From assembly GCA_027490095.1 (NCBI GenBank), contig JAIXYT010000033.1:1-64000 (forward strand): DNA of 64,000 nucleotides. The letters are read 5' to 3'. The translations under genes and the position numbers were made by a program. The notes below the pieces were generated by a model. That model ran no database searches. It was given only the letters and a program-made list of their open reading frames with translations, and was not told the origin of the DNA. Positions 1 to 64,000 of this stretch are shown piece by piece (positions within the stretch are counted from its first letter, which is position 1; each line of letters starts with the position of its first letter). This stretch comes from Sphingomonadales bacterium (GTDB taxonomy: Bacteria; Pseudomonadota; Alphaproteobacteria; Sphingomonadales; Sphingomonadaceae).

Positions 1-688
1 CTTCCTCAACTACAAGGAAATGCGCGACAAGCACGATTACCTCGCCACCTTCGGCGTCGACAATGACCAGGACATCGCCCGCACGCTCGCCATGTTCGGC
101 GGCTTCACCGAAGGCCTGCAGCTCTTCGCCAGCTTCGCGATGCTCATGAACTTCCCGCGCTTCAACAAGATGAAGGGCATGGGCCAGATCGTCAGCTGGT
201 CCGTCCGCGACGAAAGCCTCCACTGCGAAGGCATCGTCAAGCTCTTCCACGCCTTCTGCGCCGAACGCGGCTGCCTCACCAAGGCCGTCCGCGACGACAT
301 CACCGACGTCTGCCAGAAGACCGTCCGCCTGGAAGACGCCTTCATCGACCTCGCCTTCGAAATGGGCCCGGTCCCCGGCATGCACGCCAAGGAGATCAAG
401 AAGTACATCCGCTTCATCGCCGACTGGCGCCTGAAGCAGCTCGGCCTCCAGCCGATCTACCTGATCGACGAGCACCCCCTGCCCTGGCTCCAGCCGCTGC
501 TGAACGGCGTCGAGCATGCGAACTTCTTCGAAACGCGGGCGACGGAGTATTCCAAGGCCGCGACGAAGGGGAACTGGAACGAGGTCTGGGAGAACTTTGA
601 CCGGCGGCAGGCTGCTAAGGTCGCGGCGCCGGCTAATGATCTTCCGGCGGAGGTGGATTTGTTGGGTGGGGTTGGGGCTGCTGAGTAG
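1..688 (+). CDS. nrdB: Ribonucleoside-diphosphate reductase, beta subunit (5'-truncated)
   Basis: This is the C-terminal part of the class Ia ribonucleotide reductase small subunit, the diiron protein that makes the tyrosyl radical used by NrdA to reduce ribonucleoside diphosphates. The reading frame is open from base 2 and the N-terminus lies outside the window, so roughly one third of the usual 330–380 residues is missing. The helix around SVRDESLHCEGIVKLFH holds a metal-ligand E/H pair, and the tail segment ANFFETRATEYSK matches the conserved NFFE..V.EY region near the end of the family. Family assignment is firm; the upstream neighbour cannot be seen. Confidence 0.95.
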   Translation, partial: FLNYKEMRDKHDYLATFGVDNDQDIARTLAMFGGFTEGLQLFASFAMLMNFPRFNKMKGMGQIVSWSVRDESLHCEGIVKLFHAFCAERGCLTKAVRDDITDVCQKTVRLEDAFIDLAFEMGPVPGMHAKEIKKYIRFIADWRLKQLGLQPIYLIDEHPLPWLQPLLNGVEHANFFETRATEYSKAATKGNWNEVWENFDRRQAAKVAAPANDLPAEVDLLGGVGAAE

Positions 689-697
689 GGCTGCTAA

Positions 698-2143
698 ATG
701 CCGAGATTGTCTAAGATATTCAAGCTCGGCGTCGGCCAAGGTGGCCTAGACTTCGTAGACACGATGACTGAGCGGGATATTCCCGTCTTCATTGAACCAT
801 ATGCGTTGGGCCTGCGAAGCGACCCGTGGTCATCCTTGTGCACTGACCATATCGTCTCATTCTTTGATGCTACAATCGGAGCAATTCGCGCTGGGCATGA
901 AGCTGACGCACGAGCCTTATTGGCCCACTTCGGAGAACCTAACGAAACTGGTCTTGGCTACGGCAAGAAGCGCAACGCCGGCAGAGGTGTCACTGGCGAA
1001 AAAGCGAACCGGCTCCTAGGCGCTCTTAAGAGAAGTTCCGCCATCCGTACTGGTGTGCTTACTGATCTCGGTGAAGCTGACCTTTTCGTGGAAGGCATAA
1101 GCGTCGATGGAATCTCCGATTTAGCAACAAGTATCTTGAGAGGGCCCCTCATAGACTTCACCCAACAGCAGTGCAGTAACTTGAGCATTCCAACTTCGAA
1201 TGTTGCTGCTGGATTTGTGTGGGATCCCGCATTACAAAAATGGACGGAAAAGTATGCTCAATTGCCTATTGCTCGTGGAAGTCCTCAGATTCTTGTACCT
1301 AAGCACATCGTCAGAAGGCGAATGCTTCTAAATAGCCAAGAATATTATTCTAAGCATGTGATTGAATTCATTAGAAGTCAGGAATATGCGGCCGATTCTG
1401 GCCTCTCTCGACTTTTGCGAGCTCCTAGAAGACTGCCTACCAAAAAAGAAATAAAGGAAAAAAATCCGTTCTCAAAAGAGTTTCTTGCGCGATTCTCTCT
1501 TCAGCATCCGCATGTGTTGGAGAAGTATAAAGAATTCTACGCATCGCTGCCAAGCGCTACTGGGATTGTGTCCGACGAGGAATTGAGCGACGGGTTCCGC
1601 GAGGACCTCTTTGCAAAAGCGTTAAAGGAGGAACTGGCAAACATTGCGCCAGGCACGGCAAATGCGGACTCTTATCATAAGCTAATGCTTGCAATTTGTG
1701 AGCTATTGTTCTTTCCAAGCTTGGCTATGCCAGAATGTGAATATAAGCTCCACGCTGGTAGGAAGCGTGTAGATATCATGTATTCCAACATCGCAGATGT
1801 TGGATTCTTTCATCGAATGATGTCCTATCCGCAAACTAAGTCGGTTGTTGTTCCAATCGAATGTAAGAATTACTCTGAAGATCCTAAGAACCCGCAGCTC
1901 GATCAACTTGCGGGATACTTTGGTGAGATGCGTGGTTGGTTTGGTATACTGCTTTATCGATCTTCTGCCGACGATGATAGAATTCTTGAGAGATGTCGTG
2001 ACACCGCCAAAGATGGGCGTGGTGTGATCTTGCCTCTTTCGGACTTTCACATCACGCAGCTACTGGACTTTGTTGAGGGTAAGCGCCGGTCAAAGGTTGA
2101 GGAGTGGTTGCAGCGGCGTTTTAACAGCATAGTGGCCAAGTAG
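698..2143 (+). CDS. Orphan protein with PD-(D/E)xK-type nuclease signature, AT-richer than its surroundings
   Basis: This 481-residue protein has no name that I recognise. Near its C-terminus (residues about 350–395) it carries GRKRVDIMY followed by VVVPIECKNYS, the D...ExK arrangement of restriction-endonuclease-like folds, then a predicted core with DQLAGYFGEMRGWFGILLY. It begins 10 bp after nrdB. Base and codon use differ clearly from the flanks: many A/T-ending codons, AAA and ATT, against the GC-rich neighbours, so recent transfer is likely. An HNH nuclease follows on the other strand. A defence or DNA-damage role is plausible but is inference; it could also be an inactive remnant of a mobile element. 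Confidence 0.7.
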   Translation: MPRLSKIFKLGVGQGGLDFVDTMTERDIPVFIEPYALGLRSDPWSSLCTDHIVSFFDATIGAIRAGHEADARALLAHFGEPNETGLGYGKKRNAGRGVTGEKANRLLGALKRSSAIRTGVLTDLGEADLFVEGISVDGISDLATSILRGPLIDFTQQQCSNLSIPTSNVAAGFVWDPALQKWTEKYAQLPIARGSPQILVPKHIVRRRMLLNSQEYYSKHVIEFIRSQEYAADSGLSRLLRAPRRLPTKKEIKEKNPFSKEFLARFSLQHPHVLEKYKEFYASLPSATGIVSDEELSDGFREDLFAKALKEELANIAPGTANADSYHKLMLAICELLFFPSLAMPECEYKLHAGRKRVDIMYSNIADVGFFHRMMSYPQTKSVVVPIECKNYSEDPKNPQLDQLAGYFGEMRGWFGILLYRSSADDDRILERCRDTAKDGRGVILPLSDFHITQLLDFVEGKRRSKVEEWLQRRFNSIVAK

Positions 2144-2206
2144 CTCTTGTAAATCCGAGGAAATCCGGCGGGGAAATCCGGGGACACAATACCTATTTCC
2201 TGACGC

Positions 2207-2878
2207 CTAAGCCGCCTCCGGCCAATCCCCACTTGCACACCACCCCCGATGCACCGCCAGCCGCGCCCGGTTGCCCGCTGACAACCGCCCCAGCTTCGGC
2301 ACCCCCTCCAGGTTGAGCGCCACCCGCGTCGCCGCCCCCAACCCCGGAAACGCCACCGGCTCACCCTCGGCGTCGAAACTCACCAGCCCCCGGTCAAACG
2401 CCGCATCCCACAGCGCAGACAGCAACAGCCCATTCTCAGGGTCCAGCCGCTCCCTTTCGTCCGCACACGCACTCCAGGCGATGATGTGCGAAGCCCGCAG
2501 CAACCCCGGCTCCGAAATCCCCGTCAGCGGGCACCGGCCCTCCCACCGCTCCAGCAAGGCCTTCCGAAACGGCGACTGCCCCACCCGAGCCATCACCCGC
2601 CGCTCCACCTGCGTCCGGATAGCCGCCTCCACATCGGCCTGGTCCCCACCAGCCTCGGCCAGCCGATAGACACCCCCACCCGAAAAAATCAGCAGCCCGG
2701 CATCCCGAAGCTCCTGCAACTCCCGGCTCAAGGTCTGCTCAGGCGACTTCCCCCGAGACCCCGTCTCGGCCACGATCTGCGCCAGCTCCCCGGCCAGCAA
2801 ATCCCCCCGCGTGAACGCACCCCCGGAAGCAGCCGCCCGCCGCCGAACAGCCGCCCAAACCGAGTCACGCCACCGCAT
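2207..2878 (-). CDS. HNH endonuclease domain protein
   Basis: The 223-residue product ends in an HNH-type nuclease domain. Residues about 125–175 contain RCPLTGISEPGLLRASHI, an Asp/Glu-rich linker and DPENGLLLSALWDAAFDRG, the arrangement of the HNH_2 group found in many stand-alone restriction-like proteins. The N-terminal 90 residues look like a winged-helix or DpnI-C-like DNA-binding part (LSRELQELRDAGLLIFSGGGVYRL). Such proteins often cut DNA in restriction or defence settings, but a specific role cannot be read here. It ends 64 bp from the convergent AT-rich gene. Confidence 0.8.
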   Translation of the reverse strand: MRWRDSVWAAVRRRAAASGGAFTRGDLLAGELAQIVAETGSRGKSPEQTLSRELQELRDAGLLIFSGGGVYRLAEAGGDQADVEAAIRTQVERRVMARVGQSPFRKALLERWEGRCPLTGISEPGLLRASHIIAWSACADERERLDPENGLLLSALWDAAFDRGLVSFDAEGEPVAFPGLGAATRVALNLEGVPKLGRLSAGNRARLAVHRGWCASGDWPEAA

Positions 2879-2925
2879 GATACAAAACTAGCTCTGCCCA
2901 GCTGTGGCCGGCAAACGCCACTCAC

Positions 2926-3303
2926 TCAAATCGCTCGCTTCCCGATCCAACCCTTTTGGCTGGCATAGCATGTGCCGCCGACTGCAATCGCTCCTGCAGT
3001 AACCCCAATTGCCCCGGCAACCACAACGGGCGAACTCAGGATTGCAAGGCTCGTGGCGGCGATGCCTCCAAGCGTTCCGGCGATGTAGCCGCTCCCTCCC
3101 GCGCCAACCGAAGTGAGGATGGCCGCTCCGCTGGCGTGCGGGACGGCCGCAATGCCTGCTGCCGACGCCACAGAACTGGTTGAAGCCACGGCGGCTCCGG
3201 TTCCAGCCACCCAACGGGCAGCCTTCTGACAAACACCCGCACTTGCGCCTGACGGCGCGAGACTTGCCAAAACAGCACTGCCAATCGTCGAAAAACGCTT
3301 CAT
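2926..3303 (-). CDS. Small Ala/Gly-rich exported or membrane protein
   Basis: No known family is recognised. The 125-residue product starts MKRFSTIGSAVLASLAPSGA, a probable signal peptide or anchor, and continues with long hydrophobic, Gly/Ala/Val-rich stretches (residues about 60–110) that could form two transmembrane helices with glycine-zipper character. Two cysteines sit in the mature part (CQKA near residue 24 and TCYASQ near residue 111). The start at 3303 is preferred over an in-frame ATG 24 bp upstream because GTGGGGA lies a suitable distance before it. Confidence 0.6.
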   Translation of the reverse strand: MKRFSTIGSAVLASLAPSGASAGVCQKAARWVAGTGAAVASTSSVASAAGIAAVPHASGAAILTSVGAGGSGYIAGTLGGIAATSLAILSSPVVVAGAIGVTAGAIAVGGTCYASQKGWIGKRAI

Positions 3304-3474
3304 TGCCCATTCCCCACCAAGCCGCATGCCGGCGGACGCGAAGTGGTAGACTGCCTATAGCTTTTCAAGACCACCGAAGAAATCATGCGGCAAAGCCACT
3401 TGCTGATCGAATAGAATGCCGACTATCGATCTTGAAGGAACTGCCTGTATACGGCTGAAATACTGGCTACCTCC

Positions 3475-3662
3475 CACCAGCGGCCGGCGGCAAAGCCGCC
3501 GAGTCCGCCCCCAGCCCCAAGAAGAAACAAGAAAGGTTGCGGGCAAAGCCCGCGCGTCGGACGGGCTGAGGCGGAGGGCTACGCCATCGCCCCACCCGCC
3601 GGCCGGGCCTTCGGCGTGTCGCGGATTATGGCTGCGCCATAACCGTCGCCGCCTTCGGCCTA
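3475..3662. repeat. Hairpin-mosaic intergenic repeat, copy A
   Basis: This is the first of three related copies (also 4575–4787 and 5693–5935). Shared blocks are CAGCGGCCGGCGGC, GCCGCCGAGTCCGC, GCGGGCAAAGCCCGCGCGTC, CCGGCCGGGCCTTCGGCGTG and GTCGCGGATTA...TAACCGTCGCCGCC. The inner hairpin is TTATGGCTGCGCCATAA here and differs in sequence but not in shape in the other copies. The copy ends at the stop codon of the minus-strand gene 3660–3929, so it may act as its transcription terminator or mRNA 3' end. Confidence 0.75.
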
Positions 3663-3929
3663 CTCCTGATCCTCTTTGGGGACCCAATTGCAGAACCAGC
3701 CCGGGCTGATCAGATGCTCCCAGCGCGTCCTGGCGAGACTCTCGTACCCGTCCGAAAGCAGCTCGCCTGTCCCGATGCTCTTCGGCTCGAAGCCGTGCGC
3801 TTCCAACACCCCTCGCATGAACCCTTGCGGATCCGCCCGGAACGCAGCCTGCTCTTCATCCGACAGCTCCAGCTCGAAGACCTCGGCTTCCACCGTCACC
3901 GTCTCGTTCCTGCGGCGCAATTCCACCAT
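3660..3929 (-). CDS. Small protein of unknown function, possible leader-type peptide
   Basis: The 89-residue product has a good ribosome binding site (GGAGGTTGGC) directly before its ATG. It is acidic and helical in the first half (ELELSDEEQAAFRADPQGFM) and ends with an aromatic-rich tail holding one cysteine (WEHLISPGWFCNWVPKEDQE). The DPQGF/L-type helix loosely resembles the nitrile-hydratase-like leader peptides of some RiPP precursors, but no maturation enzyme is nearby, so this is only a suggestion. Its stop codon abuts repeat copy A. Confidence 0.55.
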   Translation of the reverse strand: MVELRRRNETVTVEAEVFELELSDEEQAAFRADPQGFMRGVLEAHGFEPKSIGTGELLSDGYESLARTRWEHLISPGWFCNWVPKEDQE

Positions 3930-4184
3930 GCCAACCTCCAGACCACCTACGTCAAAGATATCATGGCAACCGGAAACGTCTCAATACTTGGCATGGCGCC
4001 ATACAAAAAGCTTAATATGACATTCATTCTGTCGAATCAACTTGGCACACGCCTGGACAAATCAGCAAGATATTCCCCTTCTTGTCTGTGACGCCAATTG
4101 TCCACCTTTACGTCATAAGTATAGGTGTGGACTCCACTTTCCGCGTTAACTATTGTGCAGCTGCTTCAACATGGGGAGGCAGCA

Positions 4185-4571
4185 ATGCGTACAACATATC
4201 TTCTCGCCACGATGCTCGCCTGCGCGTCCGCTCCGGCCCTCGCGCAGCCGAAGCCTGGCTGCGATGTCACCGGCGCCTGGCTGATCCGCCAGAGCAACAA
4301 TGCGGTCGTTGAAATGGATGTCAGGCGGGGCGAGAATGGCGGGCTCGTCGGCTCCGCCAGCACCGCCCAGCAGACCGGCTCGATGGTGGGCGACGTCGAA
4401 GGCCGCAATGTGGAGTTCACCATCAAATGGCGGCCGAACAAGGCCGTTGGTGTCTACCAGGGCCGCATCACCCGCAGCGGCGACCAGATAATGGGCACCA
4501 CCTACAATCAGGCAGACCCGCGCGAGCAGGCGAATTGGGTCGTCGAACGCCGCTTCAACAACTGCCAATGA
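4185..4571 (+). CDS. Exported hypothetical protein, beta-rich
   Basis: The 128-residue product begins with a clear Sec signal peptide (MRTTYLLATMLACASAPALA, cleavage after ALA) and is predicted to be periplasmic. The mature part alternates hydrophobic and polar residues with many glycines (GAWLIRQ, GLVGSAST, VGVYQGRITRSGDQIMGTTY), which suggests a small lipocalin-like beta barrel. Two cysteines, one near the start and one at the penultimate position, could pair. The start is set by GGGGAGG eight bases upstream. No family name is recognised. Repeat copy B follows directly. Confidence 0.7.
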   Translation: MRTTYLLATMLACASAPALAQPKPGCDVTGAWLIRQSNNAVVEMDVRRGENGGLVGSASTAQQTGSMVGDVEGRNVEFTIKWRPNKAVGVYQGRITRSGDQIMGTTYNQADPREQANWVVERRFNNCQ

Positions 4572-4574
4572 TTC

Positions 4575-4787
4575 CGCCGGCGGCCGGCGGCGCACGACGC
4601 GCGGGCCAAGCCCGCGCCAGTCACCGCAGGTGAACGCCGCCGAGCCCGCCCGGGCAGAAAGGACAAGAACAGAAGAGGTTGCGGGCATAGCCCGCGCGTC
4701 GGACGTGTCGGCTCCGCCGCACGCCGGCCGGGCCTGCGGCGTGTCGCGGATTAGCGCTGCGCGCTAACCGTCGCCGCCTTTCGGCGC
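4575..4787. repeat. Hairpin-mosaic intergenic repeat, copy B, overlapping a coding end
   Basis: This copy shares blocks with copies at 3475 and 5693. Its inner hairpin is TTAGCGCTGCGCGCTAA, a different sequence from copy A with the same fold. The last codons and the stop of the PEP-CTERM gene (4751–5539, minus strand) lie inside the repeat, so the tail of that protein after VRRKA is repeat-encoded. The copy carries an extra segment (GTCACCGCAGGTGAAC) that is also found in copy C but not in copy A. Confidence 0.75.
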
Positions 4788-5539
4788 ACTGCAGCGCCGA
4801 TCAGGCCGAACCCCACGATCATCATCGCCCAGGTCGCCGGTTCCGGAATAACCGGCGTTGTCGGCTTCGCGCCGAAACGCAACGTGTCGAAACCGATGTT
4901 GGCGTCCGGGAACTCGTCATTGTCGTCATTGTCGGTGAACACGATCCGGGTGATGTCGCCATCGGTGGAGGTAACGCCGAAGAAGCTCGTGCCGGCCGCA
5001 ACGCCGCCGCCCCCGCTGCCGCCGGTGATGCCGCCGCTCGCGATAACGCCATTGGCGTTGTAGATCGTGTAGCTCACGAAGGTGCAGCAATCGAACGACT
5101 GGTGCAGGATATCCAGCCCGAAGGACTTCAACGGCGTCGTGAAGTCCAGCCGCAGGCTGTCCTTCTGGCCAAGGGCAGGGCCGGGCACCAGCAAGGAACC
5201 GCCCGGCGAAAGCACCTTGCTGCCCGATGTCGGGATCAGCACATTGGTCGCAGGATTGGGCGCGCCGCTGAAGCCCCCCGGCGTGCTGGTTGAAGCACCT
5301 GTCACCACCTCGAGTGTGTTGCCGTCCGGGCTGCTGAAGGTCACCCCGGAAACCGTTGTGCCGGCAATGTCATCGCTCAGGCTTTCGAAATCGATCGCGA
5401 CGGTCGGCGTGCCGGCGGCCAGGTTGAACCCGGCCAGATCACTCTGGAACACGGAAACGGCCGCCCCGGCAGTCCCCGCCGAAAACAACGCCGCACCGCA
5501 TGCACCCAGCATGGCGCTCGTCCGAAACAGTCTGGTCAT
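4751..5539 (-). CDS. PEPxxWA-CTERM sorting domain protein
   Basis: The 262-residue protein has an N-terminal signal peptide (RTSAMLGACGAALFSAGTAGA) and a C-terminal sorting tag: PEPATWAMM, then a hydrophobic helix (IVGFGLIGAAV) and a basic end (RRKA). This is the alphaproteobacterial version of the PEP-CTERM/exosortase export signal, typical of exopolysaccharide-associated surface proteins. The middle is beta-rich with DGDITRIVFTDNDDNDE, a possible calcium site. The start at 5539 has GGGGG eight bases upstream. The tail after VRRKA lies within repeat copy B. No exosortase gene is in the window. Confidence 0.85.
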   Translation of the reverse strand: MTRLFRTSAMLGACGAALFSAGTAGAAVSVFQSDLAGFNLAAGTPTVAIDFESLSDDIAGTTVSGVTFSSPDGNTLEVVTGASTSTPGGFSGAPNPATNVLIPTSGSKVLSPGGSLLVPGPALGQKDSLRLDFTTPLKSFGLDILHQSFDCCTFVSYTIYNANGVIASGGITGGSGGGGVAAGTSFFGVTSTDGDITRIVFTDNDDNDEFPDANIGFDTLRFGAKPTTPVIPEPATWAMMIVGFGLIGAAVRRKAATVSAQR

Positions 5540-5692
5540 GGTCATGCCCCCAGTCCGAAAAAATCGTTGCAAGACCATCCGGCCCTGCAACTGCCCCAGG
5601 GAAAGTATGACTCCATTGGCGTTTGCTATCAAGGCGCATCGGCAGCCGAGCCGTTCTGCCCGTTCGAGGGAGCATCCGGGTGCACGAGATGC

Positions 5693-5935
5693 CACCAGCG
5701 GCCGGCGGCGCACAACGCGCGGGCGCACCGAAGGTCAGCCTCCGGCTGAACGCCCGTGCTCGTCACCGAAGGTGAACGCCGCCGAGTCCGCGCAAGAAGG
5801 GAAGGGCAGGCAGAAAGGGTCCGGCAAAGCCGGACTCGTCGGACTGGCCGTGGCCAGAGGGCCACGACTCAGCCGGCCGGGCATGCGGTGAGTCGAGAAT
5901 TTGCGCTTCGCACAAATCTTCGCCACCTACTGCCA
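5693..5935. repeat. Hairpin-mosaic intergenic repeat, copy C
   Basis: This is the third and longest copy. It keeps CCACCAGCGGCCGGCGGCG, GAACGCCGCCGAGTCCGCGC and the CAGCCGGCCGGGCATGC block. Its internal hairpins are different: GGGTCCGGCAAAGCCGGAC, TGGCCGTGGCCAGAGGGCCA and TTTGCGCTTCGCACAAA. It occupies most of the gap between the PEP-CTERM gene and the small gene at 6025 and has no coding sense. Confidence 0.7.
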
Positions 5936-6024
5936 AATAATCGGCAATATCATTGTCCCTTGGGATTAAATCCCCATATGTCACTCACCGAATAATCGGT
6001 AAGAAATGGCAAGGGAGAACACCC

Positions 6025-6195
6025 ATGGGCATCTTCAACAAGTCAGAGCCTTCAGGAACTGCTCCCGTGATCAACGCCGGCGCACCTCAGCCCGGCGTGA
6101 ACAATACGCCCGGAAAGCCTGCCCAACCGGCAACGGCACCGGCCACACCGGCCCAGCCGCACACCGCGAAGCCGGTCGAAACCCGCAAGGCCTGA
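6025..6195 (+). CDS. Small Pro/Ala-rich soluble protein
   Basis: The 56-residue product (MGIFNKSEPSGTAP...) is rich in Pro, Ala, Thr and Asn, has no hydrophobic segment and is probably disordered. A ribosome binding site (AAGGGAGA) precedes the ATG. Upstream lie two short inverted repeats sharing AATAATCGG (near 5932 and 5990), a possible regulator site. No family or function is recognised, so it is annotated on start signal and composition alone. Confidence 0.5.
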   Translation: MGIFNKSEPSGTAPVINAGAPQPGVNNTPGKPAQPATAPATPAQPHTAKPVETRKA

Positions 6196-6204
6196 ACCAG
6201 AGAG

Positions 6205-6222
6205 GGCGGGCGCAAGCCCGCC
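6205..6222. terminator. Hairpin between convergent genes
   Basis: GGCGGGC and GCCCGCC form a 7 bp stem around a GCAA loop, followed by GTCTTGG. It lies between the convergent genes ending at 6195 and 6250 and could serve both strands. Confidence 0.5.
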
Positions 6223-6249
6223 GTCTTGGCCCTCCAGGGGCAGGGCGCC

Positions 6250-6966
6250 CTAGATCTCCCCCCCGATCGCCCCCACCCACCAGCTCACCCCGATCGTCAC
6301 CCCCGCCACGATCAGCGTCCTGAGCACCGTCCGCGGCCCGTTCATGCCCCCCGCCCGCGCCCCCACCATCGACACCAGCATCAGCGACACCAGCACCGAA
6401 AACAGCACCAGCATCAGCTCGATGCGCAGCGGCACATACCAGGCGATCAGCAGCGGCACCGCCGCGCCCAGCCCATAGCCCAGCGCCGCCCCCACCCCCG
6501 ATATCACCACCTCGGCCGCCGACGTCAGCCGCACGATCCCGTGCTCCCGCTCCAGCGCCGCCTTCAGCCGCGACCGCACCAGCAGCTCGTCCGCCACCTC
6601 GCATGCCAGCTCCTCCGGCAGCCCCTTGTCGCAATAATGCGCCACCAGCGCCGCCCGCTCCGCCGCGGCCTCGGCGGCGCCCTCCGTCCGGTGCGCCGCC
6701 CGCTCGTCCGCAATCGCCTGCTGCTCCGCCTCGCGCGCCGCTGCCGTCTCGCTCCACTTGGCCCCGCCCGCCGTCAGCATCCCCGCCACGATCGCGGCCT
6801 TGCCCGCCACCAGCAGCACCGCCTCGTCCGCGCCCGCCGCCACGAACCCCAGCAGGATCCCCGCCGTGCTGATGATCCCGTCCTGCGCCGCCAGCGCCCA
6901 GCCGCGCCGGCTCTCGGCATCGCCCAGATAGTCCCGCAAATCCCCCGAAACCGTGCGCCGCGACAT
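6250..6966 (-). CDS. VIT1/CCC1 family membrane protein
   Basis: The 238-residue protein belongs to the VIT1/CCC1 family of iron and manganese transporters related to yeast Ccc1 and plant VIT1. The first helix carries the family signature AAQDGIISTAGILLGF, followed by AGKAAIVAGMLTAGGAKW. A soluble acidic helical section (residues about 70–125) follows, where the family holds its metal-binding domain, then three hydrophobic helices. Transport of Fe2+/Mn2+ across the inner membrane is the family role; the direction and the ion are inferred. The start is set at 6966 because the 25 residues encoded upstream are basic and unlike the family. Confidence 0.8.
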   Translation of the reverse strand: MSRRTVSGDLRDYLGDAESRRGWALAAQDGIISTAGILLGFVAAGADEAVLLVAGKAAIVAGMLTAGGAKWSETAAAREAEQQAIADERAAHRTEGAAEAAAERAALVAHYCDKGLPEELACEVADELLVRSRLKAALEREHGIVRLTSAAEVVISGVGAALGYGLGAAVPLLIAWYVPLRIELMLVLFSVLVSLMLVSMVGARAGGMNGPRTVLRTLIVAGVTIGVSWWVGAIGGEI

Positions 6967-7252
6967 GAAAGCCAGCTTAATCCGCGAAAATGCGCACCGC
7001 CAGCGCGCCATTTTGCGCGCCAAATGCACGCGACATGTCATGTATGTGATGCAGAGAAGCCCATGAAAAACGCAAATGTTCGGTCCTCAAGGGTTGCAGG
7101 ATTGAAACATTGACGCCAAATCGCCGGCGCGGACCGGGCCCCTCTGGCGCCAACGAGCGCGATGTCGGCCGCTTCGAACCTGCAGGCGCAAGGGCAGCAA
7201 GGCCGCCCGCGCTTCAGGCTTCGAATCCAGACACTTGGGATGAGGAGCGACC

Positions 7253-7684
7253 ATGATCACCATCATTGCAACCACGCTGGCCCTGGCCATTGCCCCGCAG
7301 CCGATCGCACACACCGTGACGGTCGAGCACCAGTCCGCGCCGCTCAACGCGACCTACAAGGCCGATGTCGCGGTCACCACCCGCCAGATCGGCATGTCCG
7401 CCGGCGCCCGCCCCGGCACCGCCCGCTGCCTCTGGGAAGCCCGGGTCGGCGTGATCCGCGAAATTGCCCGTGAAAACAGCGCTGTATACAGCCGTCGGCT
7501 CGATGCCGACAAGCTGATCGAGGGCAGCCGCGCCGGTTCCTGCGCCACCGTCGGCCGCCAGCTCGAACGCGACCTCGCCGCCCGCCAGACCGATGTCCGC
7601 GCCCATGTCCAACAGGTCGCCCAGCGCGACCAGGACGCCCTGCGCGCCGATCTGCGCACCATGACGGAACTGGCCCAGAACTGA
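7253..7684 (+). CDS. Exported hypothetical protein
   Basis: The 143-residue product has a short N-terminal hydrophobic segment (ITIIATTLALAIA) followed by a polar mature part. That part has two cysteines (ARCLWEA and GSCATV) that could pair and a helical C-terminus rich in Arg, Gln and Asp. TGAGGAGCGACC supplies the ribosome binding site. It is probably periplasmic. No named family is recognised. Confidence 0.65.
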   Translation: MITIIATTLALAIAPQPIAHTVTVEHQSAPLNATYKADVAVTTRQIGMSAGARPGTARCLWEARVGVIREIARENSAVYSRRLDADKLIEGSRAGSCATVGRQLERDLAARQTDVRAHVQQVAQRDQDALRADLRTMTELAQN

Positions 7685-7691
7685 CCCGCCC

Positions 7692-7724
7692 GGCGGGGCT
7701 AGGGCGACTGCCCCTGGCCCCGCC
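7692..7724 (+). terminator. GC-rich hairpin after the exported protein gene
   Basis: GGCGGGGCTAGGG pairs with CCCTGGCCCCGCC (one G·U pair) around a short loop just after the stop at 7684. There is no clear T-run, so termination is likely but not certain. Confidence 0.5.
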
Positions 7725-7786
7725 AATGCGGGGGCTGGCGCATCGCTGCGCCCTGGGGCATTTTCAGCCCCGGGGAGGATCGTAGG

Positions 7787-8566
7787 ATGCAGGCTGCCCA
7801 GCAGGTCCCGCTCGCGCCGGTTTCCGTCGCCGGCAACCTCCGATTGTCCGATCTGCGCGCAGCGCTCGCGGCCGGGTGGCAGGATTTCCGCCGCTTTCCG
7901 GTCTATGGCCTTTTCTTTGCAGCGGTTTATGTCGCGGCAGGCCTCGCGCTCGCCTGGGCCGTGTTCGCCCGGGGCCAGCCGCAATGGCTTGCGCTTGCTG
8001 TCGCGGGCTTTCCCCTTGTCGGCCCCTTCACTGCGGTCGGCCTCTACGAGGTCAGCCGCCGGCGGGAAGCCGGGCTGCCCGTGTCCTGGGGCCCGGTCCT
8101 GACCGCCGTGCGGGCCCGGGGTGACGACCAGATCATGATGATCGGCTTCATCCTGTTCATGGCCTTCGGCCTCTGGCTGTTCATCGCCCATGGCATTTCG
8201 GCGATCTTCCTGTCCAACGCGCCGATCGGCGCCACCGGCGCCGATCTCTATGTGCGGGGGCCGGGCCTTGCGATGCTGCTGTTCGGCAGCGCCGTCGGCG
8301 CGCTCTTCGCGCTCGCGCTCTTTTCCCTGACGGTGATCAGCCTGCCGCTGCTTGTCGACCGCAAGGTCGACTTCATGACGGCGATCATCGTCAGCCTCGG
8401 CTGCGTGCGTTCGAACGGCCGGGTGATGCTCGCCTGGGCTGCGATCGTTGCCCTGCTGCTGCTTGTCGCGATGCTGCCGGGCTTCCTGGGGCTGCTGGTC
8501 GTGCTTCCGGTGCTCGGCCATGCCACCTGGCACCTCTACCGGCGCGCAGTGCCTTCGCCGGCTTGA
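7787..8566 (+). CDS. DUF2189 family integral membrane protein
   Basis: The 259-residue product has six hydrophobic helices. The N-terminal [20 protein letters not shown] and the later [22 protein letters not shown] motifs are characteristic of DUF2189, sometimes mislabelled as cytochrome c oxidase subunit I. Members sit in the inner membrane and their function is unknown. The gene stands alone downstream of a hairpin. Confidence 0.85.
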
Positions 8567-8688
8567 GCGCGGGCCGCCCCAGTGCAGCAGCGGCAGGCGC
8601 CAAGCTGACAAACCGTCATCAATTTTCCAGCCAGATGCCTGCAATCTTTGAGCTTGTTCCGCCGGCCAACCCGCATAGGTTCGCACGC

Positions 8689-8865
8689 ATGGGCTTCTGG
8701 ATCTCCTCCATCATCGCGCTGGTCCTGGCGGGGCTTGCAGCGCCCCCCGTTGCCCTTTTGCATGGCATGGCACTTCCGGCGCCGGAAATCCTGTTGCTGC
8801 TGTCTGCAGCCTTTGCTGCCGCCGGGCTGATGTCCCGCGGGAAGCGCAACAGGGTCAGCGACTGA
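8689..8865 (+). CDS. Very small membrane protein
   Basis: The 58-residue product has two hydrophobic segments (FWISSIIALVLAGLAAPP and EILLLLSAAFAAAGL) and a basic end. The internal ATG at 8689 is preferred since the upstream extension is polar and unlike protein. The ribosome binding site is weak. No family is recognised. The following 195 bp (8866–9061) hold a possible gene fragment (8953–9057) and nothing else that I can support. Confidence 0.4.
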   Translation: MGFWISSIIALVLAGLAAPPVALLHGMALPAPEILLLLSAAFAAAGLMSRGKRNRVSD

Positions 8866-9061
8866 CAGCAGGCGGCGTTGCGCTTCTGCGGGACGCCATG
8901 TGTCGCAGCCTTCCGGGAATAGGGCCACAAGGCGACCCGAAGCGGCAACCGGGTGGAGGGCGTCACGACCACAGGCAGCCGCTTTGCGCTGGACCTGGCA
9001 GCCGAAGGGCAGGGCACCGCCGGCACGCTGGTTCTGACGGACGCGACGCCGGGCTGAACCG

Positions 9062-9487
9062 TCAGGGCTGGCTTGCGATCGCTGCCAGCTGCCTCTTCAC
9101 GCCGGCCAGCCAGTCCCTGAGGGTCCGGATCCAGCCCTGCAGCTTCTGCAGCAGATCCCCGGAGGTCAGTGACGCGCCTCTCAGGTCTGCGACCGTGACA
9201 TAGCGGGACAGCTGTTCGAGCAGATTGTCCAGCAGTTCGACATTGTGCGAAGCGGCCCACATCAGATTGTCTTCGGAGCCGCTGTTCAGGGCCTCGAGAT
9301 CGGCCCCGATCCGGGCCGACAGAAGCTCCAGACGGCGCTTGAGCGGATCGACGTCGTCGAACATCCCATATTGGGCGCAAAGGCTGTGAAAGCTTTCCAG
9401 CTCCTTGGTGCCCACGGTGTCGAGGACCCGCCGGAACCCCGTGAAATCCGCCGTGACGACTTCGATTGCGCCCACGCCCTCGCTCAT
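9062..9487 (-). CDS. Hypothetical all-helical protein
   Basis: The 141-residue acidic protein is helical throughout, with heptad-like leucines (LKRRLELLSARIGADLEAL, LLDNLLEQLSRYV, LLQKLQGWIRTL). It has no signal peptide, so it is probably cytosolic. GGAGGTGACGC lies directly before the ATG, which makes the gene call solid although the family is not recognised. Confidence 0.65.
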   Translation of the reverse strand: MSEGVGAIEVVTADFTGFRRVLDTVGTKELESFHSLCAQYGMFDDVDPLKRRLELLSARIGADLEALNSGSEDNLMWAASHNVELLDNLLEQLSRYVTVADLRGASLTSGDLLQKLQGWIRTLRDWLAGVKRQLAAIASQP

Positions 9488-9571
9488 GCGTCACCTCCGA
9501 CTTGATCCCGTGGCGTCATTGCACATCTGCCGGTCCGCATCGCTGCTGTTATCTGCTGGTCCGGAGGAACG

Positions 9572-10249
9572 TCAGGCCTGGGGCGCCAGGGTGTTGACGC
9601 CGCGCGGCCAGATCATCGGCACCTTCTGGGCATAGCCGGCATAGTCGGGGAAGGCTGCGCGCAGCACCCGTTCCTCGTGCTGCATCCGGCGGAACTGCAG
9701 CGCGAACTGCGCTGCGCCCACGAGCACGGCTGCCAGGCTCCAGTGGGCCAGAACCACGCCGGCCACAGTGATCGCCTCGGCGAAGTAGAGCGGATGCCGC
9801 ACGATCCCGTAGGGTCCGCCCGTCACCAGCTCCCGCGCGCTTGCCATCACCGCAAAGCTGCGGCCCAGGAAATGCAGGCACCAGAGCGAACCGATGGTGC
9901 CGACCACCATCAGGATGTTGGCGGTGAGCAGCACCGGTGCGCTTGCCGAACCCATCGGAAGCCACATCAGGATGATCAGCAGGAAGGTTCCGCCGATCGC
10001 CGCCGCGCGCGGTTCCCAGCCCGTTGCTGTGGTGCGGGCGGGCAGGCGCCGGATGGTCAGGGCGATGATCATGCCGACGAAGACGAGGCTGAGGAACTGG
10101 CTGGTGAGCTTGAGCCCCCAGGTGTCGGAGCGCTCGGTCGCCTGCACCAGGGCGCGCAGCGCGCCGATCTGGCTGAGCATCGCCATGCCGAATGCGAACA
10201 GAAGGAGGAGCTTGCCGAGGATGTCTTCGGAACGGGGAGAGAGGGTCAT
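9572..10249 (-). CDS. Isoprenylcysteine carboxylmethyltransferase/PEMT-like membrane methyltransferase
   Basis: The 225-residue protein has five or six membrane helices and the ICMT/PEMT signature GPYGIVRHPLYFAE near residue 155, followed by a cytosolic HEERVLRAAFPDYAGYAQKV segment that completes the SAM-binding site in this family. Methyl transfer to a lipid or small hydrophobic acceptor is expected. Its ATG overlaps the stop of the upstream hydroxylase gene (ATGA), so the two are translated together and probably act on a common lipid. Confidence 0.8.
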   Translation of the reverse strand: MTLSPRSEDILGKLLLLFAFGMAMLSQIGALRALVQATERSDTWGLKLTSQFLSLVFVGMIIALTIRRLPARTTATGWEPRAAAIGGTFLLIILMWLPMGSASAPVLLTANILMVVGTIGSLWCLHFLGRSFAVMASARELVTGGPYGIVRHPLYFAEAITVAGVVLAHWSLAAVLVGAAQFALQFRRMQHEERVLRAAFPDYAGYAQKVPMIWPRGVNTLAPQA

Positions 10250-11013
10250 GCGGACTGCTTTCTGGTTTGCGACAGGAAGGGCCACGCCAGCTGGCGCGGA
10301 TAGGTGGAAGGCATGGGGTCGTCGATCCCGTAGTGGCTCGGGAGGTCGGCCGGCAGGTTCAGCGTTCCGAACAGGCGGTCCCAGATCAGAAGCTGCCCGC
10401 CGAAGTTCCGGTCATGGGCGTCTTCGGCATTGGCATGGTGCCAGTGGTGGAACCGCGGGGAGGCGATCAGCCAGTCGAGCGGTCCGAAGCCCAGGCGGGT
10501 GTTGGCGTGCACCAGATGCGAATGCAGGAAGAAGATCAGGGCATGCGCTGCCATCACTTCGGCCGAGAAGCCCAGCGCATAGAGCGGAAGCGCCGACATG
10601 CCGGTGCTGAACAGCTGGTCGAGCGGATGGATGCGGTGAGCCGCCAGCCAGTCGAGTTCTTCGATCGAGTGGTGCACGGCGTGGAGGCGCCACAGCGCAG
10701 GCACGGCGTGGAACAGCCTGTGGTGCAGGTAGAAGCCGAGGTCTGCCACCAGGATGGCGAGGGGAAGCTGGACCGCGAAGGGCAGCCCGCCGACGAAATC
10801 CTGCACGCCCCGGGGCGCGCGGGCGTCGATGAAATCGAGGAAGGGCAGGATCAGCGCGAGCGCGAGGAGGCGGATGACCCAGCTGTTGACCAGCAGGTAG
10901 ACCGTGTCCGTGAAGGCATGGGCACGCAGCATCTTCTGTTCGCTGCGGGCCGGGAACAGCCGCTCCAGCGGGACGAAGATCAGTAGCAGTACAAGTATCT
11001 GGCGCCAATCCAT
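10246..11013 (-). CDS. Sterol desaturase/fatty acid hydroxylase family protein
   Basis: The 255-residue membrane protein carries the histidine clusters of the non-haem diiron fatty acid hydroxylase superfamily: HHRLFH, HAVHHS, a further HSHLVH and HHWHH, placed between hydrophobic helices. Members hydroxylate or desaturate membrane lipids, carotenoids or sterols with O2. It is first in a two-gene unit with the methyltransferase at 9572. The exact lipid is unknown. Confidence 0.85.
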   Translation of the reverse strand: MDWRQILVLLLIFVPLERLFPARSEQKMLRAHAFTDTVYLLVNSWVIRLLALALILPFLDFIDARAPRGVQDFVGGLPFAVQLPLAILVADLGFYLHHRLFHAVPALWRLHAVHHSIEELDWLAAHRIHPLDQLFSTGMSALPLYALGFSAEVMAAHALIFFLHSHLVHANTRLGFGPLDWLIASPRFHHWHHANAEDAHDRNFGGQLLIWDRLFGTLNLPADLPSHYGIDDPMPSTYPRQLAWPFLSQTRKQSA

Positions 11014-11168
11014 GGCCGTACGCGACCCCCACGGGACTTGATGTCCCTTTGTTTATGATGGGGTGCTAGCATGCCTGGTTAACAGATGGCAATAGCTTGG
11101 GAATTCGGAGTCCCGGAGGTTTCAGAAGTTTGCAATTCGGCAGCGCGGGGGCGCTGATGGCGAGGCGT

Positions 11169-11453
11169 TCAGGCCGAGCTGTCGGGCAGGACGCGGAGTA
11201 CGATGATGCCTTCGCCATCGAGCTCGTAGAAGATGATGTGCCGTCGGAAGGCCTGGCTGCGCGTGCGGTCGTCGATCGCGGGTTCGGCGCGGCCGTTCAT
11301 GGGAAAACGGGACAGCTGCTCCAGCTCGTCCTTCAGCCCCTCGCAGTAGCGGCGGGCAGCCTCTTCGCCGAAGAAGCGGAATTCGTGCGCGACGGCAGCG
11401 AAGATCTCGCCGAGGTCCTTCTCGGCCCGGATGGTGAGCCTGAGGACGCTCAT
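11169..11453 (-). CDS. parE: ParE/RelE superfamily toxin
   Basis: The 94-residue basic protein has the RelE/ParE fold pattern: an N-terminal strand (VLRLTIRAEKDL), two helices with AARRYCEGLKDELEQLSRFP, then RRHIIFYELDGEGIIVLRVL. ParE members poison DNA gyrase and RelE members cut mRNA; the ParE-like RRH..FYE..G..I.VLRVL end suggests ParE. It overlaps the antitoxin gene by ATGA and follows it, the usual order. Confidence 0.85.
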   Translation of the reverse strand: MSVLRLTIRAEKDLGEIFAAVAHEFRFFGEEAARRYCEGLKDELEQLSRFPMNGRAEPAIDDRTRSQAFRRHIIFYELDGEGIIVLRVLPDSSA

Positions 11454-11800
11454 GCAGCGGCCGCCGCCCGCGGCAGAAGTGCCCGGGCAAGGATCCCGTC
11501 GAGCGAGGCGAGCGATGTGCCGCTGGCCCGGGCCTCCCGGATCGCCTCACGCAGTTGGGTGCGCTGCGGGGCAGCCTTGTCTGACAGCCAGCGTGCCAGA
11601 ACCGAGTCGGGATCGGCCATGGAGATGCCGGAGGCGCGGGCTTCGAGAACGGCGGCCTGGTTGCGCGCCAGCGCCTGCTGGCGCTTGCGGTCTTCCATAA
11701 TCAGTTGCGCAAGATAGGTGCCGACGCTCGCAGCCCGGCCGAGAGCGACCTGGTCCTCGCTCCACGCAATCATGTGCTCCGGCAGCGAGAAATTGCCCAT
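11450..11800 (-). CDS. parD: ParD-type antitoxin with duplicated C-terminal segment
   Basis: The 116-residue protein begins with a ribbon-helix-helix-like DNA-binding part (LPEHMIAWSEDQVALGRAAS, YLAQLIMEDRKRQ). The C-terminus, which in ParD antitoxins wraps the toxin, appears twice: LEARASGISMADPDSVLAR and REARASGTSLASLDGILAR, about 35 residues apart. Usual ParD proteins are 80–90 residues with one such segment. It should repress its own promoter and neutralise the toxin encoded at 11169. The start at 11800 avoids an upstream hydrophobic, non-homologous stretch. Confidence 0.8.
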   Translation of the reverse strand: MGNFSLPEHMIAWSEDQVALGRAASVGTYLAQLIMEDRKRQQALARNQAAVLEARASGISMADPDSVLARWLSDKAAPQRTQLREAIREARASGTSLASLDGILARALLPRAAAAA

Positions 11801-11968
11801 GGTTCCGAACCCCTTGGGCGCCAATGTGAGGAAGCGTCCCGCAAAGTCAATTGGCAGCTGCCATGCGTTAACCACTAAAGCCGGCATCGGCTTTCAAGAA
11901 CACGGCCAGTAACCGCAATTTGTGGTTGCAGGCTTGCACTTGGGCGTCACTCGCGCCACCGGGACAGC

Positions 11969-14212
11969 ATGCGAACCTTTCTGCTTGCAGCCCTGCTGAC
12001 GACCACCGTCCCGGCACTTGCCCTCTCCGCCCCGGCCGCGGCTGTCGAAGAGAAGACCCGAATGCTCGAGCTAGACCGGCTGTTTGCCAATCCGCCGCTG
12101 CTGGGCACCCCGCCGCGTGCGCTGACCCTTGCGCCCGACGGCCGGCACATCGCCTGGTTGCAGCCCCGCGCCGACGACCAGCTGCGCTTCGACCTGTGGG
12201 TGGAGGAGATCGCGACGGGCAAGCGAAGGATGGCGGTGGACAGCCTGGCGCTGTCGGCTGCGCCCGCCAGCCTGTCGGAAGCCGAGCTCATGCGGCGCGA
12301 GCGGGCGCGGCTGGCATCGGTGCGGGGCATCGTCGAGTATCAATGGGCCCCCGACGGCAGGACCCTGCTCGTGCCTCTGGACGGCGACATCTGGCTGGCG
12401 CCGCTGTCGGGCAAGCCCCGGCAGATCACCGCGACCCAGGCGACGGAGATCGACGCAAGGCTGTCACCGCGTGGCAGCTTCGCCAGTTTCGTTCGGGATC
12501 AGAACATGTTCGTGGTCGATCTCGCCACGGGGAAGGAGCGCGCGCTGACGACGGCCGGCGGAGGCCTGGTCAGCTATGGCGTGGCCGAGTTCGTGGCGCA
12601 GGAGGAGATGGACCGGACGACCGGCCAGTGGTGGGCGCCCGACGACGCGCGCATCGCGGTTGCACGCGTGGACGAGAGCGCCGTGGCGATCGCAGTGCGG
12701 GCGGCGATCGGCTCTGATGGAACGAAGGTGTCTGAGCAGCGCTATCCCTTTGCCGGGACACCGAATGCCCGGGTGACGCTGGAGATTCATTCGCTGGCCG
12801 GCGGGGCGCCGGTGCAGGTGGATCTCGGCGGGGACAGCGATGTCTATCTGGCACGGGTGAACTGGCTGAACGCGGAGCAGCTGATCGTGCAGCGGCAGAC
12901 GCGGGACCAGAAGCGGCTGGACCTGCTGCTGGTGGAGGCGGCGACCGGCCGGTCGCGGACCCTGTTCTCCGAAACCTCGGACAGCTGGGTGAACCTGCAC
13001 GACAGCCTGAGGCCGCTGGCTGACGGCAGGCGTTTCCTGTGGGCCTCCGAGCGGACGGGCCATCGGCACATCTGGCTGTGGGATGGGGCCGCGCTTGTGC
13101 CCGTGACTTCGGGGGACTGGTCGGTGGACCAGATCAAGGCGATCGACGAGGCGGGGGGCACGATCCTGTTCACGGGCTTCCGGGACAGCCCGCTGGAGAA
13201 GGCGCTCTACCGGGTCGGGCTGTCGGGCGGGCAGCCCGAGCGGCTGACCGCGGAGGGCGGCTGGACCGAGGCGGTGACGGATGCGCGGGGGGCAGCGATG
13301 CTGCTGACCCGGTCGACGCCGGCAAGCCCGCCGGCGGTGACGCTGGCAACGATGGATGGCGGGGCGCTGAAGGTGCGGCGGCGGATATCGGCAAGCGACA
13401 TGCCCTATGCCGCCATGCTGAAGGACCATGTGGCACCGCGCTACGGCACGCTGAAGGCGGCCGACGGGAAAACGGACCTGCACTATGCCCTGCTGCTGCC
13501 GCCCGGCCTGAAGCCCGGCGAGCAGGTGCCGGTGTTCTTCGAGGTGTATGCCGGGCCCGGCGTGCAACGGGTGACGAAACAGTTCGGGGCGTTGACGCAC
13601 CAGTATCTGGTGGACCGGGGCTGGGCCGTGTTCCGGCTGGACAACCGCGGCACGCCGAACCGGGGCACCGCCTTCGAATCCGCGATCCATCGGAAGCTGG
13701 GCTTCCCCGAGGTGGACGACCAGATGGCCGGGCTTGCCTGGCTGAAGGCGCAGCCCTTCGTCGATCCCGAACGTATTGCTGTCTTCGGCTGGTCCTATGG
13801 CGGCTACATGGTGCAGCGGCTGATGACCGAGCATCCGCAGGCCTTTGCCGCCGGGGTGTCGGGCGCGCCGGTGACGGACTGGACGCTCTATGACACGCAC
13901 TACACCGAGCGCTACCTGGGCAATCCGGCGATCGACAGGGGGCCCTACACGGCTTCCGACGTGACGCTGAAGGCGGACCGGCTGGCCCGCCCGCTGCTGA
14001 TCATCCACGGGTTGGCGGACGACAATGTGGTGTTCGACCACTCGGCCAAGATGATGGCCGCGCTGCAGAAGGCAGGGAAGCCGTTCGAGACGATGGTCTA
14101 TCCCGGCCAGACCCACGCGATCCGCGCGCCCGAGCTGCAGACGCACATGTGGAAGACCATCCTGGCGTTCCTCGACAGGACGGTCCGATCCCGGCCCGAG
14201 GCCGCCGACTAG
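11969..14212 (+). CDS. Dipeptidyl peptidase IV-type serine peptidase (family S9)
   Basis: The 747-residue protein has a signal peptide (FLLAALLTTTVPALALSAPAAA), a beta-propeller DPP4 N-terminal domain (residues about 100–480) and a C-terminal alpha/beta hydrolase domain. The catalytic serine is in GWSYGGYM, the aspartate in HGLADDNVVF and the histidine in GQTHAIRAPE. EFVAQEEMDR matches the conserved double-Glu motif that binds the substrate N-terminus in DPP4. It releases X-Pro or X-Ala dipeptides from peptides, most likely in the periplasm. It overlaps the convergent DUF1269 gene by 4 bp. Confidence 0.9.
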   Translation: MRTFLLAALLTTTVPALALSAPAAAVEEKTRMLELDRLFANPPLLGTPPRALTLAPDGRHIAWLQPRADDQLRFDLWVEEIATGKRRMAVDSLALSAAPASLSEAELMRRERARLASVRGIVEYQWAPDGRTLLVPLDGDIWLAPLSGKPRQITATQATEIDARLSPRGSFASFVRDQNMFVVDLATGKERALTTAGGGLVSYGVAEFVAQEEMDRTTGQWWAPDDARIAVARVDESAVAIAVRAAIGSDGTKVSEQRYPFAGTPNARVTLEIHSLAGGAPVQVDLGGDSDVYLARVNWLNAEQLIVQRQTRDQKRLDLLLVEAATGRSRTLFSETSDSWVNLHDSLRPLADGRRFLWASERTGHRHIWLWDGAALVPVTSGDWSVDQIKAIDEAGGTILFTGFRDSPLEKALYRVGLSGGQPERLTAEGGWTEAVTDARGAAMLLTRSTPASPPAVTLATMDGGALKVRRRISASDMPYAAMLKDHVAPRYGTLKAADGKTDLHYALLLPPGLKPGEQVPVFFEVYAGPGVQRVTKQFGALTHQYLVDRGWAVFRLDNRGTPNRGTAFESAIHRKLGFPEVDDQMAGLAWLKAQPFVDPERIAVFGWSYGGYMVQRLMTEHPQAFAAGVSGAPVTDWTLYDTHYTERYLGNPAIDRGPYTASDVTLKADRLARPLLIIHGLADDNVVFDHSAKMMAALQKAGKPFETMVYPGQTHAIRAPELQTHMWKTILAFLDRTVRSRPEAAD

Positions 14213-14718
14213 GCGGCCTTGAGGGCCTCCACCAGGGCTGCTTCCTGTTCCTTGGACAGCGACGTGTTCAGCACGCGCGGGTTCCAGGGCTGGATCGCCT
14301 CGACCACCTTGTCCATCGTCACGTCGCGGACGAGGACGAACAGGGCGGAGGACCCGTTGGGGATGGTTTCGGAGAGCTTCTTCACGAAGTCGTCGTTCAC
14401 GCCGTAGTCCATGAGGCGCCCCGAAAGCGCGCCGGCGCCGGCGCCCGAGGCAGCACCGATCGCCATGCCGGCGAGCGGGTTGAGGAAGAGGAGCCCCACG
14501 AGCGTGCCCCAGAAGGCGCCGGACAGGCCGCCCGAGGTGGCGCCGAGCGCGGTGAGGTTCACGGCCTGCTTGATCTGCACCTTGCCGTCGGCGTCGCGGA
14601 TGGCGACGACTGCGTCCTCGAGGTCGACCAGATGCTCGGCCTTGAGGCTGCGCACCTTGTTCAGCACTTCGTCGGCGGCCGACAGACCGTCGAACCCGAG
14701 TACCACCAGTTGCCCCAT
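14209..14718 (-). CDS. DUF1269 domain protein
   Basis: The 169-residue protein matches DUF1269: an N-terminal alpha/beta part with DLEDAVVAIRDADGKVQIKQ, a glycine-rich membrane-interacting centre (GGLSGAFWGTLVGLLFLNPL, GAASGAGAGALSGRLMDYG) and GSSALFVLVRDVTMDKV. Members are small membrane-associated proteins of unknown function, often linked to stress conditions. The start at 14718 is chosen since MGQLVVLGFD is the usual family opening. Confidence 0.85.
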   Translation of the reverse strand: MGQLVVLGFDGLSAADEVLNKVRSLKAEHLVDLEDAVVAIRDADGKVQIKQAVNLTALGATSGGLSGAFWGTLVGLLFLNPLAGMAIGAASGAGAGALSGRLMDYGVNDDFVKKLSETIPNGSSALFVLVRDVTMDKVVEAIQPWNPRVLNTSLSKEQEAALVEALKAA

Positions 14719-14864
14719 ATCCTGTCTCCCCATCCATGCGCCGCGGCATGCGGCTGTGCCTTCGAGCCTATAGTGGCGCTTGATGACGGTTCCAATTGCC
14801 GGAAGGGCTTGCAGCCGTGCGGCAAGCGCCGCACCATGGTCGGAACACGAGGTGGATTGGGGAC

Positions 14865-15425
14865 ATGCGCATGAACTGGACCGTGCAGACCGTGCTGGCA
14901 GGCGTACTGGCGGCGATCGGGCTCTATATCCTGTTCAATCCCGTGACGGTGACGACACTGGTGGGGGGCGTGATTCCCTGGCTGCTGGTGGGGGCAGGGG
15001 GCATCTACATCCTTGCGCTGTTGCTGCGTTCGCGGCTGAGGCCGCTGTCGATGGTGCTGCCGGGGCTGGTGGGGGTGCTGCTGGTCTATTCCGGGCTGTC
15101 GCTGAAGTTCGGTGACCCGACGCGGGTGGGGCCGATCGGGCTCGCCTTCCTGTTCGCGCTGCTTCTGGTGGGGGGCGGGATCGCCAAGCTGCTGATGGCA
15201 ATGGGGGTGCGCCGCTCGCGCTATTTCCCCATCCTGGCGGGCGCCGGAGGGCTGTCGCTGCTGATGGGCGTGATCGTGCTGTTTGCCTGGTCGAGCGTGT
15301 CTGCCGGTTTCCTGGGCGTCGTGCTGGGGCTCGAGCTGCTGGCCGACGCGGCCTTCATCGCCGCGCTCGCCTTCCGGGACCGGGACAAGGAAGAGGCGAA
15401 GGAGGCGCTCGGGCTGGATTCCTAG
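14865..15425 (+). CDS. HdeD-like (DUF308) membrane protein
   Basis: The 186-residue product has six hydrophobic helices with short polar turns and the glycine-rich helix pattern of the HdeD/DUF308 family (YILFNPVTVTTLVGGVIPWL, GLELLADAAFIAALAF). HdeD of E. coli is an acid-stress membrane protein; the function here is inferred only. A second ATG six bases on is equally possible as start. The gene is divergent from the DUF1269 gene. Confidence 0.7.
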   Translation: MRMNWTVQTVLAGVLAAIGLYILFNPVTVTTLVGGVIPWLLVGAGGIYILALLLRSRLRPLSMVLPGLVGVLLVYSGLSLKFGDPTRVGPIGLAFLFALLLVGGGIAKLLMAMGVRRSRYFPILAGAGGLSLLMGVIVLFAWSSVSAGFLGVVLGLELLADAAFIAALAFRDRDKEEAKEALGLDS

Positions 15426-15482
15426 GCTGCCCGCGACCCCTTGCCGTGAGGGTTTCGGCACCGAGGCAGGTGGTGGGCCTGC

Positions 15483-16220
15483 TCAGAGTGTGAGCCCCCC
15501 GTCGACGACGATGGTCTGCCCGACGACATAGGCAGCCATGGGCGAGGCGAGGAAGAGGGCGACGCCGGCCATGTCCTGAGGCGATCCGAAGCGGCCGAGC
15601 GGGATCTGCTTCAGCGTGGCGTCCGCCCGGGCGGGATTCTTCACTGTCACCTCCGTCATCTTGGTGGGGACCATCCCGGGCGCGATGCCGTTCACCCGGA
15701 TACCGAGCGGGGCCCAGGCCTGCCCCAGGGTGCGGGTGAGGCCCATCGCGCCGGTCTTGGAGGCGCCATAGGCCGGGTTGCCCATGGTGGCGTGGTAGGC
15801 AGCCGTCGAGCTGACGATGAGGAGGCTGCCCCTTGCGGCTGCGAGCTGCGGCTGGAACCGCTCGGCACAGGCCATCAGGCTGTTGAGGTTCACGTCGACG
15901 ACCGTGCGGAAGCCGGCCGTCTGGAACTCTGCCCGCCGGTAGAGGACCATGCCCTGCGAGAGGACGAGGACGTCGAGCCTCTCGAACGGGGCGGGGGCAG
16001 CGGCGACGGCCTCGAAATCGGCGACGTCGACCCGGGTGTATCCGAGCCCCGCGAGGTCGGAGCCCTCGATGCCGGCATAGTCGGCGGCCGAGGCGCGCGT
16101 GCCCCAGACATGGACGTCGGCGCCCTGCGCGCGGAAGGCCTGCGCGATTCCGTTGCCGATTCCGCTGCTGCCGCCGACGACCAGCACTGACTGGCCCGAA
16201 TAGTCCGGTCTGTTCTGCAT
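15483..16220 (-). CDS. Short-chain dehydrogenase/reductase
   Basis: The 245-residue protein is a classical SDR. It has the cofactor motif GGSSGIGNGI, the catalytic serine in SSTAAYH, YGASK as the Tyr/Lys pair, and the C-terminal GQTIVVDGGLTL. The usual NNAG is replaced by LSQG. Substrate is unknown. AAGGAG precedes the ATG. The 297 bp upstream, up to the flp gene, should hold the divergent promoters of this gene and the pilus operon. Confidence 0.85.
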   Translation of the reverse strand: MQNRPDYSGQSVLVVGGSSGIGNGIAQAFRAQGADVHVWGTRASAADYAGIEGSDLAGLGYTRVDVADFEAVAAAPAPFERLDVLVLSQGMVLYRRAEFQTAGFRTVVDVNLNSLMACAERFQPQLAAARGSLLIVSSTAAYHATMGNPAYGASKTGAMGLTRTLGQAWAPLGIRVNGIAPGMVPTKMTEVTVKNPARADATLKQIPLGRFGSPQDMAGVALFLASPMAAYVVGQTIVVDGGLTL

Positions 16221-16517
16221 GCGTTTCTCCTTCCCCCGACAGGGATAGGCGCTTGCGCCCTGGCGGGAAGCCCCGCTTTCCGCCGGGGCGGGTGCAACGG
16301 GTGCGGGTGGGCCCGGTTTAAGCTGCGGGCTCAATCCGCGTTAACGTCGATATGACCAGCAGTCCCTTAAAGCTTCTTGCGCAGCGCGCGTTGTCCCGTG
16401 TGCCGGAACCGGCTTTCGCGAGGTCCCCGGGGCTCTGCCCGGACGGCCTGCGGAAGTCGGCAGTCAGTCCGGGGCCGGATCCGGTGTCCGCGCCCCCTGA
16501 AACGGGAGCAAGGAAAC

Positions 16518-16721
16518 ATGCCCATCCTCAGCCTGCAGGCGCCGAAGTCGCGTCGATCCCAACGGGGTGCCACGGCGCTCGAATATGCGCTTGTGCTCGC
16601 CTTCGTCGCGGTCGCCGTGCTTGGCGCGCTGACGACGCTCGGCACCGAGCTCACGAGCGCCATCGAGACCGTTGGCGGCAACGTGACGACCGCGGCCGAA
16701 GCCGACTTCAGCGGCACCTGA
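16518..16721 (+). CDS. flp: Flp-type class IVb prepilin
   Basis: The 67-residue product is the major Tad pilin. The prepilin peptidase site is QRG|ATALEYALVLAFVAV: cleavage after Gly, Glu at position +5 and the adjacent Tyr, the EY pair typical of Flp pilins. One hydrophobic helix and a short polar tail follow. AAGGAAAC is the binding site. It opens the operon that runs to 27494 and should be processed by the CpaA-type peptidase encoded next. Confidence 0.9.
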   Translation: MPILSLQAPKSRRSQRGATALEYALVLAFVAVAVLGALTTLGTELTSAIETVGGNVTTAAEADFSGT

Positions 16722-16748
16722 GCCCGACTTGCGGGGGGAGCCGGTGAC

Positions 16749-17255
16749 ATGGGTGTCGTGTTTGTCATGGCGCTTGCTCCCCCCCTTTTCGCGGCCTGCC
16801 TGTGGGATGTCCGCCACAGGCTGATTCCCGACTGGGCGTCCGCGTGGATCGCGGCGGTCGGGCTGGCGGCGGCCGTGGTGGCGGCGTCGCTGGCGGGTGA
16901 GCCCGCGACGCTGATCGCTCCGATGGCGAGCGGCCTTGCCTGCCTGGGGTTGGGTGCGCTTGCCGCACGCACCGGCCTGTGGGGCTGGGGCGATGCCAAG
17001 CTGCTCGGCGCCGCCGGGCTGGTGGTCGGGCCGGAGGGTCTGCTGCCCCTTCTGCTGGGCACCGCGCTGGCGGGCGGCGGCCTTGCCCTGCTGCTGCTCG
17101 CGCTGCGCGGGCCGGTGCGGCGCGGTGCCCTTGCGCTTCCGCCGGGTGCGCCCCGCTGGCTGAGGGCCGAGCAGACCCGGCTTCGCCGCTATCCGACCAT
17201 TCCCTACGCCGTCGCGATCGCGACCGGCCTTGCAACCGCCCTGCTGAAGGCCTGA
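16749..17255 (+). CDS. cpaA: Prepilin peptidase, A24 family
   Basis: The 168-residue membrane protein is a short aspartic prepilin peptidase of the CpaA/TadV type without the methylase domain. Its two catalytic aspartates are in DVRHRLIPDW and GWGDAKLLGA. It cleaves the Flp leader at the inner membrane and probably also those of the TadE/F pseudopilins. It lies 27 bp after flp. Confidence 0.9.
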   Translation: MGVVFVMALAPPLFAACLWDVRHRLIPDWASAWIAAVGLAAAVVAASLAGEPATLIAPMASGLACLGLGALAARTGLWGWGDAKLLGAAGLVVGPEGLLPLLLGTALAGGGLALLLLALRGPVRRGALALPPGAPRWLRAEQTRLRRYPTIPYAVAIATGLATALLKA

Positions 17256-17258
17256 GCC

Positions 17259-18239
17259 ATGCCCCGCCCCCGATTCTTCCTGCTTCTTGCCCTTGCCGCG
17301 ATCGGCATTGCGGTTGCCGTCCACTTGTTGGTCGGCACCAGCCGGAGCGGCCGTGCCGAGGCGTCGCCGGCAAAGGTGGCGGTGAAGGCGCCGAAGGTGC
17401 TGACGGTGCGCGCGGTGCTGCCGCCCGGCCACATCCTGCGGCCGGATGACCTGTCGGCCGTGCGCTGGCCCGAAGGTGCGCCGCCGCCCGGGGCGATCCT
17501 GGCGGGAAGCCCCGAAGCCGAGGCGATTGCCGGGGCCGTGACCCGCCGGTCGTTCGCAGCCGGCGAGCTGCTGGTGAAGGGCAGCGTGATCAGCCCCGGC
17601 GAGCGCGGGTTCCTGGCTGCGATCGTGAGCCCCGGCCATCGCGCGATCGCCCTGTCGGTCGAGGCCGAGACCTCGGCGGGTGGCCTGATCTGGCCCGGGG
17701 ACCGGGTCGACATCATCCTGACCCAGGAGATCCGCGAGGACGGCGTTCCGCTGGCGCAGCAGGTGGTGAGCGAGACGATCCTCGAGAATGTGCGCATCCT
17801 CTCGACCGACCAGAAGCTGGATTCGGCTGCCGATTCCGCCGGAACGGTGGAAGGCAAGGTGGAACCCCGCCGGGTGCCGACGACCGTGACCGTGGAGGTG
17901 ACGCCCGAGCAGGCCGAGCGCGTGACGGTCGGCGGAACGCTGGGCCAGCTTCACCTCACGCTGCGCGGTGTCGCCGGGGAAGCGGGTGCAGCGCAGCCGG
18001 TGCCGGCGACATCCGGCGAGCCGATCGAAGGTGTGGCGCCGCCCGTGCCCGGCCCCGAACGGAAGGTCACCTGGGCCGGGGCCGTGTCGCCGGCGCTCGG
18101 CACCGTCCGCCCGCGCGTGTCGGGTGGGCTGAGCGCATCGCCCTCCGCGCCGGCCCCTGCATCTCCCGCGCCCCAACAGCGGGGGGATGCCGCCCGCCAA
18201 TCCGGCGTCCGCGTCTATCGCGGCTCGGCAGGAGCCTGA
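17259..18239 (+). CDS. cpaB: Flp pilus assembly protein CpaB (SAF domain)
   Basis: The 326-residue protein has one N-terminal membrane segment (FFLLLALAAIGIAVAVHLLV), then an SAF domain (TVRAVLPPGHILRPDDLSAV), then a conserved RcpC/CpaB domain with AIALSVEAETSAGGLIWPGD and RVDIILTQEI. It is periplasmic and helps link the secretin to the inner-membrane machine. The C-terminal 60 residues are Pro/Ala/Ser-rich. It starts 3 bp after cpaA. Confidence 0.9.
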   Translation: MPRPRFFLLLALAAIGIAVAVHLLVGTSRSGRAEASPAKVAVKAPKVLTVRAVLPPGHILRPDDLSAVRWPEGAPPPGAILAGSPEAEAIAGAVTRRSFAAGELLVKGSVISPGERGFLAAIVSPGHRAIALSVEAETSAGGLIWPGDRVDIILTQEIREDGVPLAQQVVSETILENVRILSTDQKLDSAADSAGTVEGKVEPRRVPTTVTVEVTPEQAERVTVGGTLGQLHLTLRGVAGEAGAAQPVPATSGEPIEGVAPPVPGPERKVTWAGAVSPALGTVRPRVSGGLSASPSAPAPASPAPQQRGDAARQSGVRVYRGSAGA

Positions 18240-18241
18240 CC

Positions 18242-19567
18242 ATGCGTGTCTCTCGCACTTTCCTTCCGCTGTTCGTTGCCCCGTCGGTTGCGATGGCCTG
18301 GCAGGCCCCTGCGAGCGGCGAGCCGCTCGACCTGATGGTCGGGCAGGTCCGGACGCTGACGCTTCCCGGCTCCGCCTCGAGCGCGGTCGTCGCCGATCCC
18401 AGGGTGGCGGATGTGCAGGTGCCGTCGCCGAGCCGGCTGCTCCTGTTCGCGAAGGCGCCCGGCCGCTCGACCGTGCAGGCGCTGGGGACGGGAGGGCGGA
18501 TCCTGGCGAGCTATGAGGTGGCGGTGCTGCCCGACGTTGCCCGGCTGCGCGAGGATCTGGCAGCCGTGCCGGGCGCGACGGTGAGCCTTGCCGGAAGCGC
18601 GATCGTGCTGGACGGCGATGTGGGGACCCCGCTTGCGGCCGCACAGGCCCATGCGCTTGCGCTTGCAGCGGCAGGCGGCAAGCCCGAGGGCGTGATCAAC
18701 CGGCTGCGCGTGACGGCGTCGTCGCAGGTGAACCTGCGGGTACGGGTCGCCGAAGTGTCGCGGACGCTGGCCCGCGAGATCGGCTTCAACTTCGACATCT
18801 TCGGAACCGTGGGCGGCTTCAACCTGGGGCTCGCGACGGGCCGCGACATCGTCTCCGCAACCGGAGACCTGATCCGCGCGCCAGGGAGCGGTTCCAGCTT
18901 TGGCCTGACCCGCCGCACCGACAGCCTGGACATGAACGCCGTGATCGATGCGCTGGAAGAGGAGGGGCTGGTGTCGATCCTTGTCGAGCCCAACCTGACG
19001 GCGCGGTCGGGCGAGACGGCGAGCTTCCTGTCGGGCGGGGAGTTTCCGATCCCGGTGAACCAGAATCTGAACAATGTGGTGGTCGAGTTCAAGCGCTTCG
19101 GGGTTGCACTGGATTTCACGCCGACGGTTCTGGAGGGCGGGCGGATCTCGCTGAAGGTGCGGCCCGAGGTGTCTGAGCTCAACGACGCGGCCAGTGTCGA
19201 GATCCGGGACATCCGTGTCCCCGGGCTGTCGGTGCGGCGGGCGGAGACGACGGTCGACCTAGCATCGGGCCAGAGCTTCGCGATTGCCGGGCTGCTGAGG
19301 GCCAATGCCTCGAACAATGTCCGCTCGGTGCCGCTGCTTGGCGACATTCCGGTGCTGGGCGCCCTGTTCCGATCGACCCGGTTCCAGCGGCAGGAAACCG
19401 AGCTGGTGATCATCGTGACACCCTATCTGGTGGAGCCAGCGGCTTCGCCCGCCGATCTTGCCATCCCGAACGGTGCGGTGGTGCCGGCGGCCGATGTGGG
19501 TCGCCTGCTGGGCGGCCGCCTGGTGAAGCGCAACGCCGCCGACCCCACCGGTTTCATCCTGGAGTGA
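18242..19567 (+). CDS. cpaC: Tad pilus secretin CpaC
   Basis: The 441-residue protein has a signal peptide (RTFLPLFVAPSVAMA), an N-terminal pilus-specific domain (GQVRTLTLPGSASSAVVADP) and a C-terminal secretin domain with VSILVEPNLTARSGETASFL, GGEFPIPV and VPLLGDIPVLGALFRS. It forms the outer-membrane pore through which the pilus passes. It starts 2 bp after cpaB. Confidence 0.95.
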   Translation: MRVSRTFLPLFVAPSVAMAWQAPASGEPLDLMVGQVRTLTLPGSASSAVVADPRVADVQVPSPSRLLLFAKAPGRSTVQALGTGGRILASYEVAVLPDVARLREDLAAVPGATVSLAGSAIVLDGDVGTPLAAAQAHALALAAAGGKPEGVINRLRVTASSQVNLRVRVAEVSRTLAREIGFNFDIFGTVGGFNLGLATGRDIVSATGDLIRAPGSGSSFGLTRRTDSLDMNAVIDALEEEGLVSILVEPNLTARSGETASFLSGGEFPIPVNQNLNNVVVEFKRFGVALDFTPTVLEGGRISLKVRPEVSELNDAASVEIRDIRVPGLSVRRAETTVDLASGQSFAIAGLLRANASNNVRSVPLLGDIPVLGALFRSTRFQRQETELVIIVTPYLVEPAASPADLAIPNGAVVPAADVGRLLGGRLVKRNAADPTGFILE

Positions 19568-19572
19568 GCCTG

Positions 19573-19875
19573 ATGCGTAACCTTCTTGCCCTTGGGCTGC
19601 TTTCGCTTGCCGTGCCCCTGCCGGCCCAGACGGCGCCTGCGCCGGTGGTGGATCCCGTGTCGTCGAAGCGCTGTGTGGCGACGCCGTCGGCCTTCGGGTG
19701 CGCCAATGGCGCCAACCTGGCAGTGATGGCGAAACAGGAGGATCTGGTTGGCGGCCGGCCGCTTTCGCCGGCGCCCGGCGCACTGGAGGCGGCGGCCATT
19801 GCGCGCCTGTTCGCCGACAAGGCGAAGGACCTGCGGCGCGAGGGCACGGAAGGTGCCGGCGGGGGGCCGCAGTGA
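19573..19875 (+). CDS. cpaD: Minimal CpaD-like pilus protein
   Basis: The 100-residue product has a signal peptide (LLALGLLSLAVPLPAQ) and the C-terminal signature of CpaD pilus lipoproteins: CVATPSAFGCANGANLAVM followed by DLVGGRPLSP. Typical CpaD is about 200 residues and has a lipobox; here the N-terminal domain and the lipobox are absent. The position between cpaC and cpaE is that of cpaD, so the call rests on motif and place. The ATG at 19573 is preferred to a GTG 9 bp upstream. Its stop overlaps the cpaE start. Confidence 0.7.
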   Translation: MRNLLALGLLSLAVPLPAQTAPAPVVDPVSSKRCVATPSAFGCANGANLAVMAKQEDLVGGRPLSPAPGALEAAAIARLFADKAKDLRREGTEGAGGGPQ

Positions 19876-21071
19876 ACGCGGTCGCGCCGGTCGGCGCGGC
19901 GGGCGCCGGGCGCCTGCAGGGCGTTCTTGCCTATCTGCAGGATGCCGAGAGCGAGGCCGTGCTGAGGCGGGTGGCGACCCAGCTGGCGCTTCCCGGGTTC
20001 GACGTGCGGCGGGGCGGGATCGCGGCTGCCGCGCGCGACCTCAAGCAGCAGCGATCGCCTGCATTGCTGTTCGTCGACGTGGCCGGGGTCGACACGATCC
20101 TGGATGCGGTGTCGGACCTGTCGGATGTCTGCGAGCCGCAGCTGCAGCTGGTGGTGATCGGCGAGGCCAATGATGTGGGCCTCTACCGCGGGCTGATGGG
20201 GCTGGGGGTGGCCGACTATCTGTTCAAGCCGCTGACCGCCGAGCTGGTGGAGCAGGTGATCTGGCGGCTCACCAACGGCGGGCCGCAGGGCAACGAGGCG
20301 CGGCTGGGCAAGCTGGTGGCGGTGTGCGGGGCGCGCGGAGGTGTCGGCGCCAGCAGTGTGGCTGCGAACCTTGCCTCTTATCTGGCTGAAAAGGCCTCTC
20401 GCCGGGTTGCGCTGGTCGACCTCGATGTCCGCTCGGGCGCGCAGGCGCTGTTGCTGGGCGCGAAGCCGAACCCGGGCCTCGCTGAAGCGCTGGAGGTGCC
20501 CGGCCGGCTCGACGACCTGTTCCTCGAGCGGGCGACGGTGTCGGTGGGCCCCCGGCTGGACCTGCTGGCGAGCGAGATGCCGCCCGAGCGGGTGCCCATG
20601 CCGAAGTTCGAGGGCGGCGACGCGCTGATCAGCCGGTTGCAGCGGAGCTACCATTATGTGCTGATGGACGTGCCCGTGGGGCTGAGGGATGCGGCAGCAC
20701 CGCTGCTGGCTGCGACGCAGATCCAGATCCTGGTGCTGGAATCGACGCTCGTTTCGGCGCGGGACACGCTGCAGCGGGTGGAGGCGGCCAGCGCGCTGGG
20801 GCAGCGGCAGATCCTGCTGCACAACAAGGCCGGACGCCCGGGCGACCTGTCGTCGGCCGAGCTTGCAACCGCGCTGGCGAGGGCGCCTGACGCCACGATT
20901 CCGTTCCTGCCACGGGCCTTCAACGGGGGCATCAACCTTGGCCGCCCGGCGTGGCGCGACGACCCGCGCGCGGAAGCTGCCGTGGCGCTGCTGGCCCGCG
21001 AGCTGTCGGGGCAGAAGGTGCGAACGCCCAAGGCGCCGGGCTGGAAACGCCTGCTGGGGCTGGGCGCATGA
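19872..21071 (+). CDS. cpaE: CpaE pilus localisation ATPase
   Basis: The 399-residue protein combines an N-terminal receiver-like domain (LLFVDVAGVDTILDAVSDL, VADYLFKPLTAELV) with a MinD/ParA-type ATPase domain. The deviant Walker A is CGARGGVGASSVAANLA, with GASS in place of GKST as is common in CpaE. It positions the Tad machine at the cell pole. The GTG start overlaps the previous stop (GTGA). Confidence 0.9.
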   Translation: MNAVAPVGAAGAGRLQGVLAYLQDAESEAVLRRVATQLALPGFDVRRGGIAAAARDLKQQRSPALLFVDVAGVDTILDAVSDLSDVCEPQLQLVVIGEANDVGLYRGLMGLGVADYLFKPLTAELVEQVIWRLTNGGPQGNEARLGKLVAVCGARGGVGASSVAANLASYLAEKASRRVALVDLDVRSGAQALLLGAKPNPGLAEALEVPGRLDDLFLERATVSVGPRLDLLASEMPPERVPMPKFEGGDALISRLQRSYHYVLMDVPVGLRDAAAPLLAATQIQILVLESTLVSARDTLQRVEAASALGQRQILLHNKAGRPGDLSSAELATALARAPDATIPFLPRAFNGGINLGRPAWRDDPRAEAAVALLARELSGQKVRTPKAPGWKRLLGLGA

Positions 21072-22414
21072 GCTTCGGGCGTCGTCAGGTCCGCGAACTG
21101 GCGTCCGAGGCGCCGCAGGCCCCCGGCCGGGCCGAGGCTGTCCTCGTGCGTGCGACGCCCGAGCAGTTCGGGCTGGTGCGCCGCCTTGCCCTTTCGCGGC
21201 TGGACGCGGTGACGATCGCGGAGCTGGACGGGCCGACGCTGCGCGCCGCCATTTCGGAGGCGGTGGCCGCGGTTGCCACCGAAGAGCGGGTCCAGCTGAA
21301 TGCCCGCGAGCAGGCCGCACTTGCCGACGAGCTGGTGAACGACATGCTTGGCCTTGGGCCGCTGGAGCCGCTGCTGGCGGACGAGAGCGTGACGGACATC
21401 ATGGTCAATGGGCCGAACTGCACCTTTGTCGAGAAGGGCGGCCGGCTGCAGAAGGCGGATATCCGCTTCCGCGACAATGCGCATCTGCTGGGAATCTCGC
21501 AGCGCATCGCGTCGGCCATCGGGCGGCGGGTGGACGAGAGCTCGCCCCTGCTCGACGCGCGGCTTGAGGACGGTAGCCGGGTGAACATCGTGATCCCGCC
21601 GCTGGCGCTGGACGGGCCATGCCTTTCGATCCGGAAGTTCGCGAAGAAGCGGATCGACCTTGCCAAGCTGGTCGAGTTCAACGCCATGTCGGAGAACCTG
21701 GCGCGCGCGCTGGAGATCATGGCGCGCTGCCGGCTGAACATCGTGATCTCGGGCGGGACGGGCTCGGGGAAGACCACGCTGCTGAATGCCGTCAGCCGCT
21801 TTGCCGACAACAGCGAGCGGCTTGTCACGATCGAGGATGCAGCCGAGCTGCAGCTGCAACAGCCGCATGTGGTGCGGCTGGAGACGCGGCCGCCGAACCT
21901 GGAAGGGACCGGCGCGATCAGCCAGCGCGATCTCGTGCGCAATGCGCTGCGGATGCGGCCGGACCGGATCATCATCGGCGAGGTGCGCGGCGCCGAGGCC
22001 TTCGACATGCTGCAGGCGATGAACACGGGCCACGATGGCTCGATGTCGACGATCCACGCCAACAACAGCCGCGACGCGCTCGCCAGGATCGAGAACATGG
22101 TGCTGATGGGGGCGGTGGGCCTGCCGTCGGCAGCGATCCGCCAGCAGATCGTGAGCGCGCTGGACGTGATCGTGCAGGTGCAGCGCATGCGCGACGGCAA
22201 GCGGCGCGTGACGCAGGTGACCGAGGTGGTGGGGCAGGAGGGCGAGGTCGTCGTTCTCCAGGACCTGTTCACCTTCGAATATGACGGCGAGAACCGGGAC
22301 GGCACGCTGAGGGGCGAGTTCCGCCCGACGGGCGTGCGGCCGGGCTTCCTGCCGCGGCTGCGCTACTTCGGGCTCGACGAGCTCTACACCAGCGTGTCGG
22401 CGCTTGGCGCATGA
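21068..22414 (+). CDS. cpaF: Tad pilus assembly ATPase CpaF/TadA
   Basis: The 448-residue protein is the secretion-superfamily ATPase that drives pilus assembly. It has Walker A GGTGSGKTTLLNAVS, the Asp box VTIEDAAELQLQQPHVVRLE, Walker B RIIIGEVRGAEAFDML and the His box GSMSTIHANN. The N-terminal domain ends in SPLLDARLEDGSRVNIVIPP. It overlaps cpaE by ATGA. Confidence 0.95.
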   Translation: MSFGRRQVRELASEAPQAPGRAEAVLVRATPEQFGLVRRLALSRLDAVTIAELDGPTLRAAISEAVAAVATEERVQLNAREQAALADELVNDMLGLGPLEPLLADESVTDIMVNGPNCTFVEKGGRLQKADIRFRDNAHLLGISQRIASAIGRRVDESSPLLDARLEDGSRVNIVIPPLALDGPCLSIRKFAKKRIDLAKLVEFNAMSENLARALEIMARCRLNIVISGGTGSGKTTLLNAVSRFADNSERLVTIEDAAELQLQQPHVVRLETRPPNLEGTGAISQRDLVRNALRMRPDRIIIGEVRGAEAFDMLQAMNTGHDGSMSTIHANNSRDALARIENMVLMGAVGLPSAAIRQQIVSALDVIVQVQRMRDGKRRVTQVTEVVGQEGEVVVLQDLFTFEYDGENRDGTLRGEFRPTGVRPGFLPRLRYFGLDELYTSVSALGA

Positions 22415-23325
22415 CGGTTGCGCTGCGCCTTCCGCCTCTTGGGGAGCGTCGCCGCCGCATGGAGCGGCTGGCCCTGCTGCGGCCGGCGACACCGCGCGCC
22501 GGCGATGGCCGGCGTGACGCAAAGGGGCCCTCTGCTGTCGACCGGTTCGGACGGCGCCTGAAGGGGTTGATCGATCCCCTGCTGGGGATCGACCGAGCGC
22601 TGGCGACGGACGAGCGCCTGTCCATCGTGCGCCCCTTGCTTGCCGGCGCCGGCGCGGTGGCCGCGGCCTGGCTGTGCCTCACCTTCCTGCTGGAGGTTTC
22701 GGGGCCCTTTGCCGCGCCGCTGTCGGCGGCGGCTGCGATCTTCGTTGCGCGCGGGCAGGTGACGGGTGCGCGGGATTCCATCCGCGAACTGATGGAAGAG
22801 CAGTTCGCACTTGCGCTGGGCGTGATCATCCGCTGCGTGCGGGCGGGCCTTCCGGTGACGGAAGGCATGCGGGCTGTCTCGTCCGAGCTGCCCTGGCCGA
22901 CCGGGCCGGAGTTCCGCCGCGCGGTCGACCAGATCCAGCTGGGCGAAGGCTTCGACGCGGCGCTGCAGGCGCTGGCCGACCGCTGCGTGCTGACCGACTA
23001 TCGCTTCTTCGCGGTGTCCGTCGCGCTGCAGCGGCAGACCGGCGGCAACCTCAGCGAGACCCTGGAGAACCTGTCGGAGACGATCCGCAAGCGGCGGGCC
23101 GTGCGGCTGAAGGCCCGGTCGCTGACATCCGAGACCCGCGCCACCGTGTGGGTGCTCGCGCTGCTTCCCGTGGTGGTGGGCGGAATCCTGATGGTGGTGA
23201 ACCCGCCCTATGTGATGCAGCTGTTCACCACGCCGGGCGGGCGGCAGCTGCTGGGGATCGCGATCCTGGTGCAGATGGTCGGCCTGGCGATCATCCGCGC
23301 GCTGTCGCGGCGGGCGCTGAGCTGA
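22411..23325 (+). CDS. tadB: Tad pilus inner-membrane protein TadB
   Basis: The 304-residue protein is a type II secretion F-domain membrane protein. It has two N-terminal helices, a cytosolic helical domain with AVDQIQLGEGFDAALQAL and LQRQTGGNLSETLENLSETI, and two C-terminal helices. Together with TadC it forms the platform driven by CpaF. It overlaps cpaF by ATGA. Confidence 0.92.
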   Translation: MTVALRLPPLGERRRRMERLALLRPATPRAGDGRRDAKGPSAVDRFGRRLKGLIDPLLGIDRALATDERLSIVRPLLAGAGAVAAAWLCLTFLLEVSGPFAAPLSAAAAIFVARGQVTGARDSIRELMEEQFALALGVIIRCVRAGLPVTEGMRAVSSELPWPTGPEFRRAVDQIQLGEGFDAALQALADRCVLTDYRFFAVSVALQRQTGGNLSETLENLSETIRKRRAVRLKARSLTSETRATVWVLALLPVVVGGILMVVNPPYVMQLFTTPGGRQLLGIAILVQMVGLAIIRALSRRALS

Positions 23326-24242
23326 TGGACGGGCGCAGCCTCGTGTCGACCGCGCTAGCAGCGCCTGGCCAGGGTGTCGGGGCGCTCATGCTGGCGCGCC
23401 GGCGGCTGGGAACAGGCGGGCAGCGCCATGTGCGCTTGCAGCAGGTGGCGCCGCCTCGGCCGGAATCGGCAGTCGCCGACAGCCCGCTGCGGCGGCTGGG
23501 CGACTGGCTGGCGCGCACCCCGATCGTCGGCAGCACCGAGGTCGGCAAGCTGCGGCAGACGCTGTATGCGGCCGGCCTGACGGGGCCGCATGCGGTCGAC
23601 CAGTTCATCGGTTTCAAGCTCTGCTTTGCCGTGCTGCTGATCCTGGCGGCGCTCGTGTTGCTGAACTGGCGCGACGGGCCGGCCTCGCCGCTGTTCTCGG
23701 CGACGCTGCTGCTGGGCGCGGCCGTGGTGGGCCTGCGCGGGCCGGACTTCGTGATGGGCCGCCGGGCTGCGGCCCGGCGCGAGGCGATCGACCGCGGGCT
23801 CGCCGACGCGCTGGACCTGCTGGTGGTCTGTGCCGAAGCCGGGATCGGGATCGAGCTGGGGCTGGAGCGGGTGGCCCGCGAGATGAAGCCCGTCCATCCC
23901 GAGCTTGCCGCCGAACTTGCGATCACGGTGTCGGAGATGCGGCTGCTGGCCGACCGGCTGCAGGGCCTGCACAACATGGGCGAACGGGTGAACCTGGAGA
24001 GCGTGCAGTCGATCGCCTCCACCCTGTCGCAGACGCTGCGCTACGGCACGCCGCTGGGCAAGGCGCTGCGGACGTTGACGAGCGACTTCCGGCTGGTGCG
24101 GCAGACGCGGATGGAGGAGCGCGCAGCGCGGCTGCCGGTGCTGATCACGGTTCCGATGATCGTCTTCATCCTGCCGGCAACCACGCTTGTGGTGGCGGGC
24201 CCAGCCTTCCTGCAGCTCGTCTCTGCCCTTCGGGAGATCTGA
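23325..24242 (+). CDS. tadC: Tad pilus inner-membrane protein TadC
   Basis: The 305-residue protein is the partner F-domain platform protein. ADALDLLVVCAEAGIGIELG and SIASTLSQTLRYGTPLGKAL are typical TadC helices, followed by TRMEERAARLPVLITVPMIV. The ATG overlaps the tadB stop (TGATG). The first 60 residues are less conserved in appearance. Confidence 0.92.
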   Translation: MDGRSLVSTALAAPGQGVGALMLARRRLGTGGQRHVRLQQVAPPRPESAVADSPLRRLGDWLARTPIVGSTEVGKLRQTLYAAGLTGPHAVDQFIGFKLCFAVLLILAALVLLNWRDGPASPLFSATLLLGAAVVGLRGPDFVMGRRAAARREAIDRGLADALDLLVVCAEAGIGIELGLERVAREMKPVHPELAAELAITVSEMRLLADRLQGLHNMGERVNLESVQSIASTLSQTLRYGTPLGKALRTLTSDFRLVRQTRMEERAARLPVLITVPMIVFILPATTLVVAGPAFLQLVSALREI

Positions 24243-24246
24243 CGCC

Positions 24247-24822
24247 ATGCTGGTTCGCCTTGTCGTTGCCCTGCTTGCCCTGCTGCTGTGTCCGGTCCCG
24301 GCTGCCGACGCCCGTGATCGGCCGGAGGCGCTGCGGGTGCAGGCCGGGCTTGGCCCGGTGCTTGCCCGGGCGGCTGCCCGCTCGGGCCAGTGGGAATCGG
24401 CCGCCCGGCTGTGGCGGGCCCGCACCCAGGCCGAGCCCATGGATGCCGAGGCCTGGACCGGGCTGGGCGAGGCCCTGTCCCACATGGGCGACGGGTCGGA
24501 TGCAGTTGCCGCGCTGGCACGGGCGGCCGAACTCTCGCCCGGGCGACCGGGCCTGGCGCTGCTGCTGGGCCGCGCCCAGCTGCAGCAGGGAAATGCGCGG
24601 GCAGCGCTTGCGGCCTTCGGTGCGGCGACCGGGACGAACCCGCGCAACCCGGCGGCCTGGACGGGGCTGGGCATCGCGCATGATCTGCTTGGCGAGGCCG
24701 AGGCGGCGCAGCTGGCCTATGGCCGGGCGCTCGCGATCGATCCGCTGAACAGGGCCGCGCGGCACAATCTGGCGCTCAGCCGGGCGCAGCAGGCATCGGC
24801 CCGGCCGGGAGCAGCGCCATGA
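24247..24822 (+). CDS. tadD: TadD-like tetratricopeptide protein
   Basis: The 191-residue protein has a signal peptide (LVVALLALLLCPVPAADA) and about four TPR units (for example AWTGLGEALSHMGDGSDAVA and AWTGLGIAHDLLGEAEAAQL). In other Tad loci TadD is a lipoprotein that helps secretin assembly. Here no lipobox cysteine is placed at the cleavage site; the only cysteine lies inside the hydrophobic segment. Confidence 0.85.
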   Translation: MLVRLVVALLALLLCPVPAADARDRPEALRVQAGLGPVLARAAARSGQWESAARLWRARTQAEPMDAEAWTGLGEALSHMGDGSDAVAALARAAELSPGRPGLALLLGRAQLQQGNARAALAAFGAATGTNPRNPAAWTGLGIAHDLLGEAEAAQLAYGRALAIDPLNRAARHNLALSRAQQASARPGAAP

Positions 24823-25409
24823 ACCGAAGGCGAGGCGCCGCCGCACTGGAGACCGCCGCAGCGCTGCCCTTCCTGGTGCTGCTGCTGACGGCGACAGCCG
24901 ATTATGCCTGGCTTGCGCTTGTTCAGCACCAGATGGGCCATGCTGCCCGTTCGGCCTCGCGCTACGGGATCACGGGCGAGGCCGATGCGGAGCCGATTGC
25001 CGAGGGCGTTCAGCTGGTCGCAATGTGCGACGGCAACGGCGGCGACGGCCCGCGGCTGGACCGCATCCGCGCGGTGCTGGCCCGCAATGCCGGCACGGTG
25101 CTGAAACCGGCGGGGCTGTGCCTTGCCCTGAGTGCCTATGAAGGGTTTCAGGCGGTCGGGCAGCCCGAGCCGCTGGCCGACATCAACGGCAATGGCCGGC
25201 ACGATACGGGCGAGGCGTTCACCGACGTGAACGGCAATGGCAGCTGGGATGCGGACCAGGCATTGCCGAGCCCGGGCAGCAGCGCGGCGGTCGCCGTCTA
25301 CACGCTGCGCTATGTGACCCGGCCGCTGACCGGGCTCACGCCCGGGCTGGGGCGGGATCGCGACCTTGTGTTCGAATCCCGCGTGGTGGTGCGCAATGAG
25401 CCCTTCTGA
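24819..25409 (+). CDS. tadE: TadE-like pseudopilin with two calcium-loop motifs
   Basis: The 196-residue protein has the TadE N-terminus RRRGAAALETAAALPFLVLL with Glu in the processing-site helix, then a periplasmic domain. Residues about 125–150 hold two EF-hand or dockerin-like loops, DINGNGRHDTGE and DVNGNGSWDAD, which is unusual for TadE. Calcium binding is inferred. It overlaps tadD by ATGA. Confidence 0.8.
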   Translation: MNRRRGAAALETAAALPFLVLLLTATADYAWLALVQHQMGHAARSASRYGITGEADAEPIAEGVQLVAMCDGNGGDGPRLDRIRAVLARNAGTVLKPAGLCLALSAYEGFQAVGQPEPLADINGNGRHDTGEAFTDVNGNGSWDADQALPSPGSSAAVAVYTLRYVTRPLTGLTPGLGRDRDLVFESRVVVRNEPF

Positions 25410-25995
25410 CATGGCACTCCGGTCCGGGCGGTCCGACCGGGTCGGACGGCGCAGGCGGCGCGGCGCCGGCGCGCTGGAGTTTGCGGTTGCGGCGCCGCTG
25501 CTGCTGGGCCTGCTGCTGGCGGTGGTCGATCTCGGCCGCTACCTGGTGGCCGCGCAGCTCGCTGCGGCGGCGGCGAGCGCGGTTGCCGACCTTGCCTCCC
25601 AGACCGAGAATTTCACGCCCGAGATGGATCCGGCGCTGGTGACGACAGGGCAGGAGCTGGCGGTGCTGGCCCGGGCCGCTTCCGAGGTTGCGCGGCCTGT
25701 CGACCTGATGACGGACGGGGCCGTCATCGTGACGGTGCTGGTGAACGGGGGGAGCGGAACGGAGATCGGCTGGCAGCGGCGCTGGGGGCGGGCCGACATC
25801 CGCACCTCGATCAGCGCCCAGGACACGCGCGGCGTATCGGTAACGGCGGGTGACAGTGTCGTGTTTGCCGAGGTGGCCGGGGTCTACCGCCCCTGGCTGC
25901 TGTCTGGGCGGATCCTGGGGCTGCAGGATGCGTTCGAGTATCGCAGCGTCTCGGTGCGGCGCGCGCGCCTCGGCGGACCGGCGCTGGCGCGATGA
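25396..25995 (+). CDS. tadF: Second TadE/F-like pseudopilin
   Basis: The 199-residue product has the TadE-type start RRRRRGAGALEFAVAAPLLL followed by one hydrophobic helix and a periplasmic domain. The start at 25396 overlaps the previous gene by 14 bp; an ATG at 25411 is the alternative. It is likely processed by CpaA and acts as a minor pilin. Confidence 0.8.
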   Translation: MSPSDMALRSGRSDRVGRRRRRGAGALEFAVAAPLLLGLLLAVVDLGRYLVAAQLAAAAASAVADLASQTENFTPEMDPALVTTGQELAVLARAASEVARPVDLMTDGAVIVTVLVNGGSGTEIGWQRRWGRADIRTSISAQDTRGVSVTAGDSVVFAEVAGVYRPWLLSGRILGLQDAFEYRSVSVRRARLGGPALAR

Positions 25996-27494
25996 TGGCG
26001 CGCCCTCGTCATCTGCGGCGCGGCAATGTTGCGCTGGGGGCAGCACTTCTGCTGGTGCCCATGGCCATGCTGGCGGGCATCGGGATCGATTTCGGCCGGG
26101 CCTGGCTTGCGCAGGATCGGCTGGGCCAGGCGGTCGATGCGGCTGCGCTTGCCGGGGCGCGTGTGCTGGGCGCGCGCGACGCGGGAGCGGACGCGCGGAT
26201 GTACTTCAATGCCAATTTCGTGCCCGGCGGCGGCTTTGCCCTCGACTCCTTTTCCGCCAGTGCTTCCGCCGGAGGAGACACACTGTCGGTGTCTGCCGCA
26301 GGCCGCATCCACACGAGCTTCCTGCAGCTGGCCGGCCCGCGCTGGGCGACCCTTCCGCTCAGTGCCTCGGCGACCGCCCGGCGCACGACCATCGGGATGG
26401 AGCTTGCCCTTGTCCTCGACGTGACGGGGTCCATGGCGGGCACGTCCATGACGCAGATGCGGCTGGCGGCGGCCGATCTCGTCAACATCCTCTATGGCGG
26501 GCAATCCAGCCTGGACACGCTGTACATCTCGGTCGTGCCCTACACGGCGACGGTGAACCTTGGGTCCGGCCGGACGGACTGGCTGGTGGGGGGCGCGGCG
26601 ACCGGATTCGCTCCCTTCCGCTGGCGCGGGTGCGTCGAAGCGCGGACCGGGGGCGAAGACCAGACCGAAACGCCACCCGCCGTGATGCCGTTCCAGCCAT
26701 TTCTCTACCCGTCGACGCGGGCGCAGACGGCAGCGAACGCCTTCGGCACCCGAACGACCCGCGGGCTCGTGGGGCCGGTGTTCGGGGACGCCGACTGGGG
26801 CACCACGCCCGCCATCACCAGCAACGAGGCGCCCGACCCCGACGACACCGACAGCCTGGACCCGCGCGACAGCTGGACGAACAACAATGCACGCAAGGGC
26901 CCCAATGTGGGATGCGGCCAGCCGGTCGCCGGCCTGAGCAACGATCGCGACCAGATCCTGGCGATCATCGCCGCACTGCAGCCCACGAACCGAGGCGGCA
27001 CCATGGGCAATGTCGGCCTGCAGGCGGGCTGGTTCACGCTGTCGCCCCGCTGGCGTGGGCTGTGGGGCACAAGCCCCTGGGGGACCGTCACGCCCCCCGG
27101 GCTGCCGCTGGATTACCCCGGCCCCCGCGATTTCATGACCAAGGTGATCGTGATGATGACCGACGGCGACAACAACTGGTTCGACTATGGTCGCCCGCCG
27201 GCCCACGATTACACCGCCTATGGCCGATTGGGCGAGGGTCGGCTGGGCACCACCAACGGCGGCACGGCGCGCACCCGCATCGACGATCGGATGCTGACAC
27301 TGTGCACCAACATCAAGGCGCGCGGGATCCGCATCTACACCATCACGCTGGGCACCAGCACCTCGACCCGCAGCCTGTATCAGCAATGCGCCACTGGCCC
27401 GGGATATTATTTCCATGCGCCGACCGCGAGCGATCTGCGCTCTGCCTTCCGGGAGATCGGCACGCAGCTCGGGAACCTGCGGCTGGAGCAATGA
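25992..27494 (+). CDS. tadG: TadG-like pilus protein with von Willebrand A domain
   Basis: The 500-residue protein begins with a Tad domain (RRGNVALGAALLLVPMAMLA, then GIDFGRAWLAQDRLGQAVDA). A von Willebrand factor A fold follows with the metal site DVTGSMAGTS, split by a long insertion (residues about 200–310), and MMTDGDNNWF later. TadG-type proteins are surface or periplasmic adhesin-like parts. It is the last gene of the pilus operon and overlaps tadF. Confidence 0.85.
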   Translation: MMARPRHLRRGNVALGAALLLVPMAMLAGIGIDFGRAWLAQDRLGQAVDAAALAGARVLGARDAGADARMYFNANFVPGGGFALDSFSASASAGGDTLSVSAAGRIHTSFLQLAGPRWATLPLSASATARRTTIGMELALVLDVTGSMAGTSMTQMRLAAADLVNILYGGQSSLDTLYISVVPYTATVNLGSGRTDWLVGGAATGFAPFRWRGCVEARTGGEDQTETPPAVMPFQPFLYPSTRAQTAANAFGTRTTRGLVGPVFGDADWGTTPAITSNEAPDPDDTDSLDPRDSWTNNNARKGPNVGCGQPVAGLSNDRDQILAIIAALQPTNRGGTMGNVGLQAGWFTLSPRWRGLWGTSPWGTVTPPGLPLDYPGPRDFMTKVIVMMTDGDNNWFDYGRPPAHDYTAYGRLGEGRLGTTNGGTARTRIDDRMLTLCTNIKARGIRIYTITLGTSTSTRSLYQQCATGPGYYFHAPTASDLRSAFREIGTQLGNLRLEQ

Positions 27495-27539
27495 AGGTGG
27501 CGACAAGTCGATTTGCTGCCGCTAGGGGCTTGGGCGAAG

Positions 27540-27629
27540 GGACAGGTGGCCGAGTGGTTTAAGGCAGCGGTCTTGAAAACCGCCGTGGGGGTGACCTCAC
27601 CGTGAGTTCGAATCTCACCCTGTCCGCCA
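27540..27629 (+). tRNA. tRNA-Ser(TGA)
   Basis: A full class II cloverleaf is visible. The acceptor stem is GGACAGG with CCTGTCC, the anticodon stem GCGGT/ACCGC holds the loop CTTGAAA (anticodon TGA), there is a long variable arm (GTGGGGGTGACCTCAC), the T-arm contains GTTCGAATC, and CCA is encoded. Its 3' end is duplicated at 63743, as at an integration site. Confidence 0.97.
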
Positions 27630-27718
27630 GTCTCCTGCGCTCACGGGCGTAGCCCTCCGCGGGGGTGCGGCAATTGCCGCGGCGCGCAGTCGCGCTTGCG
27701 AACCCTTGCGGGTTCGAA
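27615..27718 (+). repeat. Left copy of a ~100 bp direct repeat at the tRNA-Ser 3' end (possible attL)
   Basis: TCACCCTGTCCGCC (27615–27628, inside the tRNA) recurs exactly at 63743–63756. The following ~90 bp are related in both places, sharing GTCGCGCTTGCGAACCC and GCGGGTTCGAA, with swapped inner hairpins. This fits the boundary of an integrated element, or a repeat family that travels with tRNA ends. Confidence 0.6.
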
Positions 27719-27727
27719 GCAACTCCC

Positions 27728-28069
27728 AACAGGGCCGCCATTCGCGACGTGATCGACGCCGCCCAGAGCGACGTGTACGACGTCCTCGCCTACATCGCCT
27801 TCGCCCTGCAACCACTCACCCGCGCCGAGCGTGTGGAGGCGCGCAAGCCTGCGATCATGCCGCTCTATGACGTAAAGCTGCAGGCCTTCATGGACTTCTT
27901 GCTGCAACAGTATGTGGCCCAGGGGGTAGATGAACTCGACACCGGAAAGCTGGCGGCCCTGCTCGAGCTCAAATGCCACTCCACCTCAGATGCTGCTGCC
28001 TAGCTAGGCGGCGTCAAGACCATCCGCGACACCTTCGTCGGCTTCAAGAAGCTGCTCTACCAGCGATAG
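27728..28069 (+). pseudogene. hsdR: 3' remnant of a type I restriction HsdR gene with an internal amber codon
   Basis: The frame reads RDVIDAAQSDVYDVLAYIAF, QAFMDFLLQQYVAQGVDELD and KLAALLELKCHSTSDAAA, then TAG at 28001, then LGGVKTIRDTFVGFKKLLYQ and a final TAG at 28067. This matches the conserved C-terminal end of the type I restriction translocase HsdR. The TAG stands where family members have Gln (CAG to TAG). All upstream domains, hsdM and hsdS are absent, so it is a dead fragment directly beside the repeat. Confidence 0.8.
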
Positions 28070-28791
28070 GCCGATGCCCTCGCCGACGCCCTAAAGGCGC
28101 GGAGAATTGAAGCCGAGGGGGCATGGCTGGGAGCATCTGGCGAATGGGACAATGAAAAACGCTTATCCTTCAGCATGAACATGCTTCTGTTCGTCGGACG
28201 ATGTCTCCGCAGAATGCCTGATTGAAGTCCCCCTTGCGCCCCCAAAACAGACATAGGCGCGCTTGTTCCGGGTTCCCGAAAGCAGACATTGGGTTCAAAC
28301 CTTGCCAATGTTGAAGTCGAGAGTTCGTATGTCTTCGCCCGCACCGGTGCGTCGTCGGGGGCTGTCCTACACCAAGCTACGCCAGAAGCCGTTGCCCAAG
28401 CGTACCCTGGCGTAGGCGTATTGGCAAAGCAACGGGCGCGAAGGTTTTGGTCGCGAGCGCTGGAACTGTCAGGCGCACGCGCAGTTACCCTTAACGACCA
28501 ATTCCTTGCGTCCCTGTGGCTCGGGGTTTGAGCTGGGTCACTTTTTCGGTTTGGCGCGCCAACCGCCTTGGAGAAGCTGCGACGAAAGAGGAGGCTGGAG
28601 AAACGACCGTTTCGGCAGAGCGAGTTTTCATCCGCGCCGGCAACAGGATTGGTGGCCGTATCCCCCCCGAACGGCCGCCAGAGGGGCAACGCCATTTCTT
28701 CATTCGCACGAGGCCGAATGGCGTTGCCCCGTTCAACGGATCGGGAAAAGGGCCGTGTGAGCACAGCCGCGGATCGAACACGCAGCGTGCC
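28070..28791. other. Gap of about 720 bp without a supported gene
   Basis: Short open frames occur on both strands, but none has a ribosome binding site and a protein-like sequence together. A 14 bp inverted repeat (28683–28730) and a weaker one (ACATTGG...CCAATGT near 28284–28310) are the only structure seen. It lies between the hsdR remnant and the kinase gene and is probably degraded mobile DNA. Confidence 0.5.
28683..28730. repeat. Perfect 14 bp inverted repeat
   Basis: GGGGCAACGCCATT (28683–28696) and AATGGCGTTGCCCC (28717–28730) are perfect inverted copies around a 20 bp spacer. It lies just beyond the 3' end of the minus-strand kinase gene, so it may terminate it, or it may be a transposon relic. 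Confidence 0.6.
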
Positions 28792-31700
28792 TTATGCCAC
28801 TGGAAAGGCCATGTCGTAGTGCAGGCCCTCTGCGCGAAAGTCCGGCTCTGCGGTCCCGCCAAGCTGGTGGGTGATGCTGCGCTCGATCAGGCTTGATCCG
28901 AAACCACGATGGTCCGGCCGCGAGACCGGCGGGCCACCGGTCTCGGTCCATTCGATATGAACCCACTGGCCACCGTCTCTGTGCTCCAGCGACCAGGTCA
29001 CCTCGAGATGGCCGGTCTCGTTCGAAAGCGCCCCATATTTCACAGAGTTGGTCAGCAGTTCGTTCAGCACCATTGCCATTGCAACGCCAACCTGTGGCTT
29101 CAAAATCAGGTCCGGCCCGAGGATCCGGATACGCCCTTCCATGTCATAGGGTGCCAGGGTGTTCCGAACGATCTTGCTCAGGTCGGCCCCGCTCCAATTG
29201 TCCATCACAAGCAGATCATGGATCAGGCCCAGAGAATGGAGCCGCCCTTCGAAGGCGACTCTGAACCCCTCCACGGACCTGCATTCGCGAAGCGTGAGCG
29301 ACCCTATCGACTGGACCATGGCAAGCATGTTCTTCACCCGATGGCTCAGCTCATGCATCAAGGTGTCCCGAAGCACTTCTGCCTCGACACGCGCTGTCAC
29401 ATCCTCGATCGCAAGCAGGATCAGGTTCTGCTGCTCCCCCCTACCTTGCAAGCCGCGCGCGTTCAGCAGCATGTGCTTGCGCCCCAGGCGGACGAACTCA
29501 TGCTCGATCGCGAAATTCTCGAACGCGCGATTGTCGGTCAGCACGCGCCGAAGCAGCCGGCGAAGCTCAGGTATGTCCCAGGCACCGTGGTCCAGCTCGT
29601 GCAGCAGGAAGCCGCGCGATTCATTGGCCGGGCAGTCGAACGCTTCGCTGAAAGCCGGATTGACCGAATGCACCCGAAGCTCTCCATCAAGCACCACAAC
29701 CGGGTGCCGGACGGTTTCGATGATGGCCTCCGCCTGGAGGCGCGCCTCGTTGATCATGTCGAGCGCCTGCTTGCGATCGGTAATGTCTATGAAGCTGATC
29801 ACGACGCCGGCGATCCGGTCCTCGTGCGTCCGATAGGGCAGCACCCGCCTCAGATACCATCGGCCTGAACTGCTTTTGACTTCTGCGTCAATTCCATTCA
29901 GCTTCTGAAGGACTGTCTCGGCATCTCGCAGCAGCGTATCGTCCGCCACTCGCCAGGCAAAGTGGGTTAAAGGCCGGCCAATGTCGGTCGAAACCAGCTG
30001 GAGAATCTCCTTGCTGCTTGGGGAAAACCAGCGGATGCAGAAGTCCCTGTCCAGAAAGACGGTCGCGATCTCATTGCTTGCCAAGAGGTTGTTCAGGGTG
30101 TCGGTCGTATCGGCCAGTTCCTGAATCTTGTATTGAAGCTGACTGTTGACGGTCTGCAGCTCCTCGTTGAACGACTGCAGCTCCTCCTTTGAGGTTTCCA
30201 GTTCCTCGTTGGTGGATTGAAGCTCCTCGTTCATCGAGGTCACTTCCTCATTCGCGGCCTTCAGCTCCTCGTTCGTTCGCTGGAATTGCGCGATCGTATC
30301 CTGCAGTTCGGCCCGAGCAGTACGCAACTCTGCCTCGAACGCATTCTGTGCATCGCGGCTGTCGGACTCGGTATCCAGCGGAGCAGAAGTGGTGTCCGAG
30401 GGGCCGACAGTGCGGAAGCTGACGAGAAGCAGATTGTCCCTGCCGTCGGATCCGGCGAGCGGTGCAACCGTCACTGCAACAGCCTGGTCCCCATGTCCGT
30501 TTCGGATCACGCAATCGAAATCAACCGACTGTTTCCCTTCAGCTGCCTGCCGCAAAGCAAGTCGCAGCCTTGCACGCAAGCCATGGCGGGCCATGGCCAG
30601 CAGTTCGCGGCTGGGCTCACCCGGAGGCTGTTCGAGAAAATCACCGGTCGACCCGTGAAACCACAGGACGCGCCCTTGGCGATCAATCAGCACCGAGGCC
30701 GGGGCAAAGCGCTCGATCAGTGCGCCCCGGGCAAGATCATCAAGCCGAAGCGGCCGTCTGCCAAAGTCGGATCCGGCTTCGACTTCGGGACGGGTGGGCT
30801 GCGCCCGACCGGGCAGAAGCGGAAAGTCGAGAATGTCGTGTCGGGTCGGCCCCAGCCTACGGTAAATGCGCCACTTCTTGGAAACTGTCTCGAAAAGATC
30901 GTCGCGGTTGGAGACACTTTCCGCATTGCCGAGCAACAGGTGCCCGCCTTCGCGCAGCGCGAAATGCATCAGCGCCACGGCCCGCTCCTGCGCCGCCGGA
31001 TCGAGGTAGATCAGGAGGTTCCGGCACGTGATGATGTCGATCTGCGAAAAGGGCGGGTCGCGCAGCAGATCGTGCGACGCAAACACCACGAGGTCGCGCA
31101 GCTCCTTGCGCACCTGATAGGTGCCGTCGAGCCTGTCGAAGTGGCGCTGCACAAGGTGTGCCGGTATCGCGGCAACGGCGCCTTCCGAGTAGATGCCGGC
31201 CCGTGCCACATTCAGGTTGTCGTCCCGCCCGTCAGTGGCAAACAGCTTGATGTCGAACCGCTTGTTCGCCGCTTCAGCCCGGTCGCAGAGCAGCATCGCC
31301 AGCGTGTAGGCTTCCTCTCCGGTGGCGCATGCCGGCACCCACAGGCGCACGGCTTCACCACTGGCCCGTTCGCTTACCAGCGGGGAAATCACCATCTCGT
31401 CCAGCTCGGTCCACGCCTCGGCGTCACGAAAGAAACTGGTGACGTTGATCATGAGATCCTTGGCGAGCGTTTCCAGCTCGTCGGGTCGGGTGCGCAGGCG
31501 TTCGACATAGTCGGCGATCTCAAGCAGGTTGGCCAGCCCCATGCGTCGCTGGATCCGCCGCGTCAGCGTGCTGCGCTTGTACAGGCGAAAGTCATGGCCG
31601 GCGCGGCTTCTGAGCAGCGCAAGGACGGGGTCGATCGAAGAATCTCCGGATGGGGTGTCGTCGACGAGGCCGGCGTGCCCGACATAGGCGTGCCGGCTGT

Positions 31701-32334
31701 AGCGCAGCAGCAGGTCCGGCATGCTTTCGGGCGCAAGCACCTGGTCGGCAAGCTTTGCGGCAATCACGCTCCGCGGCATGGCATCGAAGCGGGCCGTCGA
31801 AGGATCCTGGACCAGAATGCAGCCGCCCGCTGCCCGCACCTCCTTCAATCCCTCCGTGCCGTCGCTGCCGGACCCCGACAGCACGATGCAGATGGCCCGC
31901 TCGCACCGATGCGCTGCAAGCGATTCGAAAAGCCGATCGATCGGGTAGCGGGCGCCGCGGCGCTGGGCCGGCTCGGACAGGCGAAGATGTCCGTCATCGA
32001 CCGTCAGCGACGAATCCGGCGGGATGACATAGATGTGGTCGGCCTCGATCGACATTCCATCGGCGGCCTCGGCCACTATCATCGAGCTGTGCTGGGCAAG
32101 CACATGCGTGAGCCCGCTTTCACGGGTTGGGTCCAGATGCATCACGACAAGGAAAGCCAAGCCGCTGTCGGCCGGCATTGCCTCGAACAGGCGGATCAGT
32201 GCCTCGATTCCCCCTGCCGATGCACCAATGCCGACAACCGGGCATGGAACCCCGGCAGGCATGCCGGCCGCCTCGCCATCCGCCCCGGGACCGGATGACG
32301 CCTTGCGGGCCCTGCTGGCTGGCTTCCGTTTCAC
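28792..32334 (-). CDS. CheB/CheR/PAS hybrid with HWE-type histidine kinase
   Basis: The 1180-residue protein has in order a CheB methylesterase domain (VVGIGASAGGIEALIRL, VLSGSGSDGTEGLKEV), a CheR methyltransferase domain (MINVTSFFRDAEAW, LWVPACATGEEAYTL, ITCRNLLIYLDPAAQERA), a long coiled coil near residues 660–740 (NEELKAANEEVTSMNEELQS), two PAS domains and a C-terminal HWE/HisKA_2 kinase (LMHELSHRVKNMLAMVQSIG, VLNELLTNSVKYGAL). The GTG at 32334 with GGAG upstream is preferred over an ATG at 32409, whose extra residues look untranslated. An EcfG-type promoter lies upstream. HWE kinases feed PhyR in related bacteria, so a general-stress sensor role is likely. Confidence 0.88.
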   Translation of the reverse strand: MKRKPASRARKASSGPGADGEAAGMPAGVPCPVVGIGASAGGIEALIRLFEAMPADSGLAFLVVMHLDPTRESGLTHVLAQHSSMIVAEAADGMSIEADHIYVIPPDSSLTVDDGHLRLSEPAQRRGARYPIDRLFESLAAHRCERAICIVLSGSGSDGTEGLKEVRAAGGCILVQDPSTARFDAMPRSVIAAKLADQVLAPESMPDLLLRYSRHAYVGHAGLVDDTPSGDSSIDPVLALLRSRAGHDFRLYKRSTLTRRIQRRMGLANLLEIADYVERLRTRPDELETLAKDLMINVTSFFRDAEAWTELDEMVISPLVSERASGEAVRLWVPACATGEEAYTLAMLLCDRAEAANKRFDIKLFATDGRDDNLNVARAGIYSEGAVAAIPAHLVQRHFDRLDGTYQVRKELRDLVVFASHDLLRDPPFSQIDIITCRNLLIYLDPAAQERAVALMHFALREGGHLLLGNAESVSNRDDLFETVSKKWRIYRRLGPTRHDILDFPLLPGRAQPTRPEVEAGSDFGRRPLRLDDLARGALIERFAPASVLIDRQGRVLWFHGSTGDFLEQPPGEPSRELLAMARHGLRARLRLALRQAAEGKQSVDFDCVIRNGHGDQAVAVTVAPLAGSDGRDNLLLVSFRTVGPSDTTSAPLDTESDSRDAQNAFEAELRTARAELQDTIAQFQRTNEELKAANEEVTSMNEELQSTNEELETSKEELQSFNEELQTVNSQLQYKIQELADTTDTLNNLLASNEIATVFLDRDFCIRWFSPSSKEILQLVSTDIGRPLTHFAWRVADDTLLRDAETVLQKLNGIDAEVKSSSGRWYLRRVLPYRTHEDRIAGVVISFIDITDRKQALDMINEARLQAEAIIETVRHPVVVLDGELRVHSVNPAFSEAFDCPANESRGFLLHELDHGAWDIPELRRLLRRVLTDNRAFENFAIEHEFVRLGRKHMLLNARGLQGRGEQQNLILLAIEDVTARVEAEVLRDTLMHELSHRVKNMLAMVQSIGSLTLRECRSVEGFRVAFEGRLHSLGLIHDLLVMDNWSGADLSKIVRNTLAPYDMEGRIRILGPDLILKPQVGVAMAMVLNELLTNSVKYGALSNETGHLEVTWSLEHRDGGQWVHIEWTETGGPPVSRPDHRGFGSSLIERSITHQLGGTAEPDFRAEGLHYDMAFPVA

Positions 32335-32504
32335 GGCATCTCCAATCCGCTTCAATTGCCTGCATCTCGGTTCAAATCCGCTGCGGCGCGAACGTCCGGT
32401 GCAAACCATGGCATCGACAAGCGGATCGTCGGCCCCGTGTCACACCTGACACTAGGCCTTGAACTCTGGCGACGGCAAGCGCCAGCGCCTCGCTTGAGAG
32501 TCCC

Positions 32505-32529
32505 AACCGACCACGGAACATCATGTTCC
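32505..32529 (-). promoter_or_regulatory. EcfG-type promoter for the hybrid kinase
   Basis: Read on the minus strand, GGAAC (32525–32529) is followed after 17 bases by GTT (32505–32507). This is the known EcfG pattern of alphaproteobacteria. It lies about 170 bp from the preferred GTG start and 95 bp from the ATG at 32409. Confidence 0.65.
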
Positions 32530-32561
32530 GGCCGAGGACAGTGGCGACCGGATGCCATGGT

Positions 32562-32586
32562 GGAACCATTTGCTTCGCGCCCGGTT
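32562..32586 (+). promoter_or_regulatory. EcfG-type promoter for the lipoprotein gene
   Basis: GGAAC at 32562–32566, a 17-base spacer and GTT at 32584–32586. The start codon lies about 50 bp downstream. Confidence 0.7.
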
Positions 32587-32637
32587 GGTTATGCAGACGC
32601 CGCGCCTGGGCTTGCGGTGCAAGGAAAGGATACCCGT

Positions 32638-32979
32638 ATGCGAAACGCGCTCGTGGCCGCAGGTCTCACGCTTTTCCTGGTGGGCTGCAATCAGTCCAAG
32701 ACCGAACAGAAGGCCGATGCTGTCGAGGAGAGTTCCGCAGCGCAGGCTGACGCCGTTCGCGAAAATGCCGAACGGAATGCGGATGCCTTGGAAAGCAAGG
32801 CAGAGGCCGTGGACAGCAGCGGCAATGCAATGGCGAAGGCGGAAGAGGCCCGGACAGACGCAAAGGCGAACAAGCTGGAAGCAGAAGCCGATCTGGTCCG
32901 CGACACTGCAGAGACCAAGGCCGACCAGCTCGAAGACCGCGGCGAAGCAAAGGCCGAGGCAATCCGCGACAAGGAATAG
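32638..32979 (+). CDS. Small lipoprotein with an Ala/Glu-rich coiled coil
   Basis: The 113-residue product has a lipoprotein signal (VAAGLTLFLVGCNQSKTEQ, lipobox LVGC) and a mature chain made almost entirely of Ala, Glu, Asp, Lys and Arg in heptad-like order (AVRENAERNADALESKAEAV). It should be an outer- or inner-membrane-anchored helical rod in the periplasm. It is preceded by an EcfG-type promoter and is probably a stress-response envelope protein; no enzyme function is expected. Confidence 0.75.
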   Translation: MRNALVAAGLTLFLVGCNQSKTEQKADAVEESSAAQADAVRENAERNADALESKAEAVDSSGNAMAKAEEARTDAKANKLEAEADLVRDTAETKADQLEDRGEAKAEAIRDKE

Positions 32980-33001
32980 TCGTGGAAACAGCTCGGACAA
33001 G

Positions 33002-33025
33002 GGTGGCGGCAACCGAGCCGCCGCC
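33002..33025 (+). terminator. Hairpin after the lipoprotein gene
   Basis: GGTGGCGGC and GCCGCCGCC form a stem around ACCGAG-type loop bases, followed by GTTGCTTTG. It lies 23 bp after the stop at 32979. Confidence 0.5.
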
Positions 33026-33104
33026 GTTGCTTTGCGTGGTCTCGGCCTGGACAAACAGCAAGAACTCCATACGTCGCATCGGCACGCCGGCTCGTCGGCC
33101 TGCT

Positions 33105-33129
33105 GGAACTTCCAGGGCCGGATCATGTT
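33105..33129 (+). promoter_or_regulatory. EcfG-type promoter for the PRC-barrel gene
   Basis: GGAAC at 33105–33109, a 17-base spacer and GTT at 33127–33129. The start codon is 61 bp downstream. Confidence 0.7.
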
Positions 33130-33189
33130 GTTCCATCAACCAGGCCATTGGCGACATTGCGCCGCTTCGACTGGGAAAAGGAGCATCCG

Positions 33190-33609
33190 ATGCAAAGCGC
33201 CCCCAACATGAATAGCCACGCGAAAAGCGGCGAGCTGATTAGTGCAGATCGCGTCAAGGGAACCAACGTCTACGATGCCGAGGGCAAGAAGATCGGCTCA
33301 ATCGACAGCGTCATGCTGTCGAAGCATGGTGGCAAAGTTGCATATGCCGTTATGAGTTTCGGCGGCTTTCTGGGCATTGGCGAAAAATACCATCCGCTTC
33401 CCTGGAACAAGCTCGACTATGACCCTGCGGTGGAGGGCTACCGCGTTTCGATGACGGGGGAATCCCTACGGGATGCGCCGAGCTACGACCGCAATGCCCT
33501 TGAACGGGAGGAATGGCGTTCGGCGGCAGACGAGTATTACGGGCGCAACGGCGGGCAACCCGCCGTGGCACCCAAGGCGTCGCAGAATCTGGCGGGCAAC
33601 CGGATCTGA
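33190..33609 (+). CDS. PRC-barrel domain protein
   Basis: The 139-residue protein is a single PRC-barrel: ISADRVKGTNVYDAEGKKIG, SIDSVMLSKHGGKVAYAVMS, then FGGFLGIGEKYHPLPWNKL. The family takes part in photosystem, RNA and stress functions, and stand-alone small members are common stress proteins in alphaproteobacteria. AAAAGGAG sits before the ATG and an EcfG-type promoter upstream, so induction by general stress is expected. Confidence 0.88.
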   Translation: MQSAPNMNSHAKSGELISADRVKGTNVYDAEGKKIGSIDSVMLSKHGGKVAYAVMSFGGFLGIGEKYHPLPWNKLDYDPAVEGYRVSMTGESLRDAPSYDRNALEREEWRSAADEYYGRNGGQPAVAPKASQNLAGNRI

Positions 33610-33659
33610 CATCATCTGAACAGGCTGGCCCATCCCCCCTTTGGCCGGCTGTGAGGGAG

Positions 33660-33692
33660 GGGGCGGCATCCGACAAGGGTGTCGCCCCTTTT
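33660..33692 (+). terminator. Rho-independent terminator after the PRC-barrel gene
   Basis: GGGGCGGCATC pairs with GGTGTCGCCCC (with G·U pairs) around a 7-base loop and runs into TTTT. Confidence 0.7.
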
Positions 33693-33702
33693 CAGTGTCT
33701 GC

Positions 33703-33727
33703 GGAACCTTGGCGCCGGTCCGTTGTT
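33703..33727 (+). promoter_or_regulatory. EcfG-type promoter for the GlsB-like gene
   Basis: GGAAC at 33703–33707, a 17-base spacer and GTT at 33725–33727. The ATG lies 36 bp downstream. Confidence 0.75.
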
Positions 33728-33762
33728 CTATCTGCAGTCTCAACAGTGATCGGACACACATC

Positions 33763-34032
33763 ATGACATTGATCCTCATCCTCATCGTTGGCGGTGTCCT
33801 CGGCTGGCTGGCCAGCCTTCTGATGCGAACAGACGGGCAGCAGGGCATCGTGATCAACGTCGTTGTCGGCATCGTCGGCGCGTTTCTGGCCGGCTTCTTT
33901 CTGACACCCCTGCTGGGCGGCAGTCCCATTACCAGTGGCGCCTTCGATGCCCGGTCGTTGCTGGTATCCTTCCTGGGTGCAGTCGTATTGCTGGGGATCG
34001 TCAATCTGTTTCGACGCGGTCAGGTCCGGTAA
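33763..34032 (+). CDS. GlsB/YeaQ/YmgE family stress membrane protein
   Basis: The 89-residue protein has three hydrophobic helices and the family pattern GGVLGWLASLLMRTDGQQGI, VVVGIVGAFLAGFFL and VSFLGAVVLLGIVNLFRRG. The family consists of small inner-membrane stress proteins of unclear mechanism. It has its own EcfG-type promoter and lies within the stress block. Confidence 0.9.
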   Translation: MTLILILIVGGVLGWLASLLMRTDGQQGIVINVVVGIVGAFLAGFFLTPLLGGSPITSGAFDARSLLVSFLGAVVLLGIVNLFRRGQVR

Positions 34033-34196
34033 TCATCTGCCGGCTCCGACTACGCGTCGCCCTCGGGCAGGTCGGCACGTGAACAGAAATCGGGATCCGG
34101 ATGGCAAGTCCCCGTCCGGGTCCGCTCACCGTTCCGATCCGCTGGCGAGCGGATGCCCCGATGCGCTTGTCCCCGGTTAGGTCCAGCACAGAAAAT

Positions 34197-34222
34197 GGCC
34201 GGCGAGCGCAAGCTCGCCGGCC
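34197..34222 (-). terminator. Terminator of the phyR transcription unit
   Basis: An 11 bp perfect stem GGCCGGCGAGC/GCTCGCCGGCC with a 4-base loop is followed on the minus strand by ATTTTCTG. It lies 18 bp after the stop at 34240. Confidence 0.75.
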
Positions 34223-34239
34223 AGTTAAGGGTCGCGGGT

Positions 34240-34566
34240 TTACGCGGGCTGCACTGCGTGTCGCAGGCGGCCTGGGTGTTCGGTATCCGCATCCACGCCC
34301 AGCCGCTCCCGGCAGGCGTGGATGCGCTTCAGAAATTCGGCTTCGTCGGCACTTGCTCCCGGCGTTCCAGCGCCCATGCCTTCGGCATCAGCCACCTGAT
34401 GGTCCGAAAGATCCAGCGCCCACTCTTCAAGAAGCCGTTTCTTCTGAATCTGATGCAGGTGCGCGTCGGCAAGCACGGCTTCGGGGTCTGGATAGTGGGC
34501 TGACGGATCGGACAATAGGGAATCGTGATCAATGCCGCTCCTGGGATCGATGTGCTGGCCAGTCAT
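34240..34566 (-). CDS. Small protein downstream of phyR, unknown function
   Basis: The 108-residue acidic protein contains YPDPEAVLADAHLHQIQKKR and LLEEWALDLSDHQVADAEGM, a helical core of the kind repeatedly seen in short alphaproteobacterial proteins. No named family is recognised. It has no signal peptide. Its ATG overlaps the stop of the tiny gene before it (ATGA), and it ends just before a strong terminator, so it is the last gene of the phyR unit. Confidence 0.65.
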   Translation of the reverse strand: MTGQHIDPRSGIDHDSLLSDPSAHYPDPEAVLADAHLHQIQKKRLLEEWALDLSDHQVADAEGMGAGTPGASADEAEFLKRIHACRERLGVDADTEHPGRLRHAVQPA

Positions 34567-34652
34567 GAGCTTGGGCTCTCCTGCTCGGCAAGAGTGGCAG
34601 AGCTGCCGTTGCGCAACTGCTGAACCGTCTCATTCAGGCGATCCCGGGTCAT
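34563..34652 (-). CDS. Possible 29-residue peptide between phyR and the next gene
   Basis: MTRDRLNETVQQLRNGSSAT continues to a TGA that overlaps the next ATG. Translational coupling is the only support; the ribosome binding site is weak. A TTG start at 34754 would give 63 residues and would overlap the phyR end by 4 bp, which is an equally possible reading. Confidence 0.35.
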   Translation of the reverse strand: MTRDRLNETVQQLRNGSSATLAEQESPSS

Positions 34653-34750
34653 GCAGCGCGTCCCCTTCCGATTTCGTTCGAGCCCGCCTGGGGTCTGGGC
34701 CACAAGCGCTTCACCTGTCGAAACCAAGTCAGACGCAGTTTGTTCCCGCC

Positions 34751-35533
34751 TCAATCCGTCCGGGCAAATGCCGGGTTCCGGGCCAGGAGCGCATGCCCGA
34801 TGGTCACGATCACTGTGTCGGGCGCAAAGGGCTTGGTCACAAGAAACGTCGGCTCAGGGCGCTCGCCTGTCAGCAGGCGTTCCGGATAAGCCGTGATGAA
34901 GATCACCGGGACGTCGAACATCGCCTGGATGTCGCGGGCGGCATCCTGCCCGGATGAACCGTCAGCAAGCTGGATGTCGGCAAGCACCAGGTCGGGTGCC
35001 GCCCGCCGGGCCTCTGCAACAGCCCTGGTTCGTGTCATGGCAGTCCCGACAACGTCGTGGCCCATGTCCCTGACGATCTGTTCGAGATGCATGGAAATGA
35101 TTGGCTCATCTTCGATGATCAAGACCCGGGAGTGCATGGCGGCCGAAATGGCAGCGCGCGCCTCCGTCAGGGCGAGGGCCACCTCCGGCTCGGGCCGGCT
35201 GAGGATCTCGGCGGCCTCGCCCGAGGTAAACCCCTCCACCGCCGTCAACAGCAATGCCTGTTGCCCGGTCGTCGAGGGACCTGCGTGCGAACGGTCCGTC
35301 GCTGCCGTCACGGATTCGCGCAAGGGGTCGAAAAAGGCGTGGAACAGCCGGAACAAGTCGCGTTTCGGGGAGTTGCTGCCTGAAAGGGTACCGGGTTCCA
35401 GAACCAGCGATTCAAGCACTGCCCGGACATACATGTCCCCACTTTTCTGCGATCCTGAAAGGGCCCGCGCATAGCGTCTCAAGTGCGGGAGATGCGGACC
35501 AAGAGAGGCCCGCATGGAATTCGCATCAATCAT
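34751..35533 (-). CDS. phyR: General stress response regulator PhyR
   Basis: The 260-residue protein joins an EcfG-like N-terminal domain (ASLGPHLPHLRRYARALSGS, GDMYVRAVLESLVLEPG) to a C-terminal receiver domain with the phospho-acceptor Asp in LVLADIQLADGSSG, acidic pair in IIEDEPII and Lys in LVTKPFAP. When phosphorylated it binds NepR and frees EcfG. GGAG precedes the ATG, and an EcfG-type promoter lies in the divergent gap with nepR. Confidence 0.95.
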   Translation of the reverse strand: MIDANSMRASLGPHLPHLRRYARALSGSQKSGDMYVRAVLESLVLEPGTLSGSNSPKRDLFRLFHAFFDPLRESVTAATDRSHAGPSTTGQQALLLTAVEGFTSGEAAEILSRPEPEVALALTEARAAISAAMHSRVLIIEDEPIISMHLEQIVRDMGHDVVGTAMTRTRAVAEARRAAPDLVLADIQLADGSSGQDAARDIQAMFDVPVIFITAYPERLLTGERPEPTFLVTKPFAPDTVIVTIGHALLARNPAFARTD

Positions 35534-35565
35534 CCCCGCACTCCATCCGCATAGCTATGGCAGGT

Positions 35566-35591
35566 AAACATGGGAGGGCTGGCATTGTTCC
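35566..35591 (-). promoter_or_regulatory. EcfG-type promoter for phyR
   Basis: On the minus strand GGAAC (35587–35591), a 17-base spacer and GTTT (35566–35569), about 33 bp before the phyR ATG. Confidence 0.75.
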
Positions 35592-35600
35592 CGAGCACAT

Positions 35601-35625
35601 GGAACAAAACAGCCATGGGGCGGTT
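35601..35625 (+). promoter_or_regulatory. EcfG-type promoter for nepR–ecfG
   Basis: GGAAC at 35601–35605, a 17-base spacer and GTT at 35623–35625, 16 bp before the preferred nepR start and 34 bp before the next in-frame ATG. It is back to back with the phyR promoter. Confidence 0.7.
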
Positions 35626-35640
35626 CAGGGACAGCGTTAT

Positions 35641-35853
35641 ATGGACAGATTGCACAAGATGAGTTCGACTCCAGACCAAGAGAAGGACGGGATCCGCACG
35701 GCAGGCCGGAACCCAGGCGTGAACAAGCCCGACCCGATTGCCGAAGGGCTGCGCAAACTCTGGGAGAATGTTGAGAAGGAGCCCGTGCCGGACGAGTTCC
35801 TCGACATTCTGGACCGGATCGATGCAGCGCGCCGGAAGGAACAGGGCGGTTGA
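35641..35853 (+). CDS. nepR: Anti-sigma factor NepR
   Basis: The 70-residue protein carries the NepR core: IAEGLRKLWENVEKEPVPDE followed by FLDILDRIDAARR, two helices that clamp EcfG. It holds EcfG inactive until phosphorylated PhyR takes it away. Starts at 35641 and 35659 are both possible; the EcfG-type promoter is so close to 35641 that the second start is a real option. The stop overlaps the ecfG start. Confidence 0.93.
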   Translation: MDRLHKMSSTPDQEKDGIRTAGRNPGVNKPDPIAEGLRKLWENVEKEPVPDEFLDILDRIDAARRKEQGG

Positions 35854-36443
35854 CTGCCGCCCCCGATCAGAAGCGACAAACCCAGAGCGCCGATTTGGAG
35901 GCCGAGGCCAGCTTCCGCGCCGACCTCGTCGCCATCATACCCTCTCTGCGGGCCTTTGGCCGGGGTCTTTGTGGAAACAGGGAACTGGCAGACGATCTTG
36001 CGCAGGAAACGCTGACCAAGGCTTTGGCAGCCCAGGACAGCTTCAAGCCGGGCACCAATTTCCGGGCCTGGATGTTCCGCATCTTGCGAAACCATTTCTA
36101 TACGCTGGCAGTCGTGGCCAAGCGCTTCGTGCCTTACGAACCGGAAGACATGGCCCACCTGCAAACGAGTCCGCCGGAGCAGGGCGGTGGAATTGTGCTT
36201 CAAGACCTGCTGCGGGGGCTCGCCACGCTTCCCGCCGAACAGCGCGAAGCGCTGCTGCTGATGGAATCCGGCTTGCAGTGGGACGAGATTGCCGATGTGA
36301 TGGGCACCCCGCTCGGCACCGTGAAAAGTCGGATCACGCGCGGCCGAGCTGCCCTAAGACGCTACATGGACGGACCTGTCGATCCGCCAGTTTTGCCTCC
36401 CGTCGCAACTCCGCCGAAAGTGGAAGGTTCAGCCAGAAGTTGA
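35850..36443 (+). CDS. ecfG: ECF-type sigma factor EcfG
   Basis: The 197-residue protein is the general stress sigma factor. Region 2 reads LRAFGRGLCGNRELADDLAQ and FRAWMFRILRNHFYT; region 4 reads LATLPAEQREALLLMES and IADVMGTPLGTVKSRITRGR. The start is a TTG whose last two bases form part of the nepR TGA (TTGA), which keeps sigma and anti-sigma translation coupled and probably sigma output low. It should transcribe the GGAAC-N17-GTT promoters in this block. Confidence 0.93.
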   Translation: MTAAPDQKRQTQSADLEAEASFRADLVAIIPSLRAFGRGLCGNRELADDLAQETLTKALAAQDSFKPGTNFRAWMFRILRNHFYTLAVVAKRFVPYEPEDMAHLQTSPPEQGGGIVLQDLLRGLATLPAEQREALLLMESGLQWDEIADVMGTPLGTVKSRITRGRAALRRYMDGPVDPPVLPPVATPPKVEGSARS

Positions 36444-36564
36444 CGTGCAGGACGGCAGAATGGGTTTGACAGGGCTTTTCAAACGGAGCGCCTGGCCTTT
36501 TCCTGTCAGGGTGACCGTCTTTGCCCGGTGCTGCACCGACAGACTGCCTTCCAACCGTCCCGGT

Positions 36565-36783
36565 TCAGGCGCCCGCACTTGTATCTGCCGGCTTGACCCG
36601 GACAACGGGCACCTGCTCCCCGTTCGCAGCGGCATTCGAAGCCTCGATCTTGCCGTAGGTCTCCACATCGAACAGCCCGACGGCCCACGCAATTGTCACG
36701 ATCGTCAACGCAGTCACGGCCATGATCACCAGGATGCGGCCTGCGGCACCCAAGCGCCCGGGTTCATTCGAATGGCTGTTCAC
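36565..36783 (-). CDS. Small single-pass membrane protein
   Basis: The 72-residue product starts with GTG, preceded by GGGAGAAACCT. It has one membrane helix (ILVIMAVTALTIVTIAWAVG) and a short polar tail (YGKIEASNAAANGEQVPVVR). It is convergent with ecfG. A near-EcfG promoter lies upstream, so it may belong to the stress regulon. No family is recognised. Confidence 0.6.
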   Translation of the reverse strand: MNSHSNEPGRLGAAGRILVIMAVTALTIVTIAWAVGLFDVETYGKIEASNAAANGEQVPVVRVKPADTSAGA

Positions 36784-36813
36784 AGGTTTCTCCCGGCTGG
36801 ATTTCCAAGCAAC

Positions 36814-36839
36814 AACGTCAAAGGGACAGCCATTGTTCC
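36814..36839 (-). promoter_or_regulatory. Possible EcfG promoter with CGTT
   Basis: On the minus strand GGAAC (36835–36839), a 17-base spacer and CGTT (36814–36817). The spacing to GTT is one base longer than in the other sites of the block. Confidence 0.45.
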
Positions 36840-37232
36840 CCCAAGGTGAAAAAGACGCCGTACCTGCGGCATGTGGTGCTGGCGGACGTCCGTTGCGGCG
36901 TCACATACATCTTCAAAATGGCGGCGGGCGACGGCGACGCCCCAATGCGCGATCGAATATCGCCTGGGGTCCTGCCATGCGAGGTTGGACCAAGCCAGTT
37001 TCACGGATGCGCGCCTGCCCGGTTTCTCAGGGAGGTGGCGGAGCCCGCTTTGCATCACCATCGCCCACTTTGCCCGACCGCCGGACCACAACCTGCCCGG
37101 CCGCTTACGGCCCTTTGCCGTCATTCAGCTAAGCGCCCCATATCGGTCGTTCCCACGCAGTACTCCGAGTTCGTAAACCGGCCGTTCGTTTCAGCTATTC
37201 CGAACACTGCCGTCTCCGTCTCTATCGGATAC
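36840..37232. other. Gap without a supported gene
   Basis: Open frames on both strands (for example 36846–37271) are basic, low-complexity translations without family resemblance. Apart from the upstream promoter candidate and the palindrome at 37233 nothing is recognised. Confidence 0.5.
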
Positions 37233-37246
37233 ATCGAATATTCGAT
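37233..37246. promoter_or_regulatory. Palindrome before the TetR gene, likely its operator
   Basis: ATCGAATATTCGAT is a perfect 14 bp palindrome 54 bp before the regulator start, in the place expected for autoregulation. Confidence 0.55.
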
Positions 37247-37300
37247 TGAACTATCTATATTCTGGCTGTAATCCTTCTGGCGACAGATGTTCAGCGAGGC

Positions 37301-37999
37301 ATGATGGCCAAGACTGCCGCAGACAGGCGCCCTGGAGCCGCTTCGGGAGAGACGATCCCCAGACAGATTGCCTCATCGCATGTTCCCGCCGCACAGCAGG
37401 CGCGCCAGCGCATTCTCGATGCCTCCGTGGCGCTTTTCGCGGCCCATGGCTTCGAGGGCGTCTCCACTGTGCGCATTGCGGCCGAAGCCGATATTTCCCA
37501 GTCGGTTGTGCTCTATCACTTCGGCTCCAAGCAGAAGCTCTGGCGGGAGGCGATGCTGCACCTCTTTGCGCGGATCGGCGCGGCCGGGATCACAACTGCC
37601 AGCGACATGAAGGATCTTGATCCGCTGTCCCACCTACGCGTCGCGTTACGCCGTTTTGTCCGCCTGTCTGCCCGCCACCCCGAACTCGGGCGGATCATCA
37701 TGCGCGAGGGAGCCGAAGGTGGCGAGCGGCTCGACTGGCTCGTCCGGAACGCCCTGGCGGCCAACTATCAGGTGTATACCGGCCTGGTTTCGGCGGCGCA
37801 GGCGGCCGGCCAGGTCAAGCCCCATCCGCCGTTCTTGCTGACCATCCTCCTCCATGCGGCGTGCTCGATGCTCTTCAACCTGCAGCCGCTGGTCGAAGCC
37901 GTCGATGGCAGCCATCTGGCTGACGACAGGCATGAAGAGTTGGCCGACATGATCCTCGACACCTTGTTCGAAGGTATCCTCTCCGGAGACAGCCGATGA
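37301..37999 (+). CDS. TetR/AcrR family regulator
   Basis: The 232-residue protein has a TetR DNA-binding helix-turn-helix: RQRILDASVALFAAHGFEG, STVRIAAEADISQSVVLYHF, GSKQKLW. A C-terminal ligand domain of about 140 residues follows. It is the first gene of the unit that runs through 41724 and probably represses it, responding to a pathway substrate or CoA ester. ATG at 37304 is an alternative start. Confidence 0.9.
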   Translation: MMAKTAADRRPGAASGETIPRQIASSHVPAAQQARQRILDASVALFAAHGFEGVSTVRIAAEADISQSVVLYHFGSKQKLWREAMLHLFARIGAAGITTASDMKDLDPLSHLRVALRRFVRLSARHPELGRIIMREGAEGGERLDWLVRNALAANYQVYTGLVSAAQAAGQVKPHPPFLLTILLHAACSMLFNLQPLVEAVDGSHLADDRHEELADMILDTLFEGILSGDSR

Positions 38000-38526
38000 C
38001 CTCCCAGCCCCCCACCCCGGATACACAGCCGCCGCCGATCCTGGGCGCGCACCATGTTGCGTTCCGATGCCAGGACGCCGAGGCGACGCGCCACTTCTAC
38101 GAGGACCTGCTGGGACTCGAGCTGGCCGCGGCACTGGCGTTCGACGAAAGTCCAGGCGGCGGCCCGCTCCGCTACATGCACCTCTTCTTCCGCATGGGTG
38201 ACGGCCGCTTCATCGCCTTCTTCGACCTGCCGGACAATCCCCGGCCCGAGCTTTTCCGCCCCAGCAGCGGCTTCAACCGCCATATCGCACTGGAGCTCGC
38301 CGACGCGGCCGGGCTAGCCGCAGGCAAGGCTCTCCTCGAACAGGCCGGCCTGACGGTCGAAGGCCCGATCGACCACGGCTTCGTCCAGTCGATCTACACC
38401 TATGATCCGAACGGCATACAGGTCGAGCTGACCTGCCGCAGCGCGACGCACGATGCCTTCCTGTCGATGGAGGGGCTTCACGCCCGCACTGCGGTTGATG
38501 CGTGGGCGCAGCGACCACCGGCATGA
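37996..38526 (+). CDS. VOC family (glyoxalase/extradiol dioxygenase fold) protein
   Basis: The 176-residue protein has the vicinal oxygen chelate repeats: ILGAHHVAFRCQDAEATRHF, YEDLLGLELA, and later FNRHIALEL and YTYDPNGIQVELTCR. Candidate metal ligands are His in AHHVAF, His in NRHIALE and Glu in QVELT, the usual H/H/E trio. It could be a ring-cleavage dioxygenase or an isomerase; the length fits single-domain enzymes. It overlaps the regulator by ATGA. Confidence 0.8.
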   Translation: MTSQPPTPDTQPPPILGAHHVAFRCQDAEATRHFYEDLLGLELAAALAFDESPGGGPLRYMHLFFRMGDGRFIAFFDLPDNPRPELFRPSSGFNRHIALELADAAGLAAGKALLEQAGLTVEGPIDHGFVQSIYTYDPNGIQVELTCRSATHDAFLSMEGLHARTAVDAWAQRPPA

Positions 38527-40037
38527 CGGCAATCGTCAACAGCCTGCTGCGGGCAGCGCAGCAATGCGGCCCCGCACCGGCCCATATCGCCGACGGGCCC
38601 CCGCTTACCTGGGCCGAAACGGTGGGCCGCACGCTTACGCTGGCGGACGGGCTCCGGCAGTTCGGGCTGGGGCCGGGCGATCGTGTCGCCATCCTTGCCG
38701 CAAACGGTGTCGATTATTTCGAACTCTCCTATGCCCTGCTGGCTTCGGGGATCGTGATGGTGCCGCTCAACACGCGCCTCGCACCTCCAGAAATCGAGGA
38801 GCAACTTGCCGATTGCCAAGCGAACGCCCTCGTCGCGGACCCCGCGTTTCTGGCGCTTGGCGCCGAGCTCCTGACAAAGCTCCCCCTTCTGGACCGGCTG
38901 ATCGGCTGCAATGGCGCTGTTGCCCCAATTACCCTGGCGGCGCTGCGCAGCGCCGGAACGCCCCGGGAGCTGCCGCCGCGACCGCCCGCCGAACTCGCCG
39001 CCATCCTCTACACGGGCGGCACCACCGGCCGGCCTAAGGGGGTGATGCTGAGCCATGGGGCGCTCGATCATGATCTGGCCTGCATCCTGGCCGACATCGG
39101 CTGGCCGCGGGGCGTCCGCTATCTCCACGTGTCACCGATGTTCCATCTGGCCGACCTCGGTCCCTGCTGGGCGACGACAGCGCTGCTGGGTACCCATGTC
39201 TGGCTTCCCCGCTTCACCGTGCCCGACCTGATCGACCACCTTGCTCGGCACGACTGTTCGGCAACGGCTCTGGTCCCGTCAATGATCGCGATGATGCTTG
39301 ACGAGCTTGCGCGGCAGCCGCGCCCTCTGCCGGCGCTGCGCCACATCGGCTACGGGGCGGCGGCCATCGGACGCCCGCTGCTCGAACGTCTGCGTGCGCA
39401 GTTTCCTGCGATGTCCCTGGTGCAGTTCTACGGACAGACCGAAGCCGGCGGCAGCTTCACCTGCCTGCGCGCCGAGGACCATGTGGCCGACAGCCCGGCG
39501 CTTGCCTCGGCCGGTCGCCCGCATGCCGGGTGCCGGGTGCGCATCGTCGACACCGAGGGGCGCGAGGTTCCCAGAGGCACGGTCGGCGAGATCGTCGGGC
39601 ACAGCGGCGGCCTGTTCGACGGATATCTGAATCAGCCCGAGGCGACGGCTGCGGCCTTGTGCGATGGCTGGCTGCACACCGGCGACGCCGGCTTCATGGA
39701 CGAGGACGGCTTTGTCCATGTGACCGACCGACTGAAGGACATGATCGTGACAGGCGGCGAGAATGTCGCCTCGTCGGAAGTGGAGGCCGTGCTGATGCGG
39801 CACCCGGCCGTGACGCTCGCCGCAGTGATCGCCCGTCCGCATCCCGTCTGGGGCGAATCCATCCACGCCGTCATCCTGTCCGGCGGCGGTGCCGTAACCG
39901 AAGACGAGCTCCAGGCGTGGTGCCGCGAACGGATCGCCGGCTATAAGTGCCCCAAGAGCTTCGAGTTCCGTGACACCCTGCCCCTGTCGGCGATCGGCAA
40001 GGTCCGCAAGGACCTTCTGCGGGCGCAACGAAGCTGA
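38523..40037 (+). CDS. AMP-dependent acyl-CoA synthetase/ligase
   Basis: The 504-residue protein belongs to the ANL superfamily. The P-loop-like motif is ILYTGGTTGRPKGVMLSHG, the A5 motif is QFYGQTEAGG, the A7/A8 region is GWLHTGDAGFMDEDGFVHVT, and the C-terminal lysine is in LSAIGKVRKDLLR. It should activate a carboxylic acid to its CoA thioester via the adenylate. Overlap with the VOC gene (ATGA) ties it to that unit; the substrate is unknown. Confidence 0.9.
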   Translation: MTAIVNSLLRAAQQCGPAPAHIADGPPLTWAETVGRTLTLADGLRQFGLGPGDRVAILAANGVDYFELSYALLASGIVMVPLNTRLAPPEIEEQLADCQANALVADPAFLALGAELLTKLPLLDRLIGCNGAVAPITLAALRSAGTPRELPPRPPAELAAILYTGGTTGRPKGVMLSHGALDHDLACILADIGWPRGVRYLHVSPMFHLADLGPCWATTALLGTHVWLPRFTVPDLIDHLARHDCSATALVPSMIAMMLDELARQPRPLPALRHIGYGAAAIGRPLLERLRAQFPAMSLVQFYGQTEAGGSFTCLRAEDHVADSPALASAGRPHAGCRVRIVDTEGREVPRGTVGEIVGHSGGLFDGYLNQPEATAAALCDGWLHTGDAGFMDEDGFVHVTDRLKDMIVTGGENVASSEVEAVLMRHPAVTLAAVIARPHPVWGESIHAVILSGGGAVTEDELQAWCRERIAGYKCPKSFEFRDTLPLSAIGKVRKDLLRAQRS

Positions 40038-40039
40038 CC

Positions 40040-40834
40040 ATGCCCGATGATCCTGCGGCCGCCTACGCACGCGACGGGGTGATCTGCCTGCGCGCCTGCC
40101 TCGACGCCGGCTGGGTTGCCCGCGCAGTCGCAGGCCTTGAACGCCAGAATGCGGCGCCGGGGCCGCTTTCGCAGGTCTTTCCCGCCCGACGGGGTTCGGG
40201 CGCCTTCCTGTCGCACCTGCATGGCTGGCGGCACGACCCGGACATCCGGGCCGTTGCCCTGGAAAGTCCGCTGCCGCAGGCTGTGGCCGAGATCATGGGC
40301 GTCGCCAAACTCCGGCTTCTCTACGACCAGTCGTTCACCAAGGAGCCCGGCGCCGACGCACCCACGCCCTGGCACCACGATATTACCTTCTGGCCGGTGG
40401 ACGGGGGACCGCTTGGCAGTGCCTGGATCGCCCTGGACCATGTCGACGAAGACAGCGGAGCGGTTCACTTCCTTGCAGGCTCCCACCTGTCGCCGGCGCG
40501 GTATCGACCGACCCAACCGGACACGCCCCAAACCCGTACACGCGCCAACATGCAGCTACCGCCGGCGCCCGACGGATGGACTGTGTCGGAACCTCAACGG
40601 ATCAGCTTCGACCTCGCGCCCGGTGATGTCTTGCTCTTCGACGCCCGCACGCTGCACGGCGCCCGCGGAAACCGCCGCCCCGATCGTGCGCGCCGCGCGC
40701 TGACCATCCGCTACGCTGGCCCGGGTGTGCGCTGGGTTGCGGGTGCGCACGCCCTTGCCTTCGAGCAGCCGATCACGCTCGGCCACGGCGACCCCTTGTC
40801 GGGCCCGGATTTCCCGCTTGCCTGGCCGCGCTGA
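40040..40834 (+). CDS. Phytanoyl-CoA dioxygenase (PhyH) family protein
   Basis: The 264-residue protein is a non-haem Fe(II)/2-oxoglutarate oxygenase of the PhyH type. The iron triad is His/Asp in PWHHDITFWP and a distal His in ARTLHGARGNRRPDRARRA, with Arg for 2-oxoglutarate nearby. The family hydroxylates acyl-CoAs or free small molecules. Directly after the CoA ligase (2 bp), alpha-hydroxylation of the CoA ester made by that ligase is a reasonable guess. Confidence 0.85.
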   Translation: MPDDPAAAYARDGVICLRACLDAGWVARAVAGLERQNAAPGPLSQVFPARRGSGAFLSHLHGWRHDPDIRAVALESPLPQAVAEIMGVAKLRLLYDQSFTKEPGADAPTPWHHDITFWPVDGGPLGSAWIALDHVDEDSGAVHFLAGSHLSPARYRPTQPDTPQTRTRANMQLPPAPDGWTVSEPQRISFDLAPGDVLLFDARTLHGARGNRRPDRARRALTIRYAGPGVRWVAGAHALAFEQPITLGHGDPLSGPDFPLAWPR

Positions 40835-40935
40835 ACACCTTGCCCCGGAGCCGACGTGTCGTGGATTTCCAAGATGGTCGGGTCTATGCTCTCTGGTCAT
40901 ACCGAGCTTCACTTGAGCAGCGGACCCTTCGCGAC

Positions 40936-41724
40936 ATGTCAATCATGGTGACACCGGATCTGCTCGCCGAGCGCATAAGGAGAGCCTATCTTAGCGGACC
41001 GATCCAGCCGCTCCGGGACGGCCTCTCGCCTGACGACGCAGAAGGCGCTTATCGAATTCAGCGCATCAACACGCGCTTCTGGGAGGCTTCCGGTCGCCGG
41101 ATCGTGGGCCGCAAGATTGGCCTGACCTCAAAGGCAGTGCAGGCGCAGCTCGGCGTCAATCAGCCGGACTTCGGAGTTCTGTTCGAAGACATGCTGATTG
41201 TCGATGGAGGTTCTCTTTCTCCATCGCAGGTGTTCCAGGCGAAGGCCGAAGCGGAGGTTGCTCTGGTTCTGGCCCGGACCATTGATGACCCCGGCTTGAC
41301 GTTGGAGGACTTGGTGGCAGCAGTTGCATACGTGCTGCCAGCAATCGAGATCGTCGACAGTCGAATTGCAGACTGGCAGATCAGCTTTGCCGACACGGTC
41401 GCGGACAACGGCTCCTCCGCATTCTTCGTCCTTGGTTCGGAGCGCAGGGAGCTCGCCGGGCTCGATCTCTGGAGCTGCGGCATGGTCATGCAAGTGAACG
41501 GCGAAATTGCCTCGATCGGGGCAGGGGCTGCATGTCTAGGGCATCCGTTGAATGCCGCCCTGTGGCTTGCGCGGACCCTCGCCCTTTCTGGCGATCGGCT
41601 GGCAGAAGGCGACGTCGTACTGACGGGTTCGCTGGGCCCCATGGTCACGCTGGTGCCGGGGGACCGGGTCTGCGCAACGATCGGCGGCATTGGGAGTTGC
41701 GGCTTTTCCTTTGCGGGCAATTGA
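40936..41724 (+). CDS. 2-keto-4-pentenoate hydratase-like protein (FAH superfamily)
   Basis: The 262-residue protein matches the MhpD/DmpE hydratase/decarboxylase group: GRKIGLTSKAVQAQLGVNQP, DFGVLFEDMLI, KAEAEVALVLAR, AIEIVDSRIADW, TVADNGSSAFFVLG and VLTGSLGPMVTLVPGDRV. Such enzymes hydrate 2-hydroxypenta-2,4-dienoate in aromatic meta-cleavage or decarboxylate oxalocrotonate. The ATG at 40936 fits the family length; the upstream start (40840) adds unlike residues. No aldolase partner is seen nearby. Confidence 0.85.
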   Translation: MSIMVTPDLLAERIRRAYLSGPIQPLRDGLSPDDAEGAYRIQRINTRFWEASGRRIVGRKIGLTSKAVQAQLGVNQPDFGVLFEDMLIVDGGSLSPSQVFQAKAEAEVALVLARTIDDPGLTLEDLVAAVAYVLPAIEIVDSRIADWQISFADTVADNGSSAFFVLGSERRELAGLDLWSCGMVMQVNGEIASIGAGAACLGHPLNAALWLARTLALSGDRLAEGDVVLTGSLGPMVTLVPGDRVCATIGGIGSCGFSFAGN

Positions 41725-41793
41725 GCTGCAACCACTCACGCGGTGTTGATTCGCGCCACTGACCCATGCCGGGCGGCTGCCTGTTTTCAACAC

Positions 41794-41809
41794 ATAGCAA
41801 TCTAAGTAT
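41794..41809. promoter_or_regulatory. Shared operator, site 1 (before the MarR–FMN reductase unit)
   Basis: Read on the minus strand this is ATACTTAGATTGCTAT, one of six related 16-mers in the region (consensus ATACTTAG-TATA-CTAT). It lies 27 bp before the preferred MarR ATG. Confidence 0.6.
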
Positions 41810-41835
41810 AGACTGTGCCCAGTGCATTCGAAGCC

Positions 41836-42399
41836 ATGTTGTCGGAGTGCGAAGCGGTCTGTTCAACGGGTGCACGGGACGGAGACATTGCAGTGGCCGA
41901 CGCAGTTAGGAGGTATCGAAATCCGCCGGAGTATTACACCGATCCGGAGAACAGCATCGGCTATCTCGCCAGGATCGTGTTTCGGTCGTTCTCCCGCCTG
42001 CTGGAACAAGGCACCCTCAGCGAGGGCATCTCGGCCGGACAGTGGCGGTTTCTGCGGCAGTTGTGGCGACAGGATGGAATCACCCAGCGCGAGTTGAGTG
42101 AGCGGGTCGGGATGCGGGAGCCAACGACGGTCGTTGCTCTCAACGGGTTGGAAAAGGCAGGCCTCATCACGCGAAAGAAGGCAGGAGCGGATCGACGCAA
42201 GACCTTCATCTTCCTGACACCACACGGCAAGCGGCTCGAACTTGTTCTTGCGCCGATGAACGCGGAAATTCACGAAGTTGCCACCCGGGGCATGTCGAAC
42301 GAAGAGGTGGAGCATCTGCAGCAGCTGATGCGCAGGGTTATCGTCAATCTGGCGGACGAGACCGCGAAGCTCTCCCGACTTTCGGACATCAAGGCCTGA
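41836..42399 (+). CDS. MarR family regulator
   Basis: The 187-residue protein has a winged-helix core: SRLLEQGTLSEGISAGQWRF, DGITQRELSERVGMREPTTV, ALNGLEKAGLITRKKAGADR and RKTFIFLTPHGKRL. The DR..R wing typical of MarR is present as GADRRKTF. The start is uncertain: ATG 41836, GTG 41815 or GTG 41893 (with GGAG upstream). It may be the protein that binds the shared 16 bp sites, one of which is in its own promoter. Confidence 0.88.
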   Translation: MLSECEAVCSTGARDGDIAVADAVRRYRNPPEYYTDPENSIGYLARIVFRSFSRLLEQGTLSEGISAGQWRFLRQLWRQDGITQRELSERVGMREPTTVVALNGLEKAGLITRKKAGADRRKTFIFLTPHGKRLELVLAPMNAEIHEVATRGMSNEEVEHLQQLMRRVIVNLADETAKLSRLSDIKA

Positions 42400-42403
42400 T
42401 CCG

Positions 42404-42979
42404 ATGGTTCGGATTGCAGTGGTTGCCGGCAGTGTCCGCAGCGGGTCCTTCAACGTCATGCTTGCACGAGCGGCGATCCGGCACCTGGAGGCGCATGGCG
42501 CGACCGTGACCTGGGTCGATCTCGCGCACTTCGATCTGCCCCTGTATGCGACCGCGATCGAGGCCGAGCGGTTTCCGGCTGATGCGCTGCGCCTGAAGCA
42601 GCTGTTTGCCGGCCAGCAGGGCATCCTCTTCACATCGCCCGAGTACAACGGGTCGGTTTCGCCGCTCTTGAAGAACGCCATAGACTGGGCTTCGCGCCCG
42701 ACTGACGGTGAGGGGCCCGTCGCGCTGACGGCCTACAGGGGGAAGGCTGCAGCGATCATGTCGGCATCGCTGAGCCCGTTCGGCGGGTTGAGAGGCCTGA
42801 TGCAGCTGCGCCAGATCCTGACGACCATCCAGATGCTCGTGATCCCTGACCAGTTGGCCGTGCCCAACGCGCACCAGGCCTTCGACAATGAAGGCCGCTT
42901 GCGGGACCCGTTGCAGACATCCCTGCTGGAGTCGTCGGCCGCGAGACTGGTCAAGGTTGCTGCTGCCCTGTCGGGCTAG
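42404..42979 (+). CDS. NADPH-dependent FMN reductase
   Basis: The 191-residue flavodoxin-fold protein carries the FMN phosphate motif GSVRSGSFNVMLARAA and the SPEYNGSVSPLLKNAIDWAS signature of the SsuE/ChrR/ArsH group. It supplies reduced flavin or reduces quinones and other electrophiles. It starts 4 bp after the MarR gene and overlaps the convergent MarR gene by 29 bp. Confidence 0.88.
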   Translation: MVRIAVVAGSVRSGSFNVMLARAAIRHLEAHGATVTWVDLAHFDLPLYATAIEAERFPADALRLKQLFAGQQGILFTSPEYNGSVSPLLKNAIDWASRPTDGEGPVALTAYRGKAAAIMSASLSPFGGLRGLMQLRQILTTIQMLVIPDQLAVPNAHQAFDNEGRLRDPLQTSLLESSAARLVKVAAALSG

Positions 42980-43463
42980 ACCGGCTGAGGTGGGGCTCGA
43001 GGCTGGTGCCCCAGTCGGCTTCCAGCGCATCCAGCATGGCCTCGAACTGGTCCTGCCCGATCATTCCGGCAATCTGCGCAGACATGGCATCCATCGCCTG
43101 CTGGGCATCACGGCGCATGCTTGCGCCGCGGTCCGTGAGCGAAATGATGAGGTGCCGGCGATCCTGCGGATCGACATCCATCGCGATCATGCCCATGTCG
43201 ACCATCTGGGCAAGTGTGCTGTGAATGCCCTGACGGGAGATCCCGAGGTTGCGCGCAATTTCCGCAGGGCGGACGGTGCCGCTGACGACGTTGGTCATCA
43301 CCATCGATTGCGTCCTGTTGACGTCGGGCCAGCCCTTGCTTCGCAACCTCGCCTGCAATCCCTCATCCAGCCAGCAGAAGCGTCTGAACAAGGCGATGAT
43401 GAGCTGATCCGATCGCATCGAAGTGGCGTTGTCCCCGAAGGCCCACCATCCCGGATAGGCCAT
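42951..43463 (-). CDS. Second MarR-type regulator
   Basis: The 170-residue protein has MVMTNVVSGTVRPAEIARNL, GISRQGIHSTLAQMVDMGM, AMDVDPQDRRHLIISLTDRG, a MarR winged-helix with the DPQDRR wing. An internal start at 43418 is possible. It faces away from the acyl-CoA ligase operon, and operator site 2 is in the gap between them, so it may be the local repressor. Confidence 0.85.
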   Translation of the reverse strand: MAYPGWWAFGDNATSMRSDQLIIALFRRFCWLDEGLQARLRSKGWPDVNRTQSMVMTNVVSGTVRPAEIARNLGISRQGIHSTLAQMVDMGMIAMDVDPQDRRHLIISLTDRGASMRRDAQQAMDAMSAQIAGMIGQDQFEAMLDALEADWGTSLEPHLSRSSPTGQQQP

Positions 43464-43522
43464 CGACGGCGCTAGAAGCTGACCGGTGCGAAAGCAAGAT
43501 CGGGGGGCGTTGTCAGGACCAT

Positions 43523-43538
43523 TTACTTAGCATACTAT
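43523..43538. promoter_or_regulatory. Shared operator, site 2 (before the ligase–kinase–enolase unit)
   Basis: TTACTTAGCATACTAT, followed by CTATC, lies in the divergent gap between the MarR gene and the ligase gene at 43599. Confidence 0.65.
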
Positions 43539-43598
43539 CTATCTGGCGCGATATGGCTGATGCGAGCGCCGTGGGGATGAGGGTCAGATCCGACAGAC

Positions 43599-45233
43599 AT
43601 GATGGGCCTGATGCAGGATGTGCCACTGACGGTGGACCGGATCTTGGACCATGCAGCAGCCTGGCATGGTCAGCGCGAGATCGTTTCCCGCGCCGCCGAC
43701 GGGCAGGTTTCAAGGTCGAACTATGCTGTGATCCGCGCGAATGCAAAACGCGTTTCGAACGCGCTTGCAGCTGCCGGCATCAGACACGGAGACAGGGTTG
43801 CGACGCTTGGCTGGAACAGCACAAGGCACCTTGCAGCCTGGTATGGCACTGCCGGAATGGGCGCGATCCTGCACACCCTCAATCCCCGTTTGTACCTGGA
43901 ACAGATCGCCTATATCGCCAACCATGCCGGTGACCGCCTGCTGTTCGCGGACCCTGCCTGCGCCGACATCGTGGGCGCCCTGCTTCGGGAGGTTCCGGCC
44001 ATCGAGGCCGTGATCTTCTTCTGCGACCGTGATGGCTTGCCAGGTTCGACATTCCCGGCAATCGCCTTCGACGACTGGATTTCCGGACATCCGGCAGAGT
44101 TTGCGTGGGGGGGCTTCGACGAGCGGACTGCCTGCGGGCTCTGCTACACCTCCGGCACGACGGGCAACCCCAAGGGCGTGCTCTATTCGCATCGGTCGAA
44201 CAGCCTGCATGCGCTGATGACATTGCAGCGAGATGCGCTGGCCTTGTCAGCGCGCGACAGCATCCTGTTGGTCGTTCCCATGTATCACGCCAATGGATGG
44301 GGTGCCGTGTTTTCCGCCCCTGCAGTTGGCGCCAAGCTGGTGCTTCCCGGGCAGCGGATGGATGGCGAATCCATCTACAACCTGATCGAAGCCGAAGCGG
44401 TCACCTATTCCGCGGCCGTGCCGACCGTCTGGCAGATGCTCCTTCAGTACGTGCAGGCCCATGGCCTGGGCTTTTCCACCCTGGAACGCGTCACGATCGG
44501 AGGCTCGGCCTGCCCGGAGTCCATTGTTCGCACCTTCCGGGACGATTACCGCGTCGATGTCATCCACGGATGGGGAATGACGGAGACGTCCCCGCTGGCG
44601 ACGGTGTCCGTGCCGAATGCCTCGGTTGCCCGGCTGTCCGACGACGAGCAGATCCGGTTCAAGCTGAAGCAGGGCCGCCTGCTGTGCGGGCTCGAATTCA
44701 AGCTTGTCGATGATGACGGGAACCGCCTGCCGCATGATGGCCGGACGCCGGGACGGCTGATGATCAGGGGGCCGACGATTGCGTCCGGCTATTTCCGGGG
44801 AGAGCAGGCGGAGGTGCTCGACGCAGAAGGCTTCTTCGACACTGGCGATATCTCTACCATCGACAGCGAAGGCTATATGCAGATCACGGATCGCGCCAAA
44901 GACGTGGTGAAGTCGGGTGGGGAATGGATCAGCTCCATCGAGATCGAGAACATCGCTATGGGCCATCCGGCAGTCCAACTTGCAGCGGTGGTCGGTGTCG
45001 CGCACCCGAAGTGGGACGAGCGGCCGGTTCTGCTTTGCCAGTTGCGGCAGGGGATGACGGCCGGGGCCTCCGACCTGCGGGACCATCTGGCTGGCCGGAT
45101 CGCGAAATGGTGGATGCCCGACGACATCATTTTCGTCAGCGAGATTCCGCTGGGCCCGACAGGCAAGATCGACAAGCGGGCGATCCGGGCCAGCCTGCAG
45201 GGTTATGCGCTGCCGTTCCGGGCGGCCGACTGA
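43599..45233 (+). CDS. Long/medium-chain acyl-CoA ligase
   Basis: The 544-residue ANL enzyme has CYTSGTTGNPKGVLYSHRSN, GWGMTETSPLATVS, GFFDTGDISTIDSEGYMQIT, RAKDVVKSGGEWISSIEIEN and PLGPTGKIDKRAIR. Its closest resemblance is to the FadD3/AlkK-type ligases for medium-chain or branched acids. It is first in the unit that continues to the alpha/beta hydrolase at 45268 (34 bp gap). Confidence 0.92.
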   Translation: MMGLMQDVPLTVDRILDHAAAWHGQREIVSRAADGQVSRSNYAVIRANAKRVSNALAAAGIRHGDRVATLGWNSTRHLAAWYGTAGMGAILHTLNPRLYLEQIAYIANHAGDRLLFADPACADIVGALLREVPAIEAVIFFCDRDGLPGSTFPAIAFDDWISGHPAEFAWGGFDERTACGLCYTSGTTGNPKGVLYSHRSNSLHALMTLQRDALALSARDSILLVVPMYHANGWGAVFSAPAVGAKLVLPGQRMDGESIYNLIEAEAVTYSAAVPTVWQMLLQYVQAHGLGFSTLERVTIGGSACPESIVRTFRDDYRVDVIHGWGMTETSPLATVSVPNASVARLSDDEQIRFKLKQGRLLCGLEFKLVDDDGNRLPHDGRTPGRLMIRGPTIASGYFRGEQAEVLDAEGFFDTGDISTIDSEGYMQITDRAKDVVKSGGEWISSIEIENIAMGHPAVQLAAVVGVAHPKWDERPVLLCQLRQGMTAGASDLRDHLAGRIAKWWMPDDIIFVSEIPLGPTGKIDKRAIRASLQGYALPFRAAD

Positions 45234-45267
45234 CTGGCAGGACGAACACCGACACCTCTGGGAGACG

Positions 45268-46398
45268 ATGATGGATCCGAACGGGATCGAGGGACTTGAT
45301 GCGCATTTCATCGGACGGGTGTCGCCGACCGCTCCTCGCATCATGGCAGGCGGGCATCCCTGCCAGGGCATCTATTGGACGCAGAGCGGCAAGCGCCCGA
45401 AGGTGGCGATCATCGCCACCCACTACAATGTCGATTTCTCGGAACACTATATCGCGCCTTACTTTGCGCGACAGGGGTTCGGCTTCCTGGGATGGAACAC
45501 GCGCTATCGCGGTGTGGAAGATCAGTTCCTTCTGGAGCATGCCGTGCTCGACATCGGCGTTGGCATCCGGTGGCTGCGCGAGGAAGCCGGCGCGGAAGCC
45601 ATCGTGATCTTCGGCAACTCGGGTGGGGGGTCGCTGATGGGGGCCTATCAGGCCGAAGCGACAACACCGACCCTGTCGGATCGATTGCCTCCGGTCGGCC
45701 AGGATGCCCTCGAGGCACTGATCAAGGGCGACCTCTATATCTCGTTCAATGCACACCAGGGGCGGCCCGAGGTGCTGACGGACTGGATGGACGCCTCGGT
45801 CGTGGACGAGACCGATCCTGTTGCAACGGATCCGGAACTCGACCCCTTCAGCCCCGACAATGGGCCGCCCTTTTCCGAGGCGTTCATCGCGAAGTATCGC
45901 GCTGCCCAGCGCGCCCGCAACCAGCGCATCACCGACTGGGCAAAGGCCGAGCTGGACCGGCTGAACGCATCCGGCATCCCCGACCGCCTGTTCCCGCTGT
46001 TCCGCTGCTGGGGCGACCTCCGCTGCATCGATCCTGCAATCGACCCTTCCGACCGCAAGGCCAACTGGTGCTACCGCGGCGATCCGCGCATCGCGAACCG
46101 CATGCCCAGCATCGGCCGCGCCAACATGCTCAGGACCTGGCTCAACATGTGGAGCCTGGAGGCGTCACCCTGCCAGGGTGCGCCCCATCTGGCGAAGCTC
46201 GATGTGCCGTCGCTTGTGGTGCAAGGCATGGCCGATACCGGGGTCTTTCCAAGCGACGCGCGCAAGATCCACGCATTTCTCGGTTCGAAGGACAAGCGCC
46301 TCGAGCTGATCCCGGGCGCGCACTATTTCGAGGACTCGCTCGCGGAAAGGCAGAATGCCGCCGACCTTGCGGGAAGCTGGATCCGGGAAAAGCTCTGA
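45268..46398 (+). CDS. Alpha/beta hydrolase
   Basis: The 376-residue protein has the strand order of an alpha/beta hydrolase: VAIIATHYNVDFSEHYIAP, FLGWNTRYRG, IVIFGNSGGGSLMGAYQAEA (nucleophile elbow GNSGG), VVQGMADTGVFPSDAR (acid) and LIPGAHYFED (His). It is larger than simple esterases owing to a cap region (residues about 160–300). It may cleave a CoA ester, ester or C–C bond; the substrate is unknown. GGGAG precedes the ATG; 45271 is an alternative start. Confidence 0.8.
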   Translation: MMDPNGIEGLDAHFIGRVSPTAPRIMAGGHPCQGIYWTQSGKRPKVAIIATHYNVDFSEHYIAPYFARQGFGFLGWNTRYRGVEDQFLLEHAVLDIGVGIRWLREEAGAEAIVIFGNSGGGSLMGAYQAEATTPTLSDRLPPVGQDALEALIKGDLYISFNAHQGRPEVLTDWMDASVVDETDPVATDPELDPFSPDNGPPFSEAFIAKYRAAQRARNQRITDWAKAELDRLNASGIPDRLFPLFRCWGDLRCIDPAIDPSDRKANWCYRGDPRIANRMPSIGRANMLRTWLNMWSLEASPCQGAPHLAKLDVPSLVVQGMADTGVFPSDARKIHAFLGSKDKRLELIPGAHYFEDSLAERQNAADLAGSWIREKL

Positions 46399-47372
46399 TG
46401 GACCCGGACGGGATTGTGGCCGGCCTTCGGCAGGCGGGGCTGATCGATGATGTCTGCCCGCCATTCGAGCCGCTGGCAGGCGGTGTTTCCTGCGACGTCT
46501 GGAAGTTGGACACGGCCAGAGGCCCAATCGTGGTCAAGCGCCCCCTGGGCAAGTTGCGGGTCGCGGCGGACTGGGAGGCCCCTGTCGAGCGATACCGGAG
46601 CGAGGTGAACTGGCTCCGCCGGGCGCGCTCCGTCGATCCCGTGATTGCGCCGGAGGTGCTGGCGGAGATTCCCGCGGAACATGCGTTTGTCGTTCGATAC
46701 CTGGAGGATAGCCCGGTCTGGAAGGAGGAGCTGGTGGCCGGGCGTGTCGACCCGGATTTTGCGGCAGCGGTCGGCCGAAGTCTGGCGGACGTTCATGCTG
46801 CAACGGCGGGCAGCGCCAGCGATCGCGCCGATTTCCAGGACAGCTCCATGTTCCATGCCCTGCGGGTCGATCCTTTCATTCTTCATGTTGCCCGATCGCG
46901 GCCGGACATTGCGCCGGCGCTGGAAGCGATTGCCGAGGATCTCTTGTCGCGCAGGGTTGCACTCGTGCATGGCGATGTGAGCCCGAAGAATATTCTGGTC
47001 GGCCCCGACGGCCCCGTGTTCCTGGATGCGGAATGTGCTGTCTATGGAGACCCGGCCTTCGATCTGGCCTTCTGTTCGACCCATCTTCTGCTGAAGACCG
47101 TCTGGCTTCGCGACGCCCGCATGAAGGAGGCCGCATGGGCCCTGATGGAGGCCTATCGCGATACTGTGACCTGGGAGGATCCCGCAGGACTGTTGCAGCG
47201 CGCCGGCCCGCTGACCGCTGCCCTTCTCCTTGCGCGCGTGGACGGGAAATCGCCCGTGCCCTATCTTGCCGAGCCTGCGGACAGGGCCATCATCCGCGAC
47301 CGGGCAATCAAGCTGCTTCGGGCGGCTGACCCGATCGACAGGCTGGTTGGTTGTTGGGAGCCCGGGCCGTGA
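46398..47372 (+). CDS. APH-family small-molecule kinase
   Basis: The 324-residue protein has the aminoglycoside phosphotransferase-type kinase fold. It has GGVSCDVWKL (glycine loop), IVVKRPL (ATP Lys), the Brenner motif ALVHGDVSPKNILV and GPVFLDAECAVYGDPAFDLA (the metal-binding Asp). The family includes kinases for choline, homoserine, methylthioribose and fructosamine. Its ATG overlaps the hydrolase stop (TGATG) and its stop overlaps the enolase-like start (GTGA), so it likely phosphorylates an intermediate handled by these two. Confidence 0.85.
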   Translation: MDPDGIVAGLRQAGLIDDVCPPFEPLAGGVSCDVWKLDTARGPIVVKRPLGKLRVAADWEAPVERYRSEVNWLRRARSVDPVIAPEVLAEIPAEHAFVVRYLEDSPVWKEELVAGRVDPDFAAAVGRSLADVHAATAGSASDRADFQDSSMFHALRVDPFILHVARSRPDIAPALEAIAEDLLSRRVALVHGDVSPKNILVGPDGPVFLDAECAVYGDPAFDLAFCSTHLLLKTVWLRDARMKEAAWALMEAYRDTVTWEDPAGLLQRAGPLTAALLLARVDGKSPVPYLAEPADRAIIRDRAIKLLRAADPIDRLVGCWEPGP

Positions 47373-48658
47373 GCGCCCGCATCACATCGATCACGGGCCG
47401 TCAGGTCTGGGACTCGCGCGGGCGGCCCACGGTCGAGGCCGAGGTGGCGCTGCAGTCCGGCGCAGTCGGCCGGGCCATTGCGCCTGCCGGAGCCTCGCGC
47501 GGAGTCCACGAGGCGGTTGACCTGCGGGATGGCGGCAAGCGGCTCGCCGGCCTTGGGGTCGACCGTGCAGTAGCCGGGATCGGGCAGGAAATCGCCCCCG
47601 CCCTGCTTGGCATGGACGCGCGGGACCAACGGGATGTCGACCGTGTGCTGTGCCAGGTCGATGGCACGCCGAACAAGGCGCGGCTTGGCGCAAACGCAAT
47701 TGTCGCGGTCTCGATGGCTGTGCTCCAGGCAGCCGCCGCCGACGCGCATGAGCCCTTGTGGCGCTATCTGGCTGGCGACAGGACCGTGCGGATTCCGCTG
47801 CCGGAAATCCAGATCTTCGGTGGCGGCGCCCATGCCGGCCGCCGCACGGATGTGCAGGATTTCATGATCATGTGCCCGGGGGCCGACTCCTTCCGCACAG
47901 CGTTGGAGATCACGCATGATGTCTATCGGGAAGCGGGCCGGTTGATGGAAGCCAATGGACCCCTCGCAGGCGTTGCCGACGAGGGCGGCTGGTGGCCGGG
48001 CTTCAAGTCCAATGAAGACGCGCTGGATACCCTGGCGCGCGCGATCGACAGAAGCGGTCACAAGGACGTCTACATCTCGCTGGACATTGCAGCGAACGAG
48101 TTCGGTGATGAGTCCGGCTATGCCATGGCGCTGGATGGTCGGCGGCTTTCGGGTGCCGAAATGGCCGAGCGGATGATCGGATGGACGAAGCGCTACCCAA
48201 TTCTCTCGCTGGAGGATCCGGCCGGGCAGGATGACTGGACAACGATGGCGTCGGTGACCAGGGCGATCGGCACCCGTGTGCAGGTGGTGGGGGACGATGT
48301 GCTCGTGACGAACGCGGGCAGGGTCACCGAAGCTGCCGGGCGCGATGTGTGCAACGCTGCGCTCATCAAGGTGAACCAGGTCGGGACTGTCAGCGAGGCT
48401 AAGGCCGCCCTGGATGCCGCGGCTGCAAGGGGCTGGGGGACGATCGTTTCTGCACGGTCGGGCGAGACCGAGGATGTCACGATCGCCCACCTGGCGGTCG
48501 GCTGGGATGCGGGGCAGTTCAAGGTCGGCAGCTTCACCCGGTCGGAACGGATGGCGAAATGGAACGAGATCCTTCGCATCGAGGAGGCGATGGGGAGCCG
48601 TGCGGTTTTTGCCGGCGCATCGGCTTTTGCGCCTGGGATCCGGAAGTCGCTTACGTGA
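47369..48658 (+). CDS. Enolase paralogue with altered active-site residues
   Basis: The 429-residue protein is an obvious enolase homologue: ITGRQVWDSRGRPTVEAEVA, VADEGGWWPGF, YISLDIAANEFG, LSLEDPAGQDDW, VVGDDVLVTNAG, LIKVNQVGTVSEA and RSERMAKWNEILRIEEAM. Several catalytic positions differ from glycolytic enolase. The loop SGASTG is AGASRG, the QEFMI glutamate is Asp (VQDFMIM), and the histidine of SHRSGETED is Ala (SARSGETED). The general base Lys (LIKVN), the Glu of DEGG and the metal Asp/Glu residues remain. It is thus probably not the housekeeping enzyme, but acts on another phosphorylated hydroxy acid, perhaps the product of the kinase before it. Confidence 0.85.
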   Translation: MSARITSITGRQVWDSRGRPTVEAEVALQSGAVGRAIAPAGASRGVHEAVDLRDGGKRLAGLGVDRAVAGIGQEIAPALLGMDARDQRDVDRVLCQVDGTPNKARLGANAIVAVSMAVLQAAAADAHEPLWRYLAGDRTVRIPLPEIQIFGGGAHAGRRTDVQDFMIMCPGADSFRTALEITHDVYREAGRLMEANGPLAGVADEGGWWPGFKSNEDALDTLARAIDRSGHKDVYISLDIAANEFGDESGYAMALDGRRLSGAEMAERMIGWTKRYPILSLEDPAGQDDWTTMASVTRAIGTRVQVVGDDVLVTNAGRVTEAAGRDVCNAALIKVNQVGTVSEAKAALDAAAARGWGTIVSARSGETEDVTIAHLAVGWDAGQFKVGSFTRSERMAKWNEILRIEEAMGSRAVFAGASAFAPGIRKSLT

Positions 48659-49575
48659 TCGTGCTGCATGCGCGCCCCAGTCCGGGCTTTCGTGCCCTGG
48701 TGGACACGATCTTCGGCCACGGGGTCGTGACCCATCTCGATGAAGCGGCGCCCCTCGACGCCGTGGCAGACAGGGTCCGGGTTCTGCTCCATGTGCTGGC
48801 CCCGGTCGCGGCAGACTTCATCGGTTCGGCACCAGGGCTCAAGCTGGTCCAGAAGCTGGGCGTCGGCGTCAACACCATCGCACTCGAGGCTGCGCAGAAG
48901 CATGGCGTGGCAGTCTGCAACATGCCGGGCACCAACAGCCAGGCGGTCGCCGAGATGGCCCTGTCACTGATGCTGGCCGTCTTGCGTCGCACCACCTTCT
49001 TCGATTCCCGCACCCGGGCTGGCGAAGGCTGGATTGCAGACCCTTCGGAGCTTGACCATGTCGGCGAGATCGGGGGGCGCACCATCGGGCTCGTGGGCTT
49101 CGGGAACTCTGCGCGGCGTCTTGCGCCCGCGCTTTCGGCCCTTGGCGCACATGTCGTCTACGCGGCGCGCAGCGCGCACGACACGCCCTTCGAACGCCAG
49201 GACATCGGGCACCTTCTGGCAACCTCCGACATCGTGTCGCTCCATGTGCCGCTGACCGAAGACACGCGCGGGCTGATCGATCCGCTGGCCATGAAGCGCG
49301 GGTCCATTCTCATCAACACCGCGCGCGGCGAACTGGTGAACCATCGGCGGCTCGTCGAAGCCCTGCAGTCCGGGCATCTGCGTGGGGCGGGGCTCGACGT
49401 GTTTGCCGAAGAACCCTTGCCTGCCGCTGATCCGATACTTGCCCTGCCCAATGTCGTTCTTGCGCCGCACATCGCCTGGCTGACGCCCGAAACGCTGGCC
49501 CGCAGCCTTGCGGTGGCGTACGACAATTGCGTCCGCCTCGATGCCGGCCAGCCCCTTCTCCACCGGGTGATCTGA
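48655..49575 (+). CDS. D-2-hydroxyacid dehydrogenase (phosphoglycerate dehydrogenase-like)
   Basis: The 306-residue protein has the NAD-binding motif IGLVGFGNSARRLA and the catalytic trio Arg (NTARGELVN), Glu (DVFAEEPLP) and His (APHIAWLT). The substrate domain starts with IVLHARPSPGF and has KLGVGVNTI. It should interconvert a 2-hydroxy acid and a 2-keto acid with NAD(P). It overlaps both neighbours (GTGA and TGATG), so it is part of the coupled unit with kinase and enolase-like protein. Confidence 0.9.
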   Translation: MIVLHARPSPGFRALVDTIFGHGVVTHLDEAAPLDAVADRVRVLLHVLAPVAADFIGSAPGLKLVQKLGVGVNTIALEAAQKHGVAVCNMPGTNSQAVAEMALSLMLAVLRRTTFFDSRTRAGEGWIADPSELDHVGEIGGRTIGLVGFGNSARRLAPALSALGAHVVYAARSAHDTPFERQDIGHLLATSDIVSLHVPLTEDTRGLIDPLAMKRGSILINTARGELVNHRRLVEALQSGHLRGAGLDVFAEEPLPAADPILALPNVVLAPHIAWLTPETLARSLAVAYDNCVRLDAGQPLLHRVI

Positions 49576-50267
49576 TGACGCTTCCGATCGTGCTGATCAC
49601 GGGCCAGCTGCTGACCGAGCTTGTCTGGTCCCCTCTGCTTGACGCCTGGCGCGACCGTGAGGTGATCCTGGCCGACAACCAGAGCGACGACAGCATCGGC
49701 GGAATTGCGCAGCGGCTGCTTGAAGCTGCGCCCACACGATTTGTTCTGATCGGGCATGCGATGGGCGGCTTCGTGGCGTTCGAACTGCTGCGCCGTGCGC
49801 CCGAGCGGATCGCGAAGCTCGTGCTGGTCTCGACCCTTGCATCGGCCGATGGCCCCGCGCAGACCGCCCGTCGCCAGGGCTATATCGATCTCGTCGAGCA
49901 GGGCCGCTTTGCGGATGTGGTCGAGGAGCGGATACCCATATTGTTTCCTGAGGCAAAGCGGGCCGATGCCCGGTTGCTGGGCATTGCCCGGCGCATGGCG
50001 GCCGAGACCGGGGCGGACATCTTCCTGCGCCAGCAGCGCGCCATCATGGCCCGGATGGACAGCCGCCCATCGCTTGCCGAGATCAATGTGCCGACCTTGC
50101 TGGTCTGGGGAGATCAGGACGGCATCACCAGCCGTACCCACCAGGACGAGATGCTGGCTGCCATTCCGGGTGCCCGCCTGGAGATCATGTCCGGTGTCGG
50201 GCATCTGCCGATGATCGAGGCGCCTGAAATCCTGCTGCCCCTGCTGACGGACTTCATCGACCCCTAG
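49575..50267 (+). CDS. Alpha/beta hydrolase-fold protein with Ala in place of the nucleophile Ser
   Basis: The 230-residue protein follows the alpha/beta hydrolase plan. It has VLITGQLLTELVW, FVLIGHAMGGFVAFELLRRA, LLVWGDQDGIT (acid) and GVGHLPMIEAP (His). The nucleophile elbow reads GHAMGG, where family members have GHSMGG, so the serine is alanine. It therefore cannot act as a normal serine esterase; a non-covalent lyase role or loss of activity are the options. It closes the coupled unit and overlaps the convergent gene by 4 bp. Confidence 0.82.
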   Translation: MTLPIVLITGQLLTELVWSPLLDAWRDREVILADNQSDDSIGGIAQRLLEAAPTRFVLIGHAMGGFVAFELLRRAPERIAKLVLVSTLASADGPAQTARRQGYIDLVEQGRFADVVEERIPILFPEAKRADARLLGIARRMAAETGADIFLRQQRAIMARMDSRPSLAEINVPTLLVWGDQDGITSRTHQDEMLAAIPGARLEIMSGVGHLPMIEAPEILLPLLTDFIDP

Positions 50268-51307
50268 AGAAGCTCTGCCCGGACCAACGCGGTCCCGTCG
50301 ACCATTGCCTTCAGCTTCGCCTGGGAATGGGCGCGGCTGTGGTACTTCATTCCGCAATCGGGCGCGATCCAGAGCCGCGCCGGATCCACATACCGAAGCG
50401 CTTCCCGGATGCGGGCGGCGACGCATTCCGGGGTTTCGACGTCGGGAACCGATAGGTCCAGGACACCGTACATGATGGTCTTGCTTGGCAATTCGGCCAG
50501 GATCGCAGGGTCCAGGCCGGGCTGGGCCGCTTCGATCGAGATCACGTCGATTGCCGAGGCGTCCAGTTCGCCGAGGAAGTCATAGGCTTTCGGCTTCGCC
50601 ACGCCGGCTCCGTGCACCATTGCATAGCCAAAGCAGATATGGAGCGCCGTGGTTCCCTCGACACCGTCGAGAGCTCGATTGATGGCGTCGATCGCGTAGG
50701 ACTTCGCGTCCTGTGCCCTCGCCTGAAGATAGGGCTCGTCGAGCTGGACCACGTCGATTCCGGCCGCGAACAGGTCCTTGATCTCGGCATTCACGGCGTC
50801 CGCATAGTCCATCGCGAGCGATCTGGCGTCCCGATAGAAGGCGTTCTCTGCCTGCTGGGTCATGGTGAAGGGGCCGGGCAGGGTTATCTTGACGGGCCGG
50901 GCCGTATGGCGGCGCAGGTAGCCAGCATCCTGCACCTCTATGGGGCCGATCCTTCGTATCAGGCCTGAGACGAGCGGGACAGGGTTGGACTTTCCCGTGC
51001 GGTCGATCGCAGTGCCATGCCTTTCAGGGTCAATGCCCGAGAGTGCATTTGCCAGGCGGTTCGAATAGCTTTCGCGGCGCATCTCGCCGTCACCGATGAT
51101 GTCGATCCCCAGTTCTTCCTGGTCGCGGATTGCCGTCAGCGTGGCAGCGTCCTGCGCGTCGGCGAGCCAGGGCACCGGAATGCGCCAGAGTTCTTCGGCA
51201 CGAACTCGAGGGGGCAAGCTGGCTTTCAGACGGTCGCGGTCGATGAGCCAATCGGGCTGGGGGTAGCTGCCGACAATGGTGGTGGGCAGGATCGGGTGGT
51301 CTCTCAC
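50264..51307 (-). CDS. MetE C-terminal-domain-like zinc methyl/alkyl transferase
   Basis: The 347-residue protein matches the catalytic domain of cobalamin-independent methionine synthase, without the N-terminal half of MetE. It has TTIVGSYPQPDW near the start, IGDGEMRRESY, VVQLDEPYLQAR, zinc-ligand motifs ALHICFGYA (His-x-Cys) and WIAPDCGMKYHS (Cys). Stand-alone proteins of this type include methionine synthases and alkyl transferases such as epoxyalkane:coenzyme M transferase. The GTG at 51307 with AGGA upstream is preferred; an ATG at 51340 touches operator site 3 and lacks a binding site. Confidence 0.82.
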   Translation of the reverse strand: MRDHPILPTTIVGSYPQPDWLIDRDRLKASLPPRVRAEELWRIPVPWLADAQDAATLTAIRDQEELGIDIIGDGEMRRESYSNRLANALSGIDPERHGTAIDRTGKSNPVPLVSGLIRRIGPIEVQDAGYLRRHTARPVKITLPGPFTMTQQAENAFYRDARSLAMDYADAVNAEIKDLFAAGIDVVQLDEPYLQARAQDAKSYAIDAINRALDGVEGTTALHICFGYAMVHGAGVAKPKAYDFLGELDASAIDVISIEAAQPGLDPAILAELPSKTIMYGVLDLSVPDVETPECVAARIREALRYVDPARLWIAPDCGMKYHSRAHSQAKLKAMVDGTALVRAELL

Positions 51308-51339
51308 GGCAATTCCTGTTGCTTCGACCTTCGGGACCA

Positions 51340-51355
51340 TTGATTAGTATTCTAT
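51340..51355. promoter_or_regulatory. Shared operator, site 3 (before the MetE-like gene)
   Basis: TTGATTAGTATTCTAT is followed by CTAATT. It lies 33 bp upstream of the preferred GTG start. Confidence 0.55.
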
Positions 51356-51559
51356 CTAATTCAAGTCCAGGATTGCAGGCGTGCCGGATTATCGATCGGG
51401 ATGCGACAGGCACGCTGGCCCAGATTCCTTTAGCCCGGGCGCTGGTCCGCCCGGAGGCCGAAGCAGGCTGCGATCATCGCGTGGGGGCGCGCAAGGATCG
51501 CGTGCCAAAAGAAGGCGCCAAAGTCAGTGGAGGTCCTGGAAGCGCTTGCGCGCAGCGCG

Positions 51560-52168
51560 CTAGCCGACCAAAGCGGAATCGCCCGCTGCCACGGCCTTGG
51601 CCACGATCATCCCTTCCCGCCTTGTGCCGTCCGCCTGGAAGGGATCATGCGCAACGTCATGCTCGTCGAATTCGGCCGTCCATGCTGCGAACTCGAGACA
51701 GACTCCATCGGGATCGAAGAAATAGACCGAGCGGACGTAGACCCCATCGTACATCTGGTCCGACGCTTGGGTCGGCGAATTGTCGTGGTTCAGGATCTTT
51801 GTGACCTTGATCCCCTTATCGATGAGCTTCCGGTGATATTCGTCGAACTTCTCGGCCGGTACGTTGAAGGCGATATGGTTCAGCGACCCGTGCGCCGTCA
51901 CGAAATTGCCCTGCGTCGGGAGCGCTTCAGGGGAGGCGATGCCGGGCGCCGCTTCGGGTGCGCCGTCGAACCAGAAGAAGGCCAGGCTATCGCCGTTGCC
52001 GATGTCGAAGAAGAAATGCTGGCCACGCCCCCCGGGCAGGTCCAGCGTCTTGACCAGCGGCATGCCGAGGATGTCGCGATAGAATTCGACCGTTCGTGCC
52101 ATGTCCTTGCAGACGAGCGCGAGATGATTGACGCCGCGAAACTCGAACTCCTTGTTCTTCCCGGTCAT
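51560..52168 (-). CDS. VOC family ring-cleavage-like protein
   Basis: The 202-residue protein has two VOC modules: FRGVNHLALVCKDMARTVEF, YRDILGMPLVKTLDLPGGRG, GSLNHIAFNVPAEKF and VYFFDPDGVCLEFAAW. His in NHLAL, His in NHIAF and Glu in CLEFA form the expected metal site. It resembles type I extradiol dioxygenase-like and glyoxalase-like enzymes of sphingomonad catabolic clusters. GGAGAACGCGC precedes the ATG. Confidence 0.82.
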   Translation of the reverse strand: MTGKNKEFEFRGVNHLALVCKDMARTVEFYRDILGMPLVKTLDLPGGRGQHFFFDIGNGDSLAFFWFDGAPEAAPGIASPEALPTQGNFVTAHGSLNHIAFNVPAEKFDEYHRKLIDKGIKVTKILNHDNSPTQASDQMYDGVYVRSVYFFDPDGVCLEFAAWTAEFDEHDVAHDPFQADGTRREGMIVAKAVAAGDSALVG

Positions 52169-52485
52169 GCGCGTTCTCCTTGAATGTCAGCTTGTCCTTG
52201 CGTTGGGCGTTTCACTCAACGCAGCGTGCGAGTGAAGCAGAATACGGGCCCGCGCGTTCTTTGGTTCCTCGGCGGTGGAGTCGATCGGCGAAAGCCTTGA
52301 GGAGGCGTTCCTGCGAATATGCGCAGAAGGCCGTAACCTTGGTGAGGAGCGGCCCATCATCGTGCACACTGGGGTTCGGCCCAACGGAAGCATGGAGTTT
52401 CATCACCAACCTCGATCCAGCCAATCGTCGCACTCATGCCAAGAACTGTCAATCTACTTTACGATTGGGTCCGGCACGGACAGGT
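52169..52485. other. Gap of 317 bp without a firm gene
   Basis: One plus-strand frame (52275–52532) reads MESIGESLEEAFLRICAEGR and continues protein-like for about 45 residues, but it runs into the end of the carboxymuconolactone decarboxylase-like gene on the other strand and has no known relatives. It may be a gene remnant. Nothing else is recognised. Confidence 0.4.
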
Positions 52486-53133
52486 TCATCGGGGGGCTGT
52501 GCGGGGCGCTCCGAGGAAGTCCGCGGCACTGAAGCCCTCGGGCGCCGCAATCTCGACGATCGGGTCCTCCCGGTTGTCATACTCCATGCGCAGGGCCCGC
52601 GTTATCACGGCATGCATGTCGTACAGGCAGGTGATGTAGGTGAATTCGAAGATCTGTTCGTCAGTCCAGAAGGTCTTCAGTTTGTCGAAGACTTCCAGCG
52701 GTACGCGCCCGCCGGCCTGGCACAGGCAGTCGGCATATGCGAGCACCGTGCGTTCCTGCTCGTTGTAGCAGTTAGCCACAGTCCAGAAGGCAATCGATGC
52801 AATCTTCTCCTCGCTGACCCCGAGGCCTCGCAGCGACTTGCAATGCTGCGAGAAGACGAACTGACTGCCCTTTACCCATCCGGCACGGGTCTGCCCGAGT
52901 TCGCGAAGCACCGGGTCGATCTTGCGCCCAGGATGTCGATAGACGGCAAAGCCATCGACCGCGTGCTTGAAGATGTCGGGCGCCAGCGCGAACACCGTCC
53001 ACCAGTCTCCTGGTGTTCCGGTAGCCGTGCCCGGCTCCGCAACCGGGTCCCGGTCGCCGAACAGGCGATTGTAATAGGCCTTCACCGTCTCGTCCGTTAC
53101 GTCCGATCGGGGAATCTGGCGCAGAACAGGCAT
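52486..53133 (-). CDS. Carboxymuconolactone decarboxylase family protein
   Basis: The 215-residue protein matches the AhpD/CMD fold: LRELGQTRAGWVKGSQFVFS, QHCKSLRGLGVSEEKIASIA and TVLAYADCLCQAGGRVPLEV. The redox CxxC of AhpD is absent; a single Cys-His neighbourhood (SQHCKS) remains. Such proteins act as decarboxylases or gamma-lactone enzymes in aromatic catabolism. GAGGAGCG precedes ATG 53133. It follows the NTF2-like gene in the same direction. Confidence 0.82.
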   Translation of the reverse strand: MPVLRQIPRSDVTDETVKAYYNRLFGDRDPVAEPGTATGTPGDWWTVFALAPDIFKHAVDGFAVYRHPGRKIDPVLRELGQTRAGWVKGSQFVFSQHCKSLRGLGVSEEKIASIAFWTVANCYNEQERTVLAYADCLCQAGGRVPLEVFDKLKTFWTDEQIFEFTYITCLYDMHAVITRALRMEYDNREDPIVEIAAPEGFSAADFLGAPRTAPR

Positions 53134-53143
53134 ATCTCGCTCC

Positions 53144-53533
53144 TCAGGCAAACTTTCGGAATTCGGCGACGTGCGCAGAGTCGAAATACTCGTCGAGCCG
53201 CGTGATCATCAGCTGGCTGACCCGGCAGATGATCGCGCATGGCAGCCGGACAACTGCTCCGTCATGGGTCCGCCGACCGGTCAGGACATGCTGCTGCACG
53301 AACCCGCCGGGAAAGACGCTGAGTTGCCGGTCGGCATAGCGACGGTCGCTGATCCGGGAAACCATGCCGCGCAATGTGGCTGCGGTCTGGTCCGGGGTGC
53401 CGACGATTTCATCGGTGTTATGCCAGATCTCGGCATCCTCGGCGAAGGCCGAGCGCATCGCCTCTATGTCGCCTTGCTCGATGGCGTCGAAGAACCGCGT
53501 CGCCAGCATCCGGATTTCGTCTGCTTCCGCCAT
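53144..53533 (-). CDS. NTF2/SnoaL-like protein
   Basis: The 129-residue protein has the NTF2 cone pattern: IRMLATRFFDAIEQGDIEAM, RSAFAEDAEIWHNTDE and LITRLDEYFDSAHV-type ending (MITRLDEYFDSAHVAEF). Members act as small hydrolases, isomerases or dehydratases on polyketide- or terpene-like rings. His in IWHN and Asp/Glu in LDEYFD are candidate active residues. It lies 10 bp from each neighbour in the minus-strand unit. Confidence 0.82.
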   Translation of the reverse strand: MAEADEIRMLATRFFDAIEQGDIEAMRSAFAEDAEIWHNTDEIVGTPDQTAATLRGMVSRISDRRYADRQLSVFPGGFVQQHVLTGRRTHDGAVVRLPCAIICRVSQLMITRLDEYFDSAHVAEFRKFA

Positions 53534-53542
53534 GTAGCCCTC

Positions 53543-54427
53543 CTATCGGTCGGCACCGAACATGCGGCCGCCGTTCGCTGCAATCAGCCCCTCGATATCA
53601 TCACCCGGATAGTCCGGATCGGCAGACTCGCCGAACGCCGACAGCATGTCGGCTGCAACCTGTTCGGCCATCGCCTTCCATTCAGGGTGGGTGAAGATCC
53701 AGAACCTGTCCGCTTCGATGGCGTTGACGACATATGTGCCGATCCGATCGGGCGACATGCCGCCGGCCAGAATCCCCTGCATCGCCTGGCTGGTCGCCGC
53801 ACTCGAGGTGTCACCGGGCACCGGGCGCAGTTTGCGGGTCGTCTCGACAATTCGGGTTGCCGACATGCCGGGCATCAACACCGACACGCCGACCTTCGTC
53901 GCGGCAAGTTCATTGCGCAGGGCCATCGCGATGCCCAGCGTTGCAAACTTGGAGCTGATGTACGCAACCGAGATCGGCGGCGGAACGACCGCCACCATGG
54001 AGGAGGTGAGGGTGATATGGCACGCCTCCGCACTCTCCTTCATGCTCTTGAGGAACGTCCGGCAGGCATAGAGGTGGGCGTGGGCGTTGACGGCATAGTT
54101 CCAGCGCCAGACTTCGGTGTCATAGCTTTCGAACGGTCCGGAGCCCCCGCCGACCCCCGCATTGCTGATGAGGATCCGCACCGGTCCGAACGCCCGCGTG
54201 CGTTCGCCGGCTGCCGCCCAACTGTCCTCGCTGGCGACATCCAGATGCACCGCAAGGACCGACGCGCCCTGCTGCCGGAGATGGTCGGCGGCAAGCTCAG
54301 CCCCGGCAAGATCGATGTCGGCGAGCACGAGCGAGGCGCCGCGGGCCGCAAGCGCTCGTGCGGTCGCCAGACCCAATCCGCGTGCGCCGCCCGTGACGAA
54401 GGCGACCTTGCCTGCAACATCGGTCAT
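53543..54427 (-). CDS. Short-chain dehydrogenase/reductase
   Basis: The 294-residue classical SDR has VTGGARGLGLATARALA, ADIDLAGAEL (Asp after beta 2, favouring NAD), ISNAGVG, the catalytic serine in LTSSMVAV and YISSKFA. The C-terminal 60 residues extend beyond the common length. Its ATG overlaps the MFS gene stop (ATGA), so it is co-expressed with the carrier, NTF2-like and CMD-like genes. Confidence 0.88.
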   Translation of the reverse strand: MTDVAGKVAFVTGGARGLGLATARALAARGASLVLADIDLAGAELAADHLRQQGASVLAVHLDVASEDSWAAAGERTRAFGPVRILISNAGVGGGSGPFESYDTEVWRWNYAVNAHAHLYACRTFLKSMKESAEACHITLTSSMVAVVPPPISVAYISSKFATLGIAMALRNELAATKVGVSVLMPGMSATRIVETTRKLRPVPGDTSSAATSQAMQGILAGGMSPDRIGTYVVNAIEADRFWIFTHPEWKAMAEQVAADMLSAFGESADPDYPGDDIEGLIAANGGRMFGADR

Positions 54428-55719
54428 TCGGCGAAATCCTTGTCGAGATGGCGCGTCATCAGAAATTGGGCGACGCCGGCCGCCGCCGCGAACGGGATCA
54501 GCGCCATCAGCGCCCAGCGCAGACTTGCGTCTCCGTGCATTGGCTTCAGCCCGTCACTGATGACGCCAACGAACAGAGGGCCGAGGCCAAGGCCGATGAT
54601 GTTGAACATCAGCATGAGGACAGCCGCAGCGGTCGCCCGCGAACGAGGGGGCGTCAGGTTCTGCACGAGAGCCAAGGCTGGCGCCACGTAGACGGTGCAG
54701 GCGGCCATCGGAACAAGCATCAGCGCTAGAGAAAGCTCCCAGCTGTCGGCAAGCAGAGCTGCCGCAAGGGTCGGGACAATGACAATTGCCGCGAGCGCAG
54801 GCATCGATCCGTAGGCGCGCGGGGACGCCTGTGCCCGGCGGCTGACCAGCCACCCGCCACCCAGGATGCCGATGCCAAAGGTGATGCCGGCAGCCGGAGC
54901 GAACCAGGTCGCCAGCGCCGAAAGCGGCATCCCCTGGGTCCTTATCAGGAACGCAGGTATCCAGTTGAGCATCCCGTAGCTGACGAACGCCGACAATCCG
55001 CTGCCGACCATCAGGAGCCTGAGCGAGGGCCTCTGCCAGAATATCGCCAGCGTCTGGCGAAACGGCAGTGCCACATCGACCGGCCTGTTTCCATCCATCT
55101 GGCCGCGAGCCGGTTCGCGAACGAGCCAGATCAGGATCGGGGCGATGACAATGCCCACGGCCCCGATCAGGATGAAGGCATTGCGCCAGCCGATCGTGGA
55201 CGCGGCCCATCCGCCGAATGCCGCGCCGACGAAGACGCCGAACGGGCCATTCAGGGTGAAGATGCCGATTGCCAGAGGGCGGCGGCTGGGCGGATAGTAA
55301 TCGGCAATGACGGAGAGGGACGGCGCAGTGCCGCCCGCTTCCCCGGCCCCTACTCCAAAGCGCATCAGTGCGAGCTGCCAGAAGCTGTTTGCAAGGCCAC
55401 AGGCCGCGGTGAACCCGCTCCAGATGACGCAGGCGATTCCGATCAGCTTCACGCGGTTCCACCGATCGGCGATCATCGCGACGGGCACGCCCATGATGGC
55501 GTAGAAGATTGCGAAGGCGAGACCGGTCAGCAATCCGAACTGGGTGTCGCTGAAATCCAGCTCCGCCCGGATCGGCTCGACAAGGACCGACAGAAGCTGC
55601 CTGTCGACGAAATTGATCGTGCCGACCACAAACAGCAGCGCAAGGGCGACCGTGCGGCGCACAACGAGCGCCCTGTCCGGGTCGGCAGCCTCTCCTCCGA
55701 GACCGGTGATCTGCGTCAT
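54424..55719 (-). CDS. MFS transporter, spinster-like
   Basis: The 431-residue protein has twelve predicted helices with the MFS motif FGLLTGLAFAIFYAIMGVPV, ADRWNRVKLIGIAC (motif A-like loop) and GVGAGEAGGTAPSLSVIADY. The VGTINFVDRQLLSVLVEPIR opening is typical of sphingomonad spinster-like carriers for aromatic acids or steroid-like compounds. The ATG at 55719 has GGGGAGAGCG upstream. It heads the minus-strand unit 52486–55719. Confidence 0.9.
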   Translation of the reverse strand: MTQITGLGGEAADPDRALVVRRTVALALLFVVGTINFVDRQLLSVLVEPIRAELDFSDTQFGLLTGLAFAIFYAIMGVPVAMIADRWNRVKLIGIACVIWSGFTAACGLANSFWQLALMRFGVGAGEAGGTAPSLSVIADYYPPSRRPLAIGIFTLNGPFGVFVGAAFGGWAASTIGWRNAFILIGAVGIVIAPILIWLVREPARGQMDGNRPVDVALPFRQTLAIFWQRPSLRLLMVGSGLSAFVSYGMLNWIPAFLIRTQGMPLSALATWFAPAAGITFGIGILGGGWLVSRRAQASPRAYGSMPALAAIVIVPTLAAALLADSWELSLALMLVPMAACTVYVAPALALVQNLTPPRSRATAAAVLMLMFNIIGLGLGPLFVGVISDGLKPMHGDASLRWALMALIPFAAAAGVAQFLMTRHLDKDFAE

Positions 55720-55767
55720 CGCTCTCCCCAGGCGTGCAGCGCGGTCTTCCGCCATGGCTGCCGCCGA

Positions 55768-55783
55768 ATACTTAGGACTTTAA
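55768..55783. promoter_or_regulatory. Shared operator, site 4 (divergent MFS and SDR units)
   Basis: ATACTTAGGACTTTAA keeps the left half ATACTTAG; the right half is degenerate but forms CTTA...TAAG dyad symmetry. It lies between the starts at 55719 and 55842. Confidence 0.5.
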
Positions 55784-55841
55784 GTTTATCTGTCAATGTG
55801 GTTTACGGTTGAACGTGATGCCAGCGGTCAGGGAGGGGCCT

Positions 55842-56609
55842 GTGGAAATCGCGGGGAAGGTGGCCATCGTCACGGGCGCAGCGTCCGGGATCGGCCGCGC
55901 GACAGCTGAGCTGCTCGCCGCGCACGGCGCTTCGCAGCTCCTGCTGGTCGATATCGACATACCGGGCCTCGAGGAAACGGCAGCGCGTGTGCAATCGCAT
56001 GGCGCAAGGGCCGCCGCTTACCGCGTCGATCTCGCCGACATCGTTGCCAGCGAGGCCTGGTTCCGCAGGCATGGGGCGGTCGATATCCTTCACAACAACG
56101 CCGGGGTCGTTTCGGGCGCCCCGCAGTTCCCGGACGCCGATGTCGGCAGGCTCCGTTGGATCATCGACGTGAACCTGACATCGCTGGTGATCGCAACGCA
56201 GACTGTTGCCCAAGCCATGCGGGATCGATCCGGCGGCGTGATCGTCAACACCGTGTCGACCGTTGCTCGCGGCACCGGATTTCATGACGCGATGTATGCA
56301 ACGACGAAGGCCGGGGTCATGATGTTCACCCGGTGCTGCGCGTCGCTTCATGCCCCGTGGAATGTCCGTGTGAACGGGGTGCTTCCGGGGCTGACCGACA
56401 CGCCGATCCTGTTCAAGACGGGCGCTGACGGGGCAGCGGACTGGATGGGGCCCGTGCTGGAGAACAACGAGCGGTGCGACCCCGGGGATATTGCCGAGGG
56501 CGTGATCGACATCATCAGGGACGAAAGCCGCAAGGGCGGCGATTGGGTGGCCATCCGGCGGCTGGCCGGGCAGGTGGAGCGTACCTGGGGCCAGGCGAGC
56601 ACACCCTAA
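55842..56609 (+). CDS. Short-chain dehydrogenase/reductase
   Basis: The 255-residue SDR has VTGAASGIGRATAELLAAHG, VDIDIPGL (NAD-type Asp), HNNAGVVSG, the serine in VNTVSTVARG and YATTKAG. The GTG at 55842 has AGGGAGGGG upstream and gives the standard SDR length; ATG 55818 is an alternative. It is convergent with the glutathione transferase gene (4 bp overlap). Confidence 0.87.
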   Translation: MEIAGKVAIVTGAASGIGRATAELLAAHGASQLLLVDIDIPGLEETAARVQSHGARAAAYRVDLADIVASEAWFRRHGAVDILHNNAGVVSGAPQFPDADVGRLRWIIDVNLTSLVIATQTVAQAMRDRSGGVIVNTVSTVARGTGFHDAMYATTKAGVMMFTRCCASLHAPWNVRVNGVLPGLTDTPILFKTGADGAADWMGPVLENNERCDPGDIAEGVIDIIRDESRKGGDWVAIRRLAGQVERTWGQASTP

Positions 56610-57316
56610 CGCAGCGGGGCGGACAACATGTTCTGTCCGAACAGATTTGACCACTGCTCATCCGTCAGTATGGGCCGTGCGCTGGACAGATTGGCCGGAT
56701 TCTTCACGTCGGTGCCGGCGATTACGGCAGGCCGGTTTCCGATCGTCTCGAACCAGCGCGAAACGGCGGGGTATTCGTCGAGCGCGAGGCCGATGGCGCG
56801 GACCGCGCGGGCCCAGGGCCATGTCGCGATGTCGGCTATGGAGTATTCGCCGGCGAGATAAGGTTCGTCGCTCAGCCGTCCATTCAAGACGTGAAGCAGC
56901 CGGATCGTCTCGTTCCGATAGCGCTCGACCGGGTAGGTCTGGCCCTCCGGGGCATAGCGGATGAAATGATGGGCCTGCCCCTGCATCGGTCCGAAGCTCG
57001 CCATCTGCCACATCAGCCACTGCTGAGCCTGGGTTCGCCGCCTGGGATCGACGGGAAGCAGCTGCCCGCTCTTCTCCGCCAGATAGAGGAGAATGGCACC
57101 GGATTCGAAAACGGGCAGGGGCAGGCCACTTCCGATCGGATCATGGTCCACGATGGCCGGCAGCCGCGCATTCGGGTTGATGCGGCGATACTGGGCTGTC
57201 AGGTGATCGCCCTTCAGCATGTCCATCTTGATCAGCCGGTAGACTGCCCCGATCTCCTCCAGCATGATCGAAATCTTGTGCCCGTTCGGAGTTGGGGTGA
57301 AGTAGAGTTCGATCAC
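56606..57316 (-). CDS. Glutathione transferase, Nu-class (YfcG-like)
   Basis: The 236-residue protein has the Nu-class N-terminus MIELYFTPTPNGHKISIMLE with TPNGHK at the glutathione thiol site, then INPNARLPAIVD, FESGAILLYLAEKSG, a helical domain with WLMWQMASFGPMQGQAHHFI and AGEYSIADIATWPW. E. coli YfcG is a disulfide reductase, and a Nu-class enzyme of Novosphingobium removes glutathione from lignin-derived beta-ether adducts. It starts with GTG (AAGGA upstream) and follows the TonB receptor on the same strand. Confidence 0.88.
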   Translation of the reverse strand: MIELYFTPTPNGHKISIMLEEIGAVYRLIKMDMLKGDHLTAQYRRINPNARLPAIVDHDPIGSGLPLPVFESGAILLYLAEKSGQLLPVDPRRRTQAQQWLMWQMASFGPMQGQAHHFIRYAPEGQTYPVERYRNETIRLLHVLNGRLSDEPYLAGEYSIADIATWPWARAVRAIGLALDEYPAVSRWFETIGNRPAVIAGTDVKNPANLSSARPILTDEQWSNLFGQNMLSAPLR

Positions 57317-57459
57317 CTCGGATATCCTTCGGCGCGGGTTGAGCGGTCAGGCTGCGTGAATGGATGCGAAGGGCGCAACTCGCCACATGATTGCGGGCAT
57401 GCGCCTGCCTCGCCGGTGTCGAAACAGGCAGGGCAGGCGCAGGTCCGCAGGATCCCGAC

Positions 57460-59709
57460 CTAAAAGCGGAAACCGGCTTCGATGAAGATATTGCGGGCGG
57501 GTTCGACGTACAGGATGGCGCGTGGAACCGGCGTGATCGGGCTGGGAAGGTTGAACGCGCTTCCCGTGGTCAGTTCATTCGTCAGATTGTTTCCGACCAG
57601 CGCGATATGCCAACGTTCACTTGCCGGCGTGATCTGCATTCGCATGTCGACCTTTGCGAAGCCGGGCTGGACACCGAACAGCGGGCTCTGGTTGTCGGAA
57701 TTGAAGAACTCCGACCGTCCGGCAACGACGACCGTGGTGTCGAGGCGGAGCGCCGAGGTGAGGGGCACCCGCGCGGTCCCCTGCAGGCTTGCCATGAAGT
57801 CGGATGAGAGGGTCAGCGGTGCGCCGGCGATGTTGTTGGCCGCAATGCTGGCCGGATTGCCGGGATTGCATTCCGTGATCGGCTGCGTCGCAAGGCATCC
57901 GGCACCCGGGAAGTCGAGATACTTGGCATCCTGCCAGGCCGCCGAAGCGTTCAGCGTGAAGCTCGGGCTGGGATTCCAGATCAGTTGCCCTTCGATCCCG
58001 CGCGAGCGGGCACTTGCGGCATTCCCTGTCTGGAAGCTGGACAAGACCGGGTTGTAGACCGACACCTGAAGATCGGTGAACTTGAGATCGTAGAAGGCGG
58101 CGTTCAGGATCAGGCGGCCGTCCGACAGTGTCGACTTGACCCCGAACTCGATGTTGCGGGACCGTTCGGGGTCGAAGATGAACGTCGCATCGCGTGTTCC
58201 GTAGGTGTTGCTGACAAACCCGCCCGATTTCGAGCCACGGGCAAGGGCGGCGTAGACCATGAAGCTGTCGGAAATGTCATACTGGACCGTGATCGAAGGA
58301 TCGAAGAGGTCCTCATTGATGTTTCCGCTTGCGCTCGTAAGTGGCCTCAGCGGGAACGGCCCATAGACAAGCTCGCCGTCAAAGGTCCCGTCCTTCTTGG
58401 TGTTCGTGTATCGAAGGCTGCCGATCACGCGCAGCGCATCCGTCGCGTTCAGGGTCGCCTGGCCGAAAGCCGACAGCGTACGGGCCGTCTGCCGGAAATT
58501 TGTCTGCAAAAGCCCGAAATAGTTCAACGCCGGAATGTTGAAACCACCGAGCTGGGTAAGCTCGTAGGTCGACCTGTCATAGTAGCCGCCAACGATATAC
58601 TCGATGAGTTCTCCCTGCGGAGACAGGAGTCGGATTTCCTGGGAAAACTGGGAGAAGTTCTCGGGAAAGCTGTTGTAGACACTGTTGACTGTGTTGTTGA
58701 GCGTTCCAGGGATGGTCTGATCGAATCCGTTGATGATGTTGGAGTCGAACCAGGAATAGCCCGTGATCGACGTGATCGTGTGATCCCCGACCTGGAAGTT
58801 TGCGGTCACCGACCCCATGATCGATTCGGTTTCCTGCCCCTCTTCGCCGAGTGCCGAATCCTCGAGGAAGCGCGTCTGCCTTGGGCGTTGGGGCGTGGTC
58901 AGGGGGCTTGCAACGGTGACACCGCCCCGGATGTCCTGGTTCGCGTATTCAAGCTTTGCGGTCACATCGACTGAAGCGGAAGGTTCCCACCGCAAGGTCC
59001 CGCGGATCAGTTGCTGACGCAGACGAGGATCGTCATTCCCGGTGGCGCGGTTCTCGATCCAGCCTTCCTGGTCCTGGATCCGGGCCGCAATGCGGAATCC
59101 CAGCGTGTCGCTGATCGGGCCGGAGACGAAGCCCGACGCGTCATAGCCCTCGAAATCGAAGTTGTAGGCCGCAGTGACCGAACCCTCGAACTCGCGCGTC
59201 GGCCCGCGCGAGATGATGCTGACCGCCCCGGCCGGCGTGTTCTTGCCGAACAATGCGCCCTGTGGCCCACGAAGCACTTCGACCCGTTCCAGATCGAAGA
59301 ACGGAGCCTGCGCCTGCCGGTTTCGGCCAGCGTAGATGCCATCCATGTAAAGGCTGACCGACTGGTCGAAGGCGAAGTTGGCCGGCGGTGACCCGAATCC
59401 GCGGATGTAGATGACGTTGTTGCCCGCCGTCGTTTGCACGAACACGTTCGGAACGAGGTTCATTATCGACCGGAAATCATTGCTGCGGAAGGCTTCGATC
59501 TGCGCACCGCTCACCACCTCAAGCGAGATCGGCACGTCCTGCAGGCTTTGCTCCCGCTTCTGTGCGGTGACGATGATGTCCGTGGAACCCGCCTGGTCCA
59601 CGGCGGATGACTCGCCGACCCCGGTCGACTGCGCCACAGCGGGCGTAGCGGCTGCCGCCATCGCGATCACAGCCACACCCGACATCAGACCCCAGCTGAA
59701 AATCTTCAT
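57460..59709 (-). CDS. TonB-dependent outer-membrane receptor
   Basis: The 749-residue protein has a signal peptide (LMSGVAVIAMAAAATPAVAQ), a Ton box region (TDIIVTAQKREQSLQDVPIS), a plug domain with IYIRGFGSPPANFAFDQSVS and LRGPQGALFGKNTPAGAVSI, and a beta barrel ending in Phe (FIEAGFRF). Such receptors in sphingomonads import aromatic or other large substrates across the outer membrane. GGGAGGTGAGC precedes the ATG at 59709, and operator site 5 is upstream. Confidence 0.95.
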   Translation of the reverse strand: MKIFSWGLMSGVAVIAMAAAATPAVAQSTGVGESSAVDQAGSTDIIVTAQKREQSLQDVPISLEVVSGAQIEAFRSNDFRSIMNLVPNVFVQTTAGNNVIYIRGFGSPPANFAFDQSVSLYMDGIYAGRNRQAQAPFFDLERVEVLRGPQGALFGKNTPAGAVSIISRGPTREFEGSVTAAYNFDFEGYDASGFVSGPISDTLGFRIAARIQDQEGWIENRATGNDDPRLRQQLIRGTLRWEPSASVDVTAKLEYANQDIRGGVTVASPLTTPQRPRQTRFLEDSALGEEGQETESIMGSVTANFQVGDHTITSITGYSWFDSNIINGFDQTIPGTLNNTVNSVYNSFPENFSQFSQEIRLLSPQGELIEYIVGGYYDRSTYELTQLGGFNIPALNYFGLLQTNFRQTARTLSAFGQATLNATDALRVIGSLRYTNTKKDGTFDGELVYGPFPLRPLTSASGNINEDLFDPSITVQYDISDSFMVYAALARGSKSGGFVSNTYGTRDATFIFDPERSRNIEFGVKSTLSDGRLILNAAFYDLKFTDLQVSVYNPVLSSFQTGNAASARSRGIEGQLIWNPSPSFTLNASAAWQDAKYLDFPGAGCLATQPITECNPGNPASIAANNIAGAPLTLSSDFMASLQGTARVPLTSALRLDTTVVVAGRSEFFNSDNQSPLFGVQPGFAKVDMRMQITPASERWHIALVGNNLTNELTTGSAFNLPSPITPVPRAILYVEPARNIFIEAGFRF

Positions 59710-59774
59710 GCTCACCTCCCGCGTTTTGCCGACTGATCGGAGCGACTCTCCACTCGCGTCCGTCAATCTGTTTG

Positions 59775-59790
59775 ACCCTTAGTTTACTAA
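59775..59790. promoter_or_regulatory. Shared operator, site 5 (divergent TonB receptor and DUF3237 units)
   Basis: ACCCTTAGTTTACTAA contains TTAGT-TT-ACTAA, a perfect-arm dyad, placed between the starts at 59709 and 59833. Confidence 0.6.
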
Positions 59791-59832
59791 TGGTATTGTG
59801 GTTGTCCATAGCTTTCTGGGCTGGGGATCGAC

Positions 59833-60339
59833 GTGGACGAAGCTGCCAAGGAAAAGTCGCATGCCAGCCTCGTGTCCCGCTATCTGTGCACGGTCGAGTT
59901 CGAGGTCGCCGGGGGGTTGATCGCGATCGGAGCTTCACCTTTCGGCGATCGCCGGTTGGGATATGTGACGGGCGGCCGCTTCATGGGGCCGCGCCTCGAG
60001 GGCGTCGTGCTGCCTGGGGGCGGCAACTGGTCACAGAGCGGCCGCCTCTGCCCCGACCTCTCGATCGGCACCTTCGATGCCAGGGTCGTCTGGCAGGCAC
60101 GTGGGGGCGAGATGATCTACGTTACCTATTCCGGACGCAGCCGGGTGCCCGATGGCGTGCGGGCCCTGTTTGCCGATCCGGCCGCGCCGGCTGTCGACCC
60201 CGGGGATTATTACCTTCGAATCGCACCGGTTTTCGAAACCGCGAGTTCCAGGTTCGCCTGGCTGAACGGGATCCTTGCGGTAGGGGTCGGCGAACGGACC
60301 GATTTCGGTGTCAGGCACATCCTCTACGAGATACTCTGA
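59833..60339 (+). CDS. DUF3237 family protein
   Basis: The 168-residue protein shows the DUF3237 pattern: GGRFMGPRLEGVVLPGGGNW, TFDARVVWQARGGEMIYVTY, SGRSRVPDG, YYLRIAPVFETASSRFAWLN and a GVGERT-type end. It is a small beta-barrel family of unknown function, common beside catabolic genes in sphingomonads and actinobacteria. It starts with GTG and is followed 29 bp later by a glutathione transferase on the same strand. Confidence 0.85.
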   Translation: MDEAAKEKSHASLVSRYLCTVEFEVAGGLIAIGASPFGDRRLGYVTGGRFMGPRLEGVVLPGGGNWSQSGRLCPDLSIGTFDARVVWQARGGEMIYVTYSGRSRVPDGVRALFADPAAPAVDPGDYYLRIAPVFETASSRFAWLNGILAVGVGERTDFGVRHILYEIL

Positions 60340-60368
60340 ACCCGCATTGACGTCGGCGAGGCCACAGC

Positions 60369-61106
60369 ATGATCGATCTGCATTACGCCCCGACCCCGAA
60401 CTGCCAGAAGATCGCGATCATGCTGGAAGAGACGGGCCTCGCCCATCGGGTGCTGCCCTATGACATCTTCGAAGGCGATCAGTTGGTCCCCGAGTTCGGC
60501 CTCATCAACCCGAACCACAGGCTTCCGGCCATTGTCGATCATGCGCCTGGCGGCCGCGACCCTGTCCATGTTTTCGAGTCGGGTGCCATTCTTCAGTATC
60601 TCGCGGAGAAGAGCGGGCGCTTCCTGCCGATATCGGGCCCATCGCGGGCCACTGTCTTGTCCTGGCTGACCTGGCAGGTTGCCGGGCTCGGGCCGATCGG
60701 TGGGCAGGCCAGTCATTTCCTGCGCTATGCCCCCCCAGGCCAGGACTATGCGGTCCAGCGCTACACTCGGGAACTGGATCGCTTGCTCACGGTGCTGGAA
60801 CGGCAGCTGTCCGAAAGCCCCTATGTCGCCGGAGATGCCTACTCCATTGCCGACATGGCGATCTGGCCCGGTCGTGCTGCGTCCATCGTCATGGGGATGT
60901 CCCTCGACCAGTGGCCTGCCACACGCCACTGGTTCGAGCGCATAAAGAGGCGTCCGGCGGTTCGTCGCGTGATGGCACGGCCCGACCTTGCTCCGCCTGA
61001 ACACTACACGCGGCGCCACCAGGCGCTGGATGACCGGCAGTGGTCAAATCTGTTTGGCGACGCAAACCGGGAAGCCGTCGCAAGGCGCCCAACGCGATCC
61101 TCCTGA
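60369..61106 (+). CDS. Glutathione transferase, Nu-class-like
   Basis: The 245-residue protein is a paralogue of the one at 56606: YAPTPNCQKIAIMLEETGLA (Cys in place of Gly-His in TPNGHK), INPNHRLPAIVD, FESGAILQYLAEKSG and WLTWQVAGLGPIGGQASHFL. Both end in a QWSNLFG motif. The TPNCQK change at the glutathione site may alter thiol handling. It is in a unit with the DUF3237 gene. Confidence 0.87.
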   Translation: MIDLHYAPTPNCQKIAIMLEETGLAHRVLPYDIFEGDQLVPEFGLINPNHRLPAIVDHAPGGRDPVHVFESGAILQYLAEKSGRFLPISGPSRATVLSWLTWQVAGLGPIGGQASHFLRYAPPGQDYAVQRYTRELDRLLTVLERQLSESPYVAGDAYSIADMAIWPGRAASIVMGMSLDQWPATRHWFERIKRRPAVRRVMARPDLAPPEHYTRRHQALDDRQWSNLFGDANREAVARRPTRSS

Positions 61107-61122
61107 GGCATCAATCCTGCAC

Positions 61123-61827
61123 TCAACGGGCCGCATGCTGACGCTCGCCCCACAAGATGGACCGATGCTCGTCGGTGAAGCCGGTGAGCCCTCCCTCGAT
61201 CGTTTCCGGGCGCGCCACGCCCAGCTTCATGCCCTCCTGCACGGCGGGGCGCGCCATCATTGCCCTGTACCACCGTTCAATATGGGGGAACTGACCCGCC
61301 TTCTCCCTCAGTTGGCGCGGCAGGAACGGAAGCGTGGCCATGTCGGCAATGCTGTACGAGTCCCCTGCGAGCCATTCCGCCTCGCCCAGCCGGCCGTTCA
61401 ACACCCGCATGAGCCTCGTCACCTCTCGCGAGTAGCGCTCGATCGCATAGTCATGCCGGTCCTTGGCGTAGTGCGTGAAATGCACCTCCTGGCCGAACAT
61501 GGGGCCGATGCCGGACACTTGGAACATGAGCCACTGCCAGCAGAGCGCTTGCGCGACGGCGCCGACCGGCATGAATCGACCGCTCTTGCCGGCAAGGTAA
61601 AGCAGGATCGCGCCCGTTTCCCACAGGACGAACCCGGGGCCTTGGGGCCCCTCCTCGTCGACGATCACGGGGGTCTTGTTGTTCGGGTTCAAGGCCAGGA
61701 ATTCGGGTGTCAACTGGTCGCCGGAAAGAATGTCCACAAGCTCGAGTTGCCAAGGCAGATCCATTTCCAGAAGGGCAATGGCGACCTTCCGCGCGTTTGG
61801 TGTTGGCCCGCCATAAAGCGTGATCAT
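61123..61827 (-). CDS. Glutathione transferase, Nu-class-like
   Basis: The 234-residue protein is the third paralogue: MITLYGGPTPNARKVAIALL, ALNPNNKTPVIVD, WETGAILLYLAGKSGRFMPV, WLMFQVSGIGPMFGQEVHFT and AGDSYSIADMATLP. Its glutathione site reads TPNARK. A GTG nine bases upstream is another possible start. Operator site 6 lies 78 bp upstream. It is convergent with the gene at 60369. Confidence 0.87.
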   Translation of the reverse strand: MITLYGGPTPNARKVAIALLEMDLPWQLELVDILSGDQLTPEFLALNPNNKTPVIVDEEGPQGPGFVLWETGAILLYLAGKSGRFMPVGAVAQALCWQWLMFQVSGIGPMFGQEVHFTHYAKDRHDYAIERYSREVTRLMRVLNGRLGEAEWLAGDSYSIADMATLPFLPRQLREKAGQFPHIERWYRAMMARPAVQEGMKLGVARPETIEGGLTGFTDEHRSILWGERQHAAR

Positions 61828-61904
61828 TGTGCCCACTTTCGATCGATGTCCGATACTGGCCGGATCCGTGCGCCTCTGCAGCGTGGAGAGTGACTGGATT
61901 CGGG

Positions 61905-61920
61905 ATACTTAGTATACTAT
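61905..61920. promoter_or_regulatory. Shared operator, site 6 (divergent GST and EamA genes)
   Basis: ATACTTAGTATACTAT contains the perfect palindrome TAGTATACTA (61910–61919), the best copy of the six. It lies between the starts at 61827 and 62005. Confidence 0.65.
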
Positions 61921-62004
61921 CGAACTTCACTTGTTTGACAAGGGCTAGCATATTCATATCAATGAGTTGCGGTACCGCGCCCTCACGCACGGCATTGCGC
62001 TGAA

Positions 62005-62934
62005 ATGGTAAGCTCCATTGTCTGGCTCCCGGCCGCCTTGATGGCGGGGCTGCTTCAGGCCTGGCGATCTGCGCTGCAAACACGCATGCGCGACACGCTT
62101 TCGCTGAACGCCGCCGGGCTCGTGCGCTACCTGTTCGGCTTGCCGGTGGCCTGTCTGCTGCTGTCCGTTTACATGATCGCCACCGGGAGTGGCGCGCTGC
62201 CCCACTACGGGGCCGGCTTTCTGACAAAGTGCCTGCTGGCAGGCCTTGCGCAGATACTCGGGACAAACCTGCTCATCATGGCTTTCAGCTACCGCAATTT
62301 CGTGGTGGGCACGGCATATGCGAAGACCGAGGCCGTACAAGCCGCACTTCTTGCGATGTTGTTTGCAGGAGAGCGTCTCGAGATGTTGACGTGGGCCGGC
62401 ATTCTCGCCGGCGCCATCGGGATCATGGTGCTGTCGACCGGTGGGGAGCGTATGCGGTTGGCTGATTTTGGAAGAATCCTCGGGCAGCCAGCTGCGCGTT
62501 GCGGGCTAGGAGCCGGCTTCTTCTATGCACTAACCGCGCTGGGCGTGCGGGAAGCATCGAGAGCACTTGACACATCCGATTACTTGATGGCAGCTTTGCT
62601 AACTCTCGTTACGATCGTGATCATTCAGACAGTATTGCAGGGCAGCTACGTATTGATGACCGAGCGCCACCAGGTAAGGCGCATCTTTCTCAATTGGCGA
62701 AACTCGAGCCAAGTCGGGGCGTTGGCCGCTCTGGGTTCGGCATGCTGGTTTGTAGGATTTTCAGTCGCACCAGTAGCGCTGGTGCGAATTGTCGGCCAAA
62801 TTGAGGTTGTCTTCACCTTAGCATTTGGCCACTTCTATCTTGGCGAGCGGACATCACCAAGCGAGACTGCAGGCTTGCTGCTTGTGATACTTGGCGTGGT
62901 TTTAGCCCTGTTTTCAGCACTGACACCGATGTAA
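62005..62934 (+). CDS. EamA/DMT family transporter
   Basis: The 309-residue protein has ten hydrophobic helices in two EamA halves. Glu-containing helices and the final GQIEVVFTLAFGHFYLGERT and ETAGLLLVILGVVLAL are typical of drug/metabolite transporters with an ERxxP-like GERTSPSE motif. The substrate is unknown. The second half is less GC-rich than the rest of the cluster, which may mark the approach to degraded DNA at the right end. Confidence 0.85.
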   Translation: MVSSIVWLPAALMAGLLQAWRSALQTRMRDTLSLNAAGLVRYLFGLPVACLLLSVYMIATGSGALPHYGAGFLTKCLLAGLAQILGTNLLIMAFSYRNFVVGTAYAKTEAVQAALLAMLFAGERLEMLTWAGILAGAIGIMVLSTGGERMRLADFGRILGQPAARCGLGAGFFYALTALGVREASRALDTSDYLMAALLTLVTIVIIQTVLQGSYVLMTERHQVRRIFLNWRNSSQVGALAALGSACWFVGFSVAPVALVRIVGQIEVVFTLAFGHFYLGERTSPSETAGLLLVILGVVLALFSALTPM

Positions 62935-63100
62935 CTTGAACAATCGGCCCACCTTCCGGTGAAGCCAAGCATGTCGTGGGGATGGCTAGGAGCCCGCGGC
63001 GGCGTTCGCCGCCGAGATCGACTAGATAGGGTGATGGGACGGACGGCCCCTGCACCGGCGCGCTGTGGGCGCCAGGGCGGCGTCACCGGTTCTGGCGCTG

Positions 63101-63202
63101 CCCAACAAGGGCTGAAGCCTGAACTTCGTGCATGGTCAGATGGCGTCCGGGCGCCGGTTCCGTGTGCCGAACATCTTTGATGACTTGACGCGGGAATGCC
63201 TG
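63101..63202 (+). mobile_element. IS3-family transposase remnant
   Basis: One frame reads PNKG, a TGA, then SLNFVHGQMASGRRFRVPNI and FDDLTRECL. This matches the conserved start of the DDE catalytic domain of IS3-group OrfB (…RWSLDFVHDQLADGRRFRVL…), with TGG (Trp) changed to TGA. No flanking repeats or other parts of the element remain. Confidence 0.7.
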
Positions 63203-63742
63203 ACCGGCGCTCGTCGCAAACGATGGATTCGTCCCAACGCCAGCCACAATGCCCAAAGCGACTAGGCATTTAACGAAAGGCGGGCATTTGAGAGCATTTT
63301 TGGGCAATGAAGCGCCTGCTGCGTCAGCGACTGCGGGCCCACCGACTGTTTCTCCCGGATGTCGGCTTTCCCATTTCGGGTGTCTTGAACCCGACAGGCA
63401 GAAAACGGCCCCAAAGCGGCCGCGAATGGGTGCGCCTTCCTGTGGGCCAGTCGATTGGCCGGGTCGCATTCTCATTAGCAGAGGCTCTTTGGCCTATGGC
63501 AAGCACACACGATACGACGGGCCGTCCAGTGGGCCCACGCGGAGAAGCAGGCTTCTGTGTCCCGTGCGCTGGTGACTGACACGGGCTGTCCCTCGCACGG
63601 ATTCGGTTTCTTCAGCCAATTGCTACAGAAGTCGTTGAGCCACGCATCAGGAGCAAATCTTGGGGCATAATTCGGGGCATCATTTCCATTATTCTAAGGA
63701 TTCAGTGATATATTTCTGAATGATAAACCTTAATGTAGAAAG
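63203..63742. other. Gap of about 540 bp without a gene
   Basis: After the transposase remnant there is GC-moderate sequence with short unsupported frames, then an AT-rich stretch (63640–63742). No gene, tRNA or integrase is recognised. Confidence 0.5.
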
Positions 63743-63843
63743 TCACCCTGTCCGCCGGTCTGTTCTGCTCGCGGCGAAGCTTCCGCAGGGGGCGGCCTGA
63801 CGGCCGGCGCGCGGTCGCGCTTGCGAACCCTGGCGGGTTCGAA
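63743..63843 (+). repeat. Right copy of the tRNA-Ser-associated direct repeat (possible attR)
   Basis: TCACCCTGTCCGCC repeats the tRNA-Ser 3' end exactly, and the next ~85 bp resemble 27629–27718, ending in GTTCGAA. The rest of the tRNA is absent, as expected for the far end of an element inserted into the tRNA 3' end. Confidence 0.6.
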
Positions 63844-63874
63844 TTCGCTCTCGGCAAGTCCGTGTGTCGTCCGG

Positions 63875-64000
63875 CTACTGACCGATGTGCCGGTGGGCGT
63901 CGACTTCCAGCTCGTGCATCTTCCACAGATCATCGCGCGACACGTGGAGATGCTGGCGGACGGCGTGAACGGCCGAACGGCCCAGCGTTCGCTCGAGCGC
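63875..64000 (-). CDS. 3' end of an unrecognised gene (cut by the window edge)
   Basis: The minus-strand frame is open from the window edge and gives 41 C-terminal residues containing TLGRSAVHAVRQHLHVSRDD and ending in HRHIGQ before TAG. The residue mix is protein-like and GC-rich codon use matches the chromosome. No family is recognised from this part. Confidence 0.5.
   Translation of the reverse strand, partial: ALERTLGRSAVHAVRQHLHVSRDDLWKMHELEVDAHRHIGQ

Follow-up and report, generated by a model that had tools for sequence, protein, structure and literature searches.

In the canonical alphaproteobacterial arrangement of the general stress response (GSR), phyR diverges from nepR-ecfG, both units are under EcfG promoters, and an HRXXN kinase lies nearby (PMC4814048, PMC8103513). 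The PhyR-NepR-EcfG system of S. melonis Fr1 uses the motif GGAAC-N17-20-GTT, its sites being overrepresented within 100 bp of the start; 166 positively regulated genes carry the motif within that distance, and a PRC-barrel gene appears in the table of positively EcfG-regulated genes (PMC6599016). In Sphingopyxis granuli TFA the motif is GGAAC-N16-CGTT, with 79 putative operons (PMC7083833). That strain has two EcfG paralogues, a dispersed regulon and a flexible -10 box, and its direct targets include nepR2-ecfG1, the phyR genes and an HWE kinase.

We analysed a 64-kb stretch of DNA (the window) from a sphingomonad-like bacterium, in which one 8-kb block brings together phyR, nepR, ecfG, the gene for a sensor kinase and a handful of small genes. 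Our reading, to which we assign a probability of roughly 0.88, is that this block is the locus controlling the GSR in a sphingomonad-like alphaproteobacterium and forms a positive-feedback module in which EcfG would use the sites listed below. The locus type, an autoregulated alphaproteobacterial general-stress locus, is already known. In the following list an exact match means GGAAC-N17-GTT, and matrix ranks refer to the 255,896 positions of the window scored with a weight matrix built from the targets of another species, S. melonis.

28792–32409, minus: CheB-CheR-PAS-HWE sensor histidine kinase (Pfam; HRVKN at residue 1023)
32505–32529, minus: predicted EcfG-type promoter for the kinase (exact match, 95 nt before the first ATG; matrix rank 9)
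32562–32586, plus: predicted EcfG-type promoter for the lipoprotein gene (exact match; matrix rank 2; L168 counterpart at 4129)
32638–32979, plus: small lipoprotein-like protein rich in Ala and Glu, 113 aa (not confidently assigned to any Pfam family)
33105–33129, plus: predicted EcfG-type promoter for the PRC-barrel gene (exact match; matrix rank 29, the weakest of the promoters)
33190–33609, plus: PRC-barrel protein, 139 aa (PF05239, 49.2 bits, cut-off 21.2)
33703–33727, plus: predicted EcfG-type promoter for the GlsB-like gene (exact match, 35 nt before the ATG; matrix rank 12)
33763–34032, plus: GlsB-like transglycosylase-associated protein, 89 aa (PF04226, 42.8 bits, cut-off 25.3)
34240–34566, minus: 108-aa conserved protein adjoining phyR (homologues in L168, L169, L170 and L184; no Pfam family at E <= 1)
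34563–34652, minus: possible 29-aa ORF overlapping the 108-aa ORF (from the sequence; no match at E <= 10 in the 31 loci searched)
34722–34746, minus: probable EcfG-type promoter before the 29-aa/108-aa ORF pair (exact match just past the phyR stop; matrix rank 5)
34751–35533, minus: phyR, sigma-like anti-anti-sigma response regulator, 260 aa (Pfam, NCBIfam)
35350–35374, plus: exact match antisense inside phyR (over codons Asp-Leu-Phe, 266 nt before nepR; matrix rank 3)
35567–35591, minus: predicted EcfG-type promoter of phyR (exact match, 33 nt before the ATG; matrix rank 7)
35601–35625, plus: predicted EcfG-type promoter of nepR-ecfG (exact match; matrix rank 4)
35641–35853, plus: nepR, anti-sigma factor, 70 aa (alternative ATG at 35659; PF18557, 38.1 bits, cut-off 25.7)
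35850–36443, plus: ecfG, sigma factor, 197 aa (starts at a TTG that overlaps the nepR stop; Pfam, NCBIfam)
36565–36783, minus: 72-aa protein with a GTG start and a single stretch that by eye looks TM-like (present in four of the 20 genomes searched, this one among them; no Pfam family at E <= 1)
36814–36839, minus: predicted EcfG-type promoter, N18 (GGAAC-N17-CGTT, 30 nt before the GTG; matrix rank 1)

The protein families support this assignment. PhyR joins a sigma-like domain to a receiver, with matches to PF22029 (75.7 bits, cut-off 27), PF22233 (40.1, cut-off 27), PF00072 (51.1, cut-off 30.2) and NF006623 (302, cut-off 240). The nepR gene lies directly upstream of ecfG, with stop and start codons overlapping at 35850–35853; against the stricter NCBIfam NepR equivalog model its product scores 32 bits, below the cut-off of 100. 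EcfG shows the sigma-70 r2 and r4 domains plus PF22029 of an EcfG-type sigma factor, and among the NCBIfam models listed for EcfG only the general ECF model TIGR02937, and none that is EcfG-specific, passes its cut-off. Its relatives stand beside phyR/nepR in many loci, and it is the only match in this genome at E <= 1e-20, unlike the paralogue pair of Sphingopyxis granuli TFA. As in the canonical arrangement, an HRXXN (HWE/HisKA2) kinase lies near ecfG, recognized by its HWE_HK match (85.8 bits) and HRVKN motif. Unlike that arrangement, the kinase is a CheB-CheR-PAS-HWE fusion (CheB 184 bits, CheR 177, PAS_10 94) and five small genes of the block also carry sites. The original prediction had wrongly called this kinase hybrid; Pfam finds CheB, CheR, PAS and HWE_HK in it without a receiver domain. 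Its start codon is uncertain, as coding potential begins nearer 32262.

Besides its partner-switch proteins, the block shares the motif and spacing of S. melonis Fr1. The 64 kb contain nine exact matches, whereas 100 dinucleotide shuffles gave 1.18 on average and six at most; eight of the nine fall between 32505 and 35625 (3.1 kb). Within the block N17 yields eight matches, and none of the other spacings from N10 to N25 yields more than two. All eight units have a same-strand site 15–155 nt upstream of the putative start codon listed above; seven of these promoter-placed sites are N17 and one is N18, each with a GGAAC -35 and a GTT -10. The seven sites proposed at the outset are all present, with one coordinate off by 1 (35567 rather than 35566), and the proposed variant at 36814 on the minus strand proved to be GGAAC-N18-GTT, i.e. 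GGAAC-N17-CGTT. Two exact matches had been missed, at 34722 (minus) and 35350 (plus). The latter is probably a chance match set by the phyR codons, and a similar antisense match occurs in L171. The -10 element is GGTT at four promoter sites, TGTT at three and CGTT, the usual form, at one, and so mostly unlike the CGTT of Sphingopyxis granuli TFA; C/GGTT accounts for five of the eight, and the three TGTT sites lie outside GAAC-N16,17-C/GGTT.

In the position weight matrix scan, a check named beforehand, seven of the eight promoter sites were among the 12 best-scoring positions of the window. Thirteen positions in the window, eight of them in the block, scored at least 12, compared with a mean of 4.8 in five shuffled windows; chance-like matches also scored high (35350, and 26669 at rank 6). 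The GGAAC sites might instead be recognized by a different ECF sigma factor or by a regulator that binds dyads, given that a GGAAC -35 is used by other ECF factors (the E. coli RpoE -35 box is GGAACTT, PMC8103513) and that some related sites are perfect inverted repeats. However, the sites cluster around phyR, nepR and ecfG, match EcfG spacing and recur at the ecfG loci of many relatives, and we consider this explanation highly improbable. The EcfG reading is supported by the adjacent phyR, nepR and ecfG, by the published motifs GGAAC-N17-20-GTT (PMC6599016) and GAAC-N16,17-C/GGTT (PMC4814048), by the other-species matrix, and by same-place sites in relatives for several small genes; EcfG-dependent expression is what we infer from these.

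Following the established pathway, stress would be sensed by the HRXXN kinase, which would phosphorylate PhyR directly or via a relay. Phosphorylated PhyR would then trap NepR and release EcfG, and free EcfG would transcribe from GGAAC-N17/18-GTT promoters before its own regulators, phyR, nepR-ecfG and the kinase gene. It would also transcribe at least five small neighbours, the lipoprotein-like, PRC-barrel, GlsB-like, 108-aa and 72-aa protein genes, several of whose products look envelope-linked. What the analysis shows is which genes are present, where the sites lie, that they are commoner than chance predicts and that relatives carry sites before the same genes; it also shows that, in the rest of the genome, exact sites are hardly in excess between genes. 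That EcfG uses the sites under stress, and that these genes are its main direct targets, we infer from the sequence.

Related loci allow the sites to be weighed gene by gene. Congener G001 (locus L168) keeps a site before each of the lipoprotein, GlsB, 108-aa, phyR, nepR-ecfG and 72-aa genes. Congeners also carry phyR sites; G002 and G003 have no exact plus-strand site before nepR. Among the 31 loci searched, all nine with a GlsB match have a same-strand site 27–82 nt upstream. The lipoprotein has a homologue at 52% in L168 and weaker ones adjoining GlsB in L056-L058, L073 and L169. The N18 form is kept before the 72-aa homologue in L168 (13765–13790), and in G004 an N17 site precedes the matched portion of the homologue by 94 nt. 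EcfG might nevertheless drive only a core of phyR, nepR-ecfG and GlsB/lipoprotein, with the kinase, PRC-barrel and 108-aa sites being chance or decayed. The PRC-barrel site ranks just 29th by matrix, and for eight of 14 PRC homologues no site occurs within 400 nt; a same-type kinase occurs in one other locus of the 31 (L184), with no same-strand site before it; and the 108-aa gene lacks a site in three of four relatives (L169, L170 and L184). Against this, each of these sites matches the motif exactly and is correctly placed and oriented, which is rare by chance at 1.18 expected per 64 kb, and five of the 14 PRC homologues have an N16-N19 site within 150 nt, a PRC-barrel gene of S. melonis being EcfG-dependent. 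The 34722 site, too, has a positional counterpart in L168 (8581–8605), 77 nt before the 108-aa homologue, and is probably a functional promoter. We therefore regard restriction to the core as rather unlikely, and retain the wider block as the putative set of EcfG targets.

Outside the window the genome holds 67 exact sites, nine of them intergenic against 6.1 expected; exact intergenic sites beyond the block are thus near background, unlike the many motif-bearing genes of S. melonis Fr1, and the many dispersed intergenic sites expected of a genome-wide GSR regulon were not found with the exact N17 motif. In the control genome G017, by contrast, 20 of 30 exact sites are intergenic against 4.4 expected. 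Intergenic fractions were used in place of raw genome counts, since count-only controls (G000: N17 76, reversed pattern 69, N13 61; G017: N17 84, N13 26) were too noisy and were dropped, codon phase and composition differing between the patterns. Five of the nine intergenic sites have a called gene no more than 200 nt away. Pfam on four of these genes found chalcone/stilbene synthase-like, "possible lysine decarboxylase", HlyD-type and IF-3 products, with no clear stress gene among the four; the HlyD-type gene could be a GSR target, because Sphingopyxis has an RND efflux component among its GSR targets.

The original description of the regulon as self-contained fits these counts and may hold for the exact motif. 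We see an even chance, however, that most EcfG targets lie elsewhere on looser promoters (variant -35/-10 boxes, or N16, N19 or N20 spacing) that the exact motif undercounts, which would leave the regulon not self-contained. Up to 14 different -10 boxes occur in Sphingopyxis (PMC7083833), non-exact sites are found among S. melonis targets (PMC6599016), and in congener G001 an exact site that is palindromic lies 60 nt away from the matched portion of ku. This genome has no ku that we could find, which says little because only four of the 20 genomes searched have it. Arguing the other way, exact sites do reveal a wide regulon in G017 and not here, and of 32 N18 sites examined five (36814 among them) are intergenic against 3.3 expected, the genome-wide counts covering N17 and N18.

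In the window the phyR and nepR-ecfG promoters are separate, with -35 boxes back to back and 9 bp apart. Related loci show two recurrent divergent geometries: -35 boxes back to back 5–10 bp apart, or a GGAAC-N17-GTTCC palindrome in which each -35 box overlaps the opposite -10. Such palindromes could serve both strands, as do the pseudo-symmetric bidirectional promoters of E. coli (PMC12825309); in those, the two directions have the -10 in common, rather than overlapping -35 and -10 boxes. In 15 loci with a gap of at most 30 bp the back-to-back gap varies little (standard deviation 3.6), whereas the nepR leader, measurable in 13 of them, ranges from 15 to 201 nt. The steady gap and variable leader argue against a short intergenic region alone forcing the spacing, although the phyR leader is also fairly constant, which weakens the argument. 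With random placement, 0.7 of 17 would be expected to have a gap of 5–10, for assumed region lengths. Palindromes make up 34 of 112 divergent sites versus six of 70 tandem ones (P = 0.0004, three edge sites dropped) and versus 12 of 63 coding matches (P = 0.11), P values that are too small since each palindrome is counted twice. For a general preference of palindromes for divergent intergenic regions this result is mixed, and we therefore make the palindrome claim for the kinase/nepR-ecfG region only. Genome-wide palindrome counts were below the reversed control in most of 59 genomes.

Taken jointly, these observations raise the tentative possibility, which we hold to be doubtful, that the GSR has contracted here to a local module, EcfG transcribing little beyond the control genes and the small genes beside them. 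On a wider scale, the GSR loci of alphaproteobacteria might hold divergent EcfG promoters in one of the two geometries, back to back between phyR and nepR-ecfG, or as one palindrome read on both strands between kinase and nepR-ecfG, coupling both units via sigma competition.

In summary, predicted promoters assign at least five small genes to the stress regulon, most of them with support from relatives. The recurrent geometries in relatives would make the dosage balance of sigma factor, anti-sigma factor, PhyR and kinase a testable question. If the contraction is true, this locus would represent a minimal natural GSR, in which core targets are separable from accessory ones.

The EcfG-type promoter motif GGAAC-N17-GTT has nine exact matches in the window, whereas 100 dinucleotide shuffles gave 1.18 on average and at most 6; eight of the nine lie within 32505-35625. 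A spacing scan from N10 to N25 within the block, the general-stress locus of about 8 kb, gave eight matches at N17 and 0-2 at every other spacing. All six exact sites of the original prediction, and its N18 variant at 36814 (-), are present in the sequence, although the site placed at 35566 starts at 35567. Two exact matches were absent from that list.

Additional exact matches in the block
34722-34746, minus strand: predicted promoter
35350-35374, plus strand: antisense within phyR, over Asp-Leu-Phe codons, 266 nt before nepR

We take the 35350-35374 match to be chance; an antisense match resembling it occurs in L171, a relative's locus. Separately, the exact site at 28462-28486 is isolated, with no called gene directly downstream on its strand.

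In the weight matrix scan proposed with the original prediction, seven of the eight promoter-placed sites came within the top 12. The matrix rests on 25 putative sites taken from EcfG-dependent genes of Sphingomonas melonis, as given in rows of Table 1 of PMC6599016; one of 26 eligible rows was omitted. Among 255,896 scored positions of the window, promoter-placed sites rank 1, 2, 4, 5, 7, 9 and 12, and that of the PRC-barrel gene ranks 29. Thirteen window positions, eight of them in the block (35350 among them), score 12 or more, where five shuffled windows averaged 4.8 such positions. Rank 6 belongs to a match at 26669, so individual matches do reach such scores by chance.

Pfam and NCBIfam identified phyR, nepR and ecfG. 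PF22029 matches phyR and ecfG only, and the genome holds one ecfG-like match at E <= 1e-20. Seven of the ten best named ecfG loci, from a collection in which the query's own genome may be absent, carry the name Sphingomonadales or that of a genus in the order. By Pfam, the 1205-aa kinase carries CheB, CheR, PAS and HWE_HK domains, with HRVKN at residue 1023; because no receiver domain was found among them, it is not the hybrid kinase it had been called. Pfam also identified a PRC-barrel protein and a GlsB-like (Transgly_assoc) protein, gave no confident family for the 113-aa lipoprotein-like protein, and found none for the 108-aa and 72-aa proteins.

Congener G001 keeps the order lipoprotein, GlsB, 108-aa, phyR, nepR-ecfG (divergent from phyR) and 72-aa at its locus (L168), with a site at every unit. 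Its 108-aa homologue has a counterpart of the 34722 site 77 nt upstream, and its 72-aa homologue is preceded by a site of the same N18-CGTT form as 36814. A GlsB gene turned up in 9 of the 31 loci searched, and in all nine an N17 site on the same strand lies 27-82 nt upstream of it; lipoprotein homologues adjoin GlsB in several of these. The 72-aa protein is present in 4 of 20 genomes, the window's included; in G004 an N17 site precedes the matched part of the homologue by 94 nt, and in G010 an N16 site lies 225 nt away. For PRC homologues outside this genome, an N16-N19 site lies no more than 150 nt from where the match begins in 5 of 14 and at 347 nt in one more; the other eight have none. 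The 108-aa homologues of two other congeners (G002, G003) and of locus L184 lack a site; in both congeners the phyR site is present and no exact plus-strand site was found before nepR. Across the 31 loci searched, just one further CheB-CheR-type kinase occurs near ecfG, L184:4946-7519, with 41% identity and no same-strand site in front, and this kinase type seems to come and go at such loci.

The original prediction also held that the regulon is self-contained. At 3.15 Mb (96.6% complete, 51 contigs), the genome has 76 exact N17 matches and 69 of the reversed pattern. Using a simple home-made gene caller on mostly 3-kb stretches around each match, we found 9 of all 67 matches outside the window to be intergenic, against 6.1 expected from a 9.1% non-coding fraction. 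By the same method, the first 30 of 84 matches in family member G017 gave 20 intergenic against 4.4 expected, and the first 30 of 97 in G001 gave 8 against 4.4, with two palindromes counted twice. Of 51 N18 matches, 32 were examined and 5 were intergenic (36814 included), against 3.3 expected. Given these intergenic counts (9/67 and 5/32), exact-motif promoters apparently concentrate in the block. The claim may hold for the exact motif, and the rest of the genome may still contain a few scattered functional sites or a larger number of looser ones. Ku is described as an EcfG target in S. melonis (PMC6599016) and Sphingopyxis (PMC7083833). The window's genome yielded no ku match, and only 4 of 20 genomes searched have the gene. 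In G001, a palindromic EcfG-type site (C1:617526-617552; L239, L331) is separated by about 60 nt from the matched part of ku (C1:616939-617466); the G006 gene has an N18 site 107 nt upstream, and the ku genes of G009 and G011 lack a site.

The phyR and nepR-ecfG promoters of the window (35567-35625) have -35 boxes back to back, 9 bp apart. Among 40 phyR/ecfG regions, the window's included, exact motifs with N16-N18 spacing form such a pair in 17 and no pair in 23. The gap is 5-10 bp in 14 of the 17, at least four of these being close relatives (L080, L081, L085, L086), and 21, 62 and 216 bp in the others.

Regions with a 5-10 bp gap
window, L060, L063, L064, L070, L071, L077, L080, L081, L083, L085, L086, L091, L171

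Where nepR-ecfG instead faces a divergent HWE kinase, 12 of 15 regions carry the palindrome GGAAC-N17-GTTCC, or 8 of 11 without L177, L178, L179 and L186, which were fetched for a previously noticed palindrome.

Palindrome regions between nepR-ecfG and a divergent HWE kinase
L172-L179, L186, L068, L073, L079

It occurs in 6 of 35 phyR-divergent regions, the window being outside this count, and in none of 13 other regions. L056-L059 were labelled 'other' because the ecfG query matches the sigma domain of phyR; counting them as phyR-divergent gives 6 of 39. Over 56 loci, 25 palindromes have the N17 spacing (21 when the four chosen loci are set aside; some are common to close relatives), against 0-5 at each other spacing from N11 to N23. 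Either strand of the perfect palindrome can be read as an EcfG promoter; alternatively, the palindrome could be the operator of a regulator. All 12 share the half-sites, and their 17 inner bases are 39% alike on average. Symmetric bidirectional promoters are described in E. coli (PMC12825309), and no EcfG version was found among listings and abstracts of the open-access literature, which omits most subscription journals.

PMC4814048 and PMC8103513 describe phyR as usually divergent from nepR-ecfG, with both units depending on EcfG and an HRXXN kinase in the neighbourhood, and the locus is therefore of a known kind. Our analysis adds a further predicted promoter at 34722, backing for several of the small genes from their counterparts in relatives, an apparent clustering of exact sites in the block, and the promoter arrangements seen in related loci.
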